Below the pieces are notes generated by a model that saw only the letters and a list, made by a program, of their open reading frames with translations, searched no databases and was not told the DNA's origin. The position numbers and the translations under genes were made by a program. Below, one piece after another: positions 1 to 64,000 of a stretch of DNA of 64,000 nt; position 1 is the stretch's first letter; every line of letters starts with the position of its first letter. The DNA comes from Lepraria neglecta (Eukaryota; Ascomycota; Lecanoromycetes; Lecanorales; Stereocaulaceae), in the NCBI GenBank assembly GCA_033220425.1, contig CM065646.1:1743501-1807500 (forward strand), read 5' to 3'.

Positions 1-311
1 ATGCTACTCTGCTGACAAAGTGCTGCGACGCTCGGCTGCTTTCTCTCAACACAAGGAATGACCTCTCACTACATGAGCCGTTTCACCTTCCTATTTGGGA
101 ACATGCGACGTCATTGGTGCCGTTAGCAAAATGCCAATTCGAAAGGGCTCTGCTCACTGTTCACAGGCACAAATCGTTAGCAAACCCCCACAACGAACTG
201 GTTGACGACAACCCAAGGTACTAGCCATTGCCCCTACTACAGACAGCTACGAAGTCTCTGAATTTGCAAGCCGCTCTATTCCGTCTTCCTTCCCATCCCA
301 ACACCGCAACC

Positions 312-1682
312 ATGAGAGAGCTCAAAGATCCCCACGCTGACACCAACGGCATCAATGGCCACACTTCTAACGGTCATACCACCGTTTCTACCTCCACTTC
401 CTCCACTCCAAACGCCTGGTCCGTCCCCGGCACCGCAGCCTTCGACTTCCGCAGTACACACCCCCCGCCTCCCCCTCCGTCTACACGCTCACCATCGACA
501 CTCTATACCCTTCTCCTGCTCCTCAATTGACAGACCACAGGCGACACCGTGACCTCCCCTACATCCTCCATGCTCGCCGCCACCCAACACTGCACCCTGC
601 TAGACGACGTCTTCCAAGAAGACTCCACCACCCTCTCCCTCGAATCCTATATCGCAGTCCTAACGGGCAAAGAAGCCTCGCTTTTCGTGATATCAGGGAC
701 GATGGGGAACCAGTTGAGTGCAAGGACGCATCTTGGAGGACCGCCGCATAGCGTGGTTGCTGATGCGAGGAGTCATGTTTTGGGGTGGTGAGTCGGCCCA
801 TTAGGATTGCCTTCTTTAGACATCGGCTGATGATAGGACGAGAAAATTAGGGAGGCAGGCGGTATTGCTGCGATATCAGGGACGATGCCTGTAGCCATAA
901 GTCCAGCCAACGGCCAACACATCACACTCAACGATGTAAAGAAGCACGCTATCCTATCAGACGACCACCACTTCGCCCCTACGCGCCTGATATGCCTGGA
1001 AAATACCCTCGGCGGCACCGTGATACCTTTGAAAAATTGCCAGGAAATTGCACAATGGGCACGCGCTCAATCACCTCCAATAGCGATGCACCTAGACGGT
1101 GCCCGCCTCTGGGAAGCAGTCGCCGCGGGCGCTGGCTCTTTACACGACTACTGCGCCTGCTTCGACAGCGTGACTATGTGCTTCTCCAAAGGCCTCGGTG
1201 CACCTATTGGATCAATCATCTGCTCAAGAGCGCCATTCGTCAATAAAGCGAGACATCTGAGGAAAATGATGGGCGGGGGACTGAGACAAGCGGGCGTCAT
1301 TACTGCCGCTGCACGCGTTAGCGTCGAAGAAACCTTCCTTGGTGGCCAGCTCGTAGCCACGCATACCCGAGCACGAGAAGTAGCGAGCATGTGGGAAAGT
1401 AAAGGGGGGAGGTTGGCGCAGCCGACGGAGACGAATATGGTTTGGTTGGATCTTGAGGACGTTAATTGCTCGACGGAGAAGTTGGTTGTAGCGGGAGTTA
1501 AAGAGGGCCTTAAGTTGCTGGGAGGCAGAATTGTCGTTCATTATCAAGTGTGTGATGAGGCTGTGGAAAAGCTGGGGAGGGTAATGGATGCGATTCTGCC
1601 TACTCAAGGGAGGAAGGTAGGGGAGGTGAGCGATGGGGTGAAGGAGAAGGCGAGGGAGGTTGGGGAGGTGGAGATGGAGTGA
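312..1682 (+). CDS. GLY1: L-threonine aldolase (PLP-dependent), three exons
   Basis: Low-specificity L-threonine/allo-threonine aldolase, which cleaves threonine to glycine and acetaldehyde using pyridoxal phosphate. Exons are 312-453, 541-787 and 851-1682 (phases join exactly, 406 aa). The joins give the family motif FRSDTVTSPT at the first splice and W-EAGGIAA at the second. Later motifs are HLDGARLWE (Asp near residue 212) and FSKGLGAPIGS, whose Lys near residue 243 should be the Schiff-base lysine. The start at 312 is the first ATG in frame close to the conserved core; it leaves about 35 residues of Ser/Thr-rich leader. The C-terminal 30 residues are charged and probably lineage-specific. 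The gene is convergent with the downstream kinase. Family assignment is strong; cellular location is not evident. Confidence 0.93.
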
Positions 1683-2347
1683 CACTGGGCTGTAGTCCTT
1701 AGATGTGACTTTGGGGTGGGTTTACGAGCTTCATGTGGCAAGCTGTTAGGGATTTAGACCGCCATGATGACAATTAAGGAGGATCTAGCCCACAGGTTCG
1801 ATGAATATCCTCATGCCAGTAGTGTTTTCAAGAGGGAGGCGATGTGGGTGATTCCATAGTACTTAACTATTTGTGTGGATATCCCTTTAAAACGTCTCAA
1901 ATCGAAAGGGCTAGATCCCCAGAATTTCTGCCAATGGGGGTCTATGGGTTTTATTCGATTTCATTCTGATTTGGGCTAAATACAATTTCGCATGCATTTT
2001 TGCTAATCACATCTCCTCCTTCAAGTCCACTCTAATCTGGTTATTATCCCTCACTTCTCCAACTCTCCACCCCATCTGAATAAAAGACCGTATGAAGTCC
2101 GCATCCGCATAACAACATCCCGCCTGACCTCCAGCACTTGGAGTCTATTCACGATTCAATCCCAATTTCGAGGATCAAGACCGTAAGTAGTTGGAATTTC
2201 TGCTGTCAAGGCCATAAAGAATGGTTCATTTCAAGGCAATGACCGAGCCCGGATGAGCGAGCATGCTGGTGGATAGCCATGATGGGTCACGAGTGATACT
2301 GCCATCGACCAGACTGTCTGTCCAGACATGCGGTTCTCATCCTATAT
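1683..2347. other. Convergent intergenic region
   Basis: This 665-bp stretch separates the 3' ends of the threonine aldolase and kinase genes. I see no ORF with coding character, no RNA gene and no repeat. It presumably holds both 3' UTRs. Confidence 0.6.
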
Positions 2348-5300
2348 TTATTGACGCGAGGTAGTGTAGGTGTTGGCGTTGGCGTCGGCGACGGTATTGA
2401 ATTTGCTTCCTTCCCTATAGCCCTGGCTCTTGCTCCCCTCAGCCTCAGCCTCAGAAGCAGCACTGCTCCCCCTGCTCTTCCTCGCGACAAATTGGTTGTA
2501 TTTTTCTTTCTCCATCTCCACGACGAATTTCCCCCCGTCTTTGCGGACTTCTTTGCTAGCTCCCACAAAGAATTCGCAGCGGAAGCGTAGGAATTCTTTC
2601 TCCCTCTCGTCCTTCGCAATGACCCCCTCGGCCAACTCAAACACGGAGACGATATCGCCGGTCTCAAGTCTGCCATAAAGCCAGCAATCTCTCCCTCTCA
2701 TGAGACGGACATTGTTGACTTTGATATAGCGACTCGTACGCGTGGAGATGAGCGCCGTGAGATTGGGATTAGAGACGACGTTTTTACCGGCTGCGACGTC
2801 TTTTTCGATGCCGGGGTACCACATCTGGATATCGATTGCGTTTTTGGGAATGCGGTCTTCGAGGCCGTTGGCGTGCACGAAGGTGCTGTCTTTGGCGCGG
2901 CCGTAGGTGGTGGCTAGGGAGGAGATTTTGATTTTCGGGACTGTGGGGATGGAACCCTTTGTGGGGATTAGGTTGCCGAAGCGGATGGGGGGCTTCGCGA
3001 ATGCGGAGGAGTCAGCTGTTGTGATTTTTGGGCCAAGGCTTGTTCCAAAGGGTTGGGTGGCGGGGAGTGCGGGCGGGATGGTACCCTTTGGTGGCGAGTG
3101 ACGCTGAGAAGTCGGATTTGCTGCTTTGTTGGATGAGGCTGACTGAGGGCGAGACGATTCCTTGTTTGATGTCTTGTCGCCCTCGTTGGAGTCTTGAGCT
3201 GAGTCTTGGCTATTGAAGGCTGTTGGGAGTAGAGAGGCGTTGCTCATGGTTCGCTCGCGTGACTGTTGTCCGTGCTGATGATCTGAGTTGGTACCTTGCG
3301 ATTTGGGTCTTGAGTGTTGAGCGGAAGGCTCGCCTAACTGACGACGGGTATGAGTGGAGGATTGAGTAGGACCAATCTTTGATCGCTTTGAGGTCGATTC
3401 ATCTTCCTGTGAGAACACGTCTTCGTTAGGACGCTTAGACCCAGGGAGGGTGGGCGACATCTCGCGGCTCTTCGGTGTAGTTGGCTTACTGTCGACGGAT
3501 GGAGCAGAGGCTCCAGATTCCGGAGACGCCATGTTCAGTTGACCGACAAGAGCTTCTGCGCCAAGCAAGCTGGGTGCTCCACTATGTCGCGTTAGATTTG
3601 ATGGGAAGCGGGGGTATTGAGTTTGGGTAGCGCCTTGAGTGTTCTGGTGGAGGGCGGCAAATTGTGCGTCGGTATGTGGTCCCTCGGCGCTAGTGTAATC
3701 ACCGCCTTCAGGATCCGTGTACGACGCGCTAGCAGCTTCAGCAGCAGTTGCGGATGCCGGGTCATAAATGAAGTTGTACATTGCAGCAGTGGTTGATGGG
3801 TTGTAGCTTCCTGCTGTGGTCACTCCCAATGCGGCATGTGCGTTCTGGCCAAGTACTCCAGAGCTACGCAATGCAGATGATCCAATCTCACCAAATAGAC
3901 GATTGGGTGGTGGCGGATGTGTCATGCTTGGTGGAGGACGTGTCATATTAGGTAGAGGCTGGTTCAACATTTCTCCCCATAGACCATGGTTCTCATCCTC
4001 AACGCCTAGTTCTCGAAGGCGCTTGGGATCACGAGGATCCTCCATGTCATCGTAGAGGTCGAGTCCATCTCCTGGATCGTCGTTGTCGGCAAGGCTCAGT
4101 TGAGAGGCGTCCAGCTCGTCGTTATCCCCAGTCTCAATACCAGGAGCATCGTGGGCACCAAGCACCCAGGTGTGTTGTAACAAAGCCTCGATTCGGGCAC
4201 GTAACGAAGGCTCAGTGACGAGCATCCTCTTCAAAAAATCGACACCATTGTCCGACACACCGACCTGTCGTAACGACTCCCATTCTGCCGGGTTTCCCAT
4301 CACTGTGTTTAGCATGATGTCGCCACGGTCTCCAGGGGTTCCTGGCCATGGCGGTCGTCCGCAGATCAGATGGTAAAGGACTGCAGCTAAGCTCCACGTA
4401 TCAACTGAGTGCTTGTACGGGAGTGTCTCGGATGGTCTAATACGAGTCATCAGCAGAGATTCTGAAAAGGTGTGTAGCTCCAACTTACGGTCCGTCACTC
4501 GCTCGAGTCCGCTTAGTGACAGGCGGCAAGCCGGCTTTGACTCTCGAATAGTCCGGATAGACTTCAGGAGCACAGTATAGAAGCGTACCGCAGAACGTCG
4601 TGAGGAAGGTTTCGTCGCTGGTGACAATCTTTGACAAGCCAAAGTCGGACAGCTTGAACACATGAGGGTAGCCGCTTGCCATGAGGATGTTGTCAGGCTT
4701 AATATCTCGATGTGTAATTCCACGCTTGTGAAGATAATCGAGAGCTTGTAGAATTTGGCGAGCGACGTGAGTGCACATGTACTCGGGCATGGCGGTACCG
4801 GCACTGGTCCAATTCGTCAAGTCTCCGTAAGGGATTAGCTCCATTATGATGAAGAGATGAGTCTTGGTCTCATGATTCTCGATGTACTGGACAATATTGG
4901 GCTTCATGAATGTTAGCCGAATTCCTTGAGGAAGATAGTAGGTTACTTACGTGACGGAGGCTCTTCATCACGTTTAGTTCGTTGTGAAACTTGTGGCCTA
5001 GAATGCCATCCTTGATGAATTTCTTCTTCGAGATCTCTTTCACGGCATACAGCTCGCCATTCCGCTTTAAAGAAAGCTTGTACACCATAGCAAAAGCACC
5101 TTTGCCTAGATAACTGACGACGTTGTATTTTCCGCCACCGTTCCAATTGAGACCATGGTTGTTGCCCGAGGTGCCTGCAATTAGGATAGAACCATTGGGC
5201 GTTGTTTTATCTTGCTGAGCAGGCCATAGAGCAGTCGTCGTCGGGACCTGCTAGCTTGTTAACTCCTTGCATTTGGACAGCCGCTAAAAGGTACGATATT

Positions 5301-6977
5301 GTGACTTACTGCTGGCACAGTTATAGTCTGGCCGTTAGCAGCAGCGTGCCTCACGACTGCTTGTTGACGTTCAGCTTGTGCAATGCATGCAAGATATGTT
5401 CCGAGATTCTGCTTATATCTGTCTTCGTAATCGTCCCTCGGGGGGATCCTTACCACAAATCTGAGAGTCTCTTCATTCTTGCTGCTGATAGTGGGAAGCT
5501 CAATGATGAATCCATGATGGAGGGTATGCATCGGCTGACGAACGCCCACCGGGGCGTTGCTCTTAGCGCCACGAAGGACCGTTCCATCCACAATGGTGCC
5601 ATTAGTAGACGTGTCTTCTAGCATGAGGCTCCCGTTTGATTGGATGAAGATACGAAAGTGGCGGTTGCTGAACTTCTTGTTGTTGATATCACCCAGAAGT
5701 AAGTCGCATAGCCTATAGTTGCGGCCAAACGTAAATCCGAGGCAGAGGTTATGGACTCTGGACGAGAACCGTAAGGCAAGGTCTCGAGCAGGCCCTTCTC
5801 CACTGGGTTGGCCTACATCCTCCGAAATGTTTTCGTCTTCTTCGGGTATCTGGGCAGGCTCTTCTTCACTGGATTGGCCTACATCCTCCGAAAGGTTTTT
5901 GTCTTCTTGGGGTATATGGGACAGTGCCGGACTCTGAAGAATGTGCTGCGGAGCAGCTTTTGCAGTGAGTTGAACAGCTTCATGTGCTGGCGGCGAAGCT
6001 GGCACTAGAATGCATATGATGTCTGCTTCATCTTGATCCTTCAGCGAGCTCGTTTGACCACGACGACGAGGGTCGAGGAAAGGCTGCGTAGACGGCTGGG
6101 TGGGCTCTTCCTCCATTTCTTCTTCACCCTCCTTGGGTCGGTATGTTGATGCTTCAACGGGTAAGCGTCCGTTGCAGTTGACCCCGGGATAATGTAATGA
6201 CTGCAATGTGATTCACTTGGGTTAGCACATGAGGTCTCTCAGTAGCTCAGTGGTCGAAAGAGACAAGGGAGTAACTTTTACGAGCTGAAAGAGCCAAGAG
6301 TACGATACAAGAGGTACACAATGCTTTGCTTCATAGACTCAAGCTCCACGCGGAGTATCATAATCAAATGAGAAAGTCGTGTAGACTTACATAACGAGGC
6401 TTGGACTTCTTTGTGAGCTGAGTTCCACCAGGGACAATTTCAGTGTCAGTAGTGTGAAAACTGGTAGACTCGTCTGCGGGCTCTGCGTCCGGAAGATCAA
6501 GATCGTACTCGGAATGATCTTCCTGTCTATCAGGGATCTCTGTACGACGGGGTGACCAATCTAGTTGGCTATCGGGGATCTCAGCGGGGAGGTTTAGGCT
6601 TCTGCTCGGGGGCTCTTCATAGAGGTCAGCGTCATTGTCTTCGATAGCATCAGAGTCGGAGCGCCGGCCCAGTCTGCATCAAAATCGGGATTCATATTTG
6701 TGGAGTGTTTGTGCTGGCTGTGTGGGTGCGGAATAGGGTTGTCTAAGTGAGGTGGCAGCCTGCAGGACGAGGTGCTGCTGTGCTGCTTCTGCGAGCTGCA
6801 GAAGTGCAACGACGGGATAAACGCTCGAGGCAAAATAGCGGATGGCCAAGCCAGCCACGGTAGAAGCACAGAAGCAAGAATGTGTAGATGTGGATGAGGG
6901 TGGAAGGGATGGAGGAGGGTGGGTAAGCGAAAGAAAGTGGGTTGTGCGGCCTACATAGCAACATCCTCGTCTCTCAT
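2348..6977 (-). CDS. RAD53: FHA-kinase-FHA checkpoint kinase (RAD53/Cds1/ChkB type)
   Basis: DNA-damage and replication checkpoint Ser/Thr kinase. Exons, high to low: (6955-6977), 6391-6673, 5310-6200, 4951-5250, 4489-4901, 2348-4436; the model is about 1332 aa with consistent phases. An acidic leader precedes an N-terminal FHA domain (FGRNYRLCD, NRHFRIF, DTSTNGT). The kinase follows: Gly loop LGKGAFAMVYK, AVKEISKKK lysine, HRDIKPDN catalytic loop, DFG in LSDFGLSK, CAPE. A C-terminal FHA-like domain (TYGRAKDSTF) comes after a long Ser/Gln-rich linker. Two FHA domains flanking a kinase distinguish RAD53 from DUN1 or CHK2. The 5' end is uncertain: the leader exon has no ATG in frame. I chose ATG 6977 plus a 281-nt intron ending at GCAG 6674; the ATG at 6695 is in another frame and stops at once. 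The core is certain, the first exon is not. Confidence 0.9.
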
Positions 6978-8647
6978 ATCGACCTAACCGCTTTTAGGCA
7001 GCCGCAGCATTGGTTTGTATTCACGTAATTGTATACAGCTTCCCCACACCGATTGACAACCATCCTCAGCGTTCCCAAACTCTCTGTACACTGGGCTCTT
7101 TCTCTAATTCCTTGCTCTTCTTAAACTGCCTGTATTGCCCCTTGACCGCCTGATCGCGCCGTATGGCCACAGAGTACCCAATCGTCACACGCCAGTTCGT
7201 AGGAACAGTTGGGACTCAGCCAGGAATGTGAAGGACCTCGAAGTATGGTGTTCTAGAACAGATGCTCGAGTACACTGGCGAGGCAGGGAGCTCGGCGCCC
7301 TCGGGCGAAAGATACTAATATGGCTGTCAGAATGGTGTTTCCTGCTTCAATACCAACACATAGAAGAGGCAATAGTAAAAGATGCCCACTAACTAAGAGC
7401 CAAGACCAGCTCAACACCAAGAATATTTCTGCAGATGTAACCAAAACAGCAACGACAATGCAGCTACCACAGACACCGCCGGCAGTCTTACGAGGCCCAT
7501 GAGGGGGGCAAAAGCACAAGTCAGGAAACGTTCTCTAGCAGCCAAAACACAATTTTACAATACAATGGCAACAACTTGAAGGGAGGGAGTACAAGGACTG
7601 AAGGGAGATGCAGTTGAAGCTTGCAGTTGAAGCTAATCAAGACCGGCTAACGCTTTCAGGTATGGCTGCCGGAATGGGCTCCGCATGGGATTTCCAGCCT
7701 AAACTCCTGAGGAGTAACATTCTCAGATCATTCTCAGTACTTTCAATAAGTAGGCATTGTGAAAGGCTGTGATTGTGAGGGAAGTGCACTTTCGTTTGGC
7801 TCTACAATGGAAATCTTTCCTTGTCTTTTCCTGAGCCACTAAAAGACATTTGCTTAGTCACGCAGTTTATTAACTAGACCAAGCGCAGCAGCTGTAACCC
7901 TACAGAGGTCTCGGTTGTGGAAGGCTAGCCTGGGCATGGTGTGTTGTCATTGAATAACCATGAGAGCTACTGACCTTGGCAAGGCTGCTGGAGTGTTCTA
8001 GAACGACCCTCAGCTTGATCGGGCTGAGTTCTGGGAGCTTCCCTACCTCCTGCCACTTGACACCTCGGGTGTTTTCGACCTTTCTACTCAGGAATACACA
8101 ACACCAGGCTTCTTTTTAGCTTAGCCATGGTGCAGAATTACGAGCTGCGCCTTGCTGAGCCACTGAATAAAACCATTGAATTCAACCGCCTCGCATACTC
8201 CCTTTCACCTCTTCATCATCTTCACATTATTTTGATATTATATTAAAGCCTAGGTTGAGGCAAACAGTAATTACCCATCATAACACCTTCGCTGTGCTGT
8301 TCCCCAGTCGAGAGCCGCCCACCATAGTTTTCGGACAACAGCCTGAGGTTGATATCACCTTAGATATGATAATGCACGGTAAAGAAGTGATGGCAGACCT
8401 GTCATTCCTCGTATACGGGCGTGTACATTTGGCGGATCGTTCCACGGTTCCTACTATTACCGTCGTCCCTCAAGCAGAAGGTGAGAGATCTGACCTAGTC
8501 CCGGCAGGGTTCGACTCTCTGACGAGGTCTAGGTCAGGACGATTCCGACCTATGAGATAGAGCTTCGCAGCACATTCAAAACACCCTTGGACCCAACGTC
8601 CTGCTTGGGCATGTACACAAGTTCACCGCCACGCAGCCCAATGACTA
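6978..8647. other. Long gene-poor region, no supported gene
   Basis: About 1.7 kb between the kinase 5' end and the CorA remnant. A minus-strand ORF at 7253-7519 encodes a hydrophobic stretch and a plus-strand ORF spans 8255-8560. Neither has a recognisable motif, and adjoining frames stop quickly. The kinase promoter must lie in the first few hundred bases. The remainder reads like decayed sequence. Confidence 0.4.
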
Positions 8648-9013
8648 ATGGTTCCCAAGGCAGATGAGGCTGGCAGACACGGCTTGGAGGGCACCAATGA
8701 TGCGCTTGCGACTGAAAGTACTAGCATTGCACACGGGGCTAGGCAAGACAGCTCTTCTATGAAGACTATCGCAGTCCTCATAATGATCTTCCTCCCAGGA
8801 ACATTCGTGTCCAGCCTCCTAGGCACCAACTTAGTCGCTTTGGATACCAACGGTAGCGGTAGGGCAAAATTTGCTGTGAGCGAGCTCTGGTGGATTTACT
8901 TTGTATCAGCGGTGCCGCTAAGACTACTCACATTGCTCGTGTGGTGGTTCTGGCTACAGTGGCGAGTCAAAGCTCGACATAGACGCTCGGCACCAAATAG
9001 TCAGGCGGTTTGA
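8648..9013 (+). pseudogene. CorA-like Mg2+ transporter C-terminal fragment
   Basis: The frame encodes the end of a fungal CorA-like inner-membrane cation transporter. A short helix end (ATESTSIAH) leads into SSMKTIAVLIMIFLPGTFVS, the first transmembrane helix, and a second helix rich in Trp and Leu (around LLTLLVWWFW) ends the frame. In fungal CorA-like proteins the motif SMKTIAVLTMxFLPGTF precedes the pore helix. About 120 aa remain, against several hundred in full-length family members. No convincing upstream exon is visible within 1 kb. I read it as a degenerate gene fragment; an unrecognised multi-exon gene is less likely. Confidence 0.6.
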
Positions 9014-9191
9014 ATGTGCAACTATGAAACTTGACGCATACGTTCGAGTTACACCACGATGTCTTGTGGCACTCGTTGCTCTTATGACCTCGAGACTCAT
9101 CCCGCTCATATAAGAGCCGGTTTAAATTCTCTACAATCCTCGCTCCATCTCCAATTCCTATCCTCAAAAGCCCACTCAAACTCACCTCTCG

Positions 9192-9533
9192 ATGGCATCA
9201 AACCAAAATGAGAAACCAAAAACGCGACCAAGTGAAGATTCAGTGTGGACAGTTTTCCACGACCAAGAAGGCAGGTACCCGAAGAACTGTTCAATCCCGC
9301 GCTTGATTTCCTCTCAGACCACTCTTCCTCCAGCTCCATGCTCATCCATCAGATACATCCTAACGCTTCATCTAGCCCGAGCCTGGCCTGCGTACCGTCT
9401 AAATGCCCACGGAGACCATGTGTGGAGAGGGAAGATTACTGGCATAGATAATTGGGCATGGGCTAAGGTGACGCTTATCGGAACTTCGGTTCCCAGTGAT
9501 ACCTTGGCCTGGGCAGATGAATGCATCTACTAG
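9192..9533 (+). CDS. Unrecognised small ORF, doubtful
   Basis: A 113-codon frame starting with MASNQNEKPKTRPSEDSVW. The first 30 codons have coding character (charged, polar). Beyond a GTACCC near position 9276 another frame (VPEELFNPALDFLSD) looks equally plausible, so an unspliced intron or a frameshift may be present. No family is recognised. It lies in the accessory stretch next to the CorA remnant, which raises the chance that it is a relic. Confidence 0.2.
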   Translation: MASNQNEKPKTRPSEDSVWTVFHDQEGRYPKNCSIPRLISSQTTLPPAPCSSIRYILTLHLARAWPAYRLNAHGDHVWRGKITGIDNWAWAKVTLIGTSVPSDTLAWADECIY

Positions 9534-11010
9534 CAAACCTTTCGCGTCCTTCCGGGCAACGAGCGGCCTCAAGTAGGAGTGGAGCTTGACTTTTGTGAGC
9601 CGAAGAGGGGACCTTGGGCGGGGCATTTTGTGACCATGACTGTTTTGTCATGTGGAGCACAGGTGATTTCTTGAGCAGGGGCATTTCTATACCTAGCTCT
9701 TGGCTACCCGGTTACTGCATGTTGTGCGCTCAATCCAGGCTGATTTAGCAAATGCTTTGGCTTTGAACTGCTGTGTTTCTGTTCGACCCAGACTTGATCC
9801 ATGCGTGTTTGGCGTTCTTGCAGCTGTGGACTCCCTTGTTCTCGTTTGTTCCGAACTCTATCCATGCCGGTCTGGCGATGTTCTCAACTTCGTTCTCAGG
9901 TATTTCTTCTATTTGACGCTCAGTCCTGGCCGGACGGGTCCAATTCGTGTCTTCAGGCTCTTCTGCTTCTGCTTGTCCAATACTCAAACCATTCGGATTT
10001 GACGATCTGCGTAGCTCCCGAGATGTCCCTGTTGACACAGCCTCTGCTACAAGCCAGCCATGTATTCCCTGTTGTTTGCTCTCGTGACGTGTCTTGTGGC
10101 GAGGAGACTGCTCCTGACCTGTCCTTTACGCATTATGCTCTGCTCATGCGATAATATATATGGCAAGAACACTGCTCCAGGACAGCTTAGCATCGTTCGC
10201 CTACTTTCACTGTCCGTGCGACCAGATCTCATCAACCACACGATCGTTAAGTGGGATTTCGAATGTCTCACTACCATTTCTGGCGTTCTTGTTTGCCGCG
10301 AAGCCAGCGCTTACCTAAATGCTCTCTGGGGGTAGCTACACAATGACTTCGCCTGGCTTGATCATGCTCTGCTCCAGCATGCCAATCGCTTCTGTGGGCT
10401 TGTATCTGGAGATAATTAACGCATGCTGAGTGGTAAGTGCCCTGGAGCAGGCTTAGATCGTGCCATATCGACAAAAATCGCACGCCTTGAGAGTTTTTCT
10501 TTGACCGCATCGAGCTCGGGAGATCTAGGATTGGGGCCAACAAAGCACGGCATTGAGTCATGGAGCATCTTTTTCTTTCTCTGACGGCGCAACTCTTCTA
10601 ACAATTTTGTACACCCCAAAGCTAGCGTCTAATGAAACGGAGCTTATAGTAGCTACCCCATGGCTTTTCTGGGGCTCACTATTGCCTCTTTCTACGCCAT
10701 AAGCCTTGGAGGAATGTCAACTGATCGCCTTGTGGGATGTGACATACGTCTGCAGACGGACGCTTGGCTTATACAGTATGAGGCGGTGATGGTCGCATGG
10801 ATTAACTTCTATAAAAACAGTCTGCGAACAACCCTTCCTCTCCATCTCAAATCTTTACATCTCAACAACCGCAAGTATGGTCTTCCCAAAACCAATCTTC
10901 GACCGTTCAAGCCAAACACCGAGGAATAACCAAAACGGTCAGCAATTCTGCGCTCCTTTCATTGGCATAAGCTTACCGTCGCAGCTTCGTCGCACACTCA
11001 ACCATCCACA
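9534..11010. other. Accessory sequence with degenerate repeat-like content
   Basis: No gene supported. ORFs at 9700-10335 on both strands overlap each other and have unlikely composition. A minus-strand frame at 10416-10619 (67 codons, starting MGCTKLLEELRRQRKK) is somewhat protein-like but has no recognised motif. Around 10015-10060 the sequence resembles 20575-20620 (shared CTCCCGAGA ... CTGCTAC), which suggests remains of a dispersed repeat. Confidence 0.35.
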
Positions 11011-11441
11011 ATGCCAACTTCCTGGCCCGGTAACGCGCAGAATCCGGCACTCATAACGCGACACAAGGTGCAAATACCTGAACAGGACTTCGACAATGAC
11101 CGCCTCGTCCTGCGCGACGTCGTCGACGGCAACTGCTGTACATACATTTCGGAGTCTTTCTTCCCTAATTCATAACATGTCTGAGTCCCGGAACATGTTG
11201 CGGGAGCGATGAATTAGGTTGTGCTCCCTAAACATGTCGTCTTATATCCGTAAAGAGTAATACTGATTCCGAAATCTCCTTAGACAATTCTGAGACGGGC
11301 GTGCTTTACCTCATTGCTACCAACTATGCCCTGGCATTGGGTGTGAGATTTTTGTACGAGCTGAAAGAAGGTGCGGATGGGGAGAGATCCGCTGTGAATC
11401 TTGAATATGATCAGGCTTACAACGATAGACTTCGGGCTTGA
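11011..11441 (+). CDS. Small two-exon hypothetical protein
   Basis: Each exon is short and easily missed. Exon 1 11011-11137 begins MPTSWPGNAQNPALITRHK. A GTACAT donor at 11138 and a CCTTAG acceptor ending at 11283 join it in phase (…VDGNC-YNSETGVLYLIA) to exon 2 11284-11441. The product is 94 aa, acidic, with no recognised domain and no signal peptide. Downstream of the stop another frame (11442-11528) still reads like protein (VELDGIMLDDAAARR). So the 3' end may contain a further intron or a frameshift, and the real protein may be longer. Support is codon character and phase agreement only. Confidence 0.4.
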
Positions 11442-12141
11442 TTATTTTGTGGAATTGGATGGCATAATGTTGGATGATGCGGCAGCGAGAAGGTTAGCTG
11501 GCGATTTGTGCGTATCTTGTACATCATAGACATAATTCATACGTCCTTTTTGGGGGAGATAACCTCCTAATCCGTCCAGTCACTGCCCCTGGTGCTTGTT
11601 TTTGAGCAAGAGCTCTGCACCCAGACATACATTCTGCGCACTGTTCTCCACTCCTAAGACCTACGTTCCTGCACGAATCTTGGGTTAGAGTTCCGTCTCG
11701 TGCCTTACTCTATGCTTGTGAACATTACTTCTCTGCACATTCCCAGCACCGACACCGCTTTTGTTCTCCATTCGCTCCTCCGGGACCTATCTTTTGGCTA
11801 ATTCTTATCTCTTCGCACGCCAATCATGACGGCTACGAAAATGAAGAGCCGTTGGAAAAGGGTTAAATGTGGACTAGCTTAAGAATTCATGAGGTGATGT
11901 TTGAACTTCAAAGATTATTCCAATGCAACCAACCGCATTCTATGAAAAATTCCAACCCATCTTACCCTCTACCCCACCCCATTGTCCCAACCCTACCCCA
12001 CAAAATCATTCCACTCCACTCAACCCATCCGACCATCCAGAATGATCATACGCCAAATTCACAAAAACTTTGCCGCATAACTTTCCATCTTTCCAATCAT
12101 CCTCAAGCTCGTACTCAACCCGTCTTCCTTTCCGATACACC
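11442..12141. other. Intergenic sequence, no gene seen
   Basis: About 700 bp. The start may hold the 3' end of the upstream small gene in another frame. A pyrimidine-rich stretch fills 11570-11800. A 101-codon ORF at 11867-12172 is Pro/His-rich, lies partly opposite the next gene, and I do not support it. Confidence 0.4.
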
Positions 12142-12649
12142 TCAGGTCGATCCCCCTAGCTCGCGCAAATAGCCTGTTTTGGAGGTGTATTCGATACCGT
12201 CGTCGCCTGTAATGATGACTATCATTTTGTTCCAGTTGTAGTCCTTGACTGTTCCGTAGTGTAGTGTAGGGTTGGTTTGGTTCTTGAGGGTGTGGTGGTT
12301 GAGGTGGTTGAGGTCTGATTTTGGTGAGTCGATGAGGAGCCTGGGATGAGGGTTTCTGCGGAATAATTGCTCGAAGACCAGGACGTGAGGGTTATTGATG
12401 GGATCATTTTGAAGGTTCTTGGTATCGAATGTGCTGGTTATTGAATAATTAGAGGTTGAGAAGAGAAAGAATGGTTCGGTGTTTTGACATGCATCTTGTG
12501 ATCAACACTAATGTGCTTCCTGACTCATCTTCAACATTCATGTATCGTAACACAAAGGTCTTTTCCCCTGAGTGATAGGATTTCTTGGGTAAAGAGTAAG
12601 TAACGCAAACCCATTCTCTTTCATACAAATCGAGCAGATAGAATGACAT
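12142..12649 (-). CDS. Small two-exon hypothetical protein
   Basis: Exon 1 12489-12649 starts MSFYLLDLYEREWVCVTYS. A 55-nt intron (12434-12488) has a CTAAT branch point and a CCAG acceptor. Exon 2 12142-12433 continues TFDTKNLQNDPINNPHVLVF and ends YLRELGGST. Phases sum to 151 codons, so 150 aa. The donor GTCAAA is weak; GTTGAT at 12506 works equally well in phase and would drop six residues. The protein is soluble with no recognised domain. It sits just downstream of and on the same strand as the cold-shock-like gene at 12664, in a cluster of small genes. It may be lineage-specific. Confidence 0.5.
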
Positions 12650-12663
12650 TTCAACTCAAATCG

Positions 12664-12999
12664 CTAATGACGATCATGAACGCCCCAAATTTCCAAGCAT
12701 TCCGGACGAACCTTGATAGCCGTCTTCTCCCCCTTCTCGCCTTCTTCAATCTCGTACAGCACACGAGATTCCACCCGAAACCATTCAAGTAAAGCACGTT
12801 CTTTGCTAGAGATAGGCCAAGGGATCATTGGTCCGGAAGCCACGTCGTCGCTGCCATCTTCATTGCCCCCATCGGGCCTTATTGTGATAGTCCCTAAGTC
12901 GGAAGTTGCTTGCCAGCCCCGTGAAATAACTGTGCCCATGCGTCTTTGCTTCTCTTTGAGCACATTGATTTGTGTTTCGTTGTCCTGGATGGTCGCCAT
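12664..12999 (-). CDS. Cold-shock-domain-like small protein (copy 1)
   Basis: A 111-aa protein from ATG 12999 (MATIQDNETQ). A longer frame upstream to 13179 is possible, but its leader looks like 5' UTR. The core reads G-T-V-I ... GTITIRPDGG-x-DGSDDV ... RVLYEIEEGEKGEKTAIKVR. This order resembles a cold-shock/OB fold: GxV start, a DGG-DV strand, and a final V-x-Y-E-x-E-x-G-x-K-G-x-x-A-x-x-V strand. The aromatic RNP1 motif is absent, so nucleic-acid binding is unproven. It is clearly related to the divergent gene at 13595 (shared RPDGG, DGS-DV, YEIEE, R-x-EC-x-E-x-W). Function is inferred only. Confidence 0.6.
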   Translation of the reverse strand: MATIQDNETQINVLKEKQRRMGTVISRGWQATSDLGTITIRPDGGNEDGSDDVASGPMIPWPISSKERALLEWFRVESRVLYEIEEGEKGEKTAIKVRPECLEIWGVHDRH

Positions 13000-13594
13000 T
13001 GTAGGTAAGATGACTAGATGTATGAAGGGAAGATTGGGCAGAATTCCTGATGGAGGGTGGCGTCGAAGGGCTTGTGTATTCAGCTTTATGGCTTTTGATG
13101 GGTCTGGGAAGCTGGGTATGGATATTTCTGGATTGTTGTGAGCAATGCAAGATTCAGTTATATAGATGCCAGAGTTCATTGGCCTGTCAATCGTGACACC
13201 ATTGAACCAGAAGATAAGACAAACTCTTTGTTCAGATGGCCTGATCAGCTGATACGGCGCTCATGCGATTGCACAAAGGTCATGTTTGAGACTTATCACT
13301 ACGTTGCTAATAACAGATTCTGTTCGGAATGGAGATTCACAGTGTAGTCCATCCACCTACCACAAGCATCCATGACTCACTGATGAGGGCATATGACTCG
13401 ACTTTCCAGGGGTACAAGCCCATCTTTTGGGCCAGTATTGTACCTACAAAGACCTGAATCAGCATCTTGCGTTGATCACTGACCAGATTACTACAGCCTG
13501 CAAATTTCATTCCAACTCGACTGAGTGACCGCACCACTTTGAAATAGGACCGCACACTCACTTCAAAGCGTTCCCATACGATCTTTTGCCCAAC

Positions 13595-14014
13595 ATGTCG
13601 ACCTCCCAGAGCAGCAACCCGATCAAATGCGAAGGAAGAGTCGTACAACTGCGGTGGAAGTCATTGGTCATTGTTCTGAGGCCAGATGGAGGGAAAGCAG
13701 ATGGCAGCAATGACGTGTCGACCCCAAGTCTCCTACACCGGGCTGACCACGAGCACTTCATTATCAAACCTGCCCAGTTTCACAACTTTGCTCCAGGAAC
13801 TCGCGCCAGATATGAGATCGAAGAATGTCAAAGTGGAGCGAAGATAGCCTTCAACTTTCGTCACGAGTGTAACGAAAAATGGGAGCAGTGGAAGAGACAG
13901 CAGTTGGAAGAGCTTACACACCCGGAATGGAAGACATACACTCGGGCTGAATGGGAAGCAATAAAGCGCCAGCAAAGGGAATGGCGTGCGCAGCAGGGTG
14001 AAAGAGTAGCATAG
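13595..14014 (+). CDS. Cold-shock-domain-like small protein (copy 2)
   Basis: A 139-aa protein from ATG 13595 (MSTSQSSNPIKCEGRVV). It shares GRVV, VLRPDGGKADGSNDV, ARYEIEE, KIAF and RHECNEKW with the gene at 12664, in the same order and spacing, so the two are paralogues in head-to-head orientation about 600 bp apart. This copy adds a C-terminal Trp/Glu/Arg/Gln-rich helical tail of about 45 residues (EWEAIKRQQREWRAQQ). The cold-shock/OB-fold reading is by motif order only. The shared 600-bp spacer may act as a two-way promoter. Confidence 0.6.
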   Translation: MSTSQSSNPIKCEGRVVQLRWKSLVIVLRPDGGKADGSNDVSTPSLLHRADHEHFIIKPAQFHNFAPGTRARYEIEECQSGAKIAFNFRHECNEKWEQWKRQQLEELTHPEWKTYTRAEWEAIKRQQREWRAQQGERVA

Positions 14015-15896
14015 ACATAAGATGCTGAGGCAGAAGTTCCAATCTTAGGGAATCCTGCATACTCAACTTCAAAGTCTGTGATATTCGCACCGTTACAGCT
14101 CCTGCAACCCCAGAATCACGATAACCTTGCTTCAACTGCATGAGAATTCCTGCACACTGAGGTTCAACTCCCTTCGGTGTATATATCAATGACACGGTCA
14201 ATGGCAGCAGACTGCCCTTTCGGTTGATAGTAGAGCAATGTGTGAACCACCCGACTTGCTGATGAAGCCCAGACAAGCCATGCTGTTTTGTGAATTTTGG
14301 GACCCACGCGATGACAAAAATGTCCACAAACCCTAATCCAGGTACAAACTCTTCGCTATCGTGCTGTCATTATGTCAGGACAAGGATGCTCGCCGGAACT
14401 TCAGGTTTTATTAAGGACCCACAGTTGCGTGCATGAGGAGACGTTGCTGAAAGCATCGTTTTCAATGGCGGATGTGTCTGCCGTACGAAAATGTCGTGTC
14501 ATGCAGCTCGCGCCATGCCCCTTGGCTCAGCCGAGATTATCTCACAATCTCCGCCCGTGCTGCTGGTCAAGGCTTGGGGTTGATGTCAAGACTTTCCCCG
14601 CTGCTTTGCTACCAATGACAAGTTTTGATGAAACCTTGGTACGGTTCGTTGTCCGAAGTCCATTGAGACTATTTCTCATTGGCAAAGCAAAAACGCTGGA
14701 GGACGCTCCTGAACCCTGCTAGAAAGGGGTGATCTGGCCAGGCCGCAAATGATTGTCTTAGTGCATAATTGCAACGACATGTGCAAATCGCCCGATCTGT
14801 AACGGCCCCTCGGGTTGAGAGTCATGAGCTCTTTTCGAGCGCGTTTTGCCGAACGAATCCATATCAGAGTGAGCATATCCCGTACTTCGTGTCATGGTAT
14901 TCGTACTGCATCGTATTGACGTATTGTCTTTGACAAAAATTAGCTTGAAGGACAGGAAATTGTGCAGGCGCCAACCTGCCAAGTCGTAGAATCTAGAACA
15001 ATTGTGGCGCTCCAATTTGTCGCCAAGACAGCTGACAGCTAGGCAAAGGTAGGAAAAGTATGCGGAGACCGAAACTTTCCGTCGTTCGTAGAGGATACGA
15101 GTGAGGCCCTGATCCGCGTCAACTCCTCTCACTCCAATGCATCTGCTTGACCTGCAGAGGTCCAGCATCTGGGTGGGGGAAGGGATGGCTTTGCGTCGAG
15201 GAAAGTGGATTGAATCTGCAATTTAGATTGAAAGAGATCCTGTAGATCATGCAACATCAAATGCTGGAAGATCTCTGGAAGATCTCTGGAAGATTCGTGG
15301 ATCGTAGATCTGACAAAACATTGAAGCTTCAACACTAACAACGTCTGGCGAGCCTTGCCGAGGCGTTGATTGGCGAACGAGCGGTCAGGAACAGATCTCA
15401 AAAGACGTCTGAGCTTGCCGATGCCACTATGTGCCGTTATTGAACCGAAAACTTACAACGTGCTTCCCTGCATGAAAAAGAGAGGCTGTGAAAGGATAAT
15501 TGAAGCTACTACCAACAAGACTTAAGCCCAGGCTGCTAGCCTCTGCATGGCTCGCATGGTGGGGGCCAAAACAATCGGTGGGGAAATTGGAAACGGCGTG
15601 GGAAAGTGACCTCTCGTTTTGATAAGCGTCTTCTTCCGTCATCATCACTCATTCACTCTAGCTACTGCCTCTCATAAGTCCCCTGTACCCCGACTTCTCG
15701 CTCTCGTTCTGTTGTCACTATTATTTCTTAGTGAAACAAGAAATAGTCGCTATTATGCGCGTCTCATCCCACGTTTTTCATCTATTTCCCCGTGAGGCAG
15801 CTGCAGCGTCATTGTGCCTTACAGCCGCCTCCCAATTCTTCTTTGTCTCACCCGACACCGCGGTTCATATACATAGCAGCTGGGGAGCCAATCCCA
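14015..15896. other. Gene-poor region
   Basis: About 1.9 kb without a supported gene. ORFs at 14372-14722 (+), 14758-15168 (-) and 15129-15401 (-) lack motifs and overlap other frames. The last 250 bp, pyrimidine-rich, probably carry the promoter and 5' UTR of the gene starting at 15897. Confidence 0.4.
15264..15296. repeat. Short tandem repeat, 11-bp unit x3
   Basis: Three head-to-tail copies of CTGGAAGATCT; the last differs at its end. It lies in non-coding sequence upstream of the gene at 15897. Confidence 0.8.
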
Positions 15897-17342
15897 ATGG
15901 CGCCCTCAACTTCTGGTTACCTGGGTCCTCCCCAAGGCCATGGCAGACGTCCTCCCAGGCTCTTATACCGCAAGCAGTCAGGTGATGCAGAGTCTGTCAA
16001 CACAATGTCCAACCCTGCATCACCACTTCAACCCGACTTCTGTACCTCACCTAGGTTCCCACCCTCTCTCGCCTCCGAGTCGTCCGGCTCCTCCAGCTTA
16101 AGGTCTACAAATCCGTCTACAAACCCGTCTACTTCATCATTGACACGGAGAACGCCCAACAATGCCTCGAAGCAGAAGAAGAGCGGCTTCCTTTCTGGCC
16201 TCTTTGACGTTAAGGAACCCTCCGCTCAAGCCTTGATCGACTATCAGAACCAATTACTGAAGCAAGGCAACGGCCGGATCACTGCAGTCGGCCTGCCAAG
16301 CATCTCGTCAGCCAAGTTACCGCCAACAGTGCCTAAGACTAATTCGAAATGGGACGGCGTACCACAGACAGTAAAAGAGAGGGAGAAATGCCATGAGAAG
16401 TCGAAGAGATACTCGAGCGGTGGACTGCATCGGACCACGGGCTCGGCGGAGTCATCGAGATCAGACACAAGGCTACAGAGCTCGATGAAGCCTGAAAGCC
16501 GTGGTGGAGCATCATCGCATAGCAGAGGCAGCAGGAGGAACAACTTGGTAGATCTCTACGGATGGGAGGTCGGAAGTCATTATAGTGAAGGCTCGATCAA
16601 AGAGAAGGACTTCGCAGCTGAATTGAGCAGACCCTCATCAGCAGGGACTGCATTCTCGTACCATGCTCTTACATTAGACCGTGACTCTTCATTCCCCCCA
16701 TACGACATTCCTCTCGCTCCAAACATTGTTCGAACGGGCACCGATGCGCCTCCATCAAGCATGTCTGGCGCTCTGAGTCCTTCTGAACACTCATACTCGC
16801 CAAACCCGACGCCTTGCGAGCCTTCACCTGTCACACCTGACGCACCTCAACCACCAAGGGGCCATGCATCGCCTCAAGCCGAGGCCAATGCAGACGAATA
16901 CTTCAAGACTACAGTACTGGAAGCTCCAGCATTCGGTGACGAGGTCATCGTTAAATCTGCTGGCGCGAACATTCTTGGTGCTCCAGCTACAGCGAAGCGA
17001 CGGCCGAAGCTTGCGCCTGATTATTACGACGGAGCGGGTGGAAAGCTCGAAACGCTGAACCTTCAGCTTAATCCCATTCTCAAGAAGGAACAGACTCCCG
17101 CTAAAGAGACACCATCTCATCGACCAGCGAAGGCCACCGGCAAGCCCACTACTCCTGCACGAGGCAACTCTACGCGAAAGGGACCCGGGATAGCAGTGAA
17201 CTTGAAGAATCAAGGCCATGCCCCATCTTTGACTCCACGCAAATCTCCAGAGAGTTCCGACGAGGAGGGGATCATCACGCCCACACCAGAGAGTGGAAAA
17301 TCTCTGAGGAGAAAAAGTCGGATGAACTTGTTTGCTAGCTGA
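15897..17342 (+). CDS. Conserved-looking Ser/Pro-rich fungal protein, unknown function
   Basis: Single-exon gene. The open frame begins at 15792, but the ATG at 15897 (MAPSTSGYLGPPQGHGRR) starts the protein-like part and gives 481 aa. Order: a Ser/Thr/Asn-rich stretch with SSTNPSTNPS repeats, a compact block (KKSGFLSGLFDVKEPSAQA, then LIDYQNQLLKQGNGRITAVG), a basic Ser-rich linker, a Pro-rich middle, and a basic Ser/Pro tail (TPRKSPESSDEEG, LRRKSRMNLF). The compact block at about residues 90-145 is the only part with a folded look. No membrane segment or catalytic motif is seen. Many S/T-P sites suggest phosphorylation (inference). I do not recognise a family. Confidence 0.75.
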   Translation: MAPSTSGYLGPPQGHGRRPPRLLYRKQSGDAESVNTMSNPASPLQPDFCTSPRFPPSLASESSGSSSLRSTNPSTNPSTSSLTRRTPNNASKQKKSGFLSGLFDVKEPSAQALIDYQNQLLKQGNGRITAVGLPSISSAKLPPTVPKTNSKWDGVPQTVKEREKCHEKSKRYSSGGLHRTTGSAESSRSDTRLQSSMKPESRGGASSHSRGSRRNNLVDLYGWEVGSHYSEGSIKEKDFAAELSRPSSAGTAFSYHALTLDRDSSFPPYDIPLAPNIVRTGTDAPPSSMSGALSPSEHSYSPNPTPCEPSPVTPDAPQPPRGHASPQAEANADEYFKTTVLEAPAFGDEVIVKSAGANILGAPATAKRRPKLAPDYYDGAGGKLETLNLQLNPILKKEQTPAKETPSHRPAKATGKPTTPARGNSTRKGPGIAVNLKNQGHAPSLTPRKSPESSDEEGIITPTPESGKSLRRKSRMNLFAS

Positions 17343-17787
17343 TGCCTGGCCTCGAAATGGACCACACGAATCGATCTACGTCGAGCTCGCATGCTTTGTC
17401 ACCCATCTCGGCTTGCTCCATCTGTCGTTAGTTTCGAGAAATTTTGGAGCGTCATGTTCCGTTGTTTATGTACGTGAGCGATTGCTGTTTGCTATTCGTT
17501 GGATACCCCCGGGAGCATATACGTCTTTATAGGCTTTGTAAGAGGGAGGAGGTACATATAGAGGCTACCTTATCTCTCAAACACAAAGAAATAATTACTA
17601 TTACAAAATTCAAACATCCATCATCTATTACCCATTAAAGTCCACCTTATTCCCTGCATGACGACTCGTACAACATAAAACCTGACTCGTAAAAGCGCCA
17701 ATAAAAAATCCCGTCGCCAAACCTTCCTCCATCTCACCTTCATCCAACGCCAAGACTCACCAACAGATCGCGTATCGAACATTCACT
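17343..17787. other. Intergenic region between two plus-strand genes
   Basis: 445 bp. Holds the 3' end of the upstream gene and the probable promoter of the next. No other signal seen. Confidence 0.5.
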
Positions 17788-18738
17788 ATGCCAAACCTCT
17801 CCACCTCGTTTTCCTCTCCTGCGAGCCATGAGGGCCAGCATTCTGAGCGCTCACCATCCCCAACAGCACCACCCTACTCCCCCATAACGCCCACCATGTC
17901 CGCTTCCCTACCCGCCACCAACACTCCTTCCACAAGCACAAATCAAAACCCATACCCCTATGCCCCACCACCTCCCAACTCCTCGATAAACTCATCCCCC
18001 GACCCTCTGCACCACGCCCACCAAACCTACCCCGCCATGGCTCCCCGCGCAAGGGAGCAACCACCTCAAACGCAGCTCCAGTATCCCCACCCACAGTCAC
18101 ACCCACAGCCTCCGCCAAAGCCATCTACTCAGCCGCCGTATCCGCTTACTCCGCAAGTGCAGCAGCTACCACCATCCAAGCCTGTCAACGAATCCGAAAA
18201 TCCGGATGCTATAGCTCTACGAGCTGCTATGAGTATATTGCAGTTGCAGAGACAGCAGGCGCTACGGGATATGAGGACCCTGGAACGGCAGAAAGGGATG
18301 GCGTTAAGTGATCCGGAGGGATTTGCTAGGGGTGTTGGGGAGGGGAGGGTTAGGGCGAGGGGGACTGCTGGCATCCTGCTTACCAATCCTCCAGACGAGG
18401 CCGAGGAAGAGGAAGAAGAAGAGGACGACGAAGACAGGGCGGTGGATGGCGCACAGAGTCATAGCTTTGGCGAGATACCATCGGCTCAGAACGTCGTCCG
18501 CATGCCGCCGATAAATTGGGCTCACTACCATATCGTTGGGGAAAGCTTGGATAAGTTGCATGAAGAGCAGAGGATACGGCCTAGTCCGGGGGTTTTGGGG
18601 AGAGAGGAGGATTTGAGGCCGAGGGAGAGGGCACCGGAGCATGTGATTGCTGGGCCGTATAATCCGTTCGTGGATAAGTTGGAGAAGGTGGATAAGGCAG
18701 GGGGAAGGACGAAAGCTGGGGGGAAGAAGAAGGGTTGA
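17788..18738 (+). CDS. Proline-rich protein with a conserved-looking C-terminal block, unknown function
   Basis: A 316-aa single-exon gene. The first 130 residues are Pro/Ser/Gln-rich and disordered-looking. A helical segment follows (DAIALRAAMSILQLQRQQ, then ALRDMRTLERQK), then an acidic run of Glu/Asp at about residues 202-215. Next comes a well-ordered block, VVRMPPINWAHYHIVGESLD followed by KLHEEQR-RPSPG, and a basic Lys/Gly tail ending GGKKKG. The helix plus PINW-x-YHIVGE block has the look of a conserved fungal nuclear factor, but I cannot name it. A basic tail beside an acidic tract fits a nuclear protein (inference). Confidence 0.75.
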   Translation: MPNLSTSFSSPASHEGQHSERSPSPTAPPYSPITPTMSASLPATNTPSTSTNQNPYPYAPPPPNSSINSSPDPLHHAHQTYPAMAPRAREQPPQTQLQYPHPQSHPQPPPKPSTQPPYPLTPQVQQLPPSKPVNESENPDAIALRAAMSILQLQRQQALRDMRTLERQKGMALSDPEGFARGVGEGRVRARGTAGILLTNPPDEAEEEEEEEDDEDRAVDGAQSHSFGEIPSAQNVVRMPPINWAHYHIVGESLDKLHEEQRIRPSPGVLGREEDLRPRERAPEHVIAGPYNPFVDKLEKVDKAGGRTKAGGKKKG

Positions 18739-19156
18739 AGGGAGGACGGATCAGTTTTGATAGATTTCTACCCCGCTAGAAGCGGAATAGAATTTTTGTA
18801 CGGGCTCAACAAGAAGGCGACATCGGTTGCATTGAGCGGGTAAGCTACGTTGAACTCGCTTTGCTATGGAGATTGCTGATGATATCTTAGCTCAACTATT
18901 GCTACAACAGTCGCAATGAAGGCTCTACTACTTGGAAAAATGTATTGATAGTATGCGTGAAAGCGCTTGAAGAGAATACCAAAACTGCATCTAAGGAACT
19001 GACTTGGTGCATTTCCTTTAGTAGTTCCTCATGCCAGATTGCCATAACCCTATTCCATTACTCGAATCCTGTGCTTATTATGAAGTGGTGGGAGCTAGAT
19101 ACTGCACACTTGCGACCGGGGTGAGCCTAGATTCCATCAAATTCGCCCCATACGAG
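18739..19156. other. Intergenic region
   Basis: No ORF or motif seen. It leads into a zone of degenerate repeats. Confidence 0.4.
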
Positions 19157-19410
19157 CGTCAGTCTTGTCACATTTGGCTCAGGAAAAATTCGAATGGAGC
19201 TTGATACCGCTAAATTGAGCCTGGCTACGCATTAAGATTGTGATCCAAGAGCGTCAGGCTTGTTGGATCTGGTTGGGTAAACGTTCAATTGGAGCTTGAT
19301 ACTGGGATTTTTGAGTCCGACTTGCGTCAAGAGCTGTTCCCCTGGAGCGTAGTTCCTGCCAGATGTAGCTCTGGTACCCAATAAACAAAGCTTGATACTA
19401 TACATCGAGC
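19157..19410. repeat. Degenerate direct repeats, about 90-bp spacing
   Basis: GAGCGTCAG(T/G)CTTGT near 19155 recurs near 19250, and both are followed some 40 bp on by TGGAGCTTGATAC. A third AAGCTTGATACTATACATCGAGCCTGG near 19389 matches the end of the first copy (CTTGATACCGCTAAATTGAGCCTGG). The copies are diverged. The last overlaps the start of the membrane-protein pseudogene. Confidence 0.5.
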
Positions 19411-20138
19411 CTGGACTAGTGTCCGAATCGTGTGAAGTCGCGCTCGTGATGGCCACTTGCTACAGTGGCATTTTTATGGTATTCCATCTGATCTTCCCAC
19501 GCATCGATGGCGATTTCTCCGGAACACTCACTATGGCCAATTTCGTGCTTGTCGCGTTTACCCTTGGACTCATAGGCTTGAAGTATGTTTTCAGAGAATG
19601 AAAGGCCATTAAGGCTTTTTCGTTGGTATTGGCTTGTCTTCAATTCATGGTCTGCCTTCCGATGTTGATCCGGGAACTTAACCTGCGGTCTGCCCGAGAA
19701 TTCATCAGCTGCGCTGTCAACATTATCGTGGTCGTCTGCTTGACCATATCGTCCGCGCTACGATTAGGGCGCTATCTTGGGTACCGCCTTCGTCTAGTCC
19801 ACCCCGACCAAGAGTAGTATTACGAGACAAAGGAGGCCCGTATCATCAAGGACAGGCTTTCCAAATACACCCTAAAGGCAACTTTTGATATCGTTGATAC
19901 GACCGCTAGTCCAGATCCAGCTACAGAAGACGCAAACAACCGCCGGAACACATCAAGCCATTGCATGTATGGCTATGCACCACAGAAATATACGCAAAGG
20001 GGGCACTCGTTACCCACGCCTATGTTCGAACAAACAGAAAGGGCCTTGTTCCCTGGCTTTCTTCGCTGTCAATGTTGCACAAACTCTTCGCCGGCGACGA
20101 TGACAGCTAGAGCCGGTACTGCACGTCTCAAAGGCTAG
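19353..20138 (+). pseudogene. Broken multi-pass membrane protein gene
   Basis: One reading frame runs from a stop at 19350 to a stop at 20136. It is interrupted only by TGA at 19599 and TAG at 19815, with coding-like sequence throughout. Segments: about residues 20-75 contain two hydrophobic helices (ALVMATCYSGIFMVFHLIF; LVAFTLGLIGLKYVF), the middle part two more (LVLACLQFMVCLPMLI; ISCAVNIIVVVCLTI), then RLGRYLGYRLRLVHPDQE. The soluble tail after the second stop includes KEARIIKDRLSKYTLKATFD. Each stop is one base from a sense codon. Introns do not explain them well, because protein-like sequence continues without a gap. The family is not recognised. It adjoins a HET pseudogene, so the whole zone seems to be decaying. 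Confidence 0.6.
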
Positions 20139-20768
20139 CAATCTCGGCGTAACAACTTCCTGGATCTTCCTGCCATGAGCAGCGTTGACCAGGTCCGGAA
20201 TGTCATCGACTTTGGGCCTCATCAACTCTGCCTCAAATGCGAGATGATGTATAGTAGCTCGCTACTCCTCAACCAACATTAGTCGCTGATCAAGAATCGC
20301 TCCTGGTGAGTGCACTTTTCGGACCATTGCCCCCGGCTTTGTTCTTCTACCACTCCGAAAGTCCGTATCTCAACAAAAATTCTGCTTCTGAGACCTCTCA
20401 TGTGGTAAAGACTCCGCTCTGCTGCCTGTTTTTTCCGCTACCCCCTGCTTCTAAGACATGGCTTTTGGCACAATGTTGTCTAAAACCGATTCCCGCAAAG
20501 GCCGATGCTTGCTTCGAAACTTGCATGTACGTGCACTTTTCGAAGTCGTTTCTTCATAATCCGTCCATTAACGGCTCCCGAGACATGTCTTTGGGACAGG
20601 TTCTGCTACTAGATAGCTTGTCGGGCCCCGTGCTCTACTCCTGATATATTGGCTTCTGGCTCGGCTTTGCTTCCCTACAGGTCTTTGTGTCTCATTCTTT
20701 GCTCCTTATACATGTATTTGAGCACTGTTTTCGCCCCCACCTTGACTTGTGTCCGCTGATTTTGGCTC
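20139..20768. other. Pyrimidine-rich spacer
   Basis: About 630 bp rich in CT tracts, with repeated TGCTTCT..GAGAC and GCTTCTAAGACATGGC segments. A 112-codon ORF (20306-20644) has no coding character. It may include the lost 5' end of the HET gene. Confidence 0.35.
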
Positions 20769-23281
20769 TTGAAAATTGACTTTTGGCTTGATGTGACGCT
20801 TCTAAAAGGTCATGCTGACTCCGAATTCCACTGGTGGTTGGGTATTTTCTCCACTGAATATTATCAATCAGAGGAAAATTTTGATCATTGGAGCACACCA
20901 CAGCTGCTTCTCGAATCTGTTAATAGAGGTTGCCATTTATGCGCCTTGATGTGGGCTCAAATGAGCTCTGAACAGCAGGATACCCTAATGGCTGGGGACG
21001 AACGAGTCGTCGAAGAAATGGAAGACGAACTTCAGTTAGCAAACATATTAGCACCAGCCGAAGTCTCCAACATTCGAAATGAACATCACCTACCAAGGCG
21101 CATCCGAGTTAGAATTGCTAAATGGGGCACGGACTCCTCGACGTCACTGAGTCTCATTCCACACTTCGGAGGCACAAAGATTCCGAGGAATTGGTACGTG
21201 ACAGTCCGAGGTGCAGATGGCAAAGGTCTAAAGTCTCAACATCGTAATGAAATTGCCGATGAGATTACAATCCTTGCGCCTAGCGAACACAGTATGCCCT
21301 TCCCCGCATTACACTTCTCCCCCCTTCGCAGCTAACGCATTACAGCCTTCAGAGGACAGGGCCCTGTCATACTTCCTCTCGCCAATTCTACCGGGAGTAA
21401 TTCAGCCATACGCCTTGCTCGGACGTGGCTAGAGCAAACAGCCAGCTCCTGGCACGAACGAAGGAATCGACCGTCACGCAATCTGCCTGGTCGTCTCATC
21501 GATGTCACGTATCAACGTACTAAAGTAAAGCTTGTGCCACGAAAGGAGGTTACCAGAGACAAAGACCCAAAAGATGTGGCATACGCTACTCTTGCCCATT
21601 GTTGGGGCCCTGCAGATTTCTTGACTCTCACAACTTCCAACTTCAAGAACTTTTGCCAAGGCATCGAAGTCAAATTGTTGGCCCAATCATTCTAGGATGC
21701 TATATCTGTCACTCACCGACTAGGGTGTCAGTACCTGTGGATCGATTCTCTTTGCATTATCCACGACTCAGGCGAAGATTGGATGAGGGAGTCATCAAAA
21801 ATGGTGGATGTCTTTCGCATTGCAGAGCTCACCATTGCGGCTGCTTCAGCTTGGCAGTCTTCGGAACGCTTTTTCGTGGATCAAAATCCGCTGGCTTTGA
21901 GCCTATGTCTACTGGCGCTTGACGTGAAAGGCCAAAAAAGGGTACCAAAGGGTCTATATGCCATGCGTTCACGCCAGAGAGTAGAAGGTTCTTGGGAGCG
22001 TGACGTCAGCCTGTCGCGGCTATACCACAGGGCATGGGTCCTTCAAGAACAAATGCTATCTGCCAATGTACTCTACTTTAGTCAGACAGAGCTTCATTGG
22101 AGTACGGGGGGTCCCAGAGTTGATGGAGTCGAACGGACCCAAGAACCAGCTGGCAACTAGTCTTAGACAGGACATGTTTGATGCTAGGCCTAGTAGAATG
22201 TTTACCAACGTGCCTATTGGACGGCACATCTACTTGGATGATAATTTCTCAATGAACGTGTTTGCGGATTGCTCAGCGCTGCGGACGTGGAAGCGAAGAA
22301 CCATCTTTCGAGGCCTCACATCAAACCTTGGTGGGATATGGTAAAACTTTATACACACAGGTCAATGACCAGGTCAGAGGATAAGTTGATAGCGATCTCC
22401 GGTATTGCATCCTTCGTGCAGCAGGAGAGCGCTGAAGAGTTCCCCTTAGACTACGTCGGAGGTATATGGAGCCAGAGCCTGACTTCAGGCCTACTGTGGT
22501 ACGTTGACAAGGACAGACGATTGTCTAGACCTTCGAAATACCGCGCACCTTCCTGGTCATGGGCGGCCGTGGATGGATTCATCACCAACGACTCCTTGGA
22601 ACTTGGCCCGTCTACTTCCGGACTTGAGATACTTGAGCAGATGATCACGGGCCCTATTTCCACCTCCAACGATAGCGATGATGGGCTTAATAAATGAGGA
22701 CAGCTACTTGAGAGTACGGGGCAAATTGAAGCAAGCTATTTGGCGGAAGGCTAACCAAGACGAAAACGACTTGTACTATATGAGACAGACAGCGTTCAGG
22801 GAAGAACTTACTCTGGGTGACTTTGAAAAAGACTCGGGAGCCGATCAGTGCTATCTCGCATAATCCTGACGCCGGCGTGGAAGCATACCATCTCTGCACA
22901 ATCACTACCTCATCAGTATCCCACACCCCCAAAGACATCGGCTACTTCCTTCCCGATCCAACAACAGACGACCTGCCCCAAGATATGTACTGCCTACAAA
23001 TCAAAGTCGAACCTGCGTCCGACCTCGGAAAGAATGATCCCCTAAGAGTGTGGGCGGTCAGAGGACTGGCATTGACGCCTACTGGTAGAGCAGAGAACGA
23101 ATTTACAAGGGTGGAATACTTTGAGCTTGAGCGCAAAGGTGAGGACTTGAGATGGCCTGATATCGCCACGGGGATGTTGAGTCATAGGAATGTGTATGAT
23201 CCTATTAGGAGGTGGCCTGATGTTGATCCTCGTGGGTTCTTTGGGGAGGGTTGTGAGGAGAGGGAGATTGTGCTTCGGTGA
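20769..23281 (+). pseudogene. HET-domain (heterokaryon incompatibility) gene, inactivated
   Basis: HET proteins control non-self recognition after hyphal fusion. Domain signatures in order: N-terminal C-x2-C in RGCHLCALMW, then YATLAHCWGP, LTTSNFKNF, DAI-VTHRLGCQYLWIDSLCI, EDW-RESSKMVDVF, TIAAASA, LYHRAWVLQEQMLS, DKLIAISGIA, RAPSWSWAAVDG. A normal 54-nt intron spans 21292-21345 (CTAAC branch point). Lesions: TAG at 21693 exactly where the family has Gln/Lys-Asp-Ala, and frame changes at about 22100-22170, 22260-22290, near 22690 and about 22860. The C-terminal frame 22817-23281 ends EEREIVLR, a HET-like ending. No ATG is visible in the first exon frame, so the 5' end may be lost. Described as broken; I do not propose a repaired product. 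Confidence 0.85.
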
Positions 23282-23986
23282 CCGTCTAGGGGGGACAACG
23301 CCGAAAGACTTTGGCGAGGTGTATGCTTGCGAGCTGCGGCATGGAAAGCACAACTCTCACCTTGGCTTGGGGCGGTTAGTGTGGAATTCTCCTCTTGCGA
23401 AGAGAAAGAACCACGTTACCCAGTCAATCTGCCGAAAGATAACGACCTCGGTGTTGGTTATCTACAAGTGCAATGGTGGGCGAAAAGTCGTCAAAGGTGC
23501 GCTCTGCATGGGGTAAGAGCCTGTGATGTTTGGCTTTCTCTAGAAGCTTCGACAAAGCCGCATCTAGACTTGAGGGGTCAGGTATTCTGGCTGGTCAGCA
23601 GAACCACGAGCTCTTTAAAGAATTTTTGTCGTTCGGGAGATTTCCCTAAGATTTTCCGAAAACCTTTATATTTAATCTTTTAATAACAACTTCTGCTATA
23701 GTTAATAAAATCTAGTTACTCGAGAAGAACTATAATTGCGAGAGCTAGCTCTGTAATAATTTCTAAGTAGAATTCAGAATTATCTTACTTTAAAATATTC
23801 CTTGGGAGGGGGAGAGAACAGGGCGCAGCGCCAAGCTTTCCTATGAATCTTGCATCTACTAATTCATGCAAATGGAACAACACCGGCTAAATCTCCTGAC
23901 ACCCGGTTTCTTGCTCCAAGAGCTCCAAAGTGATTATTAGTTGCTTTTTGCTCAAGAGTTCCTCTCTCCAAAGATGAAGCCAAGCA
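23282..23986. other. Spacer with AT-rich patch
   Basis: 23640-23800 is strongly AT-rich (many TA steps, short ORFs only) compared with flanks of normal composition. This is compatible with old RIP mutation or a transposon scar. No gene is supported. Confidence 0.45.
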
Positions 23987-25288
23987 ATGACTCATCCAAT
24001 AGAGATTCTCATTCATATCTCAGGTCCAAGTCGAGGCACAGACGATGCTCGATACCGGAGAGAAGCATTGGGACTCTTGAATTTTGAGCCCGTGGAGAGG
24101 CATGAATTGCAAGGGTCTGAAGAGAGTGGAGATAGGAATGATGGAAAAGAGCATATAATTATACGAGGGAGCTTGAAGGCACAAAGAGCCGAACCTGGGC
24201 AGACGCAGTCAAATATACGAAACAGCTGGACGCAACATGACCATACACCTCACATGCACCGCTCTGGAAGAGCAGACAAACCTAGCAAAGCATTGCCAAA
24301 TGCAATTAATACTCCTCTTCCTCAACTGATGACACCATCAATCACCAGACCTACTCCAAATTCCGCTATTCAACGGACAACAATCAAAGAAACGCCTCAC
24401 CTCTTAATCGCCCGCACACCAGCTCTTCCACGACCACGCACAGCCCCTACCCAACCTTCAAATACTCACGCAACCCCTTCTCTCCGTCGAACACAATCAG
24501 ATTCCTGGCAAACGCCCCCAAGCGTAATTCCAGACTCCCAGCCCATGCCACCCTCCACCAGCCTGCCCGAAATATCCAGCTCCCCAATCCTGAAGCGTCC
24601 ATATTTGCTATCAAGCTCTCCATCACCCACCAGGCCACCAGACTCGCCACTTCGGAAGCGTGCAAGGCTACAAATGGTGTCATCACCGCCATCAGAACTC
24701 CATGGAGCGGCCGCAGCCGCCGACAAGGCACCTACATCCGAAGAAGCACCGACATCCTCAGCGGTCGATCCAGACTCTACATCCTCCTCTCCACCTGCTC
24801 TCAAACCAAACTCGCTCGAAATTCACCCTCCGCACCCCAAAACCTCAGACGCACACTTCAAAACGCATCTAACGCCATCGCTCCGCACTCTGAGTACCAA
24901 GCTTCTCAAATACTACAAACCCCATACCACCACCCGTCCACTCATAAACGTAGAGCGGGGGCACTGGTTCGTCCGGCTCTCAACCTTCGACTCTACACTC
25001 CTGACGAAATTCTGGGACTTCCTCGGCAAATTTGTTGGCCAAGGGCAGGCCGGGTTTGGGACACGGTGTTTTCGGGAGATGGTAGATGTAGGCAATGGCA
25101 AAGAGACTGGAAGTGACAAGGAGAACCACACGCCAGGGCAGCAAGAGGAAATAGCCAAGATCTACTGCTTTGGCGAAGTCGTGGGCGAGATATGGATAGT
25201 GTTATTCCTGGCTACAGAGCGGAGAATAAAGGGTGTGGGCGCGAAGTGGATTGATGCGGCTGGAGAGGCTGTGGTGATCATGAACTAG
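23987..25288 (+). CDS. Pro/Ser-rich protein with C-terminal globular domain, unknown function
   Basis: A 433-aa single-exon gene. The first 300 residues are low-complexity (Pro, Ser, Thr) with a basic motif SPLRKRARLQ that could be a nuclear localisation signal. The folded part is the last 140 residues: LRTLSTKLLKYYKPH, LINVERGHWFVRLSTFD, LLTKFWDFLGKFVGQGQAGF, then IYCFGEVVGEIWIVLFLATE. The ERGHWF...FW.FL...GAG-like arrangement looks conserved across fungi to me, but I cannot name the family. An ATG 14 bp upstream (23973) is in another frame and stops after about 37 codons, so it is a possible short uORF. Confidence 0.75.
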   Translation: MTHPIEILIHISGPSRGTDDARYRREALGLLNFEPVERHELQGSEESGDRNDGKEHIIIRGSLKAQRAEPGQTQSNIRNSWTQHDHTPHMHRSGRADKPSKALPNAINTPLPQLMTPSITRPTPNSAIQRTTIKETPHLLIARTPALPRPRTAPTQPSNTHATPSLRRTQSDSWQTPPSVIPDSQPMPPSTSLPEISSSPILKRPYLLSSSPSPTRPPDSPLRKRARLQMVSSPPSELHGAAAAADKAPTSEEAPTSSAVDPDSTSSSPPALKPNSLEIHPPHPKTSDAHFKTHLTPSLRTLSTKLLKYYKPHTTTRPLINVERGHWFVRLSTFDSTLLTKFWDFLGKFVGQGQAGFGTRCFREMVDVGNGKETGSDKENHTPGQQEEIAKIYCFGEVVGEIWIVLFLATERRIKGVGAKWIDAAGEAVVIMN

Positions 25289-26032
25289 GGACACGGTCAT
25301 CTCTGGATAGTCTACGGCCTTATGAGTTACGAAGCCATGAATGCATTTTGTTGGATGGGGTCCCATGTTTGAGAATGTATAGGTGCATAAACTATACATT
25401 GTGCACAAGTTCTTTATATGGCTAGTGCTATCCATATTCATATGCGTTTCTGGCGGCATTGGTGGGGAGTTTGGATTGGGTTGGGATTGGAACGATACCC
25501 TTGGATAGCGAATATGCAGTGAATTGAACACTTTTGAAGCGTTGAAATGACCAAATCCCCTTGCCAGTGACCAAAAAAAAAACCGACAGGAACGGAGCTC
25601 TCCACAATCTAATGTTTGCAGCCTTAGGGCGTCGCCGGTCAAATCTTCTAGCCATCTTTTCTGAAAACTGAGTTATTAGTCTTTCTTTTTCTAACGTCAA
25701 GCAGCTAAACACATGGACTCCAACAGCGAGGGGAAGTAATGAAGCTGCCAAAATTATGGTACGGCAATCAGTGCTAGCACCGCTTGACTGTTCGCTCAGA
25801 TTCAATTCCTTCGGTCAATGATTTACAGGTTGGAGAGCATGGACGTATGCATTATCAATTTCATTAAGTATCCCGTTCTGTCTATTCGATGGGGTATAAA
25901 GCGCTATAATCAACAAAATTCAACAACGGTGCTGTCTATTCATATACGTCAATCAATGCAATACAGAGAGAGCAGTTATTATCCCGCAAACCCTTAATTT
26001 TTTCCTGTATGTTGCTCACTCCATTTCCTCTC
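25289..26032. other. Convergent intergenic region
   Basis: 744 bp between two convergent genes. Minus-strand ORFs at 25202-25805 overlap each other in two frames and lack motifs. Nothing else seen. Confidence 0.5.
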
Positions 26033-29000
26033 TCAGCCAGTCTCCCAATTCTGCCACGTGCAAGAACACCCCCCACTCCCCCCATCAATACCACCAGGCC
26101 CACCCTGCGCAGTCGTAACATTAGTAGCTCCAAATGGTCCCATCGCCTTATTCACAAGCTGTCCTCCAAATCCACGATCCTCAATTTGCAGCTTCTTTTC
26201 GCTTGGAACAATATGCTCCTGATCACCCACGCCGTAGCAGTAGATCATCTTCGAGCTAATGTCGCCACCATGGCGGTCAAGGGTGATGGTTACAGGGTAA
26301 GGGAAGGAGCCAGGTTGGGCGAAGTCGTTGGCGGAGGAGCTGGTGATGGTGGTTGCGTTGGTGTTCTGTAATGATTTGGTGCCGTTAGTGGATCCGAGAA
26401 GAGGTGTCGAGTTCCCCTTCTTTGTCCACATTCGCACGAGGAAACGAGTTTGAGCCCAGGTGCAACGGACTGAGGCTGCGATTTCGTCTGCGCCGCCATC
26501 TTTATCGTCGGGGTCGGGTGCGATGTTGCTGGAAGTTGCGTTGAGGGGCGCGGTGGATTTAAGGAAGATGGAGCGGTCGAAGTAAGTGTAGAAGCCGTAG
26601 TGTTCGGTGTCTAGCCCCTTGTTGTAAAGGCGAAGAGGCTGATTGGTTGGATAAGGGTAGAGGTTGGCTCCTGCGGCAGTGCCATTGGGGTTGCTGTCCG
26701 GTGGTGGTATTGCACTGCCAGTATCAGGGAATTGGTCACTGCTGTTCGTTGCGCTGCTGCTGCTACTGCTGGAGCGTTTTACAAGCCGAGAGGGTAATTT
26801 GGTGGCAGGCATGAAACTGACGAAGAATGGTGTGTAATAGCCATCGAGAGATCCCAAGATCTGATCCGTGGAATTCCCAAGAAAATTTTGGTCTTCAAAA
26901 CTCGGAGGTGCCGGATCAGAAGTGTATTGATCACTCCTCCTCAGCAGATTCCGAATCTCAAGCATTTTATGGCGTATAAAGCCGCCTGCGCTGACCGCGT
27001 TGGCGATGTGTCCGTAGGACCTCCTGTTGACACTCGATGAATTCCCTGCAGCAGCATTCGCCGTAGCATTCGTCCCGTTTTGAAAAAGGATCTGTATCCT
27101 AAAGTTTGGCTGGTTTGGTTCGTTGGGTAGGATACCCTGCTGCTCTTCTTTGGGCACCGCACAACTCCACATAGTCTGTGGCTCTACACATCCGGAGACT
27201 GCACCCACGTTTTGTGGCTGGACTATCGTAGAGAAGCCTGTAGGTATTGGTGGGAACCCAGTCAAGTTCAGCCATTGAGATTGCACGGGCATTTTGTTGT
27301 TCGATTTCCGGGTCAGTGTCATGGCGAGGACTAGGATCAGGACGATCAACAGAACGAGCCCAGTCGCTATAGCAATCATGATCCTCTTTTCCTTCTTATT
27401 CTTAGGCTTAGCGCTCCTGAAGCAATTTCTGCACTTCGGAAGCTTTCCGGATTTGGTTTCTCTTGCAGGAACATCCTTTTCCCGGACCTCCCATGTCCGC
27501 GAATCCTTGAATTTGCCCTTTGGCGGTGGGTATAAATCTGCGAGAGTAGTCTGCCTAGGTGGTTCATATTTTCGGTCAGCTTCTTGGTAGTAGGAATCTC
27601 GGTCTCTGTTGAAAATGCCCCATTGGGTGATAGGAGTCTTAGGAGGCATGGCAGGCTCGACAGGCTTTCTGCGGACTTCGTCCATTGGTATTGCATCTTT
27701 TGGCGCCTGCCTTTGCATCCCAGGGCTTATGGGCTCAGGCGACGCAGGTTGGTCATATCTGGTTTTATACGGCGCTGGAGTACGATCCGGAGGCATTACA
27801 GCGATGAATTTTTTGGGTGGCTTCTCTTTCTTATTAGGTGTCTCTTTCTCAGTCGACGAATATACTGGGGGTTGACGAGGAGGAAACTCTTCTAGTGGCG
27901 AAGGTTCTTCAACCGCCCTGGACTGCGCCGGCTCCTCTCGCGGCAACGGAGGCTGAGCGGCTGGCCCTGGTTCAGGAGCACGCACAACGGGTGCAACATG
28001 AGCTTCTTGAACCATGGGTGTGGCGTCAAACTCGTCAATAACCGTAGCCTCGCTGTCAGGTCTAGCTTTTGATTTGGGAGTGCTAGCTTCATGGAAAGCG
28101 GCAGAAGACCGATTCCTGGCAGTTTGGTCGACAGCAAGCAATTGTGGCTGCTCTTTCTGAGGGTCTTCAGGTATTCCATAAATTCCATTTGGGCCCGCAT
28201 CCATGCCTCTCGACAAAGCGCCCATTCCAGCTGGTAAAGCCTTAATAGAATCAGTCCTTCTTGGCACGCAGGTATGATTCTGGCACTCAAAAAAGGGCTC
28301 TGGACTATGCATGTCGTAAAGGCATGCCTCATAATACTCTGCTGCTGCTCCAAATCCCTCAAACTTCGCCGGCGGAGGCGATAAGTTCACGCCTGTTGGC
28401 TGACCAATGACGAGAGTGCCCCTTTTTTTGGTTGGACTATCATCGAAGTTTAGAGCTCTCTTCTCACACTCAGCCTCCAGAGTCGAATCTGTCCAGCTAG
28501 TATGACTACTCCCCGGGCCGTGTAACTTTGGTGATTCCGGATATGGAGAACGACTCGATTTCTCCAGATCGCGGTCATGGTCGGATTTGCCGGAGTGGAG
28601 AGGATCCTGTTCGGCTGGAGCTGGCTCGTGCGGTGGTGTTGAAGAGGGGAATTTGAACGTCATAGGCGATTTGGGGAAGAACGGAGATACAATATGATTC
28701 CACCAGCCCTGTGAGCGATGCCGCGTAGCAAGCGTGTCCATGCTGGCCTGTTTGGTCAGAACTCTTAGCTGAGACTTTCTAGAGTTCGATCTTTCTTTAG
28801 CAGTCATTGGAGTATCCTCATCATCGAACACTGTGCACGTGGATACAATTCTTGAGCGTTCATCCTTGGCTCGCCTCTCGTTAGCCTGATTCACATGAGC
28901 ATTGTGCTTTCTTGCATCCGGTGGCAGCGGTGGTATGGGCGGGACGATTGAGGAATCGATGACCCGGCCATCGGGATATGGTGGTGGAACTTGAGAATAG

Positions 29001-29776
29001 ACACTCGATGCTGCTCTCTGGCGAGTATGAAATGCTTCCTCCTCGTCTCCGGTAGACCATGGTGCCTGCTCATTCGCCGGTGTGGTCAAAGTGATCGTCG
29101 GTGCAATCGAGGGACGTCTACCAAGTGTACGCTGGTCGTTCACGCCCTTTGGCTCTATGGGAGTTCCCTCTGGGCTTGTAGCATGGTGATCAAGCTCCCC
29201 TGGCGATAAAGATAGCCCTATGACCACAGCTCGGTCTGAGGGAGACAGATTGGAGAATTTGCTTGAGGCACGAGTCAGGTCGCCTATCCGACCCTTTGAG
29301 CTCGAAGGCTTAAGATTCCTCTTAGACTGCTGGTGCCCAAGGCCAAGTGTCTCGACAGACATAGCTCGCGATCGAGGAACTGGTCTCTCTTTTCCTTGCA
29401 ATCCTAGACCTTGCTCTTGCCTTTCATGCCGTTCGGCAGCCTTCTGGGCCAGTGTTGGGGTTTTCGAGAAGTTTGTAGTGACGTGCAGCCCCTGCCATCG
29501 TAGCTTGTTCGAGGTCTTATCTTGCTTGGTCCCCCACTCACCCTTCGTCGGCTTCGGTGGTGCATATGCCTCATTCCCTTGAGCAGGCTGTCCTTGCCCG
29601 CCTCGACTCTGTGACAAGTGTATTTGATGTTGTGGAGGGCTTCGAGACGCATTGGGTGTGGTAGGAGAGAGGACCTCCTCTCCCATGGGTGAGGAGAAAG
29701 GCATTCTTGGGACGTTACTGGGGGCAAGCTGCAGGCGCTGAGGGGTAGCATTGTTAGGTCGTTGATTCGATGTCAT
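26033..29776 (-). CDS. Large single-pass membrane glycoprotein, unknown function
   Basis: A 1247-aa single-exon gene. About 790 N-terminal residues are disordered and rich in Pro, Ser, Glu and Lys. A Lys/Arg-rich stop-transfer (KPKNKKEKR) is followed by one strong transmembrane helix (residues about 795-820, IMIAIATGLVLLIVLILVLA). About 430 residues lie beyond it with many N-glycosylation sites (NGT, NAT, NSS, NDT-like) and paired Cys (GCVEPQTMWSCAVP; CSCTW at the end). By the positive-inside rule the N-terminus is cytoplasmic and the C-terminus outside (type II). No catalytic motif is seen. Such proteins recur in filamentous ascomycetes and may anchor to the cell surface (inference). Confidence 0.8.
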   Translation of the reverse strand: MTSNQRPNNATPQRLQLAPSNVPRMPFSSPMGEEVLSPTTPNASRSPPQHQIHLSQSRGGQGQPAQGNEAYAPPKPTKGEWGTKQDKTSNKLRWQGLHVTTNFSKTPTLAQKAAERHERQEQGLGLQGKERPVPRSRAMSVETLGLGHQQSKRNLKPSSSKGRIGDLTRASSKFSNLSPSDRAVVIGLSLSPGELDHHATSPEGTPIEPKGVNDQRTLGRRPSIAPTITLTTPANEQAPWSTGDEEEAFHTRQRAASSVYSQVPPPYPDGRVIDSSIVPPIPPLPPDARKHNAHVNQANERRAKDERSRIVSTCTVFDDEDTPMTAKERSNSRKSQLRVLTKQASMDTLATRHRSQGWWNHIVSPFFPKSPMTFKFPSSTPPHEPAPAEQDPLHSGKSDHDRDLEKSSRSPYPESPKLHGPGSSHTSWTDSTLEAECEKRALNFDDSPTKKRGTLVIGQPTGVNLSPPPAKFEGFGAAAEYYEACLYDMHSPEPFFECQNHTCVPRRTDSIKALPAGMGALSRGMDAGPNGIYGIPEDPQKEQPQLLAVDQTARNRSSAAFHEASTPKSKARPDSEATVIDEFDATPMVQEAHVAPVVRAPEPGPAAQPPLPREEPAQSRAVEEPSPLEEFPPRQPPVYSSTEKETPNKKEKPPKKFIAVMPPDRTPAPYKTRYDQPASPEPISPGMQRQAPKDAIPMDEVRRKPVEPAMPPKTPITQWGIFNRDRDSYYQEADRKYEPPRQTTLADLYPPPKGKFKDSRTWEVREKDVPARETKSGKLPKCRNCFRSAKPKNKKEKRIMIAIATGLVLLIVLILVLAMTLTRKSNNKMPVQSQWLNLTGFPPIPTGFSTIVQPQNVGAVSGCVEPQTMWSCAVPKEEQQGILPNEPNQPNFRIQILFQNGTNATANAAAGNSSSVNRRSYGHIANAVSAGGFIRHKMLEIRNLLRRSDQYTSDPAPPSFEDQNFLGNSTDQILGSLDGYYTPFFVSFMPATKLPSRLVKRSSSSSSSATNSSDQFPDTGSAIPPPDSNPNGTAAGANLYPYPTNQPLRLYNKGLDTEHYGFYTYFDRSIFLKSTAPLNATSSNIAPDPDDKDGGADEIAASVRCTWAQTRFLVRMWTKKGNSTPLLGSTNGTKSLQNTNATTITSSSANDFAQPGSFPYPVTITLDRHGGDISSKMIYCYGVGDQEHIVPSEKKLQIEDRGFGGQLVNKAMGPFGATNVTTAQGGPGGIDGGSGGCSCTWQNWETG

Positions 29777-30966
29777 GTTTCAAGGTAGCATTCTCGATGA
29801 GGGATTCAGTGTGGCTGGTGGGGAGGGACTGTTAGCTGAAGCTTGTGAATGTAGATGGTGGCTTACAATGACAGTTGAAAGGTACAATGAAGTTGTACAA
29901 TGATTAGTCACGGCGGGTGTATGATGTTCAGATCCTATTGACGGTCTCTCTTCGATCACTTCTTGGCTGCCGTTGGTAATCGTCAATAAGATCTCGATTC
30001 ACAGCAAGAAGATTCGTAATGTTTCAATGTCAATCATCAATAGAGAAACGAGAGTGAACACGTCAGCAGACAGAAAGGCAATGCATAATGTCGTAGCCAG
30101 GTCTTATGCGGCCTCTTCTCAGATCAAAACAAATAGGGTAGCGGGTATCACTGTGTCACCGCGAGACGATGAGGAAGAAACAACAGCGCAACTTCGGCCA
30201 ATGTTGAAGATCTCATCGCCATCTCGTCCTCATGTCAGCCCCAAATTAGCACACCACCAACTATCAAACGGCTCCTGGGCCATGCCTATGTGGCCGCCTC
30301 TTCCGTCTGTAAGTATAGCAACCCGGAGCGCTTAACCAACGGAATCTGCATTTCTTCATGATGATAGGGTACCAGAATCATCAAACAAATCCTATTTGAG
30401 GGCTGCCGTTATTCTTGTACTGCTAGCCGCTGCAGGAAAAGTACTGGGAGATGGTAGGAGTGGATGGGAAGGATAGATGAGGTCCGACGGATCCTTGAAA
30501 CCCCGCCAAACCAATCAAATGCAGGCCAACGCGAAAACACGATGTCAGGTGATTTGGAGTTGGCGCTTAGGTGCTAGAACTATTTTTGGGTATCTTGAGT
30601 GCTGGCTATGAGTGTATGAAGATTTGGAGGTCGGAAACGCTTGTGGAAATGTGGTTGTGAGTCATCTTCAGGGGAAAGACATGGTGTTCGACTAGGGTCC
30701 AAATGCTGATCAATTGATGCTATTTTATTTTATACATTAAGAATCAGAAAGCTGAGGTATCAAGGAAAGGTCTATAGGATACATGCACAAACACCTCGAA
30801 ATGATAGAGTATACCCAGAAGACATCATATGGGCGTCCGAATCCGCCTCTAAGCGGCGAAGGCTTGATGACGGAATAAAATGGCGAGCCCAGCTGCAGAC
30901 GCAATGTTGAAACAGTAATATAAAATATGTCCCCTGGACTCCGAAATAGACTCGCCTCATGTGTTC
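29777..30966. other. Intergenic region between two minus-strand genes
   Basis: 1.2 kb. It should hold the promoter and 5' UTR of the large membrane protein and the 3' UTR of the GT34 gene. A 120-codon ORF (29973-30335, +) has no coding character. Confidence 0.5.
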
Positions 30967-32504
30967 CTAGCTTTTCACATCTTCGTCCTCTTCTTTCTTC
31001 TTCGCAAACTTGATCTTAGCGGCCTTGAATCCGTCGCTGAGGCCGTCCTTGAACTTCTCCCATGGCGTCCTGTTCAGCTTGTTGCTCAATTCTCGGTAAT
31101 TGTACATCTCCCCCCAGCAGTCCCGTCCCCATTCACATCCTGCCATGTTGACCACAAAGTCGCGATCTCGCTCTGAGTAATGTATCCGAGCATCTTCTCC
31201 ATTTTCGCTGCAAGCGCCCATGGGGAAGCTGTTGATCTTCCGCTGCGGGATGAAGGCTGTATGCGGTCTTATCCAAGGCTGATTGATGTAAAGATGTTCC
31301 ATTGCATCCTGCTCTTTGTGCTCCCATTCCATGTGTTTCTGCTCGTAACCAACAGGATCCCACCAAATATCTAGCAGTCGATCGGTCCAGATGCTGCGGT
31401 GGACAAAGAAAGAGCCGAGGTTGAAGCCCCCACAATCTTGTGGTATGACAAGATGGATCGAGTCTTTTCGGCCATTGCCCGTGGGAGAGCGGGCCACGGC
31501 GTCAAGATGAGGAGATTTGAAGGGGTGTGAGATGTTTAGCGGGTTGTAAATGTTAATATCGCGGTAGGTATTCCCAGTGAGGTCGTTGAAGATGTGGCTT
31601 TGTAATGAGTATGATGGCTCCATGATGAAAGTGTTGAGATCCAGCCACCAGAACCTGTTGTTTCGGGTCAGCCAAAGCACTGGGACATGGATTGTGAGGT
31701 CTTACCATTCAGCCTTTGGATACTTCCGCATGCAATTTCGTATTGTGTCCACTTTCTCCCAGCTCTCTCGCCATTCGTGAGCATATCGTTTCTTGGTGCT
31801 CATGTCCACAATCTCCAAGTCGTAACCCCACTTCTTGGCATACTTCTTCTTATTCCTCACGCTGTCTCTTTCGATAGCCCATTCTCGTGGACCCTTCCAC
31901 TCCATGACACCTCCTCCTTGATTAGCTGCCAATATGACGACGTACTTGCTGCCACCGCCTAACCATGCCGCTCTTCGGTACACTCGATGCAGGGCTGCAC
32001 ATGGTCAGCATTTGGATGACTTAGGGCGACGTAGTACTCACGAGTAACGTAAAACAACAGATACGCTAAAAACAAACCGAGTACTATGCCAAGTCGTAAT
32101 CTGAAGCGCCATGCTATTCGTCCAGCCATTGTGAGAAATCGAACAGTCCTGCTTCCATTGATGGGCGGCCATCTCCCTCGTCCCAGCTTTTCTTTATCCG
32201 AAAAGTTTCTTCGCCCTCCCATGCTGAATGTAGGCAGACTTGTGGATATCTTTCTTGCGTGTCTTGAGAAGAAGCCATTGTTCCTCGTTGAAAATGACGG
32301 GTATCCATTGACCTCCTCGCTTCGCGCTTTTGCCGAAGCCCAGGTCACGTTGTCACTACTCGTAGCCGCTGATCCATTCTCCTGTATATCTCCGTATGTC
32401 TTCCTAGGACTTGATTTCCCACTCATGTTATCATAGGGGGTGGTCAGCCCAGGACTCGCCCACCCTCCCCCTCCTCTTGGTGACGGCGATCTCGATAATG
32501 ACAT
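30967..32504 (-). CDS. GT34 alpha-1,6-mannosyltransferase (Mnn10/Mnn11 family)
   Basis: Golgi type II glycosyltransferase that builds the alpha-1,6 backbone of N-linked mannan as part of the M-Pol II complex. Exons 32042-32504, 31706-31994 and 30967-31654 join in phase (479 aa). The start MSLSRSPSPRGGGGW is the first ATG; the frame extends upstream without one. A single transmembrane anchor near residues 130-155 (RLGIVLGLFLAYLLFYV) follows a basic Ser-rich cytoplasmic tail. The catalytic domain shows KYVVILAANQGGGV, YAKKWGYDLEIVDMS, RESWEKVDTIR, then FWWLDLNTFIMEPSYSLQ. Its Asp-x-Asn takes the place of the metal-binding DxD. QDCGGFNLGSFF and EQDAMEHLY are further family blocks. Mnn10 versus Mnn11 cannot be settled by eye. 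Confidence 0.9.
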
Positions 32505-33696
32505 GGTTTCTTGGAGTGGTGTGCCAGGTATAGGTGGTAGTGAGTGGGGAGCACCCGTCGGGAACCCCGACGAGGACCCTGTACGTTGAACCGATGGGCG
32601 CTGGTTCTGTATATTCAACGATGGCGGTGGCTTTGTAGTCGACGACGTACGCCGTCGACGTTGCGTTGTCTGAGTGGAGGCCGGAGAAGCCAGGTTGTTT
32701 GCTTCGTTGATGGCAGAAAGCTGTTCGCAGTCCTGTCAAAGGATAGATAAATAGCGAGAAGGAATGCCGGACTATGAGCGGGTAGCGGGAGAATGTAAGT
32801 GCGGTGATAGCGATTTGATGCAGGAACAAAGGTCGCTGTTGGATTAGTACTATAAAGTTAGAAAGTAATGACCGTAGACGCCGTCGATGGGTCCGAGGAC
32901 GAGGTGTGCGGTTGATCTGGTAACTTTTTCGTAGGTGAGACCGAGGAACCCTTATTCGACCCTAGCGAACAGGGGTAGAGCAAATTTGGGCTAGCGCTAG
33001 GCCTCGTCCAGTCCAGTCATCCTCCTCACCTTCACGGACTTTTTGATGTCGACGAATGATGAGAGTATGGCAGTGATGAAAGAATTAAAGGGTCTTCCAA
33101 GAGCTCCTCGCTGACTGTACAGAGCTGTCGCTGAAACGTGCCAATCATTTGCAGACACCAAGAGTTGCGGAAACTGATTATGCACACCTGCAAAATTGTG
33201 TCTTGGCGGTGGGGGATTAAGAGATTACAGGAAGGCTCAAAACGGTAGCCGAAGTGATAGTCCATTGGTTTCAGACGGATTACTATCATGCGGTACAGAA
33301 TTTGCAATTTGCATTATCATGGTCATCGTTGATGTTTCTACACCTAAATCCAGCAAGCCAGCGCGTGTTCTCGACCACAGCGACTGCCATACTGACAACG
33401 CCGCTCGTCACCAGCAGCCTAAACTCGCCTCCAAAGCATCACGACCATGACCGAAAAGCCAGAGGTCGAATGCATTCAACTGCCTTCTAAGCGAAATAGG
33501 CAAATCTCTTCAATGACCCGGAACACCTTGCTCAAATATGATCGTCAACGCCAAACCGAGTATTGCCACCAACCTTTCATGGGCCTCAAAACGCCACATC
33601 AGCTGAACCAGACTGATGGATTCCTCGAGGGAGAGCGCGTTATTCTCTGACCGCTCAATTAGCAAATCGTACTTGAAGATAGGGGAGTTCGAATAC
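32505..33696. other. Intergenic region between two minus-strand genes
   Basis: 1.2 kb with overlapping short ORFs on both strands (32431-32829 -, 33196-33490 +) and no motifs. It presumably contains the GT34 promoter. Confidence 0.5.
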
Positions 33697-35396
33697 CTAC
33701 TCCATGCTCCGCTGGACTGCCCTACGCAGCTGGCGGTTGTACACCTTCTTGTCGTCTGGGGAGCCCCAGAACAACTTTGATGCTTCTGGATTGACCAAGG
33801 TACGGGGATCGTAGGGCGGATCGGTATCCTCGATGGCGTGTATCATCGCCTCGATGTGATACTTCAGCTCGTCGGGACGCTTTGGAAAGTAGCACAATAC
33901 ACCGTTCTTCGATACGCGGTGATGGAACATCTTAGTCTCGAAGATGACACGGGGCTGCTCCTCTGGGAATCGAGGACTGATTGCGATCTTGATCCTGAAC
34001 ATGCCTCCGTCAAGGTTCGTCATAGGCCGGCCAAAGTAGGTCAACAACCAGACAAACGGATTCCTGTCCACAAGGTCCAGGTCAAGAGTGACCATGTCGT
34101 TTTTTTTGTAGCTCTCCACGATCTGCTGGAACTGGCGCCCAAGCTGTGAGGCTGTGGTCGTGTCTTTTCGTACTTGCAAAGCGCCTTCCTCCGCCCAGTA
34201 GTCGATTTCGCGATAAAGCACAGCATGGATCAGTTGGAGTCTTCGTCGGAGTTCAGGATAATTGAATTTGCCAGGCATGGTGTTACCGCCCCCTTCGAAA
34301 GGCATGGTTGTGAAATTCTGATTGGGCCTGACTGCTTTCTCCGCTTCATCTATGGATATTAGATAGGAGTCGTAGTACCATAGGAAACGTCGCTTGCAAA
34401 GGTCCTTGAATGGCTCGAATGCCGGCGGTGTCGGCTCTACATCGTACTCGGAGCGAGGCTCGGCAGACTCTTCTAGTGCTGGAAAGTCATCAACCACGCC
34501 GTCCGAGTGGATGCCCATGTAATCTTCAAGGCGTTGAATGATGGATATCCGCAGCGTTTCGTGTCTTATCTAAGGGATGTCAAATCAGGTAAGTTGGGAT
34601 GACGTGAGGATGATTACCTTGGCAACGTATTGAGCTTGTGCCTTCTTGTCTTCACTGGAGTTTGCGTTCTCGAACCCAGGCTCATTTTCGTAGGGGTTTG
34701 GAGACATTAAGCTTTGTATCGAGATTAGGATGGATTCAAGGCCTTGAGCAGAAGACCATTCCTCGCCCCGTTCACCCCTCCATGTCCTGAGATTGGTTCA
34801 TCAGTGAGAGTTTTCCTAGCTCGACTGCGGACCATTACCCTAAAATTGACCTAGATACATGTCAGTGAATTACGGTAGCAACAAATTTTTGTAGTGTAGA
34901 CTCACAGGCAAACCTTGCCCCCAGCGTAGATGTTTGGATTGAATCGGCATCGCCCTCCATTAGTTGTCTTTGCAGTCACGGACGGTGCTTTCTCAGGGTA
35001 CTCTGACAAGATTAAATCAGACAGAGAACTTGTGACTGGAAGTTGGAAGGATCACCTTCTGGGAACTTGACGCTGAACTGAGGCGGTAAATGTTAGCAGT
35101 CTGAGTATTAGCACAGATTTCTCTCCACGCACTTCGAAGAAGCCAAACTCATACGGTGTCTCGGGTGGGCCTATGATCAAAGCTTTGACATTGCGAACGT
35201 CGCTATCTCGAAAGGCTACTGCTAAAGCTGATAATTTCGTCAGCCCGACCAGAAAGGGTTGGGAATTTCATATGACGCACATAAGTCGGTGTTCCTCTGG
35301 ATCTCTGAAAGTTCCTAGAAGAATTTAGACATAGAATACAGGATGTTAGAGAGCACAGCTTACGCGTATAACACGATAGCTGCTCTGATTAGACAT
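33697..35396 (-). CDS. Double-UBC ubiquitin-conjugating enzyme, eight exons with a 12-nt microexon
   Basis: E2-type enzyme of 442 aa. Exons: 35364-35396, 35281-35314, 35133-35221, 35056-35077 (22 nt), 34906-35002, 34839-34850 (12 nt), 34618-34786, 33697-34569. All phases fit. The N-terminal UBC domain runs [44 protein letters not shown]-like strand, FNPNIY, GGKVCLSILGTWRG with the active-site Cys, then [18 protein letters not shown] as in UBE2Z-type E2s. A second E2-like fold occupies the C-terminus ([27 protein letters not shown] with a Cys, [14 protein letters not shown]). A linker of about 180 residues joins them. Whether the second Cys is active is unknown. The N-terminal half is missed if only long ORFs are considered. 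Confidence 0.9.
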
Positions 35397-36713
35397 TTGA
35401 TCTGGCAGGTTAGGTTGCTTGGTAAAGCTGTGGAGAACAAAGATGCAGGGTTGGAGGTTCAAGAAATCATGAGTTCACGTATTCATCAGATATCATATAT
35501 CACGAGATCTCAAGTGTTATGCAGGTGTGAAGTGTTCTTTGACGGTTCTAGATGCTCATAGGCAAACTTTCTGTAAGGCTGCAGTGAAGTTGGCGTGAAA
35601 CAGCCGAATACGGTATCGACCTGGCCAGCGCTTCATGATTGCCAGCAGCCAAACAATTCCGGGTTACTTTAAGGCTGCTTGCTGCGCTACACCATGTGAT
35701 TTGAAACATTTTCGGAGGGTCTATAGACCTGTAGCTCCTGAATTGAGCGGGAGTAAGGCATGCACAAGAAACTCTGGTACGAAAACTAATATTGGTACAG
35801 CAGCGATCTATGTAATATTACGGGTCCCTCAGCATTTACGTGCGGAGAGTGAAAGTGCAACGAATGGAGTCCACTGCAAGAAGCTACAACACTTGTGGGG
35901 CTCTTGTTGTCGAATACGTAGTACGTATTATGTAGACCGCAGCTATCATTAGATTCTTTATAGTTGCCTGAGCTTTGTCTGAATACGGTTGCTTGGCTGG
36001 TGACTCGTTGGAAAGCTACCTTAGCTCCTGAGCTCCCTCCACAGCCAAATCCGCTAAAATTGGATTGCCGCTACATCATCTCCAGACTCCAAGCACTCGA
36101 CAGCCAAGACGTTCAATAATCCACAACTTACTCCACGCTCTTTCACCTCTTAATCAGCACACCTCTCCGCCAGGCGCACCATCTGTCATTGCGCTGCCAC
36201 TCTGCCTATACCCTGCGGCCGGCGTTTGCTCTTTCGGCGTACATTCCGTCCATTACCTCGTTATACCCCAGCGCACATCGACGTCCTCAGCAAGCCAATA
36301 ACGATCTTTACCACCTTCTTCTGGCGCCCGCTCGCTTTGCCCGAGGTGTTCAAGTACAACGAGTACCAACATAGGGCCAGCTGGTGCCTCGAGAAATCTA
36401 CACCGCCGCAGCCATACAGTCCACCAGCATCAATCCCTCAGAGAGGATTAGAGCTTGAATACTTTAGCAGGGAGCTCCCGGTAGATCTCATACACAATTC
36501 GTTTTGACTAAACCAAGGTTAGAGGTCGCAGGGCACACTGCGGGTGCATGAATACCCAAACTACGTTGGGCGCAACAAAATTATCCGCAACGAAGGAAAT
36601 TCCATTGGACATTACAGACTGGCATATACAACGAGAACAACAAGGACTGGAAAGGGTGTTCTTGATACTCAGACATTATTGGAGGATATTACGAGACTGG
36701 AAGGGGGGCAGCC
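35397..36713. promoter_or_regulatory. Divergent promoter region and long 5' leader
   Basis: 1.3 kb between the divergent E2 (-) and LIM-RhoGAP (+) genes, so both promoters lie here. A 93-codon ORF at 36226-36507 (+) ends about 200 bp before the RhoGAP ATG and could be a uORF if transcription starts early. No TATA-like element stands out. Confidence 0.5.
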
Positions 36714-39700
36714 ATGATGAGCCCGCAGTCGGAGGGCAGGCCGTCTACTGACAGGCAGCCTGGAGAAAACGGCTATAACAATCGGGGAGGATATCGACAG
36801 CAAAGCTTTGAGGATAATCGGAATACACAGCCCGGGCGTGCAAATGGCTATGGCCAGACAGACATTCCGAAACAAAGATTCATGGGTCCACCACCAGCAC
36901 CTGGAGAGTCAAGAAGTCCGAACGGCAGCTTGCCACACTCACCAGTAGATGGGCGCAATGGCCGAAGCAGAGAGACGACACAAGATCTGCCAATCCGTGA
37001 ACGATCACGAACCAACGGAGCACCTGGAGCCAAGTCCTCTGGTACCCTCAGGCTTTGCAAGAAGTGCGGTGAAGCCTTGACGGGGCAGTTCGTGAGAGCT
37101 TTGGGGGGTACTTTCCATCTGGATTGCTTTAGATGCCGGGTAAGTACAGGTACCCACCCGTTGAGGTCAAAAGAACTGACCATGCATGCAGGACTGTGGG
37201 GATATCGTTGCTTCCAAATTCTTCCCTGTCGATGACGACGAAGGCGAGGGCCAGTACCCCCTTTGCGAAACCGACTACTTCCGCCGACTTGATCTACTGT
37301 GCTTTGACTGTGGGGGTGCTCTTCGCGGTTCCTACATTACAGCTCTGGATCGGAAATACCACATCGAGCATTTTACCTGTTCGGTGTGCCCGACAGTCTT
37401 CGGTGCGCAAGATAGCTACTACGAGCATGAAGGGAAGGTATACTGTCACTATCACTACTCGACGCAGTTTGCGCAACGATGCAATGGATGCCAGACAGCA
37501 ATCCTTAAGCAATTTGTGGAGATATTCAGGAATGGCGAGAACCAACATTGGCATCCCGAGTGCTACATGATCCACAAATTCTGGAATGTGCGGCTGGCAC
37601 CACCAGGCGTCGATGGCAGTAACCCACCACATGCTGAGGAGAACGCCACTGAAGATAAACGAACGTTGGTACGGGTGGAGGAGGAACAGATGGAAGAGAA
37701 AGTCTATCGGATATGGAGCGTTCTCTCGGCCTTCGAAGAATCTTCAGCAGCTTGCATATCGGACATGCTTCTCCACGTCAGTAACGGCTCGTATGTGGAG
37801 GGCATTCTAGTGGCGAAGAAGTTCATCTGGCACGTGGACATATTATTTGGGGGTACAGACAGGTTAGACTTTCTCATGGTCTCAGAGGGTCTGAAAGGTA
37901 CGTCTTGTGTTAGCTCCGAATATCTGGACATCACTAATACTTACCGCTCAGGTCTTTCCTATGGACGAGAAGCAAAGCTGCTTTGCAAGAAGATCGTAGC
38001 CTTCTTCTCGTTGCTCTCCAAGACGCAGGAGACCGGTGTCAAAAAGCTCGGCGTCACTCAAGAGCTGTTGTCATTGGTCACGGGTCTGGCGCACTATCTC
38101 AAGCTCCTTATTCGCATCAGTCTGCAAGGCGCCCTGAAGCTGGAACGTGAACGACGAAGCCTTGAAGGCCTCCATCGCTTCCTCGCGGACCTGGAACATC
38201 TGGAATCTGTCAAGGAAGCCGAAAATTCCGATCTACTTTCGGATGTCTCTGGGCTAGCGGATCAACAATCAGATCTCTGTCACAAATGCAAGGAGCCGAT
38301 TGACGATGAATGCGTCAAGTTGGATAAGCAAAGATGGCATAAGCACCACCTGACTTGCGACTACTGTGAGAGGGTCTTGGGCGAAGACTTGAAGGATGCG
38401 TTGTGGAGCGAGCGAGAAGGTCAGGTTGTATGTCGACGCTGCCACGAAGAGAATCGTCAAGCACCGGACGCCACCGCGAGCTTCGAGGCAATCACAAGAC
38501 TTCAGCAATACGTCTACCTACTTCGAGTTGCTCTTGCGAGATTGCTTTCTGTCCTTCGGTCGGGAGGCGCTCTACCTCATACTTCAGACGATCCGAATCT
38601 AACGACATACGATTCCAAGGCCGGACATCGGGTAAATGAGAGCGGACAGCCCGAACCACCACTCCTTAGGGAAACCTCGCGGTCAAAGTCCTATGGCGGG
38701 ACTGAAGTCGCGGAGAATAATGCTTCCTCCTATGAGCAAACGGTTGGGGAGATGAAGAGACTTCGGTCTACTCGCATGGACACCCAACTCTCCACAAACC
38801 TCAAGAAAGCTCGCACTTCTCGAATACTTGATGGTCCAGAGGGTTTCAGTAGAAGGCCAGGATCAGCTGGAGCAGATGGCTCGGATCAGAAGCAACAAGG
38901 CTTCCACATAGTGGAAGATCGAGACGCCAACAATGACACCACTACTAGCAACCTGATTTTCGGCCACCAAGACGCGCTTACCCTCGATGACATTCCAAGA
39001 ATAGTCGCTGCAGAGCAAGCGAAAGAGCAGCGGCCCAATGCTTACAAACATGCTAAAAATCAGTTGATCGGCTCTGGTGGGCGAGAACCCAAACTCTACA
39101 GCGGTCATCAGCGCGGTGTCTCTGGAGGAAATGACCTTGACATCCCTGGGGGTGACACAGCACCTCAGCGGATGAAGAGATACTTTTCCGAGCTCTCTGC
39201 TTTGGAATATTTCATCGTCCGTCACGTTGCGGTTCTCTCGATGGAGCCACTACTGGAAGGTCACTATAGCCTCGAAGAACTACTAAACCTAATAGAAACA
39301 AGGAAACCAACGTTCTGGGGCAAGTTTGGGAAAGCCTTCCAGAAGAACAATGACAGACCAAAAGGCACCAAGAAGAAGGGCGTCTTTGGTATTTCCTTGG
39401 ATGTGCTTGTTGAGAGAGACGGTGTGGAATCCACCTATGGCGTTGGACCTGGTGCTCTGAGAGTACCTGGCATCATTGACGATACTATCTCAGCCATGCG
39501 ACAGATGGATATGTCTGTGGAGGGTGTCTTCCGCAAGAACGGAAACATCAAGGGCCTTCGAGATTTGACCGAGAAAATCGACGCGAAGGAAGTTGAGGTC
39601 GACCTGTCAAAAGAAAATCCAGTTCAAGTGGCTGCTCTACTCAAGAAGTTCCTCAGAGAGCTCCCGGATCCTCTGCTGACCTACAAGCTATACCGGCTGT

Positions 39701-40618
39701 TCATCACCTCGCAAAGTAAGTCGTTCGCCCTCTTTCTACCATGATGCCAATTTGCTGATTCCCTGCGTCAGAAATCACGGACGAGGAGAAGAAACGAAGA
39801 GTCTTACATCTCACATGCTGTCTATTACCAAAGAGTCACAGAGACTCTCTGGAGATCTTGTTCTCTTTCCTTGTCTGGGCTTCATCTTTTTCACAGGTAG
39901 ACGAGGAGTCTGGTAGCAAGATGGACACGCACAATCTCGCCACTGTCATAACGCCAAACATTCTCAAAGAGAAGAGCGCTGTCGTTGGCCAAGATGAAAG
40001 CAGTTTCCTCGCTATCGAAGTTATCAACACATTAATAGAGTATAACGATCAGATGTGTGAAGTAAGTCCCTCTCCTGCTCTCCTCGCCGAAATATTCAAA
40101 TCTAACTTCGAATGCAGGTCCCCGAAGATCTCCAATCCATCCTAAATGACTCCTCCCTCTTCAACAACAGCTCCGACATAACCACCAAAGAAATCCTTAA
40201 ACGTTACGGCGATATTGGCCGCTCAGCCGCCCACCATCCAGTCATTACCGAACAATCCCCCGACACTCCTCCCTCCCGCTCCAAAGACACCTCCAGCGCC
40301 AACCAAACCAAACCCGCCGCCCCAGTAATCACCCACGTCGACACAGACCCCTACCAAACGCCCACGTGGCCGAAAGAGTCTAGTGTGAGGCATGTACAGG
40401 GCCAGGCACAAGATGCGCCTACATATCCAAGCACGTCAAATAATACACCGTCCCTGCGCGAACACGAGTGGAGGGACCCTAACAGCCCCTATCACAGAAG
40501 AGGTGGCAGCAGTGAGAGCCAAGCCAGCAACCGAAGCGGCCCAGGACACGGTCACAAATATTCAGGCTGGGGCAACAAGGGTGCGCCTGGGGCTATGGGT
40601 GTCACAAATGCCTCATGA
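36714..40618 (+). CDS. LRG1: LIM-domain Rho GTPase-activating protein (LRG1 type)
   Basis: Stimulates GTP hydrolysis on Rho-family GTPases (Rho1 in yeast Lrg1), restraining cell-wall and polarity signalling at growing tips. Exons 36714-37139, 37192-37897, 37952-39715, 39772-40061 and 40118-40618 sum to 1228 aa. LIM repeats: CKKCGEAL...CFRCRDCG...YPLCETDY; CFDCGGAL...FTCSVCPTVF...YCHYHY; a third CNGCQTAILKQF...HPECY; and CHKCKEPIDDEC...CDYC...CRRCHEE at about residues 375-435. The RhoGAP domain holds VFGISLDVL, the arginine finger in VEGVFRKNGN, KKFLRELPDPLL and NLATVITPNIL. The tail is Ser/Pro-rich and disordered. The 54-nt intron 37898-37951 has GTACGT, CTAAT and CTCAG and no stop, so it reads through in frame if retained. 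LRG1 is preferred to RGA1 because of the LIM number. Confidence 0.9.
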
Positions 40619-41118
40619 ACCTTTCGCCCTTATACTTCTCTTGGCGCTTTAGTCTATAATGTGACGGACCTGCATGGCGTTCATAAGCCGCCTCTTTATG
40701 ACTTTCTTTACCGCATGTCTTCGTTCCTCGAGTGGCACGTCTGCATACCCCGCAAGCAGCGGGTGGGCGTTCTTCATGAATGTTACAGATTGTTTTACCT
40801 GGCATGGCTTGGTGTCATTGGGTAGCATTGGGAAGTCAAGTCACACGGCGGAAAATGTCTTTTTTAAAAAAAATTTTTACTCTACATGTGCATGATAGGT
40901 GTGAGATAAGATACTTCATGATAGCGCCTGATACCCTGATACCCTGATGCAAAGGGACACGGGCAACAGGGATTCTTAGTTAATGTCGCCAATATTCATT
41001 ATACCAACTACATGTACACCAAAAATTTGTTCGTCGTGACTCTTCACCATCCAATTATTGGCAGTCTACACTCTTCAGTCGAGCAATAGCAACCAGTTGC
41101 AACGCTTGCAACGTGCTA
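40619..41118. other. Spacer between RhoGAP gene and transposon
   Basis: 500 bp with a T/A run near 40859-40877. TA at 41117-41118 is the left copy of the transposon target duplication. No gene seen. Confidence 0.6.
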
Positions 41119-41246
41119 TTAGCGTGTGATAGTAAATCGGGATTGCTTGGCAGTGGGACTCTGCAACGCGCTTGGGTAAATTTATTAGAAAATCTCACCA
41201 AAAATTTCCCTTCATTGTTGTAAACGTTCATAACAACCACAACCAC
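41119..41246 (+). repeat. Left terminal inverted repeat (128 bp)
   Basis: Begins TTAGCGTGTGATAGTAAATC and ends ATAACAACCACAACCAC. It matches the reverse complement of 44557-44684 except for TC versus CT at 41228-41229. Confidence 0.95.
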
Positions 41247-41367
41247 TATTATCGCTGCTATCGCACATAACCTGATTGCCTATTCGGGTAATCGTGAGGC
41301 TCCTGGCAGTGGTTTTTTGGTGTTTCATTGCTGATATTCCAGCAGCTGCCACCTCCTGCTGCGCCGT

Positions 41368-42390
41368 ATGCCTCCATTCAGAAAAGATCCATCCGTTCAT
41401 CAGCGCGCCTTGCTACTATTCGAATCACGTTGGCGCCCTCAGGCAGTAGCTGCAGACGCTCGAGCCAGTCGAACAACAGGCTACCGTTGGGAGAGAAATA
41501 TTGCAATATATGGTGATACTGTGGTTCCTCCTTGTCTGCAGACCTATGGACCACGCCGTCGCCTTACTCCTAGTGCTCTCGAGTTACTGCTTGAATATCA
41601 GCGTCAAAAGCCGTGGCTCTATCAGGATGAGCTCGCCAGGTTCCTTGCGGAGGAGTGGGATATACAGGTTCATCGATCTACCATCTTAAAGGCCCTGAAA
41701 GAAGCCGGCATCAGTCGGAAAAAGGGTCAGCGGATAGGCCCACAAAGCGAAGAGTTGCGTATTGCATGGCAAGCGTTTGCGATGCAGGTGAGGGCCGAGC
41801 AGTTGGTGTTTATCGACGAATCGCTGTTTAAGCTACAGACGATGTGGCGAGCTATGGCTTATGCTCCTCTCGGTGAGCCTGCTCGCTACCATGGCGATAT
41901 GAGAAGAGGTGATACATATAGTGTTTTGCCTGCATATACTACTGAAGGCTACCTTCCCTGTACCGGGATCAAGCAAGGTTACTACAACAAAGAGGATATT
42001 ATCGACTGGTTGCTTAACCACCTGCTACCGCTGTGTAACGAGTATCCAAGGGAGCGTAGTATCATCGTTCTAGATAACGTCAGCGTTCATGTCGACCAAC
42101 GGATTATACAGGCGATTGAGGAGAAGGGCTGTATCGTGAAATATCTTCCTCCTTACTCGCCAGACTATAATCCTATTGAGCTTACATTCAGTTTGCTTAA
42201 GGCGTGGATGAGGCGTTATTTCGAGACCTTCCGTCCCGTCTTTCAGAATGATTTTGAGGGCTTCTTGCAGTATGCAGTTGATAATAGTGGATGTGATACG
42301 AAGGCTAGAGAACATTTCCGATATAGCGCCGCTGGCTATATATCCAACGGTGATATTGAGGCTTTTGAGCGAGATCTGGAGGAGCTGTAG
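41368..42390 (+). CDS. Tc1/mariner DD34E transposase
   Basis: A 340-aa intact transposase catalysing cut-and-paste transposition. The N-terminal helix-turn-helix region (residues about 1-120, basic; RSTILKALKEAGIS resembles the second HTH) binds the terminal repeats. The DDE catalytic triad is Asp in LVFIDESLF, Asp in IIVLDNVSVH, and Glu in DYNPIELTFS. 34 residues lie between the second Asp and the Glu, hence DD34E. PPYSPDYNPIE is the superfamily signature. The ATG at 41368 lies 122 bp inside the left TIR. No stop or frameshift is seen, so the enzyme is probably active. Confidence 0.93.
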   Translation: MPPFRKDPSVHQRALLLFESRWRPQAVAADARASRTTGYRWERNIAIYGDTVVPPCLQTYGPRRRLTPSALELLLEYQRQKPWLYQDELARFLAEEWDIQVHRSTILKALKEAGISRKKGQRIGPQSEELRIAWQAFAMQVRAEQLVFIDESLFKLQTMWRAMAYAPLGEPARYHGDMRRGDTYSVLPAYTTEGYLPCTGIKQGYYNKEDIIDWLLNHLLPLCNEYPRERSIIVLDNVSVHVDQRIIQAIEEKGCIVKYLPPYSPDYNPIELTFSLLKAWMRRYFETFRPVFQNDFEGFLQYAVDNSGCDTKAREHFRYSAAGYISNGDIEAFERDLEEL

Positions 42391-42464
42391 TCCTGAGGCA
42401 GCTGTATCTATATTATTATCTACTGCTAAAACTACTTTAATCTATAGACTTGCCTCTATACGAT

Positions 42465-44498
42465 CTAAAACCCGCCCCCGTACTCAGCTACCCTTTGTAG
42501 ATTGCGAGCATGTTGATATGTATCCCTCCACTGCTGCTTAAACTCTCTCAGATTATCTTTGAGGCCTCGTACTAAGCCGTCCGGCAGGTCTTTGTCAATA
42601 GCCTTCCTGTAGATATCAGATGACGTGTCAGCCATAGCTTTGAGGTCACTGATCTTCCACATCTGCCTCTCGACTATCGCCTGCGCCTGAGAGTATTGTA
42701 GCTTCCTCTCTACCTTGTCTGTAGAGTCTCTCTTCCACTGCCAGAAACCCTCTATTATATCATCTTCCTCGTTCCTCGGACCAATCGGACTGGAGCGTTG
42801 CGCCGCTTGAACAGGTGGACCGGGTGGATTGGATAGAGCTCGTGGAGCAGGTGTTGGAGACGGCGCTTGAGGAGGGAGGACGTATTGCTGCGTAGTATAG
42901 CCACCGTAGCTACTGTACGGTTGCTGCGTCGTCGGATACTGGCAGGCCGATTGGTAAGGGTACTGGGGGGGGCCCTGATACTGCTGATACTGCTGTTGCT
43001 GACGGTTTTCATTAACCATAGACCTCATAGACTTCATATTCTCGAACTCCATCTGCTGCTCGAGCATCTCCTTCATCTGATCCATAGCCGATTTTTTAGG
43101 CTTCTTTTGCGACTGCGTCTCCGACTCGTTTGTCTGACCGATAAGCGACTTATATACCGAAAGAGGTGGTTGTATCTCACTGGCCTGGCTATACTGGATC
43201 GCAGTCGCCCATCTCTCACGCAGAATAGCATTTACCCTGTGGTGTTCACCAGTATCATCAATCCAGCAGGTGCCTTTATGGCCGCAACTTGCTGCCTGAC
43301 ACTTCCATCTAGTGATCAACCGCTCACTGATATCACCAACGGCCTCGTTGCGATCACGAGCAACACTATGTTGCTCCTCGAGACGATCGGTTCTTGTGCG
43401 ACGATGAGACGGAGATTGAGTAGGGCCGTCAACGGCCTGTATACATCTTCTTAATCCAAGGCGGCAGATAATATCGATATTAGTATCGATAGGATAGCCG
43501 GTATGTCTTCTCCACTCAGCAGAAGTAATACTCTCGACCCGCGACTCCCATTCGTCTATACACAGGGCGTTGAGGGTGAAATATTGACGGGTTGATCGAT
43601 TCGCTGTAGATTTCACATACCCTTTGATCTCGACGATCTCACCGAGAGTATGCTGTTCTACGCTTTTATCAATCTCGACGATCTCACCGAGAGTATGCTG
43701 TTCTACGACTTTATCAATCTCGACGAGCAAGGCGTTGATATCGAAGCTACCTGATTTCCATAAGCCACCGATTTTATTACTCCATTTAGCTGAGGTATGG
43801 CTTCCGTTCTGGACCTTTAAACAGGCCCTAAGTGAGTACTCATGAGGGCCGTTTTCAATAGCCTCAGACCTCTTCATCTCTTGCAGTGTCCGTGGCGAAT
43901 ACGGTTCTCTGGTTAACGGTGTCTCGTCTAGCAGTTCTTCTGTTGTCATCCGCTCACGCCTCAGATCTAGTTGCTGTTCCTCCTCTGCACGGCGTTGTGC
44001 TTCTATGCGACGATCTAAGTCCTCCCTCTCGCGCTCCGAGGCCTCCACTTCAGCCTCAAGAGCTGTATCGCGAGCCTGCTGCTCTCGCCGACGGCGTAGC
44101 GAATCCCTGACTTCCTCCCTCTCACGGAGCGCAGCTAGTTGAGCAGCGTCCCTACGTTGTCGGGCCTCCTCCCTCTCCTGTTCCCTCTGGCGACGGCGCT
44201 CCTCATCCTCAGTCCGCTTGCGCTCACGAGCCTCCTCCCTTTCACGCTCCTTTTGAGCCCTTTTAGCAGCATCTTCTTGTGCCTTCTGTCGCTTCAGGTG
44301 GGCAAGCCACTCCAGGCGCTGCTGCTTCTCCTCCGCCTTCCGCTTCTCCTGCTCCGCCCTCCCAGCTACTGCGGCGGCGGTCTGTTCATCAGAGAAAGAG
44401 ACGCCGCGTCGACTACGAGCGCGGCGTTGAGGAGCAGAAGCCTCAGCTGGGTGGCTGTCGCAAGCCGACGAGCGAGAATTTTGGGTGTTTCGTGGCAT
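42465..44498 (-). CDS. Transposon accessory protein: coiled coil plus Cys/His motif, unknown function
   Basis: A 677-aa intact ORF inside the transposon, convergent with the transposase, starting 59 bp inside the right TIR. Order: a basic Ser/Arg leader; an Arg/Glu-rich coiled coil at about residues 45-195; a possible folded domain (YSLRACLKVQNGSHTSAKWS to REYFTL-like strands) holding a 15-aa tandem duplication (VEIDK-VEQHTLGEI); a Cys/His block RWKCQAASCGHKGTCW-x5-GEHHRVN that may bind zinc; a Gln/Pro/Tyr-rich tract with QQQQYQQYQ; and a helical C-terminus. I recall similar C-x4-C-x-H-x3-C blocks in lineage-expanded fungal proteins tied to repeats, but cannot name the family. A role in transposition or silencing is speculation. 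Confidence 0.85.
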   Translation of the reverse strand: MPRNTQNSRSSACDSHPAEASAPQRRARSRRGVSFSDEQTAAAVAGRAEQEKRKAEEKQQRLEWLAHLKRQKAQEDAAKRAQKEREREEARERKRTEDEERRRQREQEREEARQRRDAAQLAALREREEVRDSLRRRREQQARDTALEAEVEASEREREDLDRRIEAQRRAEEEQQLDLRRERMTTEELLDETPLTREPYSPRTLQEMKRSEAIENGPHEYSLRACLKVQNGSHTSAKWSNKIGGLWKSGSFDINALLVEIDKVVEQHTLGEIVEIDKSVEQHTLGEIVEIKGYVKSTANRSTRQYFTLNALCIDEWESRVESITSAEWRRHTGYPIDTNIDIICRLGLRRCIQAVDGPTQSPSHRRTRTDRLEEQHSVARDRNEAVGDISERLITRWKCQAASCGHKGTCWIDDTGEHHRVNAILRERWATAIQYSQASEIQPPLSVYKSLIGQTNESETQSQKKPKKSAMDQMKEMLEQQMEFENMKSMRSMVNENRQQQQYQQYQGPPQYPYQSACQYPTTQQPYSSYGGYTTQQYVLPPQAPSPTPAPRALSNPPGPPVQAAQRSSPIGPRNEEDDIIEGFWQWKRDSTDKVERKLQYSQAQAIVERQMWKISDLKAMADTSSDIYRKAIDKDLPDGLVRGLKDNLREFKQQWRDTYQHARNLQRVAEYGGGF
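43627..43716. repeat. In-frame 45-bp tandem duplication within the accessory ORF
   Basis: Two copies of a 45-bp unit (ATCTCGACGATCTCACCGAG...), plus the first bases of a third at 43717. They encode VEIDKSVEQHTLGEI twice, with one Ser/Val difference. Near-identity suggests recent slippage. Confidence 0.9.
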
Positions 44499-44556
44499 CG
44501 TAACACCGTCGTATTCGTATTGGGTCTATACAAGAGCCTCAATGATATTTGCAATG

Positions 44557-44684
44557 GTGGTTGTGGTTGTTATAGACGTTTACAACAATGAAGGGAAATT
44601 TTTGGTGAGATTTTCTAATAAATTTACCCAAGCGCGTTGCAGAGTCCCACTGCCAAGCAATCCCGATTTACTATCACACGCTAA
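44557..44684 (-). repeat. Right terminal inverted repeat (128 bp)
   Basis: Reverse complement of the left repeat with two mismatched bases. The outer end is CACACGCTAA, followed by the TA duplication at 44685-44686. Confidence 0.95.
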
Positions 44685-44892
44685 TAAGCGAGGCTGTGCC
44701 TGCTCCAAGCGACCTAGAAGGCGTCCTTTCCCAGTTCGCCCACTGCTATGAGTCAACAACACTAGCTCGCGCTCAACGCATTCATAGACCACTCGAAGCT
44801 CCCATTTCAATGTTTAATAACCATCTACCGCTTCGTCTCATTCCAAAGCAAGACATTTTCTACCTTATCTGTTCAACGATATTCCTAGTATC

Positions 44893-45592
44893 ATGGCTTC
44901 CAAAGCCACAAAATCCACAAACCCAGAGACACAGGTTCCCTATAGACAGATACGTGCTCTATATGATGAGGAGACTATTACCGTCTACCAGGCGTATTCA
45001 GCTGAGATTGCTGAACCGGCTGTGAAGGAGCAGAGATTGACTGCGAGTCCGAAGTTCTCGGGGACGAGGATGACGTGGATTAAGCCGAGTTGGTGCTGGA
45101 TGATGTTTGTCTTCCTCTAGTTCTACGCGGGGTGGATAGATAATTGAGCGTCGTTTTTACAGGTACCGCTCGGGTTACTCATACAAGGACCCTCGCCAAG
45201 AATGTATCCTGGCCCTGAGAATGAAGCATTCCCATTTCCAACAGCTATTATCCCAGGCAGTAGTTACGGACGATCTCATCGGCAGTATGAGCGCTGAACA
45301 GAAGGTGAAGGGTGTAAGGATACAATGGGATCCCGAACGCTCGCCGAGGATTGGGCGTTTGGAATATCGTAGCATTCAGATTGGGATCAGTGGGAAGGTT
45401 AGTAAAATGTGGGCGGAGGAGTGGGTTGTGGCAATTGAGGATATGACGGAGAAGGCGAGGGAGATGAAGGAGGTGCTTGATGGGGAGAAGGAGATTGGGG
45501 TGGAGGAGTTGGTAGCGAGGGGAGTGATGCCTGACGAGCGTGTGTATGAAGTTCCAGACGAGCTGAGGAGTGTGCTGCAGATGGGAGAGTAG
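44893..45592 (+). CDS. DUF4291 family protein
   Basis: A 213-aa protein in two exons (44893-45104 and 45163-45592). The 58-nt intron has a GTTTGT donor and a TTACAG acceptor, joining WCWM-M-YRSGYSYKD in phase. Family blocks: VPYRQIRALYDEETITVYQA, FSGTRMTWIKPSWCWMMYRS, QECILALRMKHSHFQQLL, IQWDPERSP. DUF4291 is a widespread family of unknown biochemical role in bacteria and fungi. The ATG sits 208 bp from the right end of the transposon, so its promoter is partly displaced or supplied by the element. Frame integrity suggests the gene is still usable. Confidence 0.9.
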
Positions 45593-45815
45593 AGGAGCTA
45601 GTGGTTTGCTGGGGATGGAATGTTTATTGCTTTGATGTTGATATAGCAGAAACGTGCTTCAAAAAGAAGTTTGGTAGGAAAGACGAGGTCGGAGTAAGGA
45701 GCAGAATAAGCATGATTAATGCAAGATACTCGTACACTAAAAGTAAGCTACTCCTAAAAGTTGACAATGCGAAAGCCACCTACACCTAACTCCTTTCGAT
45801 TCCTACCGGACACCC
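45593..45815. other. Short convergent spacer
   Basis: 223 bp between the 3' ends of the DUF4291 and TspO genes. Nothing seen. Confidence 0.5.
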
Positions 45816-46608
45816 TTATTTCTCATTCACGTATTTGGTGTCAACTCCCGAACCCCTATCTGGTGGAGGGATGCTGGTTTTCTTGTCCGCGAAGCTCCAG
45901 TTATTGAGGTAGCCTGTGCCCGCCTGCAAACCATAAAGTCAGCCATGATCCCATCGTTCTCCATTTCGTCAAGCCCAAGGACTTACACTCAGGTAAGTAG
46001 CAAAGCTCAGCCAGCCCAAGTAGGGCGCAATACCCCACGCAGCAACGGTATCAACCTGAGACCAGATATAGGTCAGATAGGCCACCGTGCCAGTCAGGAC
46101 TGTAATGTCAGCAGTAGCTTCGATGGGACGTGTCAAGCCGAAAAAGAGGGGCATCCAGATTAGGTTGAGGCCGAGCTGGATGGTGAAGAGGGTTGCGCCT
46201 TGCTGTTGTTTTGTCATTGAGTTAGCATACTTGGTTTTGACGTTCAGTACGGGTAAGGTTCTACCTTGGTCAGCTCCACAGTCCGGGGGTTGAGCGAAGA
46301 CATCCCAGTGGTCCACGCTCTGTAGGCGGAATATCCCATGAGCCCATACAGAGCTGTCCACGCGGGACCGAAGACCTGCGGAGGAGGACGGTATGGTGGC
46401 TGTTGCAGAGCCAAGTAGGTGTTTTGGGTTTCCCTTGCTGTGGAAAGTGGATCTGCATTAGCAAACGTGATTGCCGAATTGGAGAAGTGTACATACGACG
46501 GGTGAAGAAGCCTACGCTGGTACCCAGGGCGATGGGTAGGAGGATGGATGAAGCTGGCGAGGCGAAGACCTGCCCAGGGAGTGTGAGGGATGGGATGTGG
46601 GTCGTCAT
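45816..46608 (-). CDS. TspO/MBR (translocator protein) family membrane protein
   Basis: A 202-aa five-helix membrane protein related to the mitochondrial 18-kDa translocator protein and bacterial TspO, which bind tetrapyrroles and sterols. Exons 46497-46608, 46265-46437, 45987-46202 and 45816-45923 join in phase. Signatures: helix 1 ASSILLPIALGTSVGFF; PPYRPPPQVFGPAWTALYGL, the family's most conserved motif; LMGYSAYRAW; IQLGLNLIWMPLFFG (the W-x-P of helix 3); and YLGWLSFATYLSAGTGYLN at the end. The C-terminal tail is charged. An outer mitochondrial or ER location is expected from the family. Confidence 0.93.
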
Positions 46609-47528
46609 GACTTTAGACTGGACAAATATAACTGTGATATTTAGTCAGCCATCGTACGGTTCTCTGCCTCGCCGTCTTCACTCGCTGTCTTCACTGTCTC
46701 GTGCTGTTGATGGAGTGGTTTGGCGTATTCACGTACTTTTAGCGCGTTTGATTGGGCTTTCCGCTCTTCTTAAGCATACAAAGTCTCCTAGCAGCTTCAA
46801 CTCAGCACCAAGGATTTCACTTGACAATTGCAAAGACAACTCTGCCGGATTTCTTACTCTGAGGAGGCTTGAGAGGGAGTAGCGTGACCTGAAGTAAGCT
46901 CGTAAGTAAAATCCGAGATCTCCCCGCCCTGATATTCCCACCCACATTTGACAGCTTCCGTCCTAGCACCAATCTACCCGCTTTGTTGCCAAGAAAATAT
47001 ACAGCTCCAGCCCGCTTCCTCCTCCTCTTTCAACAACATCACCCACCTGCTCGCCCAGGTGCTATCATTAAGCATATCAAACGTGAGTTGCCTGTCACGT
47101 CTACAGAAAGCCATACACGGTTATGTTATTTCCCCGTCAGCAGCACTTATTTCTCCGCTTCCTTGTCGCTCAGAGATAGACCCCGTCTTCTGCCCTCTTC
47201 TGCCCTCTTCTTCACACACCTCCAAGCACAGTATCCTTCTTCATGCGGCTCATCGCTGCTAATCTTCTCTAATATTCACTCCGGATGCTTCACTTTCTAG
47301 ATTGTTTCTTCTCTATTCCTTGATTTCAGTCTAACACAAGACAATGTCGACAAACAGCTTCGTTCTCCACTCCTCATACCTCTACCCACCAGCAATCACC
47401 TGAGATGCAGTGAAGCTCTCCGCCGTTGACTACGGGCAAACCAAATCCTTCTCCATTCCGTCTCTACTTACACATGACCATTTCAGCAAATCAATCAATA
47501 CATTGAATCACCACCACACTTCTCCATC
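46609..47528. promoter_or_regulatory. Divergent promoter region
   Basis: 920 bp between TspO (-) and ARS2 (+), holding both promoters. Several short ORFs on the plus strand (46948-47300 and an ATG at 47344) could act as uORFs of ARS2. The 47300s carry CT-rich tracts typical of fungal core promoters. Confidence 0.5.
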
Positions 47529-50493
47529 ATGGATGGTTCTTTTGAGACCTACGGATCGCCTCCAGTCAAGACAGAGCAGAGGTGGGGGCGTGAGGATATA
47601 ATGGATCGACAACCATCAGGCAATGACCCTTATCGGGGCCGGCGATCTCCCGGTAAGATTTCAGATGCGGAGTGATTGGAATCGTTGCAGTCATTTCACA
47701 GTGCTTTACGCGAACCTGCGTCCCCTCCTTTCTACACCTATTCGCATGGGTCTGTTCCAGGAGAAGTCGTTTTGCTTTGCAATAGTCTCTCGTCTACTCT
47801 TTCCGTGAAGCTCTCCAAAACTTATAATATGACAGAAACTTATCAATCTTCTAATGCAGTTATGCAAGATCGACGAGGAGGCTACCGCGGAGGCCGAGCC
47901 CGTTCACGCTCACCAATGCATATTGATCGTTATCAACCTGGTGCGCGGCTCCCACGAGATGACTTTTATGACCAATCCCGCGATCATGCTTCACGCAACC
48001 GAGATGATCGTCGTCGAGGGCCATCTCCGGCACCACTGATCGATCGTTACGTCCCCGGCCAAACTCCACAACCCGCCATCATTGTCAACCCATTGCCCAA
48101 TCCGCTTTCTCTAGAATTCCAGGTCGGCTTCAACTGGTTTGCTGAATGGTGGCGCACGGAACAAACGATCAAAGAGGACAAGGAGCGTGCCAAGACGGGC
48201 CGAAGGCCGTCGGAGAGAGGTATCAAGGGCGAGCGCGAATCTCGAGAAGACCGTGAAAAGGAGCGAGCACAGATCCAAGTTTCCTACGATGCCTATAAAG
48301 AGGAGTTGCAAGTCAAAATGGCTAGAACCTTTGTCCAACAACACAAACCCGAGGAGTGGTTCAAAGAGCGATATCTGCCAGAGATTCGCGACCCTTTCAA
48401 GCAACGACTGACGGAATTTCGACGCGGTGCGCTTAGTCAATGGGGAAATGATATTGAAGTGGGAGCCTTTGATGAATTTACGCTTGAAGGAATCTACAAG
48501 GCTGAGAGCGATGGACTGGGTGGAGTAGTTGAGAAGGAAGAGGGTGAGACTATTGCCGCTGCCGAAGTCCTTGGTGTTGGTGACCTGGTGCCCAGTCGGG
48601 GGGGTGACATTCGGGACGAATCAGCTTTGCAGCCAGCCCTCCTGATCAAGACTCTCGCGCCCATGGTTAGCCGCGGCAAGATTGAAGAATTCTGCAAAGA
48701 GCACCTCGGAGAGGAGGAAGGAGGGTTCAAGTGGCTAAGCTTGAGCGATCCTAACCCTTTGAAGAAGTGTCACCGCATTGGGTGGATAATGCTGCACCAA
48801 GGTCCTGAAGAACCCGCTACACAGCCTGAGCGAGGTGACGGTAGGGACGAAGACAAGGAAGACGGGGAGGATAGCATGGCGGTGGAGTCAAGGTCGATGC
48901 CCACAACTGCCGAGAAGGCGCTCGAAGCCATCAATGGAAAGACAATCCACGACGAACCCCGGGGCGACTTTACATGCCATGTCGGTGTACATGTCCCACC
49001 AAAGGAGCCGCGAAAGAAAGCTTTGTGGGACCTCTTCGCTGCGCCCGAGCGTATTGAGCGTGACCTTGAACTTGCAAAGCGTCTAGTATCTAGATTCGAT
49101 CAAGAATTCGGCTCGGATGCAGATGGTGTGACCAAAGTTGAGCAACGTGTGGAGTATCTTCGAAGCATGGGCTTGCTGCAGTCTTCGGTTGCTGCCCCAG
49201 TCAAGAAAGAGAAGAAAAGCCAGCAGATACTTGGCGTGGAAGATGATGAGATGGAGGACGGCGAAGAAGGCGAAGAGGAAGAAGAAGGATTTATTGATGA
49301 AGAAAATGATAGCGAGGAGCTACTGATCAAAAAGAAGACACTCGATTTGTTGGTCGAATATCTTCGTCGGGTGTTCAACTTCTGCTTTTTCTGCGTCTTC
49401 GAGGCTGACTCCGTTCATGAGCTTATACGCAAGTGCCCTGGAGGCCATCTACGTCGCCCAAGAGCCAGCTTGAGCACTTCGGCCAAGAATGCTGCGAAGG
49501 CTAGCGCACTTGGGCAGCCTTTCCCACTAAAGCGAGAAAAAACAGAGGATGGCACCGAGAACGGGTCACCTGTCCAGGAAAAGTACAACAAGAACTTTAA
49601 GAGCGACCAACAGCTCCTACGCGCTTTCAACTGGGTAAAGACGTTTGAGGAGAAGATATTGCAAATTTTAGAGCCCGAGAATGTCGATGTCAGAAAGTTG
49701 GGCGGCAAGCCTCTCGAGGAGGGTCTCGATGAGGAGCTCAAAAAATTCGTCAAGCAAGAGGATGAGTCGAAATTCAGATGCAAAGTGCCCGATTGCACTA
49801 AGCTCTTCAAAGGTGACGTCTTCTGGCGCAAGCACGTTGAGAAGCGTCATGACGAGTGGTTCAACAATATCAAGACTGATGTAAGTGGTAGACGTCTTAT
49901 TGGTTCATGTTCCTATGCTAACGTGGTTTCAGCTTACCCTCGTCAATACATACGTCCTCGATCCTTCCCATATCGCTCCATCCCGCTCCGACGCGAACAG
50001 CAACGGCCATTTCCCAATGAACAATCATAACATCACCGCCGGCACCCCTCGCGGTTTCAGTCTCCAAAACAACCCAATGATGAATGGCTTCAATCCCGGC
50101 TTCCCTAATCAGTCCACTTTCCCCATTTTCCCTCAGTTCGGAAACCATACCGTCCAAGCACCAAATGGCTGGGCTATGAACGGCATGGCCTCAAACGGCG
50201 ACGAGATGCATCAAACCGGTCCGATGCGTCGTCGTGGTGGTGGTTTTAACACACGACAAGGGCCATATGATCGTCGACAACAGCCGCGTTTCAATAACGA
50301 TGGGAGACTAACGCCTATGAGCAACGGCAATCCAATGAATCGTCGAGGCGGATTCGCTGGCGGAGCTGGCAAGTGGGGTGATGGCGGAGCTCAGACCGTT
50401 GGGCCAAGAGAAGCCGTACAGGGGAGGACGATTAAGAAGTATGACGATTTGGATGCAGTGGAAGGCGGTGCTGGGGGCGAACTTAATTATTAA
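47529..50493 (+). CDS. ARS2: ARS2/SERRATE-type RNA effector protein
   Basis: Nuclear cap-binding-complex partner that directs RNA processing and decay (fission yeast Pir2). Exons 47529-47652, 47860-49880 and 49933-50493 give 901 aa; exon 1 (MDGSFETYGSPPVKTEQRW) joins after a 207-nt intron. An Arg/Ser/Gly-rich N-terminus precedes the SERRATE/Ars2 N-terminal block (VGFNWFAEWWRTEQ). Next come YDAYKEELQVKMARTFVQQH, EEWFKERYLPE, a central block (IGWIMLHQG), HELIRKCPGGHLRRP, and a C2H2 finger (CKVPDCTKLFKGDVFWRKHVEKRH, shown in part). The last exon is Asn/Gly/Met/Arg-rich with RGG-like motifs (RRRGGGF, NRRGGFAGG). An acidic run sits at about residues 515-540. Essential in most fungi. Confidence 0.93.
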
Positions 50494-51380
50494 GCAGCGG
50501 GTGTGGTTCTTGCATCTCTTTCGGCTCTTCTAAAAGCTTGCGACTACCATGCTGGCATTACTAGTTGAGTCAGCTGGAGCATTTTTCGCTCTCTTGATCA
50601 TGAGCTTGGGGCTGCTAAATACATCTTTTAGATGGAGGGCTAGCAGCAACCGCCAGCGATGGCTTGGCTTGGTCTTTTGCATCTGTGACTCTTGTTCTTT
50701 ATTCCAGCTAGATGAAATATTCATAGAGCTTTCCTTGGCTGTAAGCTGACGAGGGATATCAAAGAATTATAGCATGCTCTTTGTATAATTTTGAGCACAT
50801 TTACTTGATTGTGATTATGATTGTGATTTGTGATGCCTTCATATCCTGCCACTGCATTATTTACTCTCAACCCATGCACAATATATTCCAAAGCTATTAG
50901 CGTGGTTATAGCATCTAGCACAACCACACACTCTCATCTTCAAACGAATGGACGTCCCTCAGGCTTGTGGAACAATTCGTTCAATATCGCTAGCTAGCTA
51001 ATCATTTCATCTAAAGGTCCAAAAGGGGTAAAAGAACATAATGTTGGGGTATCATCGCAACTCCAAATCCTCTATCAGAAAAAAAAATTTATATACGTTG
51101 ATCTTTTGAGGTGCATTGGCCCCAGAATTCCCTCGGTGTCTTCCTCTCGCCCTGTCCTGTTCTGCTCCTCGACTTCTCTTCCATGTCACTCGCGTATATC
51201 AACGCTCTTGGATGTCGAGGTCTCCGGCGCCACCTGCTCTGGTACCCTTAGGGGAGCAGCTCGCTTCTTCTACAGCTCAAGATTGGGCAGTGATCCAGCA
51301 CGGGCAAGACTAAACACGAGCCCTCTGCGACTGCCTCGTCCTTGATTTTCTTCCATACTCTAGGTGACATCATTCTCTTC
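50494..51380. other. Convergent intergenic region
   Basis: 887 bp between the 3' ends of ARS2 and the kinesin. It has an A run near 51080 and ATGATTGTGATTGTGAT microrepeats near 50815. No gene supported. Confidence 0.5.
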
Positions 51381-54300
51381 TCATCCTTGTTCCCCCTCCC
51401 CAATAAACCCCTCATCAACAGCCAACACCCACCTCCCCTTCTCCTCTTCGCTCCTAGCAGCAAAGAGCCAACTCCCTCCCCTGGCATAAACCGCCCAAAC
51501 GTTTTTCCTCCCTCCATGCCCACCCTGCAGAAGCTGCTGCACAGGCGGATCGATGTCAATCCTCGCGTTCCTCAGATTTATCGTCGCAGTCTCGCTCCCG
51601 CTTGGCACAGCGTAGAGATGTAGGTACGGAGGGCGGAGCTCCGCGAAGTGACGTGTCCAGGCTAGACCGCCGCCGGTGGGAGTGAGGAGGTAGGAGGATT
51701 TGAGGAGGACAGGGTTTTTGGGATGGGTGTGGATTGTAGCGGTGAGGGGCGGGGGATCTGGTTTCTTAGGCGGAGATAGAGAGTCGGATATGGAGGGGAT
51801 TGCTGAGGTGGGTGTGTTGGCGGGTATTTGAGGGGAGGTCGGGGCGTGAGACGGTGTTGTCCAGAGGGTGAGAGACCTCTGGACTAGGTCCTTTTGGTGA
51901 GCGTTGAGTTCTTCAGGGTTTGTAGGTGGAGGTGGTGGAGGTGATTTATGGCGGCGAAGGAAGACTTTCGTGGCTTCGACATCTCGGGCTCGTTGTGTTC
52001 GCTGTTGGGAGACGGCGTAGTCGTGGACTAGGCCTACTCCTCGAGGTTTCCAGTTAGAGAGATTCTCTTCGCCTTTGACGTAGGTTTGCTGGCTGTCCAT
52101 TCGCCAGATGTCGGAGGCACGCTTTGTAGAGGCTGGCTTGAGGGAGACAGAGAAGATGCCAGATGTGTAGTGTATGATTCTAGATGTCTTCCATAGTGCT
52201 CTGAACATGGATTGCGGCCGTAGCCATGACCGAGGACGGATCTGTAGGATTTCGTCGAGGTTGAACGTCATAACGTTTGGCACCCGTGAGGATACGATGT
52301 CAACAGACACAGACATCTGTACGCTGTGTCTCTCATGAGTAGGCCGGTCAAGTAGCGAAGAGCCATGGAGACTCGAGTCCCACTGCCCAGTCACGGTGAA
52401 CTCTTTGATGCCGTTCGCATCTTCCACTATCGCTGGCTCCTTGACGAATTTTAGAGGGAGCTGATTGCCCGACTCCTTGTGATGAGGGACGGATGAATCT
52501 TGATCGATGAGTCGCAGACCTCCAACACGCAATGCCTTGACTCTTTTCCATTGCAGAGACTCGCTTGAGGAGCATGTCAGGTTAATCATAATCCTTCTTT
52601 GTAGACCCTGATGTAGCTGGTACACTCCAGGATCTAGGTTGCTGTGCTGTTCGATTTCGACTGGCAGGTATTCGCCTGTCTCCGATAATTCCAAGATCTT
52701 GATTTTGGCGTAGACATCATGCTCCTCTTCCATCCAGTATTCAGACTCTGGCAGCCTTGGCACTTGATGCTCGCCGTCTTCTGTCTTCTTATCGCTACTT
52801 TCCCTAATCTCATCCCAGCTGAGGAGCTTGTCCAGGTGCATGGGGGTCACCCTTGCGTAGATAGCAACACGTAATGTTGCACATCGAGGAGCATGGCGAG
52901 GCAAGCTCATGTTGTGTACACTCTCGAAGCGAATAGGATCTTCATCAAAGTCTTGGATCATCTGGGTAGTTGTTGAACCTCCTTCCTCACTAATACCAGG
53001 TATGAACATCTGGCCGTGAAGCTCTGTGCCCTCACGTTCCGCAAAACCAACCATATCATGCATCACGACATTAAATTTGAGCATTTTTGGTGGCGCTTGT
53101 GCTGATGAGGGCTCTAAGGATAGTTTGATGACACCAATCGCTTCGAGCGTGTAGGTAGAGTATACCTCAACGGCGTAGTCTTGCACTCGGGCCTCGAAGA
53201 CTGCAGTCAATGGGATGTTCGCTTCACCAATGAGGGAGAACTGTGGTAAAGCTGACTCAACAAAAGGGTTCTCGAGTCGGAAGTGCTGCAAGTAGTCTGG
53301 CCTGTTAAGATACCGGTGCATTTGCCGCATCGTCCTAACGCGCTTTTCCAGCTTCTCCAAAGACCACAGATGAATTATTGCATGCTGGTAATCCATGATT
53401 CGGACAGCCACACAAGGTTTCGCTGCGGCTTCAAGCGCCGGATCGTCATCCCCAGATATCCCACTTAGGACGAGGTCATAGGAAGAACATTGATCCTGCC
53501 CTTCGCCGATAATGGTGAATTGAAAGATAACGTGCTTGTCCATGACCTGACTCATGATCTGCGCCTCTTTCAACGTTGCAGCATGTCGCAGTATGGCCTC
53601 AGCCAGACGTACATAGCCAACCTGCCGCCACCGTGCTATGCTGCTTCTGACGATGGCCTTCTCTTCCTCTGGCAAGTCGGTGAAGCCATCTTGGTCGAGT
53701 CTTGGCTTTCTCGGAGATGGTGACATTGATGCCGCACGCATTTCTTTGGCGAAAGTCTCCTTCTGCTGCTCGAGCTGACGCTGAAAATCCTGTTTGGCAG
53801 CTTCAAGAGCATGCTCCATTCGCTCCTTCTCTGCTTTAAGCTCTTCAACATGGGTCGATGAATTCTCAGCGACTCTAATCTTTTCTTCGAACTCCCCCTT
53901 CTGCTTCTCTAGCTGGGTACGCATGTCGTCCCTAATGAGCTCCAACCTTTCATCTTCGGATTCAACTTCCTCGATCTCATTCTGGGGAGACATTCCCGGG
54001 AGCGTGAGCTCAGTATCGAGCGAGAAATTTTCTAGTGTCCCATTGGACATGTACTTTTCTCTCATTGGATACGAGCTCACCGATTCTGAATCTTCATCAT
54101 CGCCACCCCAGAGTCGAGATTCTGGCCGACCCTTACGAACAGCTCTCGCACGCTGTACATCATCAAATAGTGCATCTAGCTCGTCATCAGTCAAGTGGCT
54201 GATTTTTTGGTCACCACCTAGTATGGCACCTGCAGCTTCTCTGCGTGCATAGGACCAGTCCGAGTCTCGGTTTCGTGACGGCATTGGGGAATCTGGCCTA

Positions 54301-56258
54301 CTGCCATCTAAATCAATATCGGAGTCGACTTTGCTATCTGATCGACTGTGTATAGGCCTTGGCGAAGGCGAGCTAAGCTGGCTTGCAGTGATTGAATGCC
54401 TGAGAAGACTTTGCTCCTTGCGCTCCGCTCGAGCTTCCTGTGGGTGATTGAAACGGAAAATATGGAAGTCCCCTAAGATAATGCGGTTCCCACTTCGAAG
54501 TCTAGTTGGCTTGTCGACCCGAAGTCCATTCACCATTATTGCAGCACCTTCTTTGGGTACCAATGTGACGAGTCCGTCAACATTTTCAAAGGTACAATGC
54601 TCTTTCATGATCTTGGACCCATTCAACCGTATCTCAGAGGTGGTGCTAGGGTCTTCGACATTGCCAACGGTTGTTGTCCCGGGTTTGATATTGTACACGA
54701 GACATTCTGCGAGCAGCGGATCATCACTCAAGTTGACGAGATGCGGCATTCTCTTAGGGGTTGAAACTCCGACGAAGCCCTTCTCGATACTGATTCCAAG
54801 TTCTTCAAGCGCAGCCTCTCGCTCCTTGTGTATCTGTTCGGTCTTCTCCAATTTCTCTTCCCATGTCTGATTCAGATCCTCGTAAAGCTTCTCTGACTGA
54901 CTCAGCTGTTCCGCGATTTCAGCTTTTGACACTTTTTTGATGCTCCCATCCGCTTGAGTGATAGACACAATCTGCTGGTCCAATGGAGTGTCTGGCGCAT
55001 ACTGCTCTTCAGCGATGCCACCAGAGGTAGCTCCGCTGCCCAATTTGGACCTGAGCTGTGCCAACTCTTCTTTCAGTTCCCGGATCATGCGAGCATTTGG
55101 ATCTTCATTGACAACAGCATGATTCTTAATGCGTTTCGCGGAGTCGGCATATCGCAGAGTACTGAGAGTTTCTTCAAAATTAATGTCTGCAGGCGAGATT
55201 GCCGCAATCATAGCCGTCATGCTGTTGCCTCCCAGCGAATCTTTCAATAACCAAGTTAGGACAGAATCTCGGTATGGAACCATTGACATGTTCTTCTTCT
55301 TGCCCATGGACAGGTCTGCTAAGGCCGCGATGACTCGCCCAAGAGTTGATAGGGAGCGATTGATCTCTGCTCCTTCTTTTAGACGAGCTCCAGTTGCCCC
55401 AGTCGAGGTTGCTCGCTCCGAACCAGCAAGATCCACAAGACTGATCTTGGCGACTTTCTCCGTATCCATACGCGTCTCCACATCGTGCCTTTTCTGTGTC
55501 ACCGTCAAAGTGAAAACTGCATGCGACCGACTTGACGTTTCGTTCATGCTGGTAGCTGCCACTGTACGCGCCTTGTTCCCCTCGTCCATAAGGTGCTCGA
55601 TCTCCTCAAACGATCTGACAGCTAGCTTCGCAAGGTCTTCGACATAGGGTCCAGTAGATGGATGTTCTCGGACTTTGAGATTCCCTTTCGTAGCTGGATT
55701 GAGTAGGTCTCGTACTCGCTCATTGTAGATTTCCAGGTAGGAGACCTCGACGGTACAGGTAAGATTCTTGTCCTTCTGAATCTCCGTGATCCTCTCAAAC
55801 ATATTTTTACAGATCCTGGGTATAACGCCAGCTTCTTCTCCATAGCCCATCATACTATAGGACTTCCCAGACCCGGTCTGCCCATAGGCAAAGATACAAT
55901 TGTTGTATCCCTGGAAGGCATTGTCGAGGAGAGGTGTACCCAGGTCATTAAACAAATTATCCTGGCCAGCGAAATGCTTGTCACCCTTGTCAAAGGACCA
56001 ATAGCTCTTGTCGAAGGCGAAGACCCTCTGCCCATCTGCCCCTTTGCTTCCTCCTTTGCGCAGACGTTCTTCTGCCTCGGGCGGTGGTATGAGGATCGTC
56101 TGCGCATCTTTCATCTGTACAACACATTTTGCGTGCCGGTCCAGCTCCCTTGAAAAACGAGGTTAGCAATCAAGCTTCAGGGCAATGTTTGGAAAGAATG
56201 AGTACCTTCCATTGAAGGGACGGACCCTGACGACTACCTTGATATTTCCGGTAGCCAT
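51381..56258 (-). CDS. uncA: Kinesin-3 motor (Unc104/KIF1 type)
   Basis: Plus-end microtubule motor carrying vesicles and endosomes. A 53-nt first exon (56206-56258, MATGNIKVVVRVRPFNGR) joins the main exon 51381-56148 in phase; 1606 aa. The motor domain, residues 1-370, shows VRVRPFN, the P-loop GQTGSGKSY, switch I NETSSRSH, switch II DLAGSERA, and neck-region LRYADSAKRIKN. A coiled coil follows, then an FHA domain at about 500-600 (GNRIILGDFHIFRF preceded by LSDDPLLAECLVYNI). Next come a long Ser/acidic linker, KIF1B-like and DUF3694-like blocks, and a C-terminal PH domain (PVLLKSSYLLTPTGG; GGSWLFAARSEEEKGRWVLA) that binds phosphoinositides. Domain order is diagnostic for Unc104. Confidence 0.95.
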
Positions 56259-56662
56259 TTTGTCTTCGTAGCAAAAGCATCTGGTTTGTGCGACTGGCCT
56301 GTAGGCCTCAGAAGATCAGAATCGTCTCATGTTGAGCAGCCAGTTGAGTTGACACGTGAAGGGCCGAAGACGCGGCGGCCATCACAGCCACTTGCGGCTT
56401 GCAGGAAGAAAGGGACGCTAAATCCAGGGTCTTCCGGGCCACGCAGGCCAAAAATTGCCCTTAAAAGCAATGATGGATTCTGGCCGGGATTCAGCCGGTG
56501 TGCGATGCCTATGGTTTGCTGGCCTGCTGCGCACCATGACGCGGTTCCTGGCATAGCCAGGTTAGTCACGCTGGGCAGAAACAGCTGACAGGTCTTTATA
56601 AAAGCCATTGTTCGACCTTGGACCAGAGGACACCCGCTTTTGGACCTTCTTGAAATTGAAGC
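56259..56662. promoter_or_regulatory. Divergent promoter region (kinesin / PX protein)
   Basis: 404 bp shared by the divergent kinesin-3 (-) and PX-domain (+) genes. Both products act on membrane traffic, so co-regulation is possible (inference). No clear motif seen. Confidence 0.55.
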
Positions 56663-59600
56663 ATGGCGGAGTCGAAGGATCCCAACCAAATAAAGTCCTT
56701 GGATGGCATTGTTCAGGCCTTCACTGCAGGACCAAACAAAGTGATGGAGCCCCAGAATGACGTGTCTCTACCCTCGAGGCCTGCAAAGCAGACAAGTGCA
56801 TCGTCAAAAGACTCAGTTCCCCCACCCGGCGCGTCTCTGACCGGAAAGCAAGAGCATTGTAAATACATGTTATCCGAGCCCTTGAAATTCTCCCAGGACT
56901 GACAAGCTGGCACTATGCAGACCTCAAGCGAGAGCTCATATCCCAGCAAGTCGACTATGAAATCACCGAGCTCGCCTCCACCACAGCTTTACAAAGATTC
57001 GGAGCTCCGTTCAGATCCGAGTTTGGCGAAGTCGCCCCAGTAGATTCAGATCTCCCACTTCTTCGGTACATATTTGTCCACCATGTACGAAACTTCCCAT
57101 TCTTGGATCAGGCAAGAGAGAAGGAGTTCTGGCAGGACAAGCTACAAGTGGTGGGAAAGACCCCATCCCGAGCAACCATGTACATTGCTCACTCCTATGC
57201 AGTTCCTCGAGAGCTTCGCGAACAAGCACATTTCGTCGTCAGAAGATAGGTTGGAGGAGACCAAGAGGCGGAAACTAGCCATAAAGGCTCGAAAATTGGT
57301 TGAGCTGATGATGGTCTCTGGTATACCTACGACATCTGGCTACGAAGAGCGGATACGGTTCTCAGAGCTCGAAGTTGTGGATCGAGGTGCAAATGAACAG
57401 GGCTTACTGGTTAATGCACCTGAAGGACACTCTATCAATGGCTGGGACGTGAACGTGGCCGGAGTCCGAACGACATCTGTCAAGCGGACTGTGCGGTACC
57501 ATCAGCATGCGGTAAACGAACTCGAGAATGCTGTATTTTGGACTTCACACTAACGATCTTAGGAATTCATCATACGTGTCAAACGAGCCGGCAAGCCAGA
57601 TATTTATGTAGGCCGCAGATATGGGGATTTCAGGAAGCTGCATAAGCGGCTGCGCACTGAGCTCCCAGGCAAAGTGCTGGCTCCGTTGCCTCGGAAGAAC
57701 AAAAAGCACACATCGGCATTGCTGAGTGTCATTAATGATGACGATTCTTCATCAGTGTCATCCGTGTCTACTCAGAACACTCAGTCAACGGCTCCAGACG
57801 AGACCAGCTCCATTCGAGGCTTGATTGGGATGGGGCACGCCGCCCGGAACCCATCTTTACAATCAAGCCGCTCCCCAAGGATTTCCGACGAGTTCCAGCC
57901 AGTAAAGGTCGTCTTGTACCGCGAGGATCAGCGTGTCTCATTACGAGCATTCCTGCGGACATTTCTCCAGAACGAACAAATTGCTGGATCAAAAGCCATG
58001 GACGAATTTCTAACAGGCAAACCTGTCAAATTGAATCTGGAAGAGCTTGATGATGTCCAGAGACGAAAAGATATGGATGAGAAAAGAATCGAGGAACAGA
58101 GACGCTTCTATGAGGTCGCTAGAGAGCGAGCAAGGGAGCTTGACATCTACATGGAGAGATTCAGACGGGACATTATCGAGAGTAGTATGTTAAAAGATAA
58201 ACCCCTAATGTCTATAGGAGCTGACAAGTGTGTAGACGGGCTTACGAAACTTTTTAAAGAGATCAAAGAAAAACAAAGAATCGCAGACTTGAGCCTAGAG
58301 TTTCAGAAATTCGCAGAATGGCTACGAATAGAGTCAGTATTACCACATCAGCTCTGCCTTTGCCCTAAGCAATACTAATTTTTGAGCAGAGTTGCTGCAA
58401 CAATTTATCACCTTTTCCTCGCCGAAGATAATTCTCCAGAGTTATTAGCGCAAGCAAAACGGATACATTCTATGATGCCTTACAGCGCTCTGAAGCAAGT
58501 CATACGATTTGCAAACCCTGCAATGGTCATGAGTGGAGTGCTTGATCTTTTCCTTGCCCAACCTTTCGGCGCACGTTCGCTCGCTCAAAGGGTTTTCGGT
58601 ATGGCATTGAACGACGGCATCAGGACCTTTCAGAAATCGATAGACTCGCTTGTTCTGAAGATAAATGACCCTGTACTTTGCGAGAAGTTGAAACGATTCT
58701 GTCATGCTGATGAGAATACGAAGAATGAAATACGAAGCGAAGCCGCAGTGGAAGACATCGATCTGATAGTAGCCATATTAAGGTCTGAGAAGTTTGCTCC
58801 AGAATTGGCACCAGAGCAAATTGGTAAAGTCTTCAACGCATTTGTAGCTTGGAACAATGCCGTAGAAAACGTAAGCACCCACCACACTCAACCCGCGCAA
58901 GAGCTACAAGCTGACCACACCCAGATCGACGACGAAATGAAATCCGGCGCCCAACTCTTCGCCTACCTCAAACAACTCTTAAAAATGTACACCCGCCAAC
59001 GCGACAAAGCACAAATGCTATCCGTAATCGAAGAACCCGTAACCCTCCACCTCTTCCGCGACCTCTTCACCATCTTCTACGAACCCCTCGTCCGCGTCTA
59101 CAAATCCGCAAACGTCTACAACTCCGTCACCGACTTCGCCACCTTCGCCGACGACACTTTCTCCGTTCTGACCTCTGCCCAACGTCAAGATGTCAGCGCT
59201 GACCCGAATCAAACTGTCCAGTCTTTTATCGATCTGTGTGCTAGACATCAGGATAATTTCTATAATTTTGTGCATGAGGTGCATTTACACGACAACGGCC
59301 TTTTCACCCAATTAATGGGTTGGCTGGAGGGGATACTCGAATTCCTACGCCACGGCCCCAAAGGCGGGAAATTAGACATGAATGCCCTCTTCCAAGGCGC
59401 CGTCGACATGGGCCACATCAGCAAATCCACCGCCATATCCGAGATTAACGCCCTGATCAAATGGCACGGAGAGCGCAAGAAATGGCACCAGGACAAGACT
59501 CGCCAAAAGATGGCCGCTGACTCCGCCGTGCCAAAAGGTACTGGCGCTTCTACGCCTGGCAGCGCAGCCTTCAAGTCCAGCGATTTCGGCCTTAATGAAG

Positions 59601-59821
59601 CCGATCTTGCCGAGTTAGATGATGACTATGATGATAGCGACGAGGACGAGGAAGAGGAAGATGACAATGCAGATCCGATTGCTAGTGAGAGGAAGCGGAG
59701 AGGGAAACAGGCCGATCGGCTGAGGAGAAGTGCGGGGGAGCCTGTGAAGCCTGAGGTTAAGGAGTTGAAGGGGATGAGGGATGGGTTTTTGAGTATGTTG
59801 AGGATGGTGCTTGCGGAGTAG
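56663..59821 (+). CDS. PX-domain protein with PXB and DUF3818-like regions (Lec1/YPR097W type)
   Basis: Phosphoinositide-binding peripheral membrane protein; the yeast relative YPR097W (Lec1) is linked to sterol and lipid handling. Six exons (56663-56858, 56921-57150, 57203-57511, 57563-58332, 58390-58870, 58925-59821) sum to 960 aa. N-terminal PXB-like block: YLKRELISQQVDYEITEL, RYIFVHHVRNFPFLDQAREK, ISSSEDRLEETKRRKLAIK. The PX domain follows: FIIRVKRAGKPDIYVGRRYG, DFRKLHKRL, PLPRKNK. Then a coiled segment, a large helical C-terminal region (YHLFLAEDNSPELL, LKQVIRFANPAMVMSGVLDL, DNFYNFVHEVH) and an acidic run near the end. Several introns are 51-57 nt; the one at 58871-58924 is exactly 54 nt without a stop, so its retention would stay in frame. 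Confidence 0.92.
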
Positions 59822-60267
59822 GCAGGGTGGAAGTGGTGATGGGAGAGCATTGGGGTTTGGGTAGCGCTAAGATATGATAATGAGAGATGCAAAGTGGAGG
59901 AGAATGGGATTAGCCAGACAGGATGGAAGGACTTGCATTGTTCTCATTAGTTGGTCCGGTATATAGACTTGGCTTGGGATGAGCAGGGTCGTCTAATCCC
60001 ATCCTATACCCTAATCCCATACCTCCCATTGGGATATCCTATACCTTTCCGGGCCATCTACTGGGGATGTCTTGGCACCTTGATCCTTCTGGAGATCTTA
60101 TCGCCGAAAGTCGTCATCGCGCGACAATGTAACACATCGATATACTAGCTACACACCTCTCCTCATTTCCTATAACGTATCCCAATGCTCCCTTTTCAAG
60201 CTTTGCTACGCATCTTACCCCTTCCAAAATCTTTGTGGCGACTGATGCATAAGCCCTGGTCTTAGAT
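59822..60267. other. Intergenic region
   Basis: 446 bp between two plus-strand genes. Nothing specific seen. Confidence 0.5.
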
Positions 60268-62059
60268 ATGGCGGTCAGCTATAGCGCAGTCCGACATGAG
60301 GTTGAGACCTTTTCAGGCGAGAAGGCGTCCCTACTCGGGGAATCAAGCATCGGAGGACAACATTTATTTTCGAGCAATAACACCTCACGTCCAGGTTCAC
60401 AGCTGAAAGCCGAAGGATCATACCAACAAAGATCTTGCGCAATCGAAGACTGCTATCAAGCGCTGCTAAGGTATCGATCTTCAAGAACAGACAACAATGG
60501 ACCGGAGAGTCATCTAACAGAGAAGGGTGGTGGTCATGCTGCAGCTGCGCTGAAAGCTAGATTCGGCGAGAATGACCAAGAAGTTGGTAAAACTCACGTA
60601 GCTAGGGACCTTGAACACCTAGACACTAACTTTCACAGGCGAGAAACAAAGACCAGATCATGGACCGGATCTATCAGGACAAAGGATAGCATATCTCTTC
60701 GCAATAAAGGCTGAGCAAACCTTGCATACGACCGAGTTCGAAAAACTGCAGGACTTCCTCAACATGCCTCCGGAGACATACGATCTCGAAGACCTCCACA
60801 GAAAAGTCCTTGAGAAACTTCGAATATTCTACGCTGCTGAGCTCCTGGAATCTGGTGAGCCTTCGAACAAGTTAGCGGCTCCTTCCGGACCTGAAAACGC
60901 CGAATTTGGTCTTATTATGCACTGCCAGTCGAAAGAGGGCGAAATTGGAGAATTCTGGGATATCGAAAGTCGGAGCATCCAGACATTAGCTGAGAAAGGT
61001 CTTAGCAAAGACTTCGTGTTCGGTTTTGATTGGCATTGGCGAGGGGAGACTTCTGCCCGTGGAAGGGGCCCTTGTCCAGCTACGCAATGGACCAGGACTC
61101 TACAGGACCTTCATAACGCGTTTTCTTGTAGTGTGTTAGAAATTCTGCCTCTTCGATTACTCATAATTGCTGGATCTTGCCCCAAGAAGCAATACCGCAA
61201 AAATCTATCGAACAGGGCCAAAACTATTGAGCTTGTTCTCACACCAGATCTAATCATCCAATTCGACCTCGAATTCATGTCAAATGGTCTACGACGTATC
61301 ACCGCATACATGGATCATCCATCAGCAAGCTTTTTCCGTCCAAATTCATCCGTACAAAGATCATTTTGCCAAGACGCCACCCTGAACTTCTTTCTGTGGC
61401 TCACAGGCAAGAAATACTCGCTTTCGACATTCACGACGATCCAACGCGCGCATCAAAGGGGTGTACCTGGGTCAGCTCCTTTGAAAGAGGTATGGCGATA
61501 CGTTCAAATAGAAAAAGATATAAATCGAAGACTAGAGAAACAGGAATATTAGCAGGGTTTTTTTACTTGGGCGCGTGGATTTCTAAAGGAAGACCCAGCT
61601 GAGGTCCTCAAAAGAGGGCATTCTATCGTAGGAACCATTCGTGACGAAATGCGCAGCCGCATCCAAGTCACCAACTCCGGGCCAGAACAATTGGCAAGAC
61701 GTGCCAATCTCAACCGACAGCTCAACGAATCGCGGTATGGATACTCAGTTCGCGAATATTGGCATGGTGAAACCGTACGCATTAAAAAGAATGGCGACCT
61801 TCGGATTTTCGTCTCTAGAAGTCGACCAGCGCTATTATTAAGGCTCGGCAAGAAGAATTATGACAAGATTCAAGGATACGGAAGCCCTGCCGTCATCATA
61901 TTTTCGAAGACGGCTATTGTACTGAAGGTTGGAGAGAGTAATGTGTATGAGAAATCTAGGAAGAAGCTGTTGGGACTTAAGCACGGGCTGAAATGGGTTG
62001 AACAAATAGATCGGGAGGTAATCCATCTCGAACAGCAGAGATCCAAGGCCAATTCATGA
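60268..62059 (+). CDS. Unrecognised three-exon gene, 558 aa
   Basis: Exons 60268-60586, 60639-61489 and 61553-62059 sum to 558 aa. Intron 1 (GTAAAA, CTAAC branch point, CACAG) is convincing. Intron 2 is a 63-nt segment GTATGG...ATATTAG that ends on the only in-frame stop (TAG 61550-61552). Without that intron the frame is otherwise open on both sides, so the alternative is a nonsense mutation. Features: a Ser-rich leader, a helical block (EFEKLQDFLNMPPETYDLED), GFDWHWRGETSARGRGP, LRLLIIAGSCPKKQYRKN, and a C-terminal domain (YGYSVREYWHGETVRIKKNG, KHGLKWVEQIDRE). No family is recognised. Its position next to repeats and a tRNA relic suggests an accessory gene. Confidence 0.7.
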
Positions 62060-62700
62060 CTCAATTCGCTGAAGAACAGCGAGTTGAGAGGGAAATGTGT
62101 ATATGAGGACCGAGAATTCTATGACTTTGGTCAGAGTATCACATTTTATCGGTCGTGACTTCACTTACCCTGCGGCCAACGAGCAGCCAATGTCGAAGGC
62201 CTGGAGGAAGAATAAGGCGTATGGCTTAGATGCGACAGAGATGGCAGTATCACAGAATGGCCCTGCGGCGTTTTCAATTAATGGTGGTCGAGAATAGCAG
62301 CCGGAGATGTTGTTGACGCTGCGTTCGTGGTAGGAGAGCAGAGAATAAAAATCGTGAAGTCACAACTCTTCCGCGAGATCATATATAGCCAATAATCAAG
62401 AACAAAAGGAAGAGGGGGGGGGGGTGTATGTGTATATGTGTGTGCTTCAATATTTCGTCCGACCCAACTTAGTGTAGTTATGCAGACATCACAAGCTATT
62501 ATACAAGATTGCTACCCTGAGTAAGGACCTGATATAGTCGTATCCACTATAATATACACTTATATATAAAACATACAGTATAGTATATTATCCCCTAAAG
62601 AAAAATCTCGAAAACCCTTAGAATATATCTTCACGTATGTATAGAGATAGAATAAGAGAGTTGATACAGGGCTAGATTTGGTCAACACCGCAGACTTCAG
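62060..62700. other. Intergenic sequence with simple repeats
   Basis: It includes a G run and GTGTATGTGTATATGTGTGTG near 62415-62440, and a TA-rich stretch (62540-62590). A 66-codon ORF (62097-62297) lacks a motif. Confidence 0.45.
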
Positions 62701-62840
62701 CTTAGTCAGCATTCAGCCCTATGAGCTTTCGCTCCTACTCTATAGAACTGATATAGGGCGCTCAGACATATGAGGCCTGCTCAGGCAAAACCCTGCCAAG
62801 ACTCATGCTTAGTCAGCCTCAGCCCTATGAGCTTGCGTAT
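62701..62840. repeat. Diverged direct repeat, spacing about 107 bp
   Basis: CTTAGTCAGCATTCAGCCCTATGAGCTT near 62701 recurs as CTTAGTCAGCCTCAGCCCTATGAGCTT near 62808. Each is preceded by a GATA(C/T)AGGGC segment. Confidence 0.7.
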
Positions 62841-62871
62841 CAAGCTCATCTTCCACATAGGAACAATGATC

Positions 62872-62999
62872 ATCTTTACCACCAACACTACTATTATGAA
62901 CATACAGGATAACCCCGTATCAAGAACAATCAACAATCTTTACCACCAACACTACTATCATGAACATACAGGAAAACCCCGTATCAAAACTGCAAATAA
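62872..62999. repeat. Tandem repeat, 64-bp unit x2
   Basis: ATCTTTACCACCAACACTAC begins at 62872 and again at 62936. Both copies continue through GAACATACAGGA and ACCCCGTATCAA with only a few differences. They lie directly 3' of the tRNA-like locus. Confidence 0.85.
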
Positions 63000-63010
63000 T
63001 TGTAAGAAGC

Positions 63011-63017
63011 AAAAAAA
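63011..63017 (-). terminator. Poly-T run, likely Pol III terminator
   Basis: Seven T residues on the minus strand, three bases after the 3' end of the tRNA-Phe-like sequence. This is the normal layout for RNA polymerase III termination. Confidence 0.6.
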
Positions 63018-63020
63018 GGT

Positions 63021-63193
63021 TGCGACTTGCCCGGCTTGAACGGGCGACCTTTAGATCTTCAGTCTATTTAGAGGTTAAATCATAATTCCGCAAATTGTGT
63101 AGTAATCCTGTACCTAACGCTTCTCCCAACTATAGAAAGTTAGAACACGATTTCGCAAATCATTAGCAAACTACCCACCTGAGCTAAAGTCGC
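63021..63193 (-). tRNA. Split tRNA-Phe(GAA)-like locus with a 100-nt insertion
   Basis: The minus strand starts GCGACTT-TAGCTCAGGTGGG (acceptor strand and box A). It ends TAGACTGAAGATCTA (anticodon arm with a 7-nt loop and GAA anticodon), AAGGTC, T arm GCCCG-TTCAAGC-CGGGC, then AAGTCGC, which pairs perfectly with GCGACTT. A T7 terminator follows. Total length is 173 nt against 73 expected. About 100 extra nt lie between the D-arm start and the anticodon arm, not at the normal intron site after base 37. The insert contains AGTTGGGAGAAGCGTTAG, which resembles a second D-loop of tRNA-Phe, and two related ATTTGCG(A/G)AAT segments. The D-stem partner is missing, so it is probably a rearranged pseudo-tRNA or tRNA-derived repeat. 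Confidence 0.55.
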
Positions 63194-64000
63194 CGGATAA
63201 TTGAAAATATCCTCTTATATCAAATTATAAACTATTATGCACACTAGTATTCTTCCTAATCGCGAGGTCGCGCAACTTTTTACCGCATGCCGCACTGAAA
63301 ATCTGCCTCATCCTGTAAAATATCAGGCATTCTCAAACGCCTTCCGTATTGCAAATCAACGCGTTATAGCTTCGGTTCTTTGATAAGAAGAACATCCGTC
63401 AGGCAGCAGCCCACCCACGTATGGGGTTGCGGTCACCAAAGATCACCCATCATCACCTAGGACCACCCAGGCTCGCGAGACCCTCACCCCGCGTCGCATG
63501 AGCGTAAAGCGGCGCTCACCCTATGCTGAATGAGGGGTGAGCTCCGGCAGATTTCTGTCGTCTTGGCAGGGCAGAACGGAAAACAACGAGGCTCAAGCCG
63601 AAGGCTGTGGGATCTGCTGCGCCCCTGCACTGCCCCATAGTGCTCCCCTGCTCCCTCGCTGCTGGTCCGAAGCCGGTCTATTCGCGGTAGCTCTTCCGCA
63701 ATCTGCTTGTAGGCATCGATGAGCTTTTCAAAAACGTTCGCATATTGACTGGCTAGCTTTGTGTTCTCTTTTTAGCTCTTTGTCACGTGGTGACTACCTG
63801 AAGCAAGAGTTTTAGTGGTCCCTAGTCACTAATTAGATCAAGCTAAATACGCTGCACGTGCAATGCGTTCTAGCTTACCCAGACCCATGCAATTGGTGAC
63901 CCTGACATACAATTTCGAGGACACCCGAATAACCTTCCATGAAGTCCATGAACGGCTGAATGCGTCTGAGGTTCTGAAGAGATTGGCGTTGCGACTGCCG
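63194..64000. other. Right-hand end, no gene supported
   Basis: 807 bp. GC-rich part 63400-63720 with GATCACCC/ATCACCTAGG-like repeats and a 61-codon ORF (63537-63722) without a motif. The last 100 bp could be the edge of a gene beyond the window. Confidence 0.35.

Follow-up and report, generated by a model that had tools for sequence, protein, structure and literature searches.

The window, a 64,000-nucleotide stretch of the Lepraria neglecta genome, contains what is probably a complete two-gene cut-and-paste transposon from a wider lineage of the IS630-Tc1-mariner superfamily, in which a second gene (AC) encodes an element-borne cofactor of the transposase (TN). That TN and AC form a two-gene mobile unit is, in our judgment, nearly certain. 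The role of AC is less secure, with an even chance that it is a positive cofactor of transposition acting in binding, assembly, or targeting. Transposons of the IS630-Tc1-mariner superfamily are well known; the conserved second gene is what differs here.

The element occupies positions 41119-44684 (3,566 bp), exactly as delimited in an earlier note based on the DNA sequence. It has the ends TTAGCGTGTG...CACACGCTAA, each adjoined by TA (Table 1). The 128-nt length of its terminal inverted repeats (TIRs) and their two mismatches were both reproduced; extended to TA and further inner bases, the repeat reaches 134 nt at 98% identity. Both genes are intact, as the earlier note had described: TN has the DD34E spacing (34 residues from the second D to the E) and matches Pfam DDE_3 (E 1.3e-29), and AC is uninterrupted by stop codons. 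The coiled coil, Cys/His motif, and Q/P/Y tract attributed to AC were also recovered, the first as a predicted helix and the last visible in the protein sequence.

Table 1. Positions of the features of the window element, counted from the first letter of the window.
Feature	Position	Strand	Remark
TA at left end, putative target-site duplication	41117..41118		TT or AT in other complete A copies
Left terminal inverted repeat, 128 bp	41119..41246	+	
Transposase TN, 340 aa, DD34E (D150, D236, E271)	41368..42390	+	
Accessory gene AC, 677 aa, convergent with TN	42465..44498	-	Stops 74 bp apart; relatives at other loci
AC aa 40-187, long charged helix, probable coiled coil	43938..44381	-	Single-sequence model
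In-frame 45-bp tandem duplication in AC (15 aa x2)	43627..43716	-	A4 is 45 bp shorter here
AC Cys/His motif C400-x4-C405-x5-C411-x7-H419	43242..43301	-	Conserved in G, J, K; F has Tyr for third Cys
AC Q/P/Y-rich linker	42819..43016	-	Sequence
AC C-terminal helical region	42477..42770	-	F and G conserve FW.WK ... LPDGL.RG...LREFK
Right terminal inverted repeat, 128 bp	44557..44684	-	
TA at right end of window element	44685..44686		

The Tc1/mariner label originally given to the element agrees with its DD34E triad and TIRs, but IS630-Tc1-mariner is the safer label because TN exceeds the cut-off of the NCBIfam IS630 model (129.7 bits, cut-off 100). Matches to HTH_33, HTH_23, and HTH_Tnp_Tc3_2 at the N-terminus of TN each fell below the curated cut-off. 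A search of a plasmid collection with TN returned 785 records, all less than 60% identical, and among the eight matches listed, six were annotated as IS630 transposases and two were unannotated.

Tail-to-tail pairs of TN and AC were identified in at least four diverged lineages (denoted A, F, J, and K) of this 42-Mb genome. The TIR of the window element has nine genome-wide matches (95-100% identity), which, together with AC relatives at many loci, indicates that the pair in the window did not arise by chance. Family A, to which the window element belongs, comprises five copies, and AC or its remains occupy the same place in all four that have both ends: A1 and A4 carry both genes between A-type TIRs, and A2 and A5 retain parts of both. 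The fifth copy, A3, is truncated, and RIP-type decay is evident in A2-A5. Family F is decayed, with convergent TN and AC homologs, each bearing stops, between inverted 46-bp segments; identity to family A is 50-58% for TN and 34% for AC.

Families K and J are better preserved, although most of their copies were placed via TIR or partial matches. At least 12 K TIR pairs were spaced 4,048-4,052 bp apart (40 of 49 candidates scored), and 11 copies are identical across 2,803 bp. One K copy was read over the full length of both genes, and eleven over TN plus the 3' half of AC; this second gene ruled out the use of K as a one-gene control. In J, the TN and AC sides both match at 10 loci, all among the 12 longest on the TN side, with six copies at 100%. 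These 12 (>=550 bp) were the TN-side matches used for pairing out of 42, the others being short or a flank repeat (query about 1-142). On the AC side, 15 of 24 matches were used (>=1,150 bp), and five of these 15 longest loci have no TN side within 6 kb. Two pair-carrying families besides A, namely K and J, apparently burst and were active very recently.

The occurrence of both genes between matching TIRs in A, F, and K, and of both paired sides in J, supports, for this genome, the earlier proposal that the accessory protein travels with the transposase. Moreover, the same gene pair in other families suggests that AC is a regular partner of TN rather than an accident. A genome search for DDE_3 returned 67 matches; among the 19 that scored >=80 bits and lacked an internal stop, 18 were in two-gene elements (A1, 11 K, and 6 J) and one was the truncated A3. 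The lower-scoring matches, such as C4:844939 (open frame of 369 aa), may include one-gene relatives. The earlier note had also raised the possibilities that AC is unique to the window copy or is a single host gene at a fixed locus. AC relatives at many loci rule out a host-gene capture unique to the window copy, and the searches revealed no host gene confined to one fixed locus. One AC without TN (denoted G) has an F-like transposon terminus; its frame is nearly open, and AC might therefore persist alone.

The convergent arrangement recurs far more often than random placement would produce. Hand merging of 38 matches (13 + 14 + 11), many of them overlapping, yielded 17 AC loci, and seven of these are convergent with a TN match within 4 kb (four of the seven being A copies). 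Random placement restricted to contigs C1-C8 gave a mean of 0.06 and a maximum of two convergent pairs in 5,000 trials. Eight of the 17 loci have no TN match within 4 kb, a count that includes one locus (L075) with a weak TN piece, and two have TN on the same strand; the latter (L049 and L050) are a single duplicated relic (92% over about 3.2 kb).

The window element, K, and J do not fit the classical one-gene Tc1/mariner format (a single gene in 1.3-2.4 kb). K elements are 4.05 kb and J elements about 4.0 kb in length, and the TIRs measure 128 bp in A, 90 bp in K, and 89 bp in J, with a 46-bp segment in F. The dinucleotides beside the ends are TA in A1, TT/TT in A2, and AT/AT in both A4 and A5; the TA duplications claimed in the earlier note therefore hold for the window copy and not for the other three complete A copies. 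The flanks of those three, which lie beside TTAG...CTAA, reflect either a 2-bp non-TA duplication or a TA within a TTAA target. In K, one copy has TA at both ends, and all 11 copies read have it on the left; TA also flanks one J copy.

AC homologs share a C-x4-C-x5-7-C-x6-7-H motif across families. Profile-profile comparison (hhalign) of A/F/G with J/K AC gave an E of 5.1e-8 and a probability of 94.8, and pairwise blastp linked J-K (9e-8), G-J (6e-5), G-K (1e-4), A-K (7e-4), and A-J (0.003). K did not score above shuffled K with an A+G+F profile, such that the link between K and A runs via J, weak pairwise matches, and the profile-profile match. By eye, the C-terminal region of AC is perhaps similar to J and K as well (IKPG.G..LAR). 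AC homologs group as do the catalytic halves of TN (A with F and J with K); the J-K grouping was not resolved with the N-terminal half. Identity between G and F AC at codon positions 1, 2, and 3 is 0.85, 0.88, and 0.66, with a dN/dS of 0.24, indicating that AC was under purifying selection in the F/G branch.

A single-sequence structure model of the window AC is confident in helices only: aa 40-187 form a helix with block-mean pLDDT of about 90 over most of its length, and pLDDT is <50 in most of aa 188-468 and 508-578. A Pfam scan of A, G, J, and K AC yielded no model that reached cut-off and no recognizable enzyme domain, the Nop25 match of G (E 0.0018) being below cut-off. Among these same four proteins, no Pfam model for Fanzor/TnpB (RuvC-like plus C4 zinc-finger) matched at an E of 1 or less, and this candidate identity was rejected. 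NCBIfam gave no known cargo domain in A AC or half of G AC. The one PHROGs match to A AC was weak (phrog_18871, 'replication', E 0.002) and covered aa 137-241, mostly the charged helix, and those of G were weaker. Searches of PDB sequences with AC gave nothing better than an E of 0.045, and no relatives were confirmed in viral contigs (searched with A-AC, A-TN, J-AC, and K-AC) or prokaryote genome contigs (searched with J-AC).

In the cofactor reading, TN would bind the TIRs via a putative N-terminal HTH, excise the element, and reinsert it at an A/T-rich dinucleotide, with AC working alongside it. The long coiled coil of AC may mediate oligomerization, its CCCH motif and neighboring region may bind chromatin or the DNA of the TIR or target, and the helices at its C-terminus might contact TN.

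Alternatively, AC may shield the element from silencing by the host (RIP, methylation, or small RNA) and take no part in the reaction. This would be consistent with the contrast between RIP-type decay in A2-A5 and the 11 K copies identical over 2.8 kb, and fungal DNA transposons of several groups are reported to carry a TET/JBP dioxygenase (PMC12730594). However, A2-A5 were mutated despite the presence of AC in the family, K is perhaps just younger than the last sexual cycle, and AC has no recognizable enzyme domain. We consider a role in countering silencing unlikely.

That AC instead acts as a regulator, rides along as a passenger, or does something else is, taken together, doubtful. A single capture of a host gene in an ancestor could have left AC as cargo of no help to transposition; some IS630-Tc1-mariner transposases are sufficient alone in vitro, AC has no recognized function or Pfam family (A, G, J, and K scanned), and G is an AC without TN. 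However, transposase identity among the four lineages that retain the pair is only about 30-58%, the F/G branch shows past purifying selection on AC, and the AC frame is open in those copies of K and J that were read, both families having burst recently. We judge a passenger improbable. Equally improbable is an AC that represses TN or regulates copy number from the opposite strand. Antisense interference is possible given that the convergent ORFs are 49 bp apart in J and 74 bp apart in A, and AC-less deletion derivatives are common in F, yet bursting families would be expected to lose a pure regulator and both K and J retain AC. Finally, an ordinary one-gene Tc1/mariner element beside a chance ORF, which would agree with the format of typical members (PMC4188875), is already refuted by AC relatives at the same position across many copies and families.

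The cofactor reading can be extended, tentatively, to an undescribed and ancient IS630-Tc1-mariner branch that is an obligate two-component system, in which the DD34E transposase would depend on the zinc-motif coiled-coil AC as RAG1 depends on RAG2. Both genes would have been inherited together through a split into four lineages or more, and in A, AC may loosen the strict TA target rule. Tc1/mariner transposases are the textbook one-protein, host-independent cut-and-paste system, and a lineage that retains another gene under selection would allow a direct test of the old question why some transposons need a partner protein. In addition, AC relatives, for which the scans of A, G, J, and K gave no Pfam family, could be annotated as transposon proteins rather than as 'hypothetical' host genes, and K and J, with many identical copies, are good experimental material.

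We found no description of two-gene elements of this kind in searches of a collection of open-access papers. One-gene fungal IS630-Tc1-mariner elements, including Sclerotinia Tc1-Mariner (1.8-2.3 kb, 36-70-bp TIRs; PMC4188875) and Ti_tr2 of Tuber indicum (1.9 kb, 45-bp TIRs; PMC3864998), are described with a DDE transposase and TIRs, as found here, and with TA targets, the dinucleotide seen beside A1 and the K and J ends read; the elements identified in this genome, by contrast, are 3.6-4.05 kb, with 89-128-bp TIRs (a 46-bp segment in F) and a conserved second gene. Mariner elements with Fanzor1, an endonuclease, or a methyltransferase as cargo are also Tc1/mariner with extra genes, but that cargo is reported to vary between related elements and to include known enzymes (Bao and Jurka, 2013; PMC3627910), whereas AC has been kept across lineages and its A, G, J, and K versions have no such domain. 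The ciliate Tec and TBE elements are described as multi-ORF DD34E elements with three ORFs, one in the complement; Tec differs from the TN-AC elements in having a site-specific recombinase (PMC7325037).

Other superfamilies also pair a transposase with additional genes. PIF/Harbinger elements are reported to encode a transposase and a DNA-binding protein (PMC3562529), but TN is a DDE_3 transposase and no Myb-like or other DNA-binding Pfam match was detected in A, G, J, or K AC. Styx, an IS3EU-type element of the fungus Zymoseptoria, likewise combines TIRs with several genes, including two that have putative DNA-binding motifs, but is described as 7.9 kb in length with four ORFs and a transposase of another superfamily (PMC10853768). 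RAG-like transposons differ in that TN belongs to DDE_3, the putative target duplication is 2 bp rather than 5, and AC has no Kelch or PHD match, and no relation was detected. In RAG1L-RAG2L, nonetheless, a transposase and an accessory gene are described as lying tail to tail, convergent, between TIRs (PMC7204232), as they do here. Their accessory, which usually has a PHD finger, is likewise reported to be less conserved than the transposase (PMC7204232), and the lineage would supply a fungal counterpart to the RAG1/RAG2 arrangement.

The window element, the intact copy (A1) of a family denoted A, carries a transposase gene and a convergent accessory gene between inverted repeats of 128 bp each that differ at two positions, with TA at either flank. 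The transposase matched the Pfam model DDE_3 (1.3e-29), and the ends, the intact DD34E transposase and the opposing 677-aa gene described in an earlier note on this DNA were all borne out. Because the transposase exceeded the cut-off of the NCBIfam IS630 transposase model (129.7 bits against 100), while its nearest solved structure by sequence, a SETMAR chain, matched at no better than E 0.002, IS630-Tc1-mariner superfamily is the safe label. Five of the 15 window ORFs of at least 220 aa were scanned, and the neighbors among these are a LIM/RhoGAP ORF on one side and, on the other, an Ars2-like ORF and a kinesin ORF; shorter or spliced genes may lie closer to the element.

Coordinates of the two-gene element, its neighbors and related copies (window positions unless a contig, C, of the source genome is named)
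Feature	Position	Strand	Details
Two-gene element (A1)	41119-44684		3,566 bp
Transposase gene	41368-42390	+	340 aa; D150, D236, E271; 34 residues separating D236 and E271
Accessory gene	42465-44498	-	677 aa; 74 bp between its end and the transposase stop
In-frame tandem duplication, 45 bp	43627-43716		within A1 accessory gene; 45 bp absent here from A4
LIM/RhoGAP ORF	37186-39744		one side of element; among five scanned ORFs
Ars2-like ORF	47829-50030		other side of element; among five scanned ORFs
A2	C2:4885775-4887970		internal deletion takes most of accessory gene; transposase with two stops
A3			left 1,348 bp only
A4	C6:4457514-4461274		both genes present, many stops; insert of ~235-240 bp; one unit of 45-bp in-frame repeat missing
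A5	C6:4534590-4553796		stretched across 19 kb; accessory gene largely deleted
Family F element	C5, about 4432.3-4436.3k		accessory gene and transposase convergent, stops in both; flanked by inverted 46-bp segments

Searches of the genome with accessory proteins only (those of family A and of G, an accessory locus lacking a transposase) gave matches that were merged into 17 loci. A convergent transposase match was present within 4 kb at seven of these (four A copies, F and two relics), a transposase on the same strand at two (one duplicated relic), and no transposase match within 4 kb at eight. Across 5,000 trials, random placement produced 0.06 convergent pairs on average and never more than 2, versus the seven observed; the four copies of A do not count as independent cases, and counting A once leaves four unrelated places with such a pair. 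The genome holds 19 DDE_3 matches of at least 80 bits without an internal stop. Two-gene elements account for 18 of them (A1, 11 of family K and six of family J), and one lies in the truncated A3; membership in K and J was assigned by pairing of inverted repeats and partial matches unless read, and lower-scoring open matches fall outside this count. The highest-scoring open transposases of this type in the genome therefore travel with an accessory gene. This association, a correlation, is the strongest hint that the accessory protein is needed.

Both genes lie between inverted repeats in several elements besides A1, namely A4, F, K and J, a pattern that the earlier note had named as support for co-mobility. 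In K, a 2,803-bp stretch comprising the transposase and the 3' half of the accessory gene was identical at eleven loci (e.g., L025, 861-3663, and L083), although the genome shows decay of the repeat-induced point mutation (RIP) type elsewhere; this identity suggests that a two-gene element multiplied in a burst very recently. One extended K copy has perfect 90-bp inverted repeats, a transposase in two ORF pieces, a split that we assume to be an intron, and on the opposite strand an accessory ORF of ~612 aa in which the Cys/His motif recurs. The K repeat matched the genome 40 times, delimiting 12 spans of 4,048-4,052 bp and others of 1.3, 10.6 and 13.4 kb. The K copy in L025 is preceded by what we take to be a P450-like ORF. 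J has 89-bp repeats (97.8%), a transposase likewise in two pieces and an opposing 670-aa ORF, its frame open further upstream, with the Cys/His motif; six loci were 100% identical at both queried sides, and the accessory side lay within 6 kb at 10 of the 12 longest transposase-side loci.

F shares 50-58% identity with A in the transposase and 34% in the accessory protein. F-type internal-deletion derivatives of ~0.8-0.9 kb that retain the terminal segments occur at L020, L016, L021, L022, L037 and L062-L068, several with the 5' half of the transposase still present. Other diverged convergent relics were found at L081 and C6:26.5-29.8k and, weakly, at L075. The G locus (L043, 1432-3147; C6:346.9-348.6k) has an almost open accessory gene (one TAA), an F-like terminus and no transposase found within the locus; its accessory gene may outlive its transposase. 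L049 and L050 share ~3.2 kb between C5 and C1 at 92%, with accessory and transposase pieces on one strand, and probably represent a rearranged relic that was later duplicated.

The accessory proteins have diverged among families, yet significant links connect them. Alignment of A/F/G with J/K profiles gave E 5.1e-8 (hhalign probability 94.8) in a region spanning the Cys/His block and the flank upstream of it, and pairwise blastp gave 9e-8 (J-K), 6e-5 (G-J), 1e-4 (G-K), 7e-4 (A-K) and 0.003 (A-J). An A+G+F profile matched J at 8.9e-5, a value that none of 2,000 shuffles reached, and did not exceed shuffles against K. The accessory proteins are linked most strongly between A and F/G and between J and K, and the catalytic half of the transposase groups the families likewise (J-K 56%, J-A 33-34%), whereas its N-terminal half does not separate J-K (34%) from J-A (40%). 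Between G and F (374 codons, stops excluded), identity at codon positions 1, 2 and 3 was 0.85, 0.88 and 0.66 and dN/dS was 0.24; the J gene and two RIP-mutated relatives gave 0.37, 0.60 and 0.67 in three comparisons, with decay mixed in, and silent sites between A and either G or F are saturated.

Nine matches to the A-type repeat in the 42.0-Mb, 11-contig assembly belong to five copies. Changes relative to A1 are almost all C-to-T and G-to-A (216 of 223 in A4, 181 of them at CpA/TpG), which is the mark of RIP. Together with the gene content, such mutations suggest that the host is a filamentous ascomycete. The A4 insert (L040/L041) sits inside the accessory gene, may be bordered by a 5-bp repeat and is maybe a small non-autonomous element. 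The dinucleotides flanking TTAG...CTAA match on both sides in all four complete copies, which would be unusual for Tc1/mariner if they are true duplications: the TA duplication noted earlier holds for A1 (TA/TA) and fails for A2 (TT/TT), A4 (AT/AT) and A5 (AT/AT). Because random dinucleotides in the window match with P 0.0635, four of four by chance is ~1.6e-5, in a test picked after the data were seen. Two readings remain: a 2-bp duplication not restricted to TA, favored by the CTG at the corresponding place of five F-type ends, or a TA duplicated within a TTAA target (T-TA-GCG...CGC-TA-A), the outer bases being chance or palindromic, favored by analogy with K and J copies, which finish in plain TA.

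Single-sequence prediction of the A accessory protein gave one long charged helix at residues 40-187 with high confidence, helical structure at 577-674 with moderate confidence, and no structure for the center without an alignment. Its Cys/His motif reads C-x4-C-x5-C-x7-H; the last two spacings are x6/x7 in G, x6/x6 in J and x7/x6 in K, and in F, Tyr replaces the third Cys. No Pfam model reached its curated cut-off in the A, G, J or K proteins. Most likely, the accessory protein is a dedicated partner of the transposase: the latter, with its catalytic residues present, would carry out the chemistry, as its superfamily suggests, while the probable coiled coil of the accessory protein would mediate oligomerization and its putative zinc motif and adjoining region would engage DNA or chromatin. 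That it instead counters host silencing is weakened by the RIP mutations in A2-A5, and K, which may simply be young, gives no basis for judging.

In the part of the open-access literature covered, we found no second gene of this sort in any fungal IS630-Tc1-mariner family; since Repbase and most subscription journals lay outside this search, a consensus entry may well exist already. The tail-to-tail gene order resembles that of RAG1L-RAG2L (PMC7204232) and the two-protein scheme that of PIF/Harbinger (PMC3562529), with no homology detected to either. The closest described systems in the literature covered are Mariner elements with Fanzor1, an endonuclease or a methyltransferase (PMC3627910) and the ciliate Tec/TBE elements (PMC7325037).
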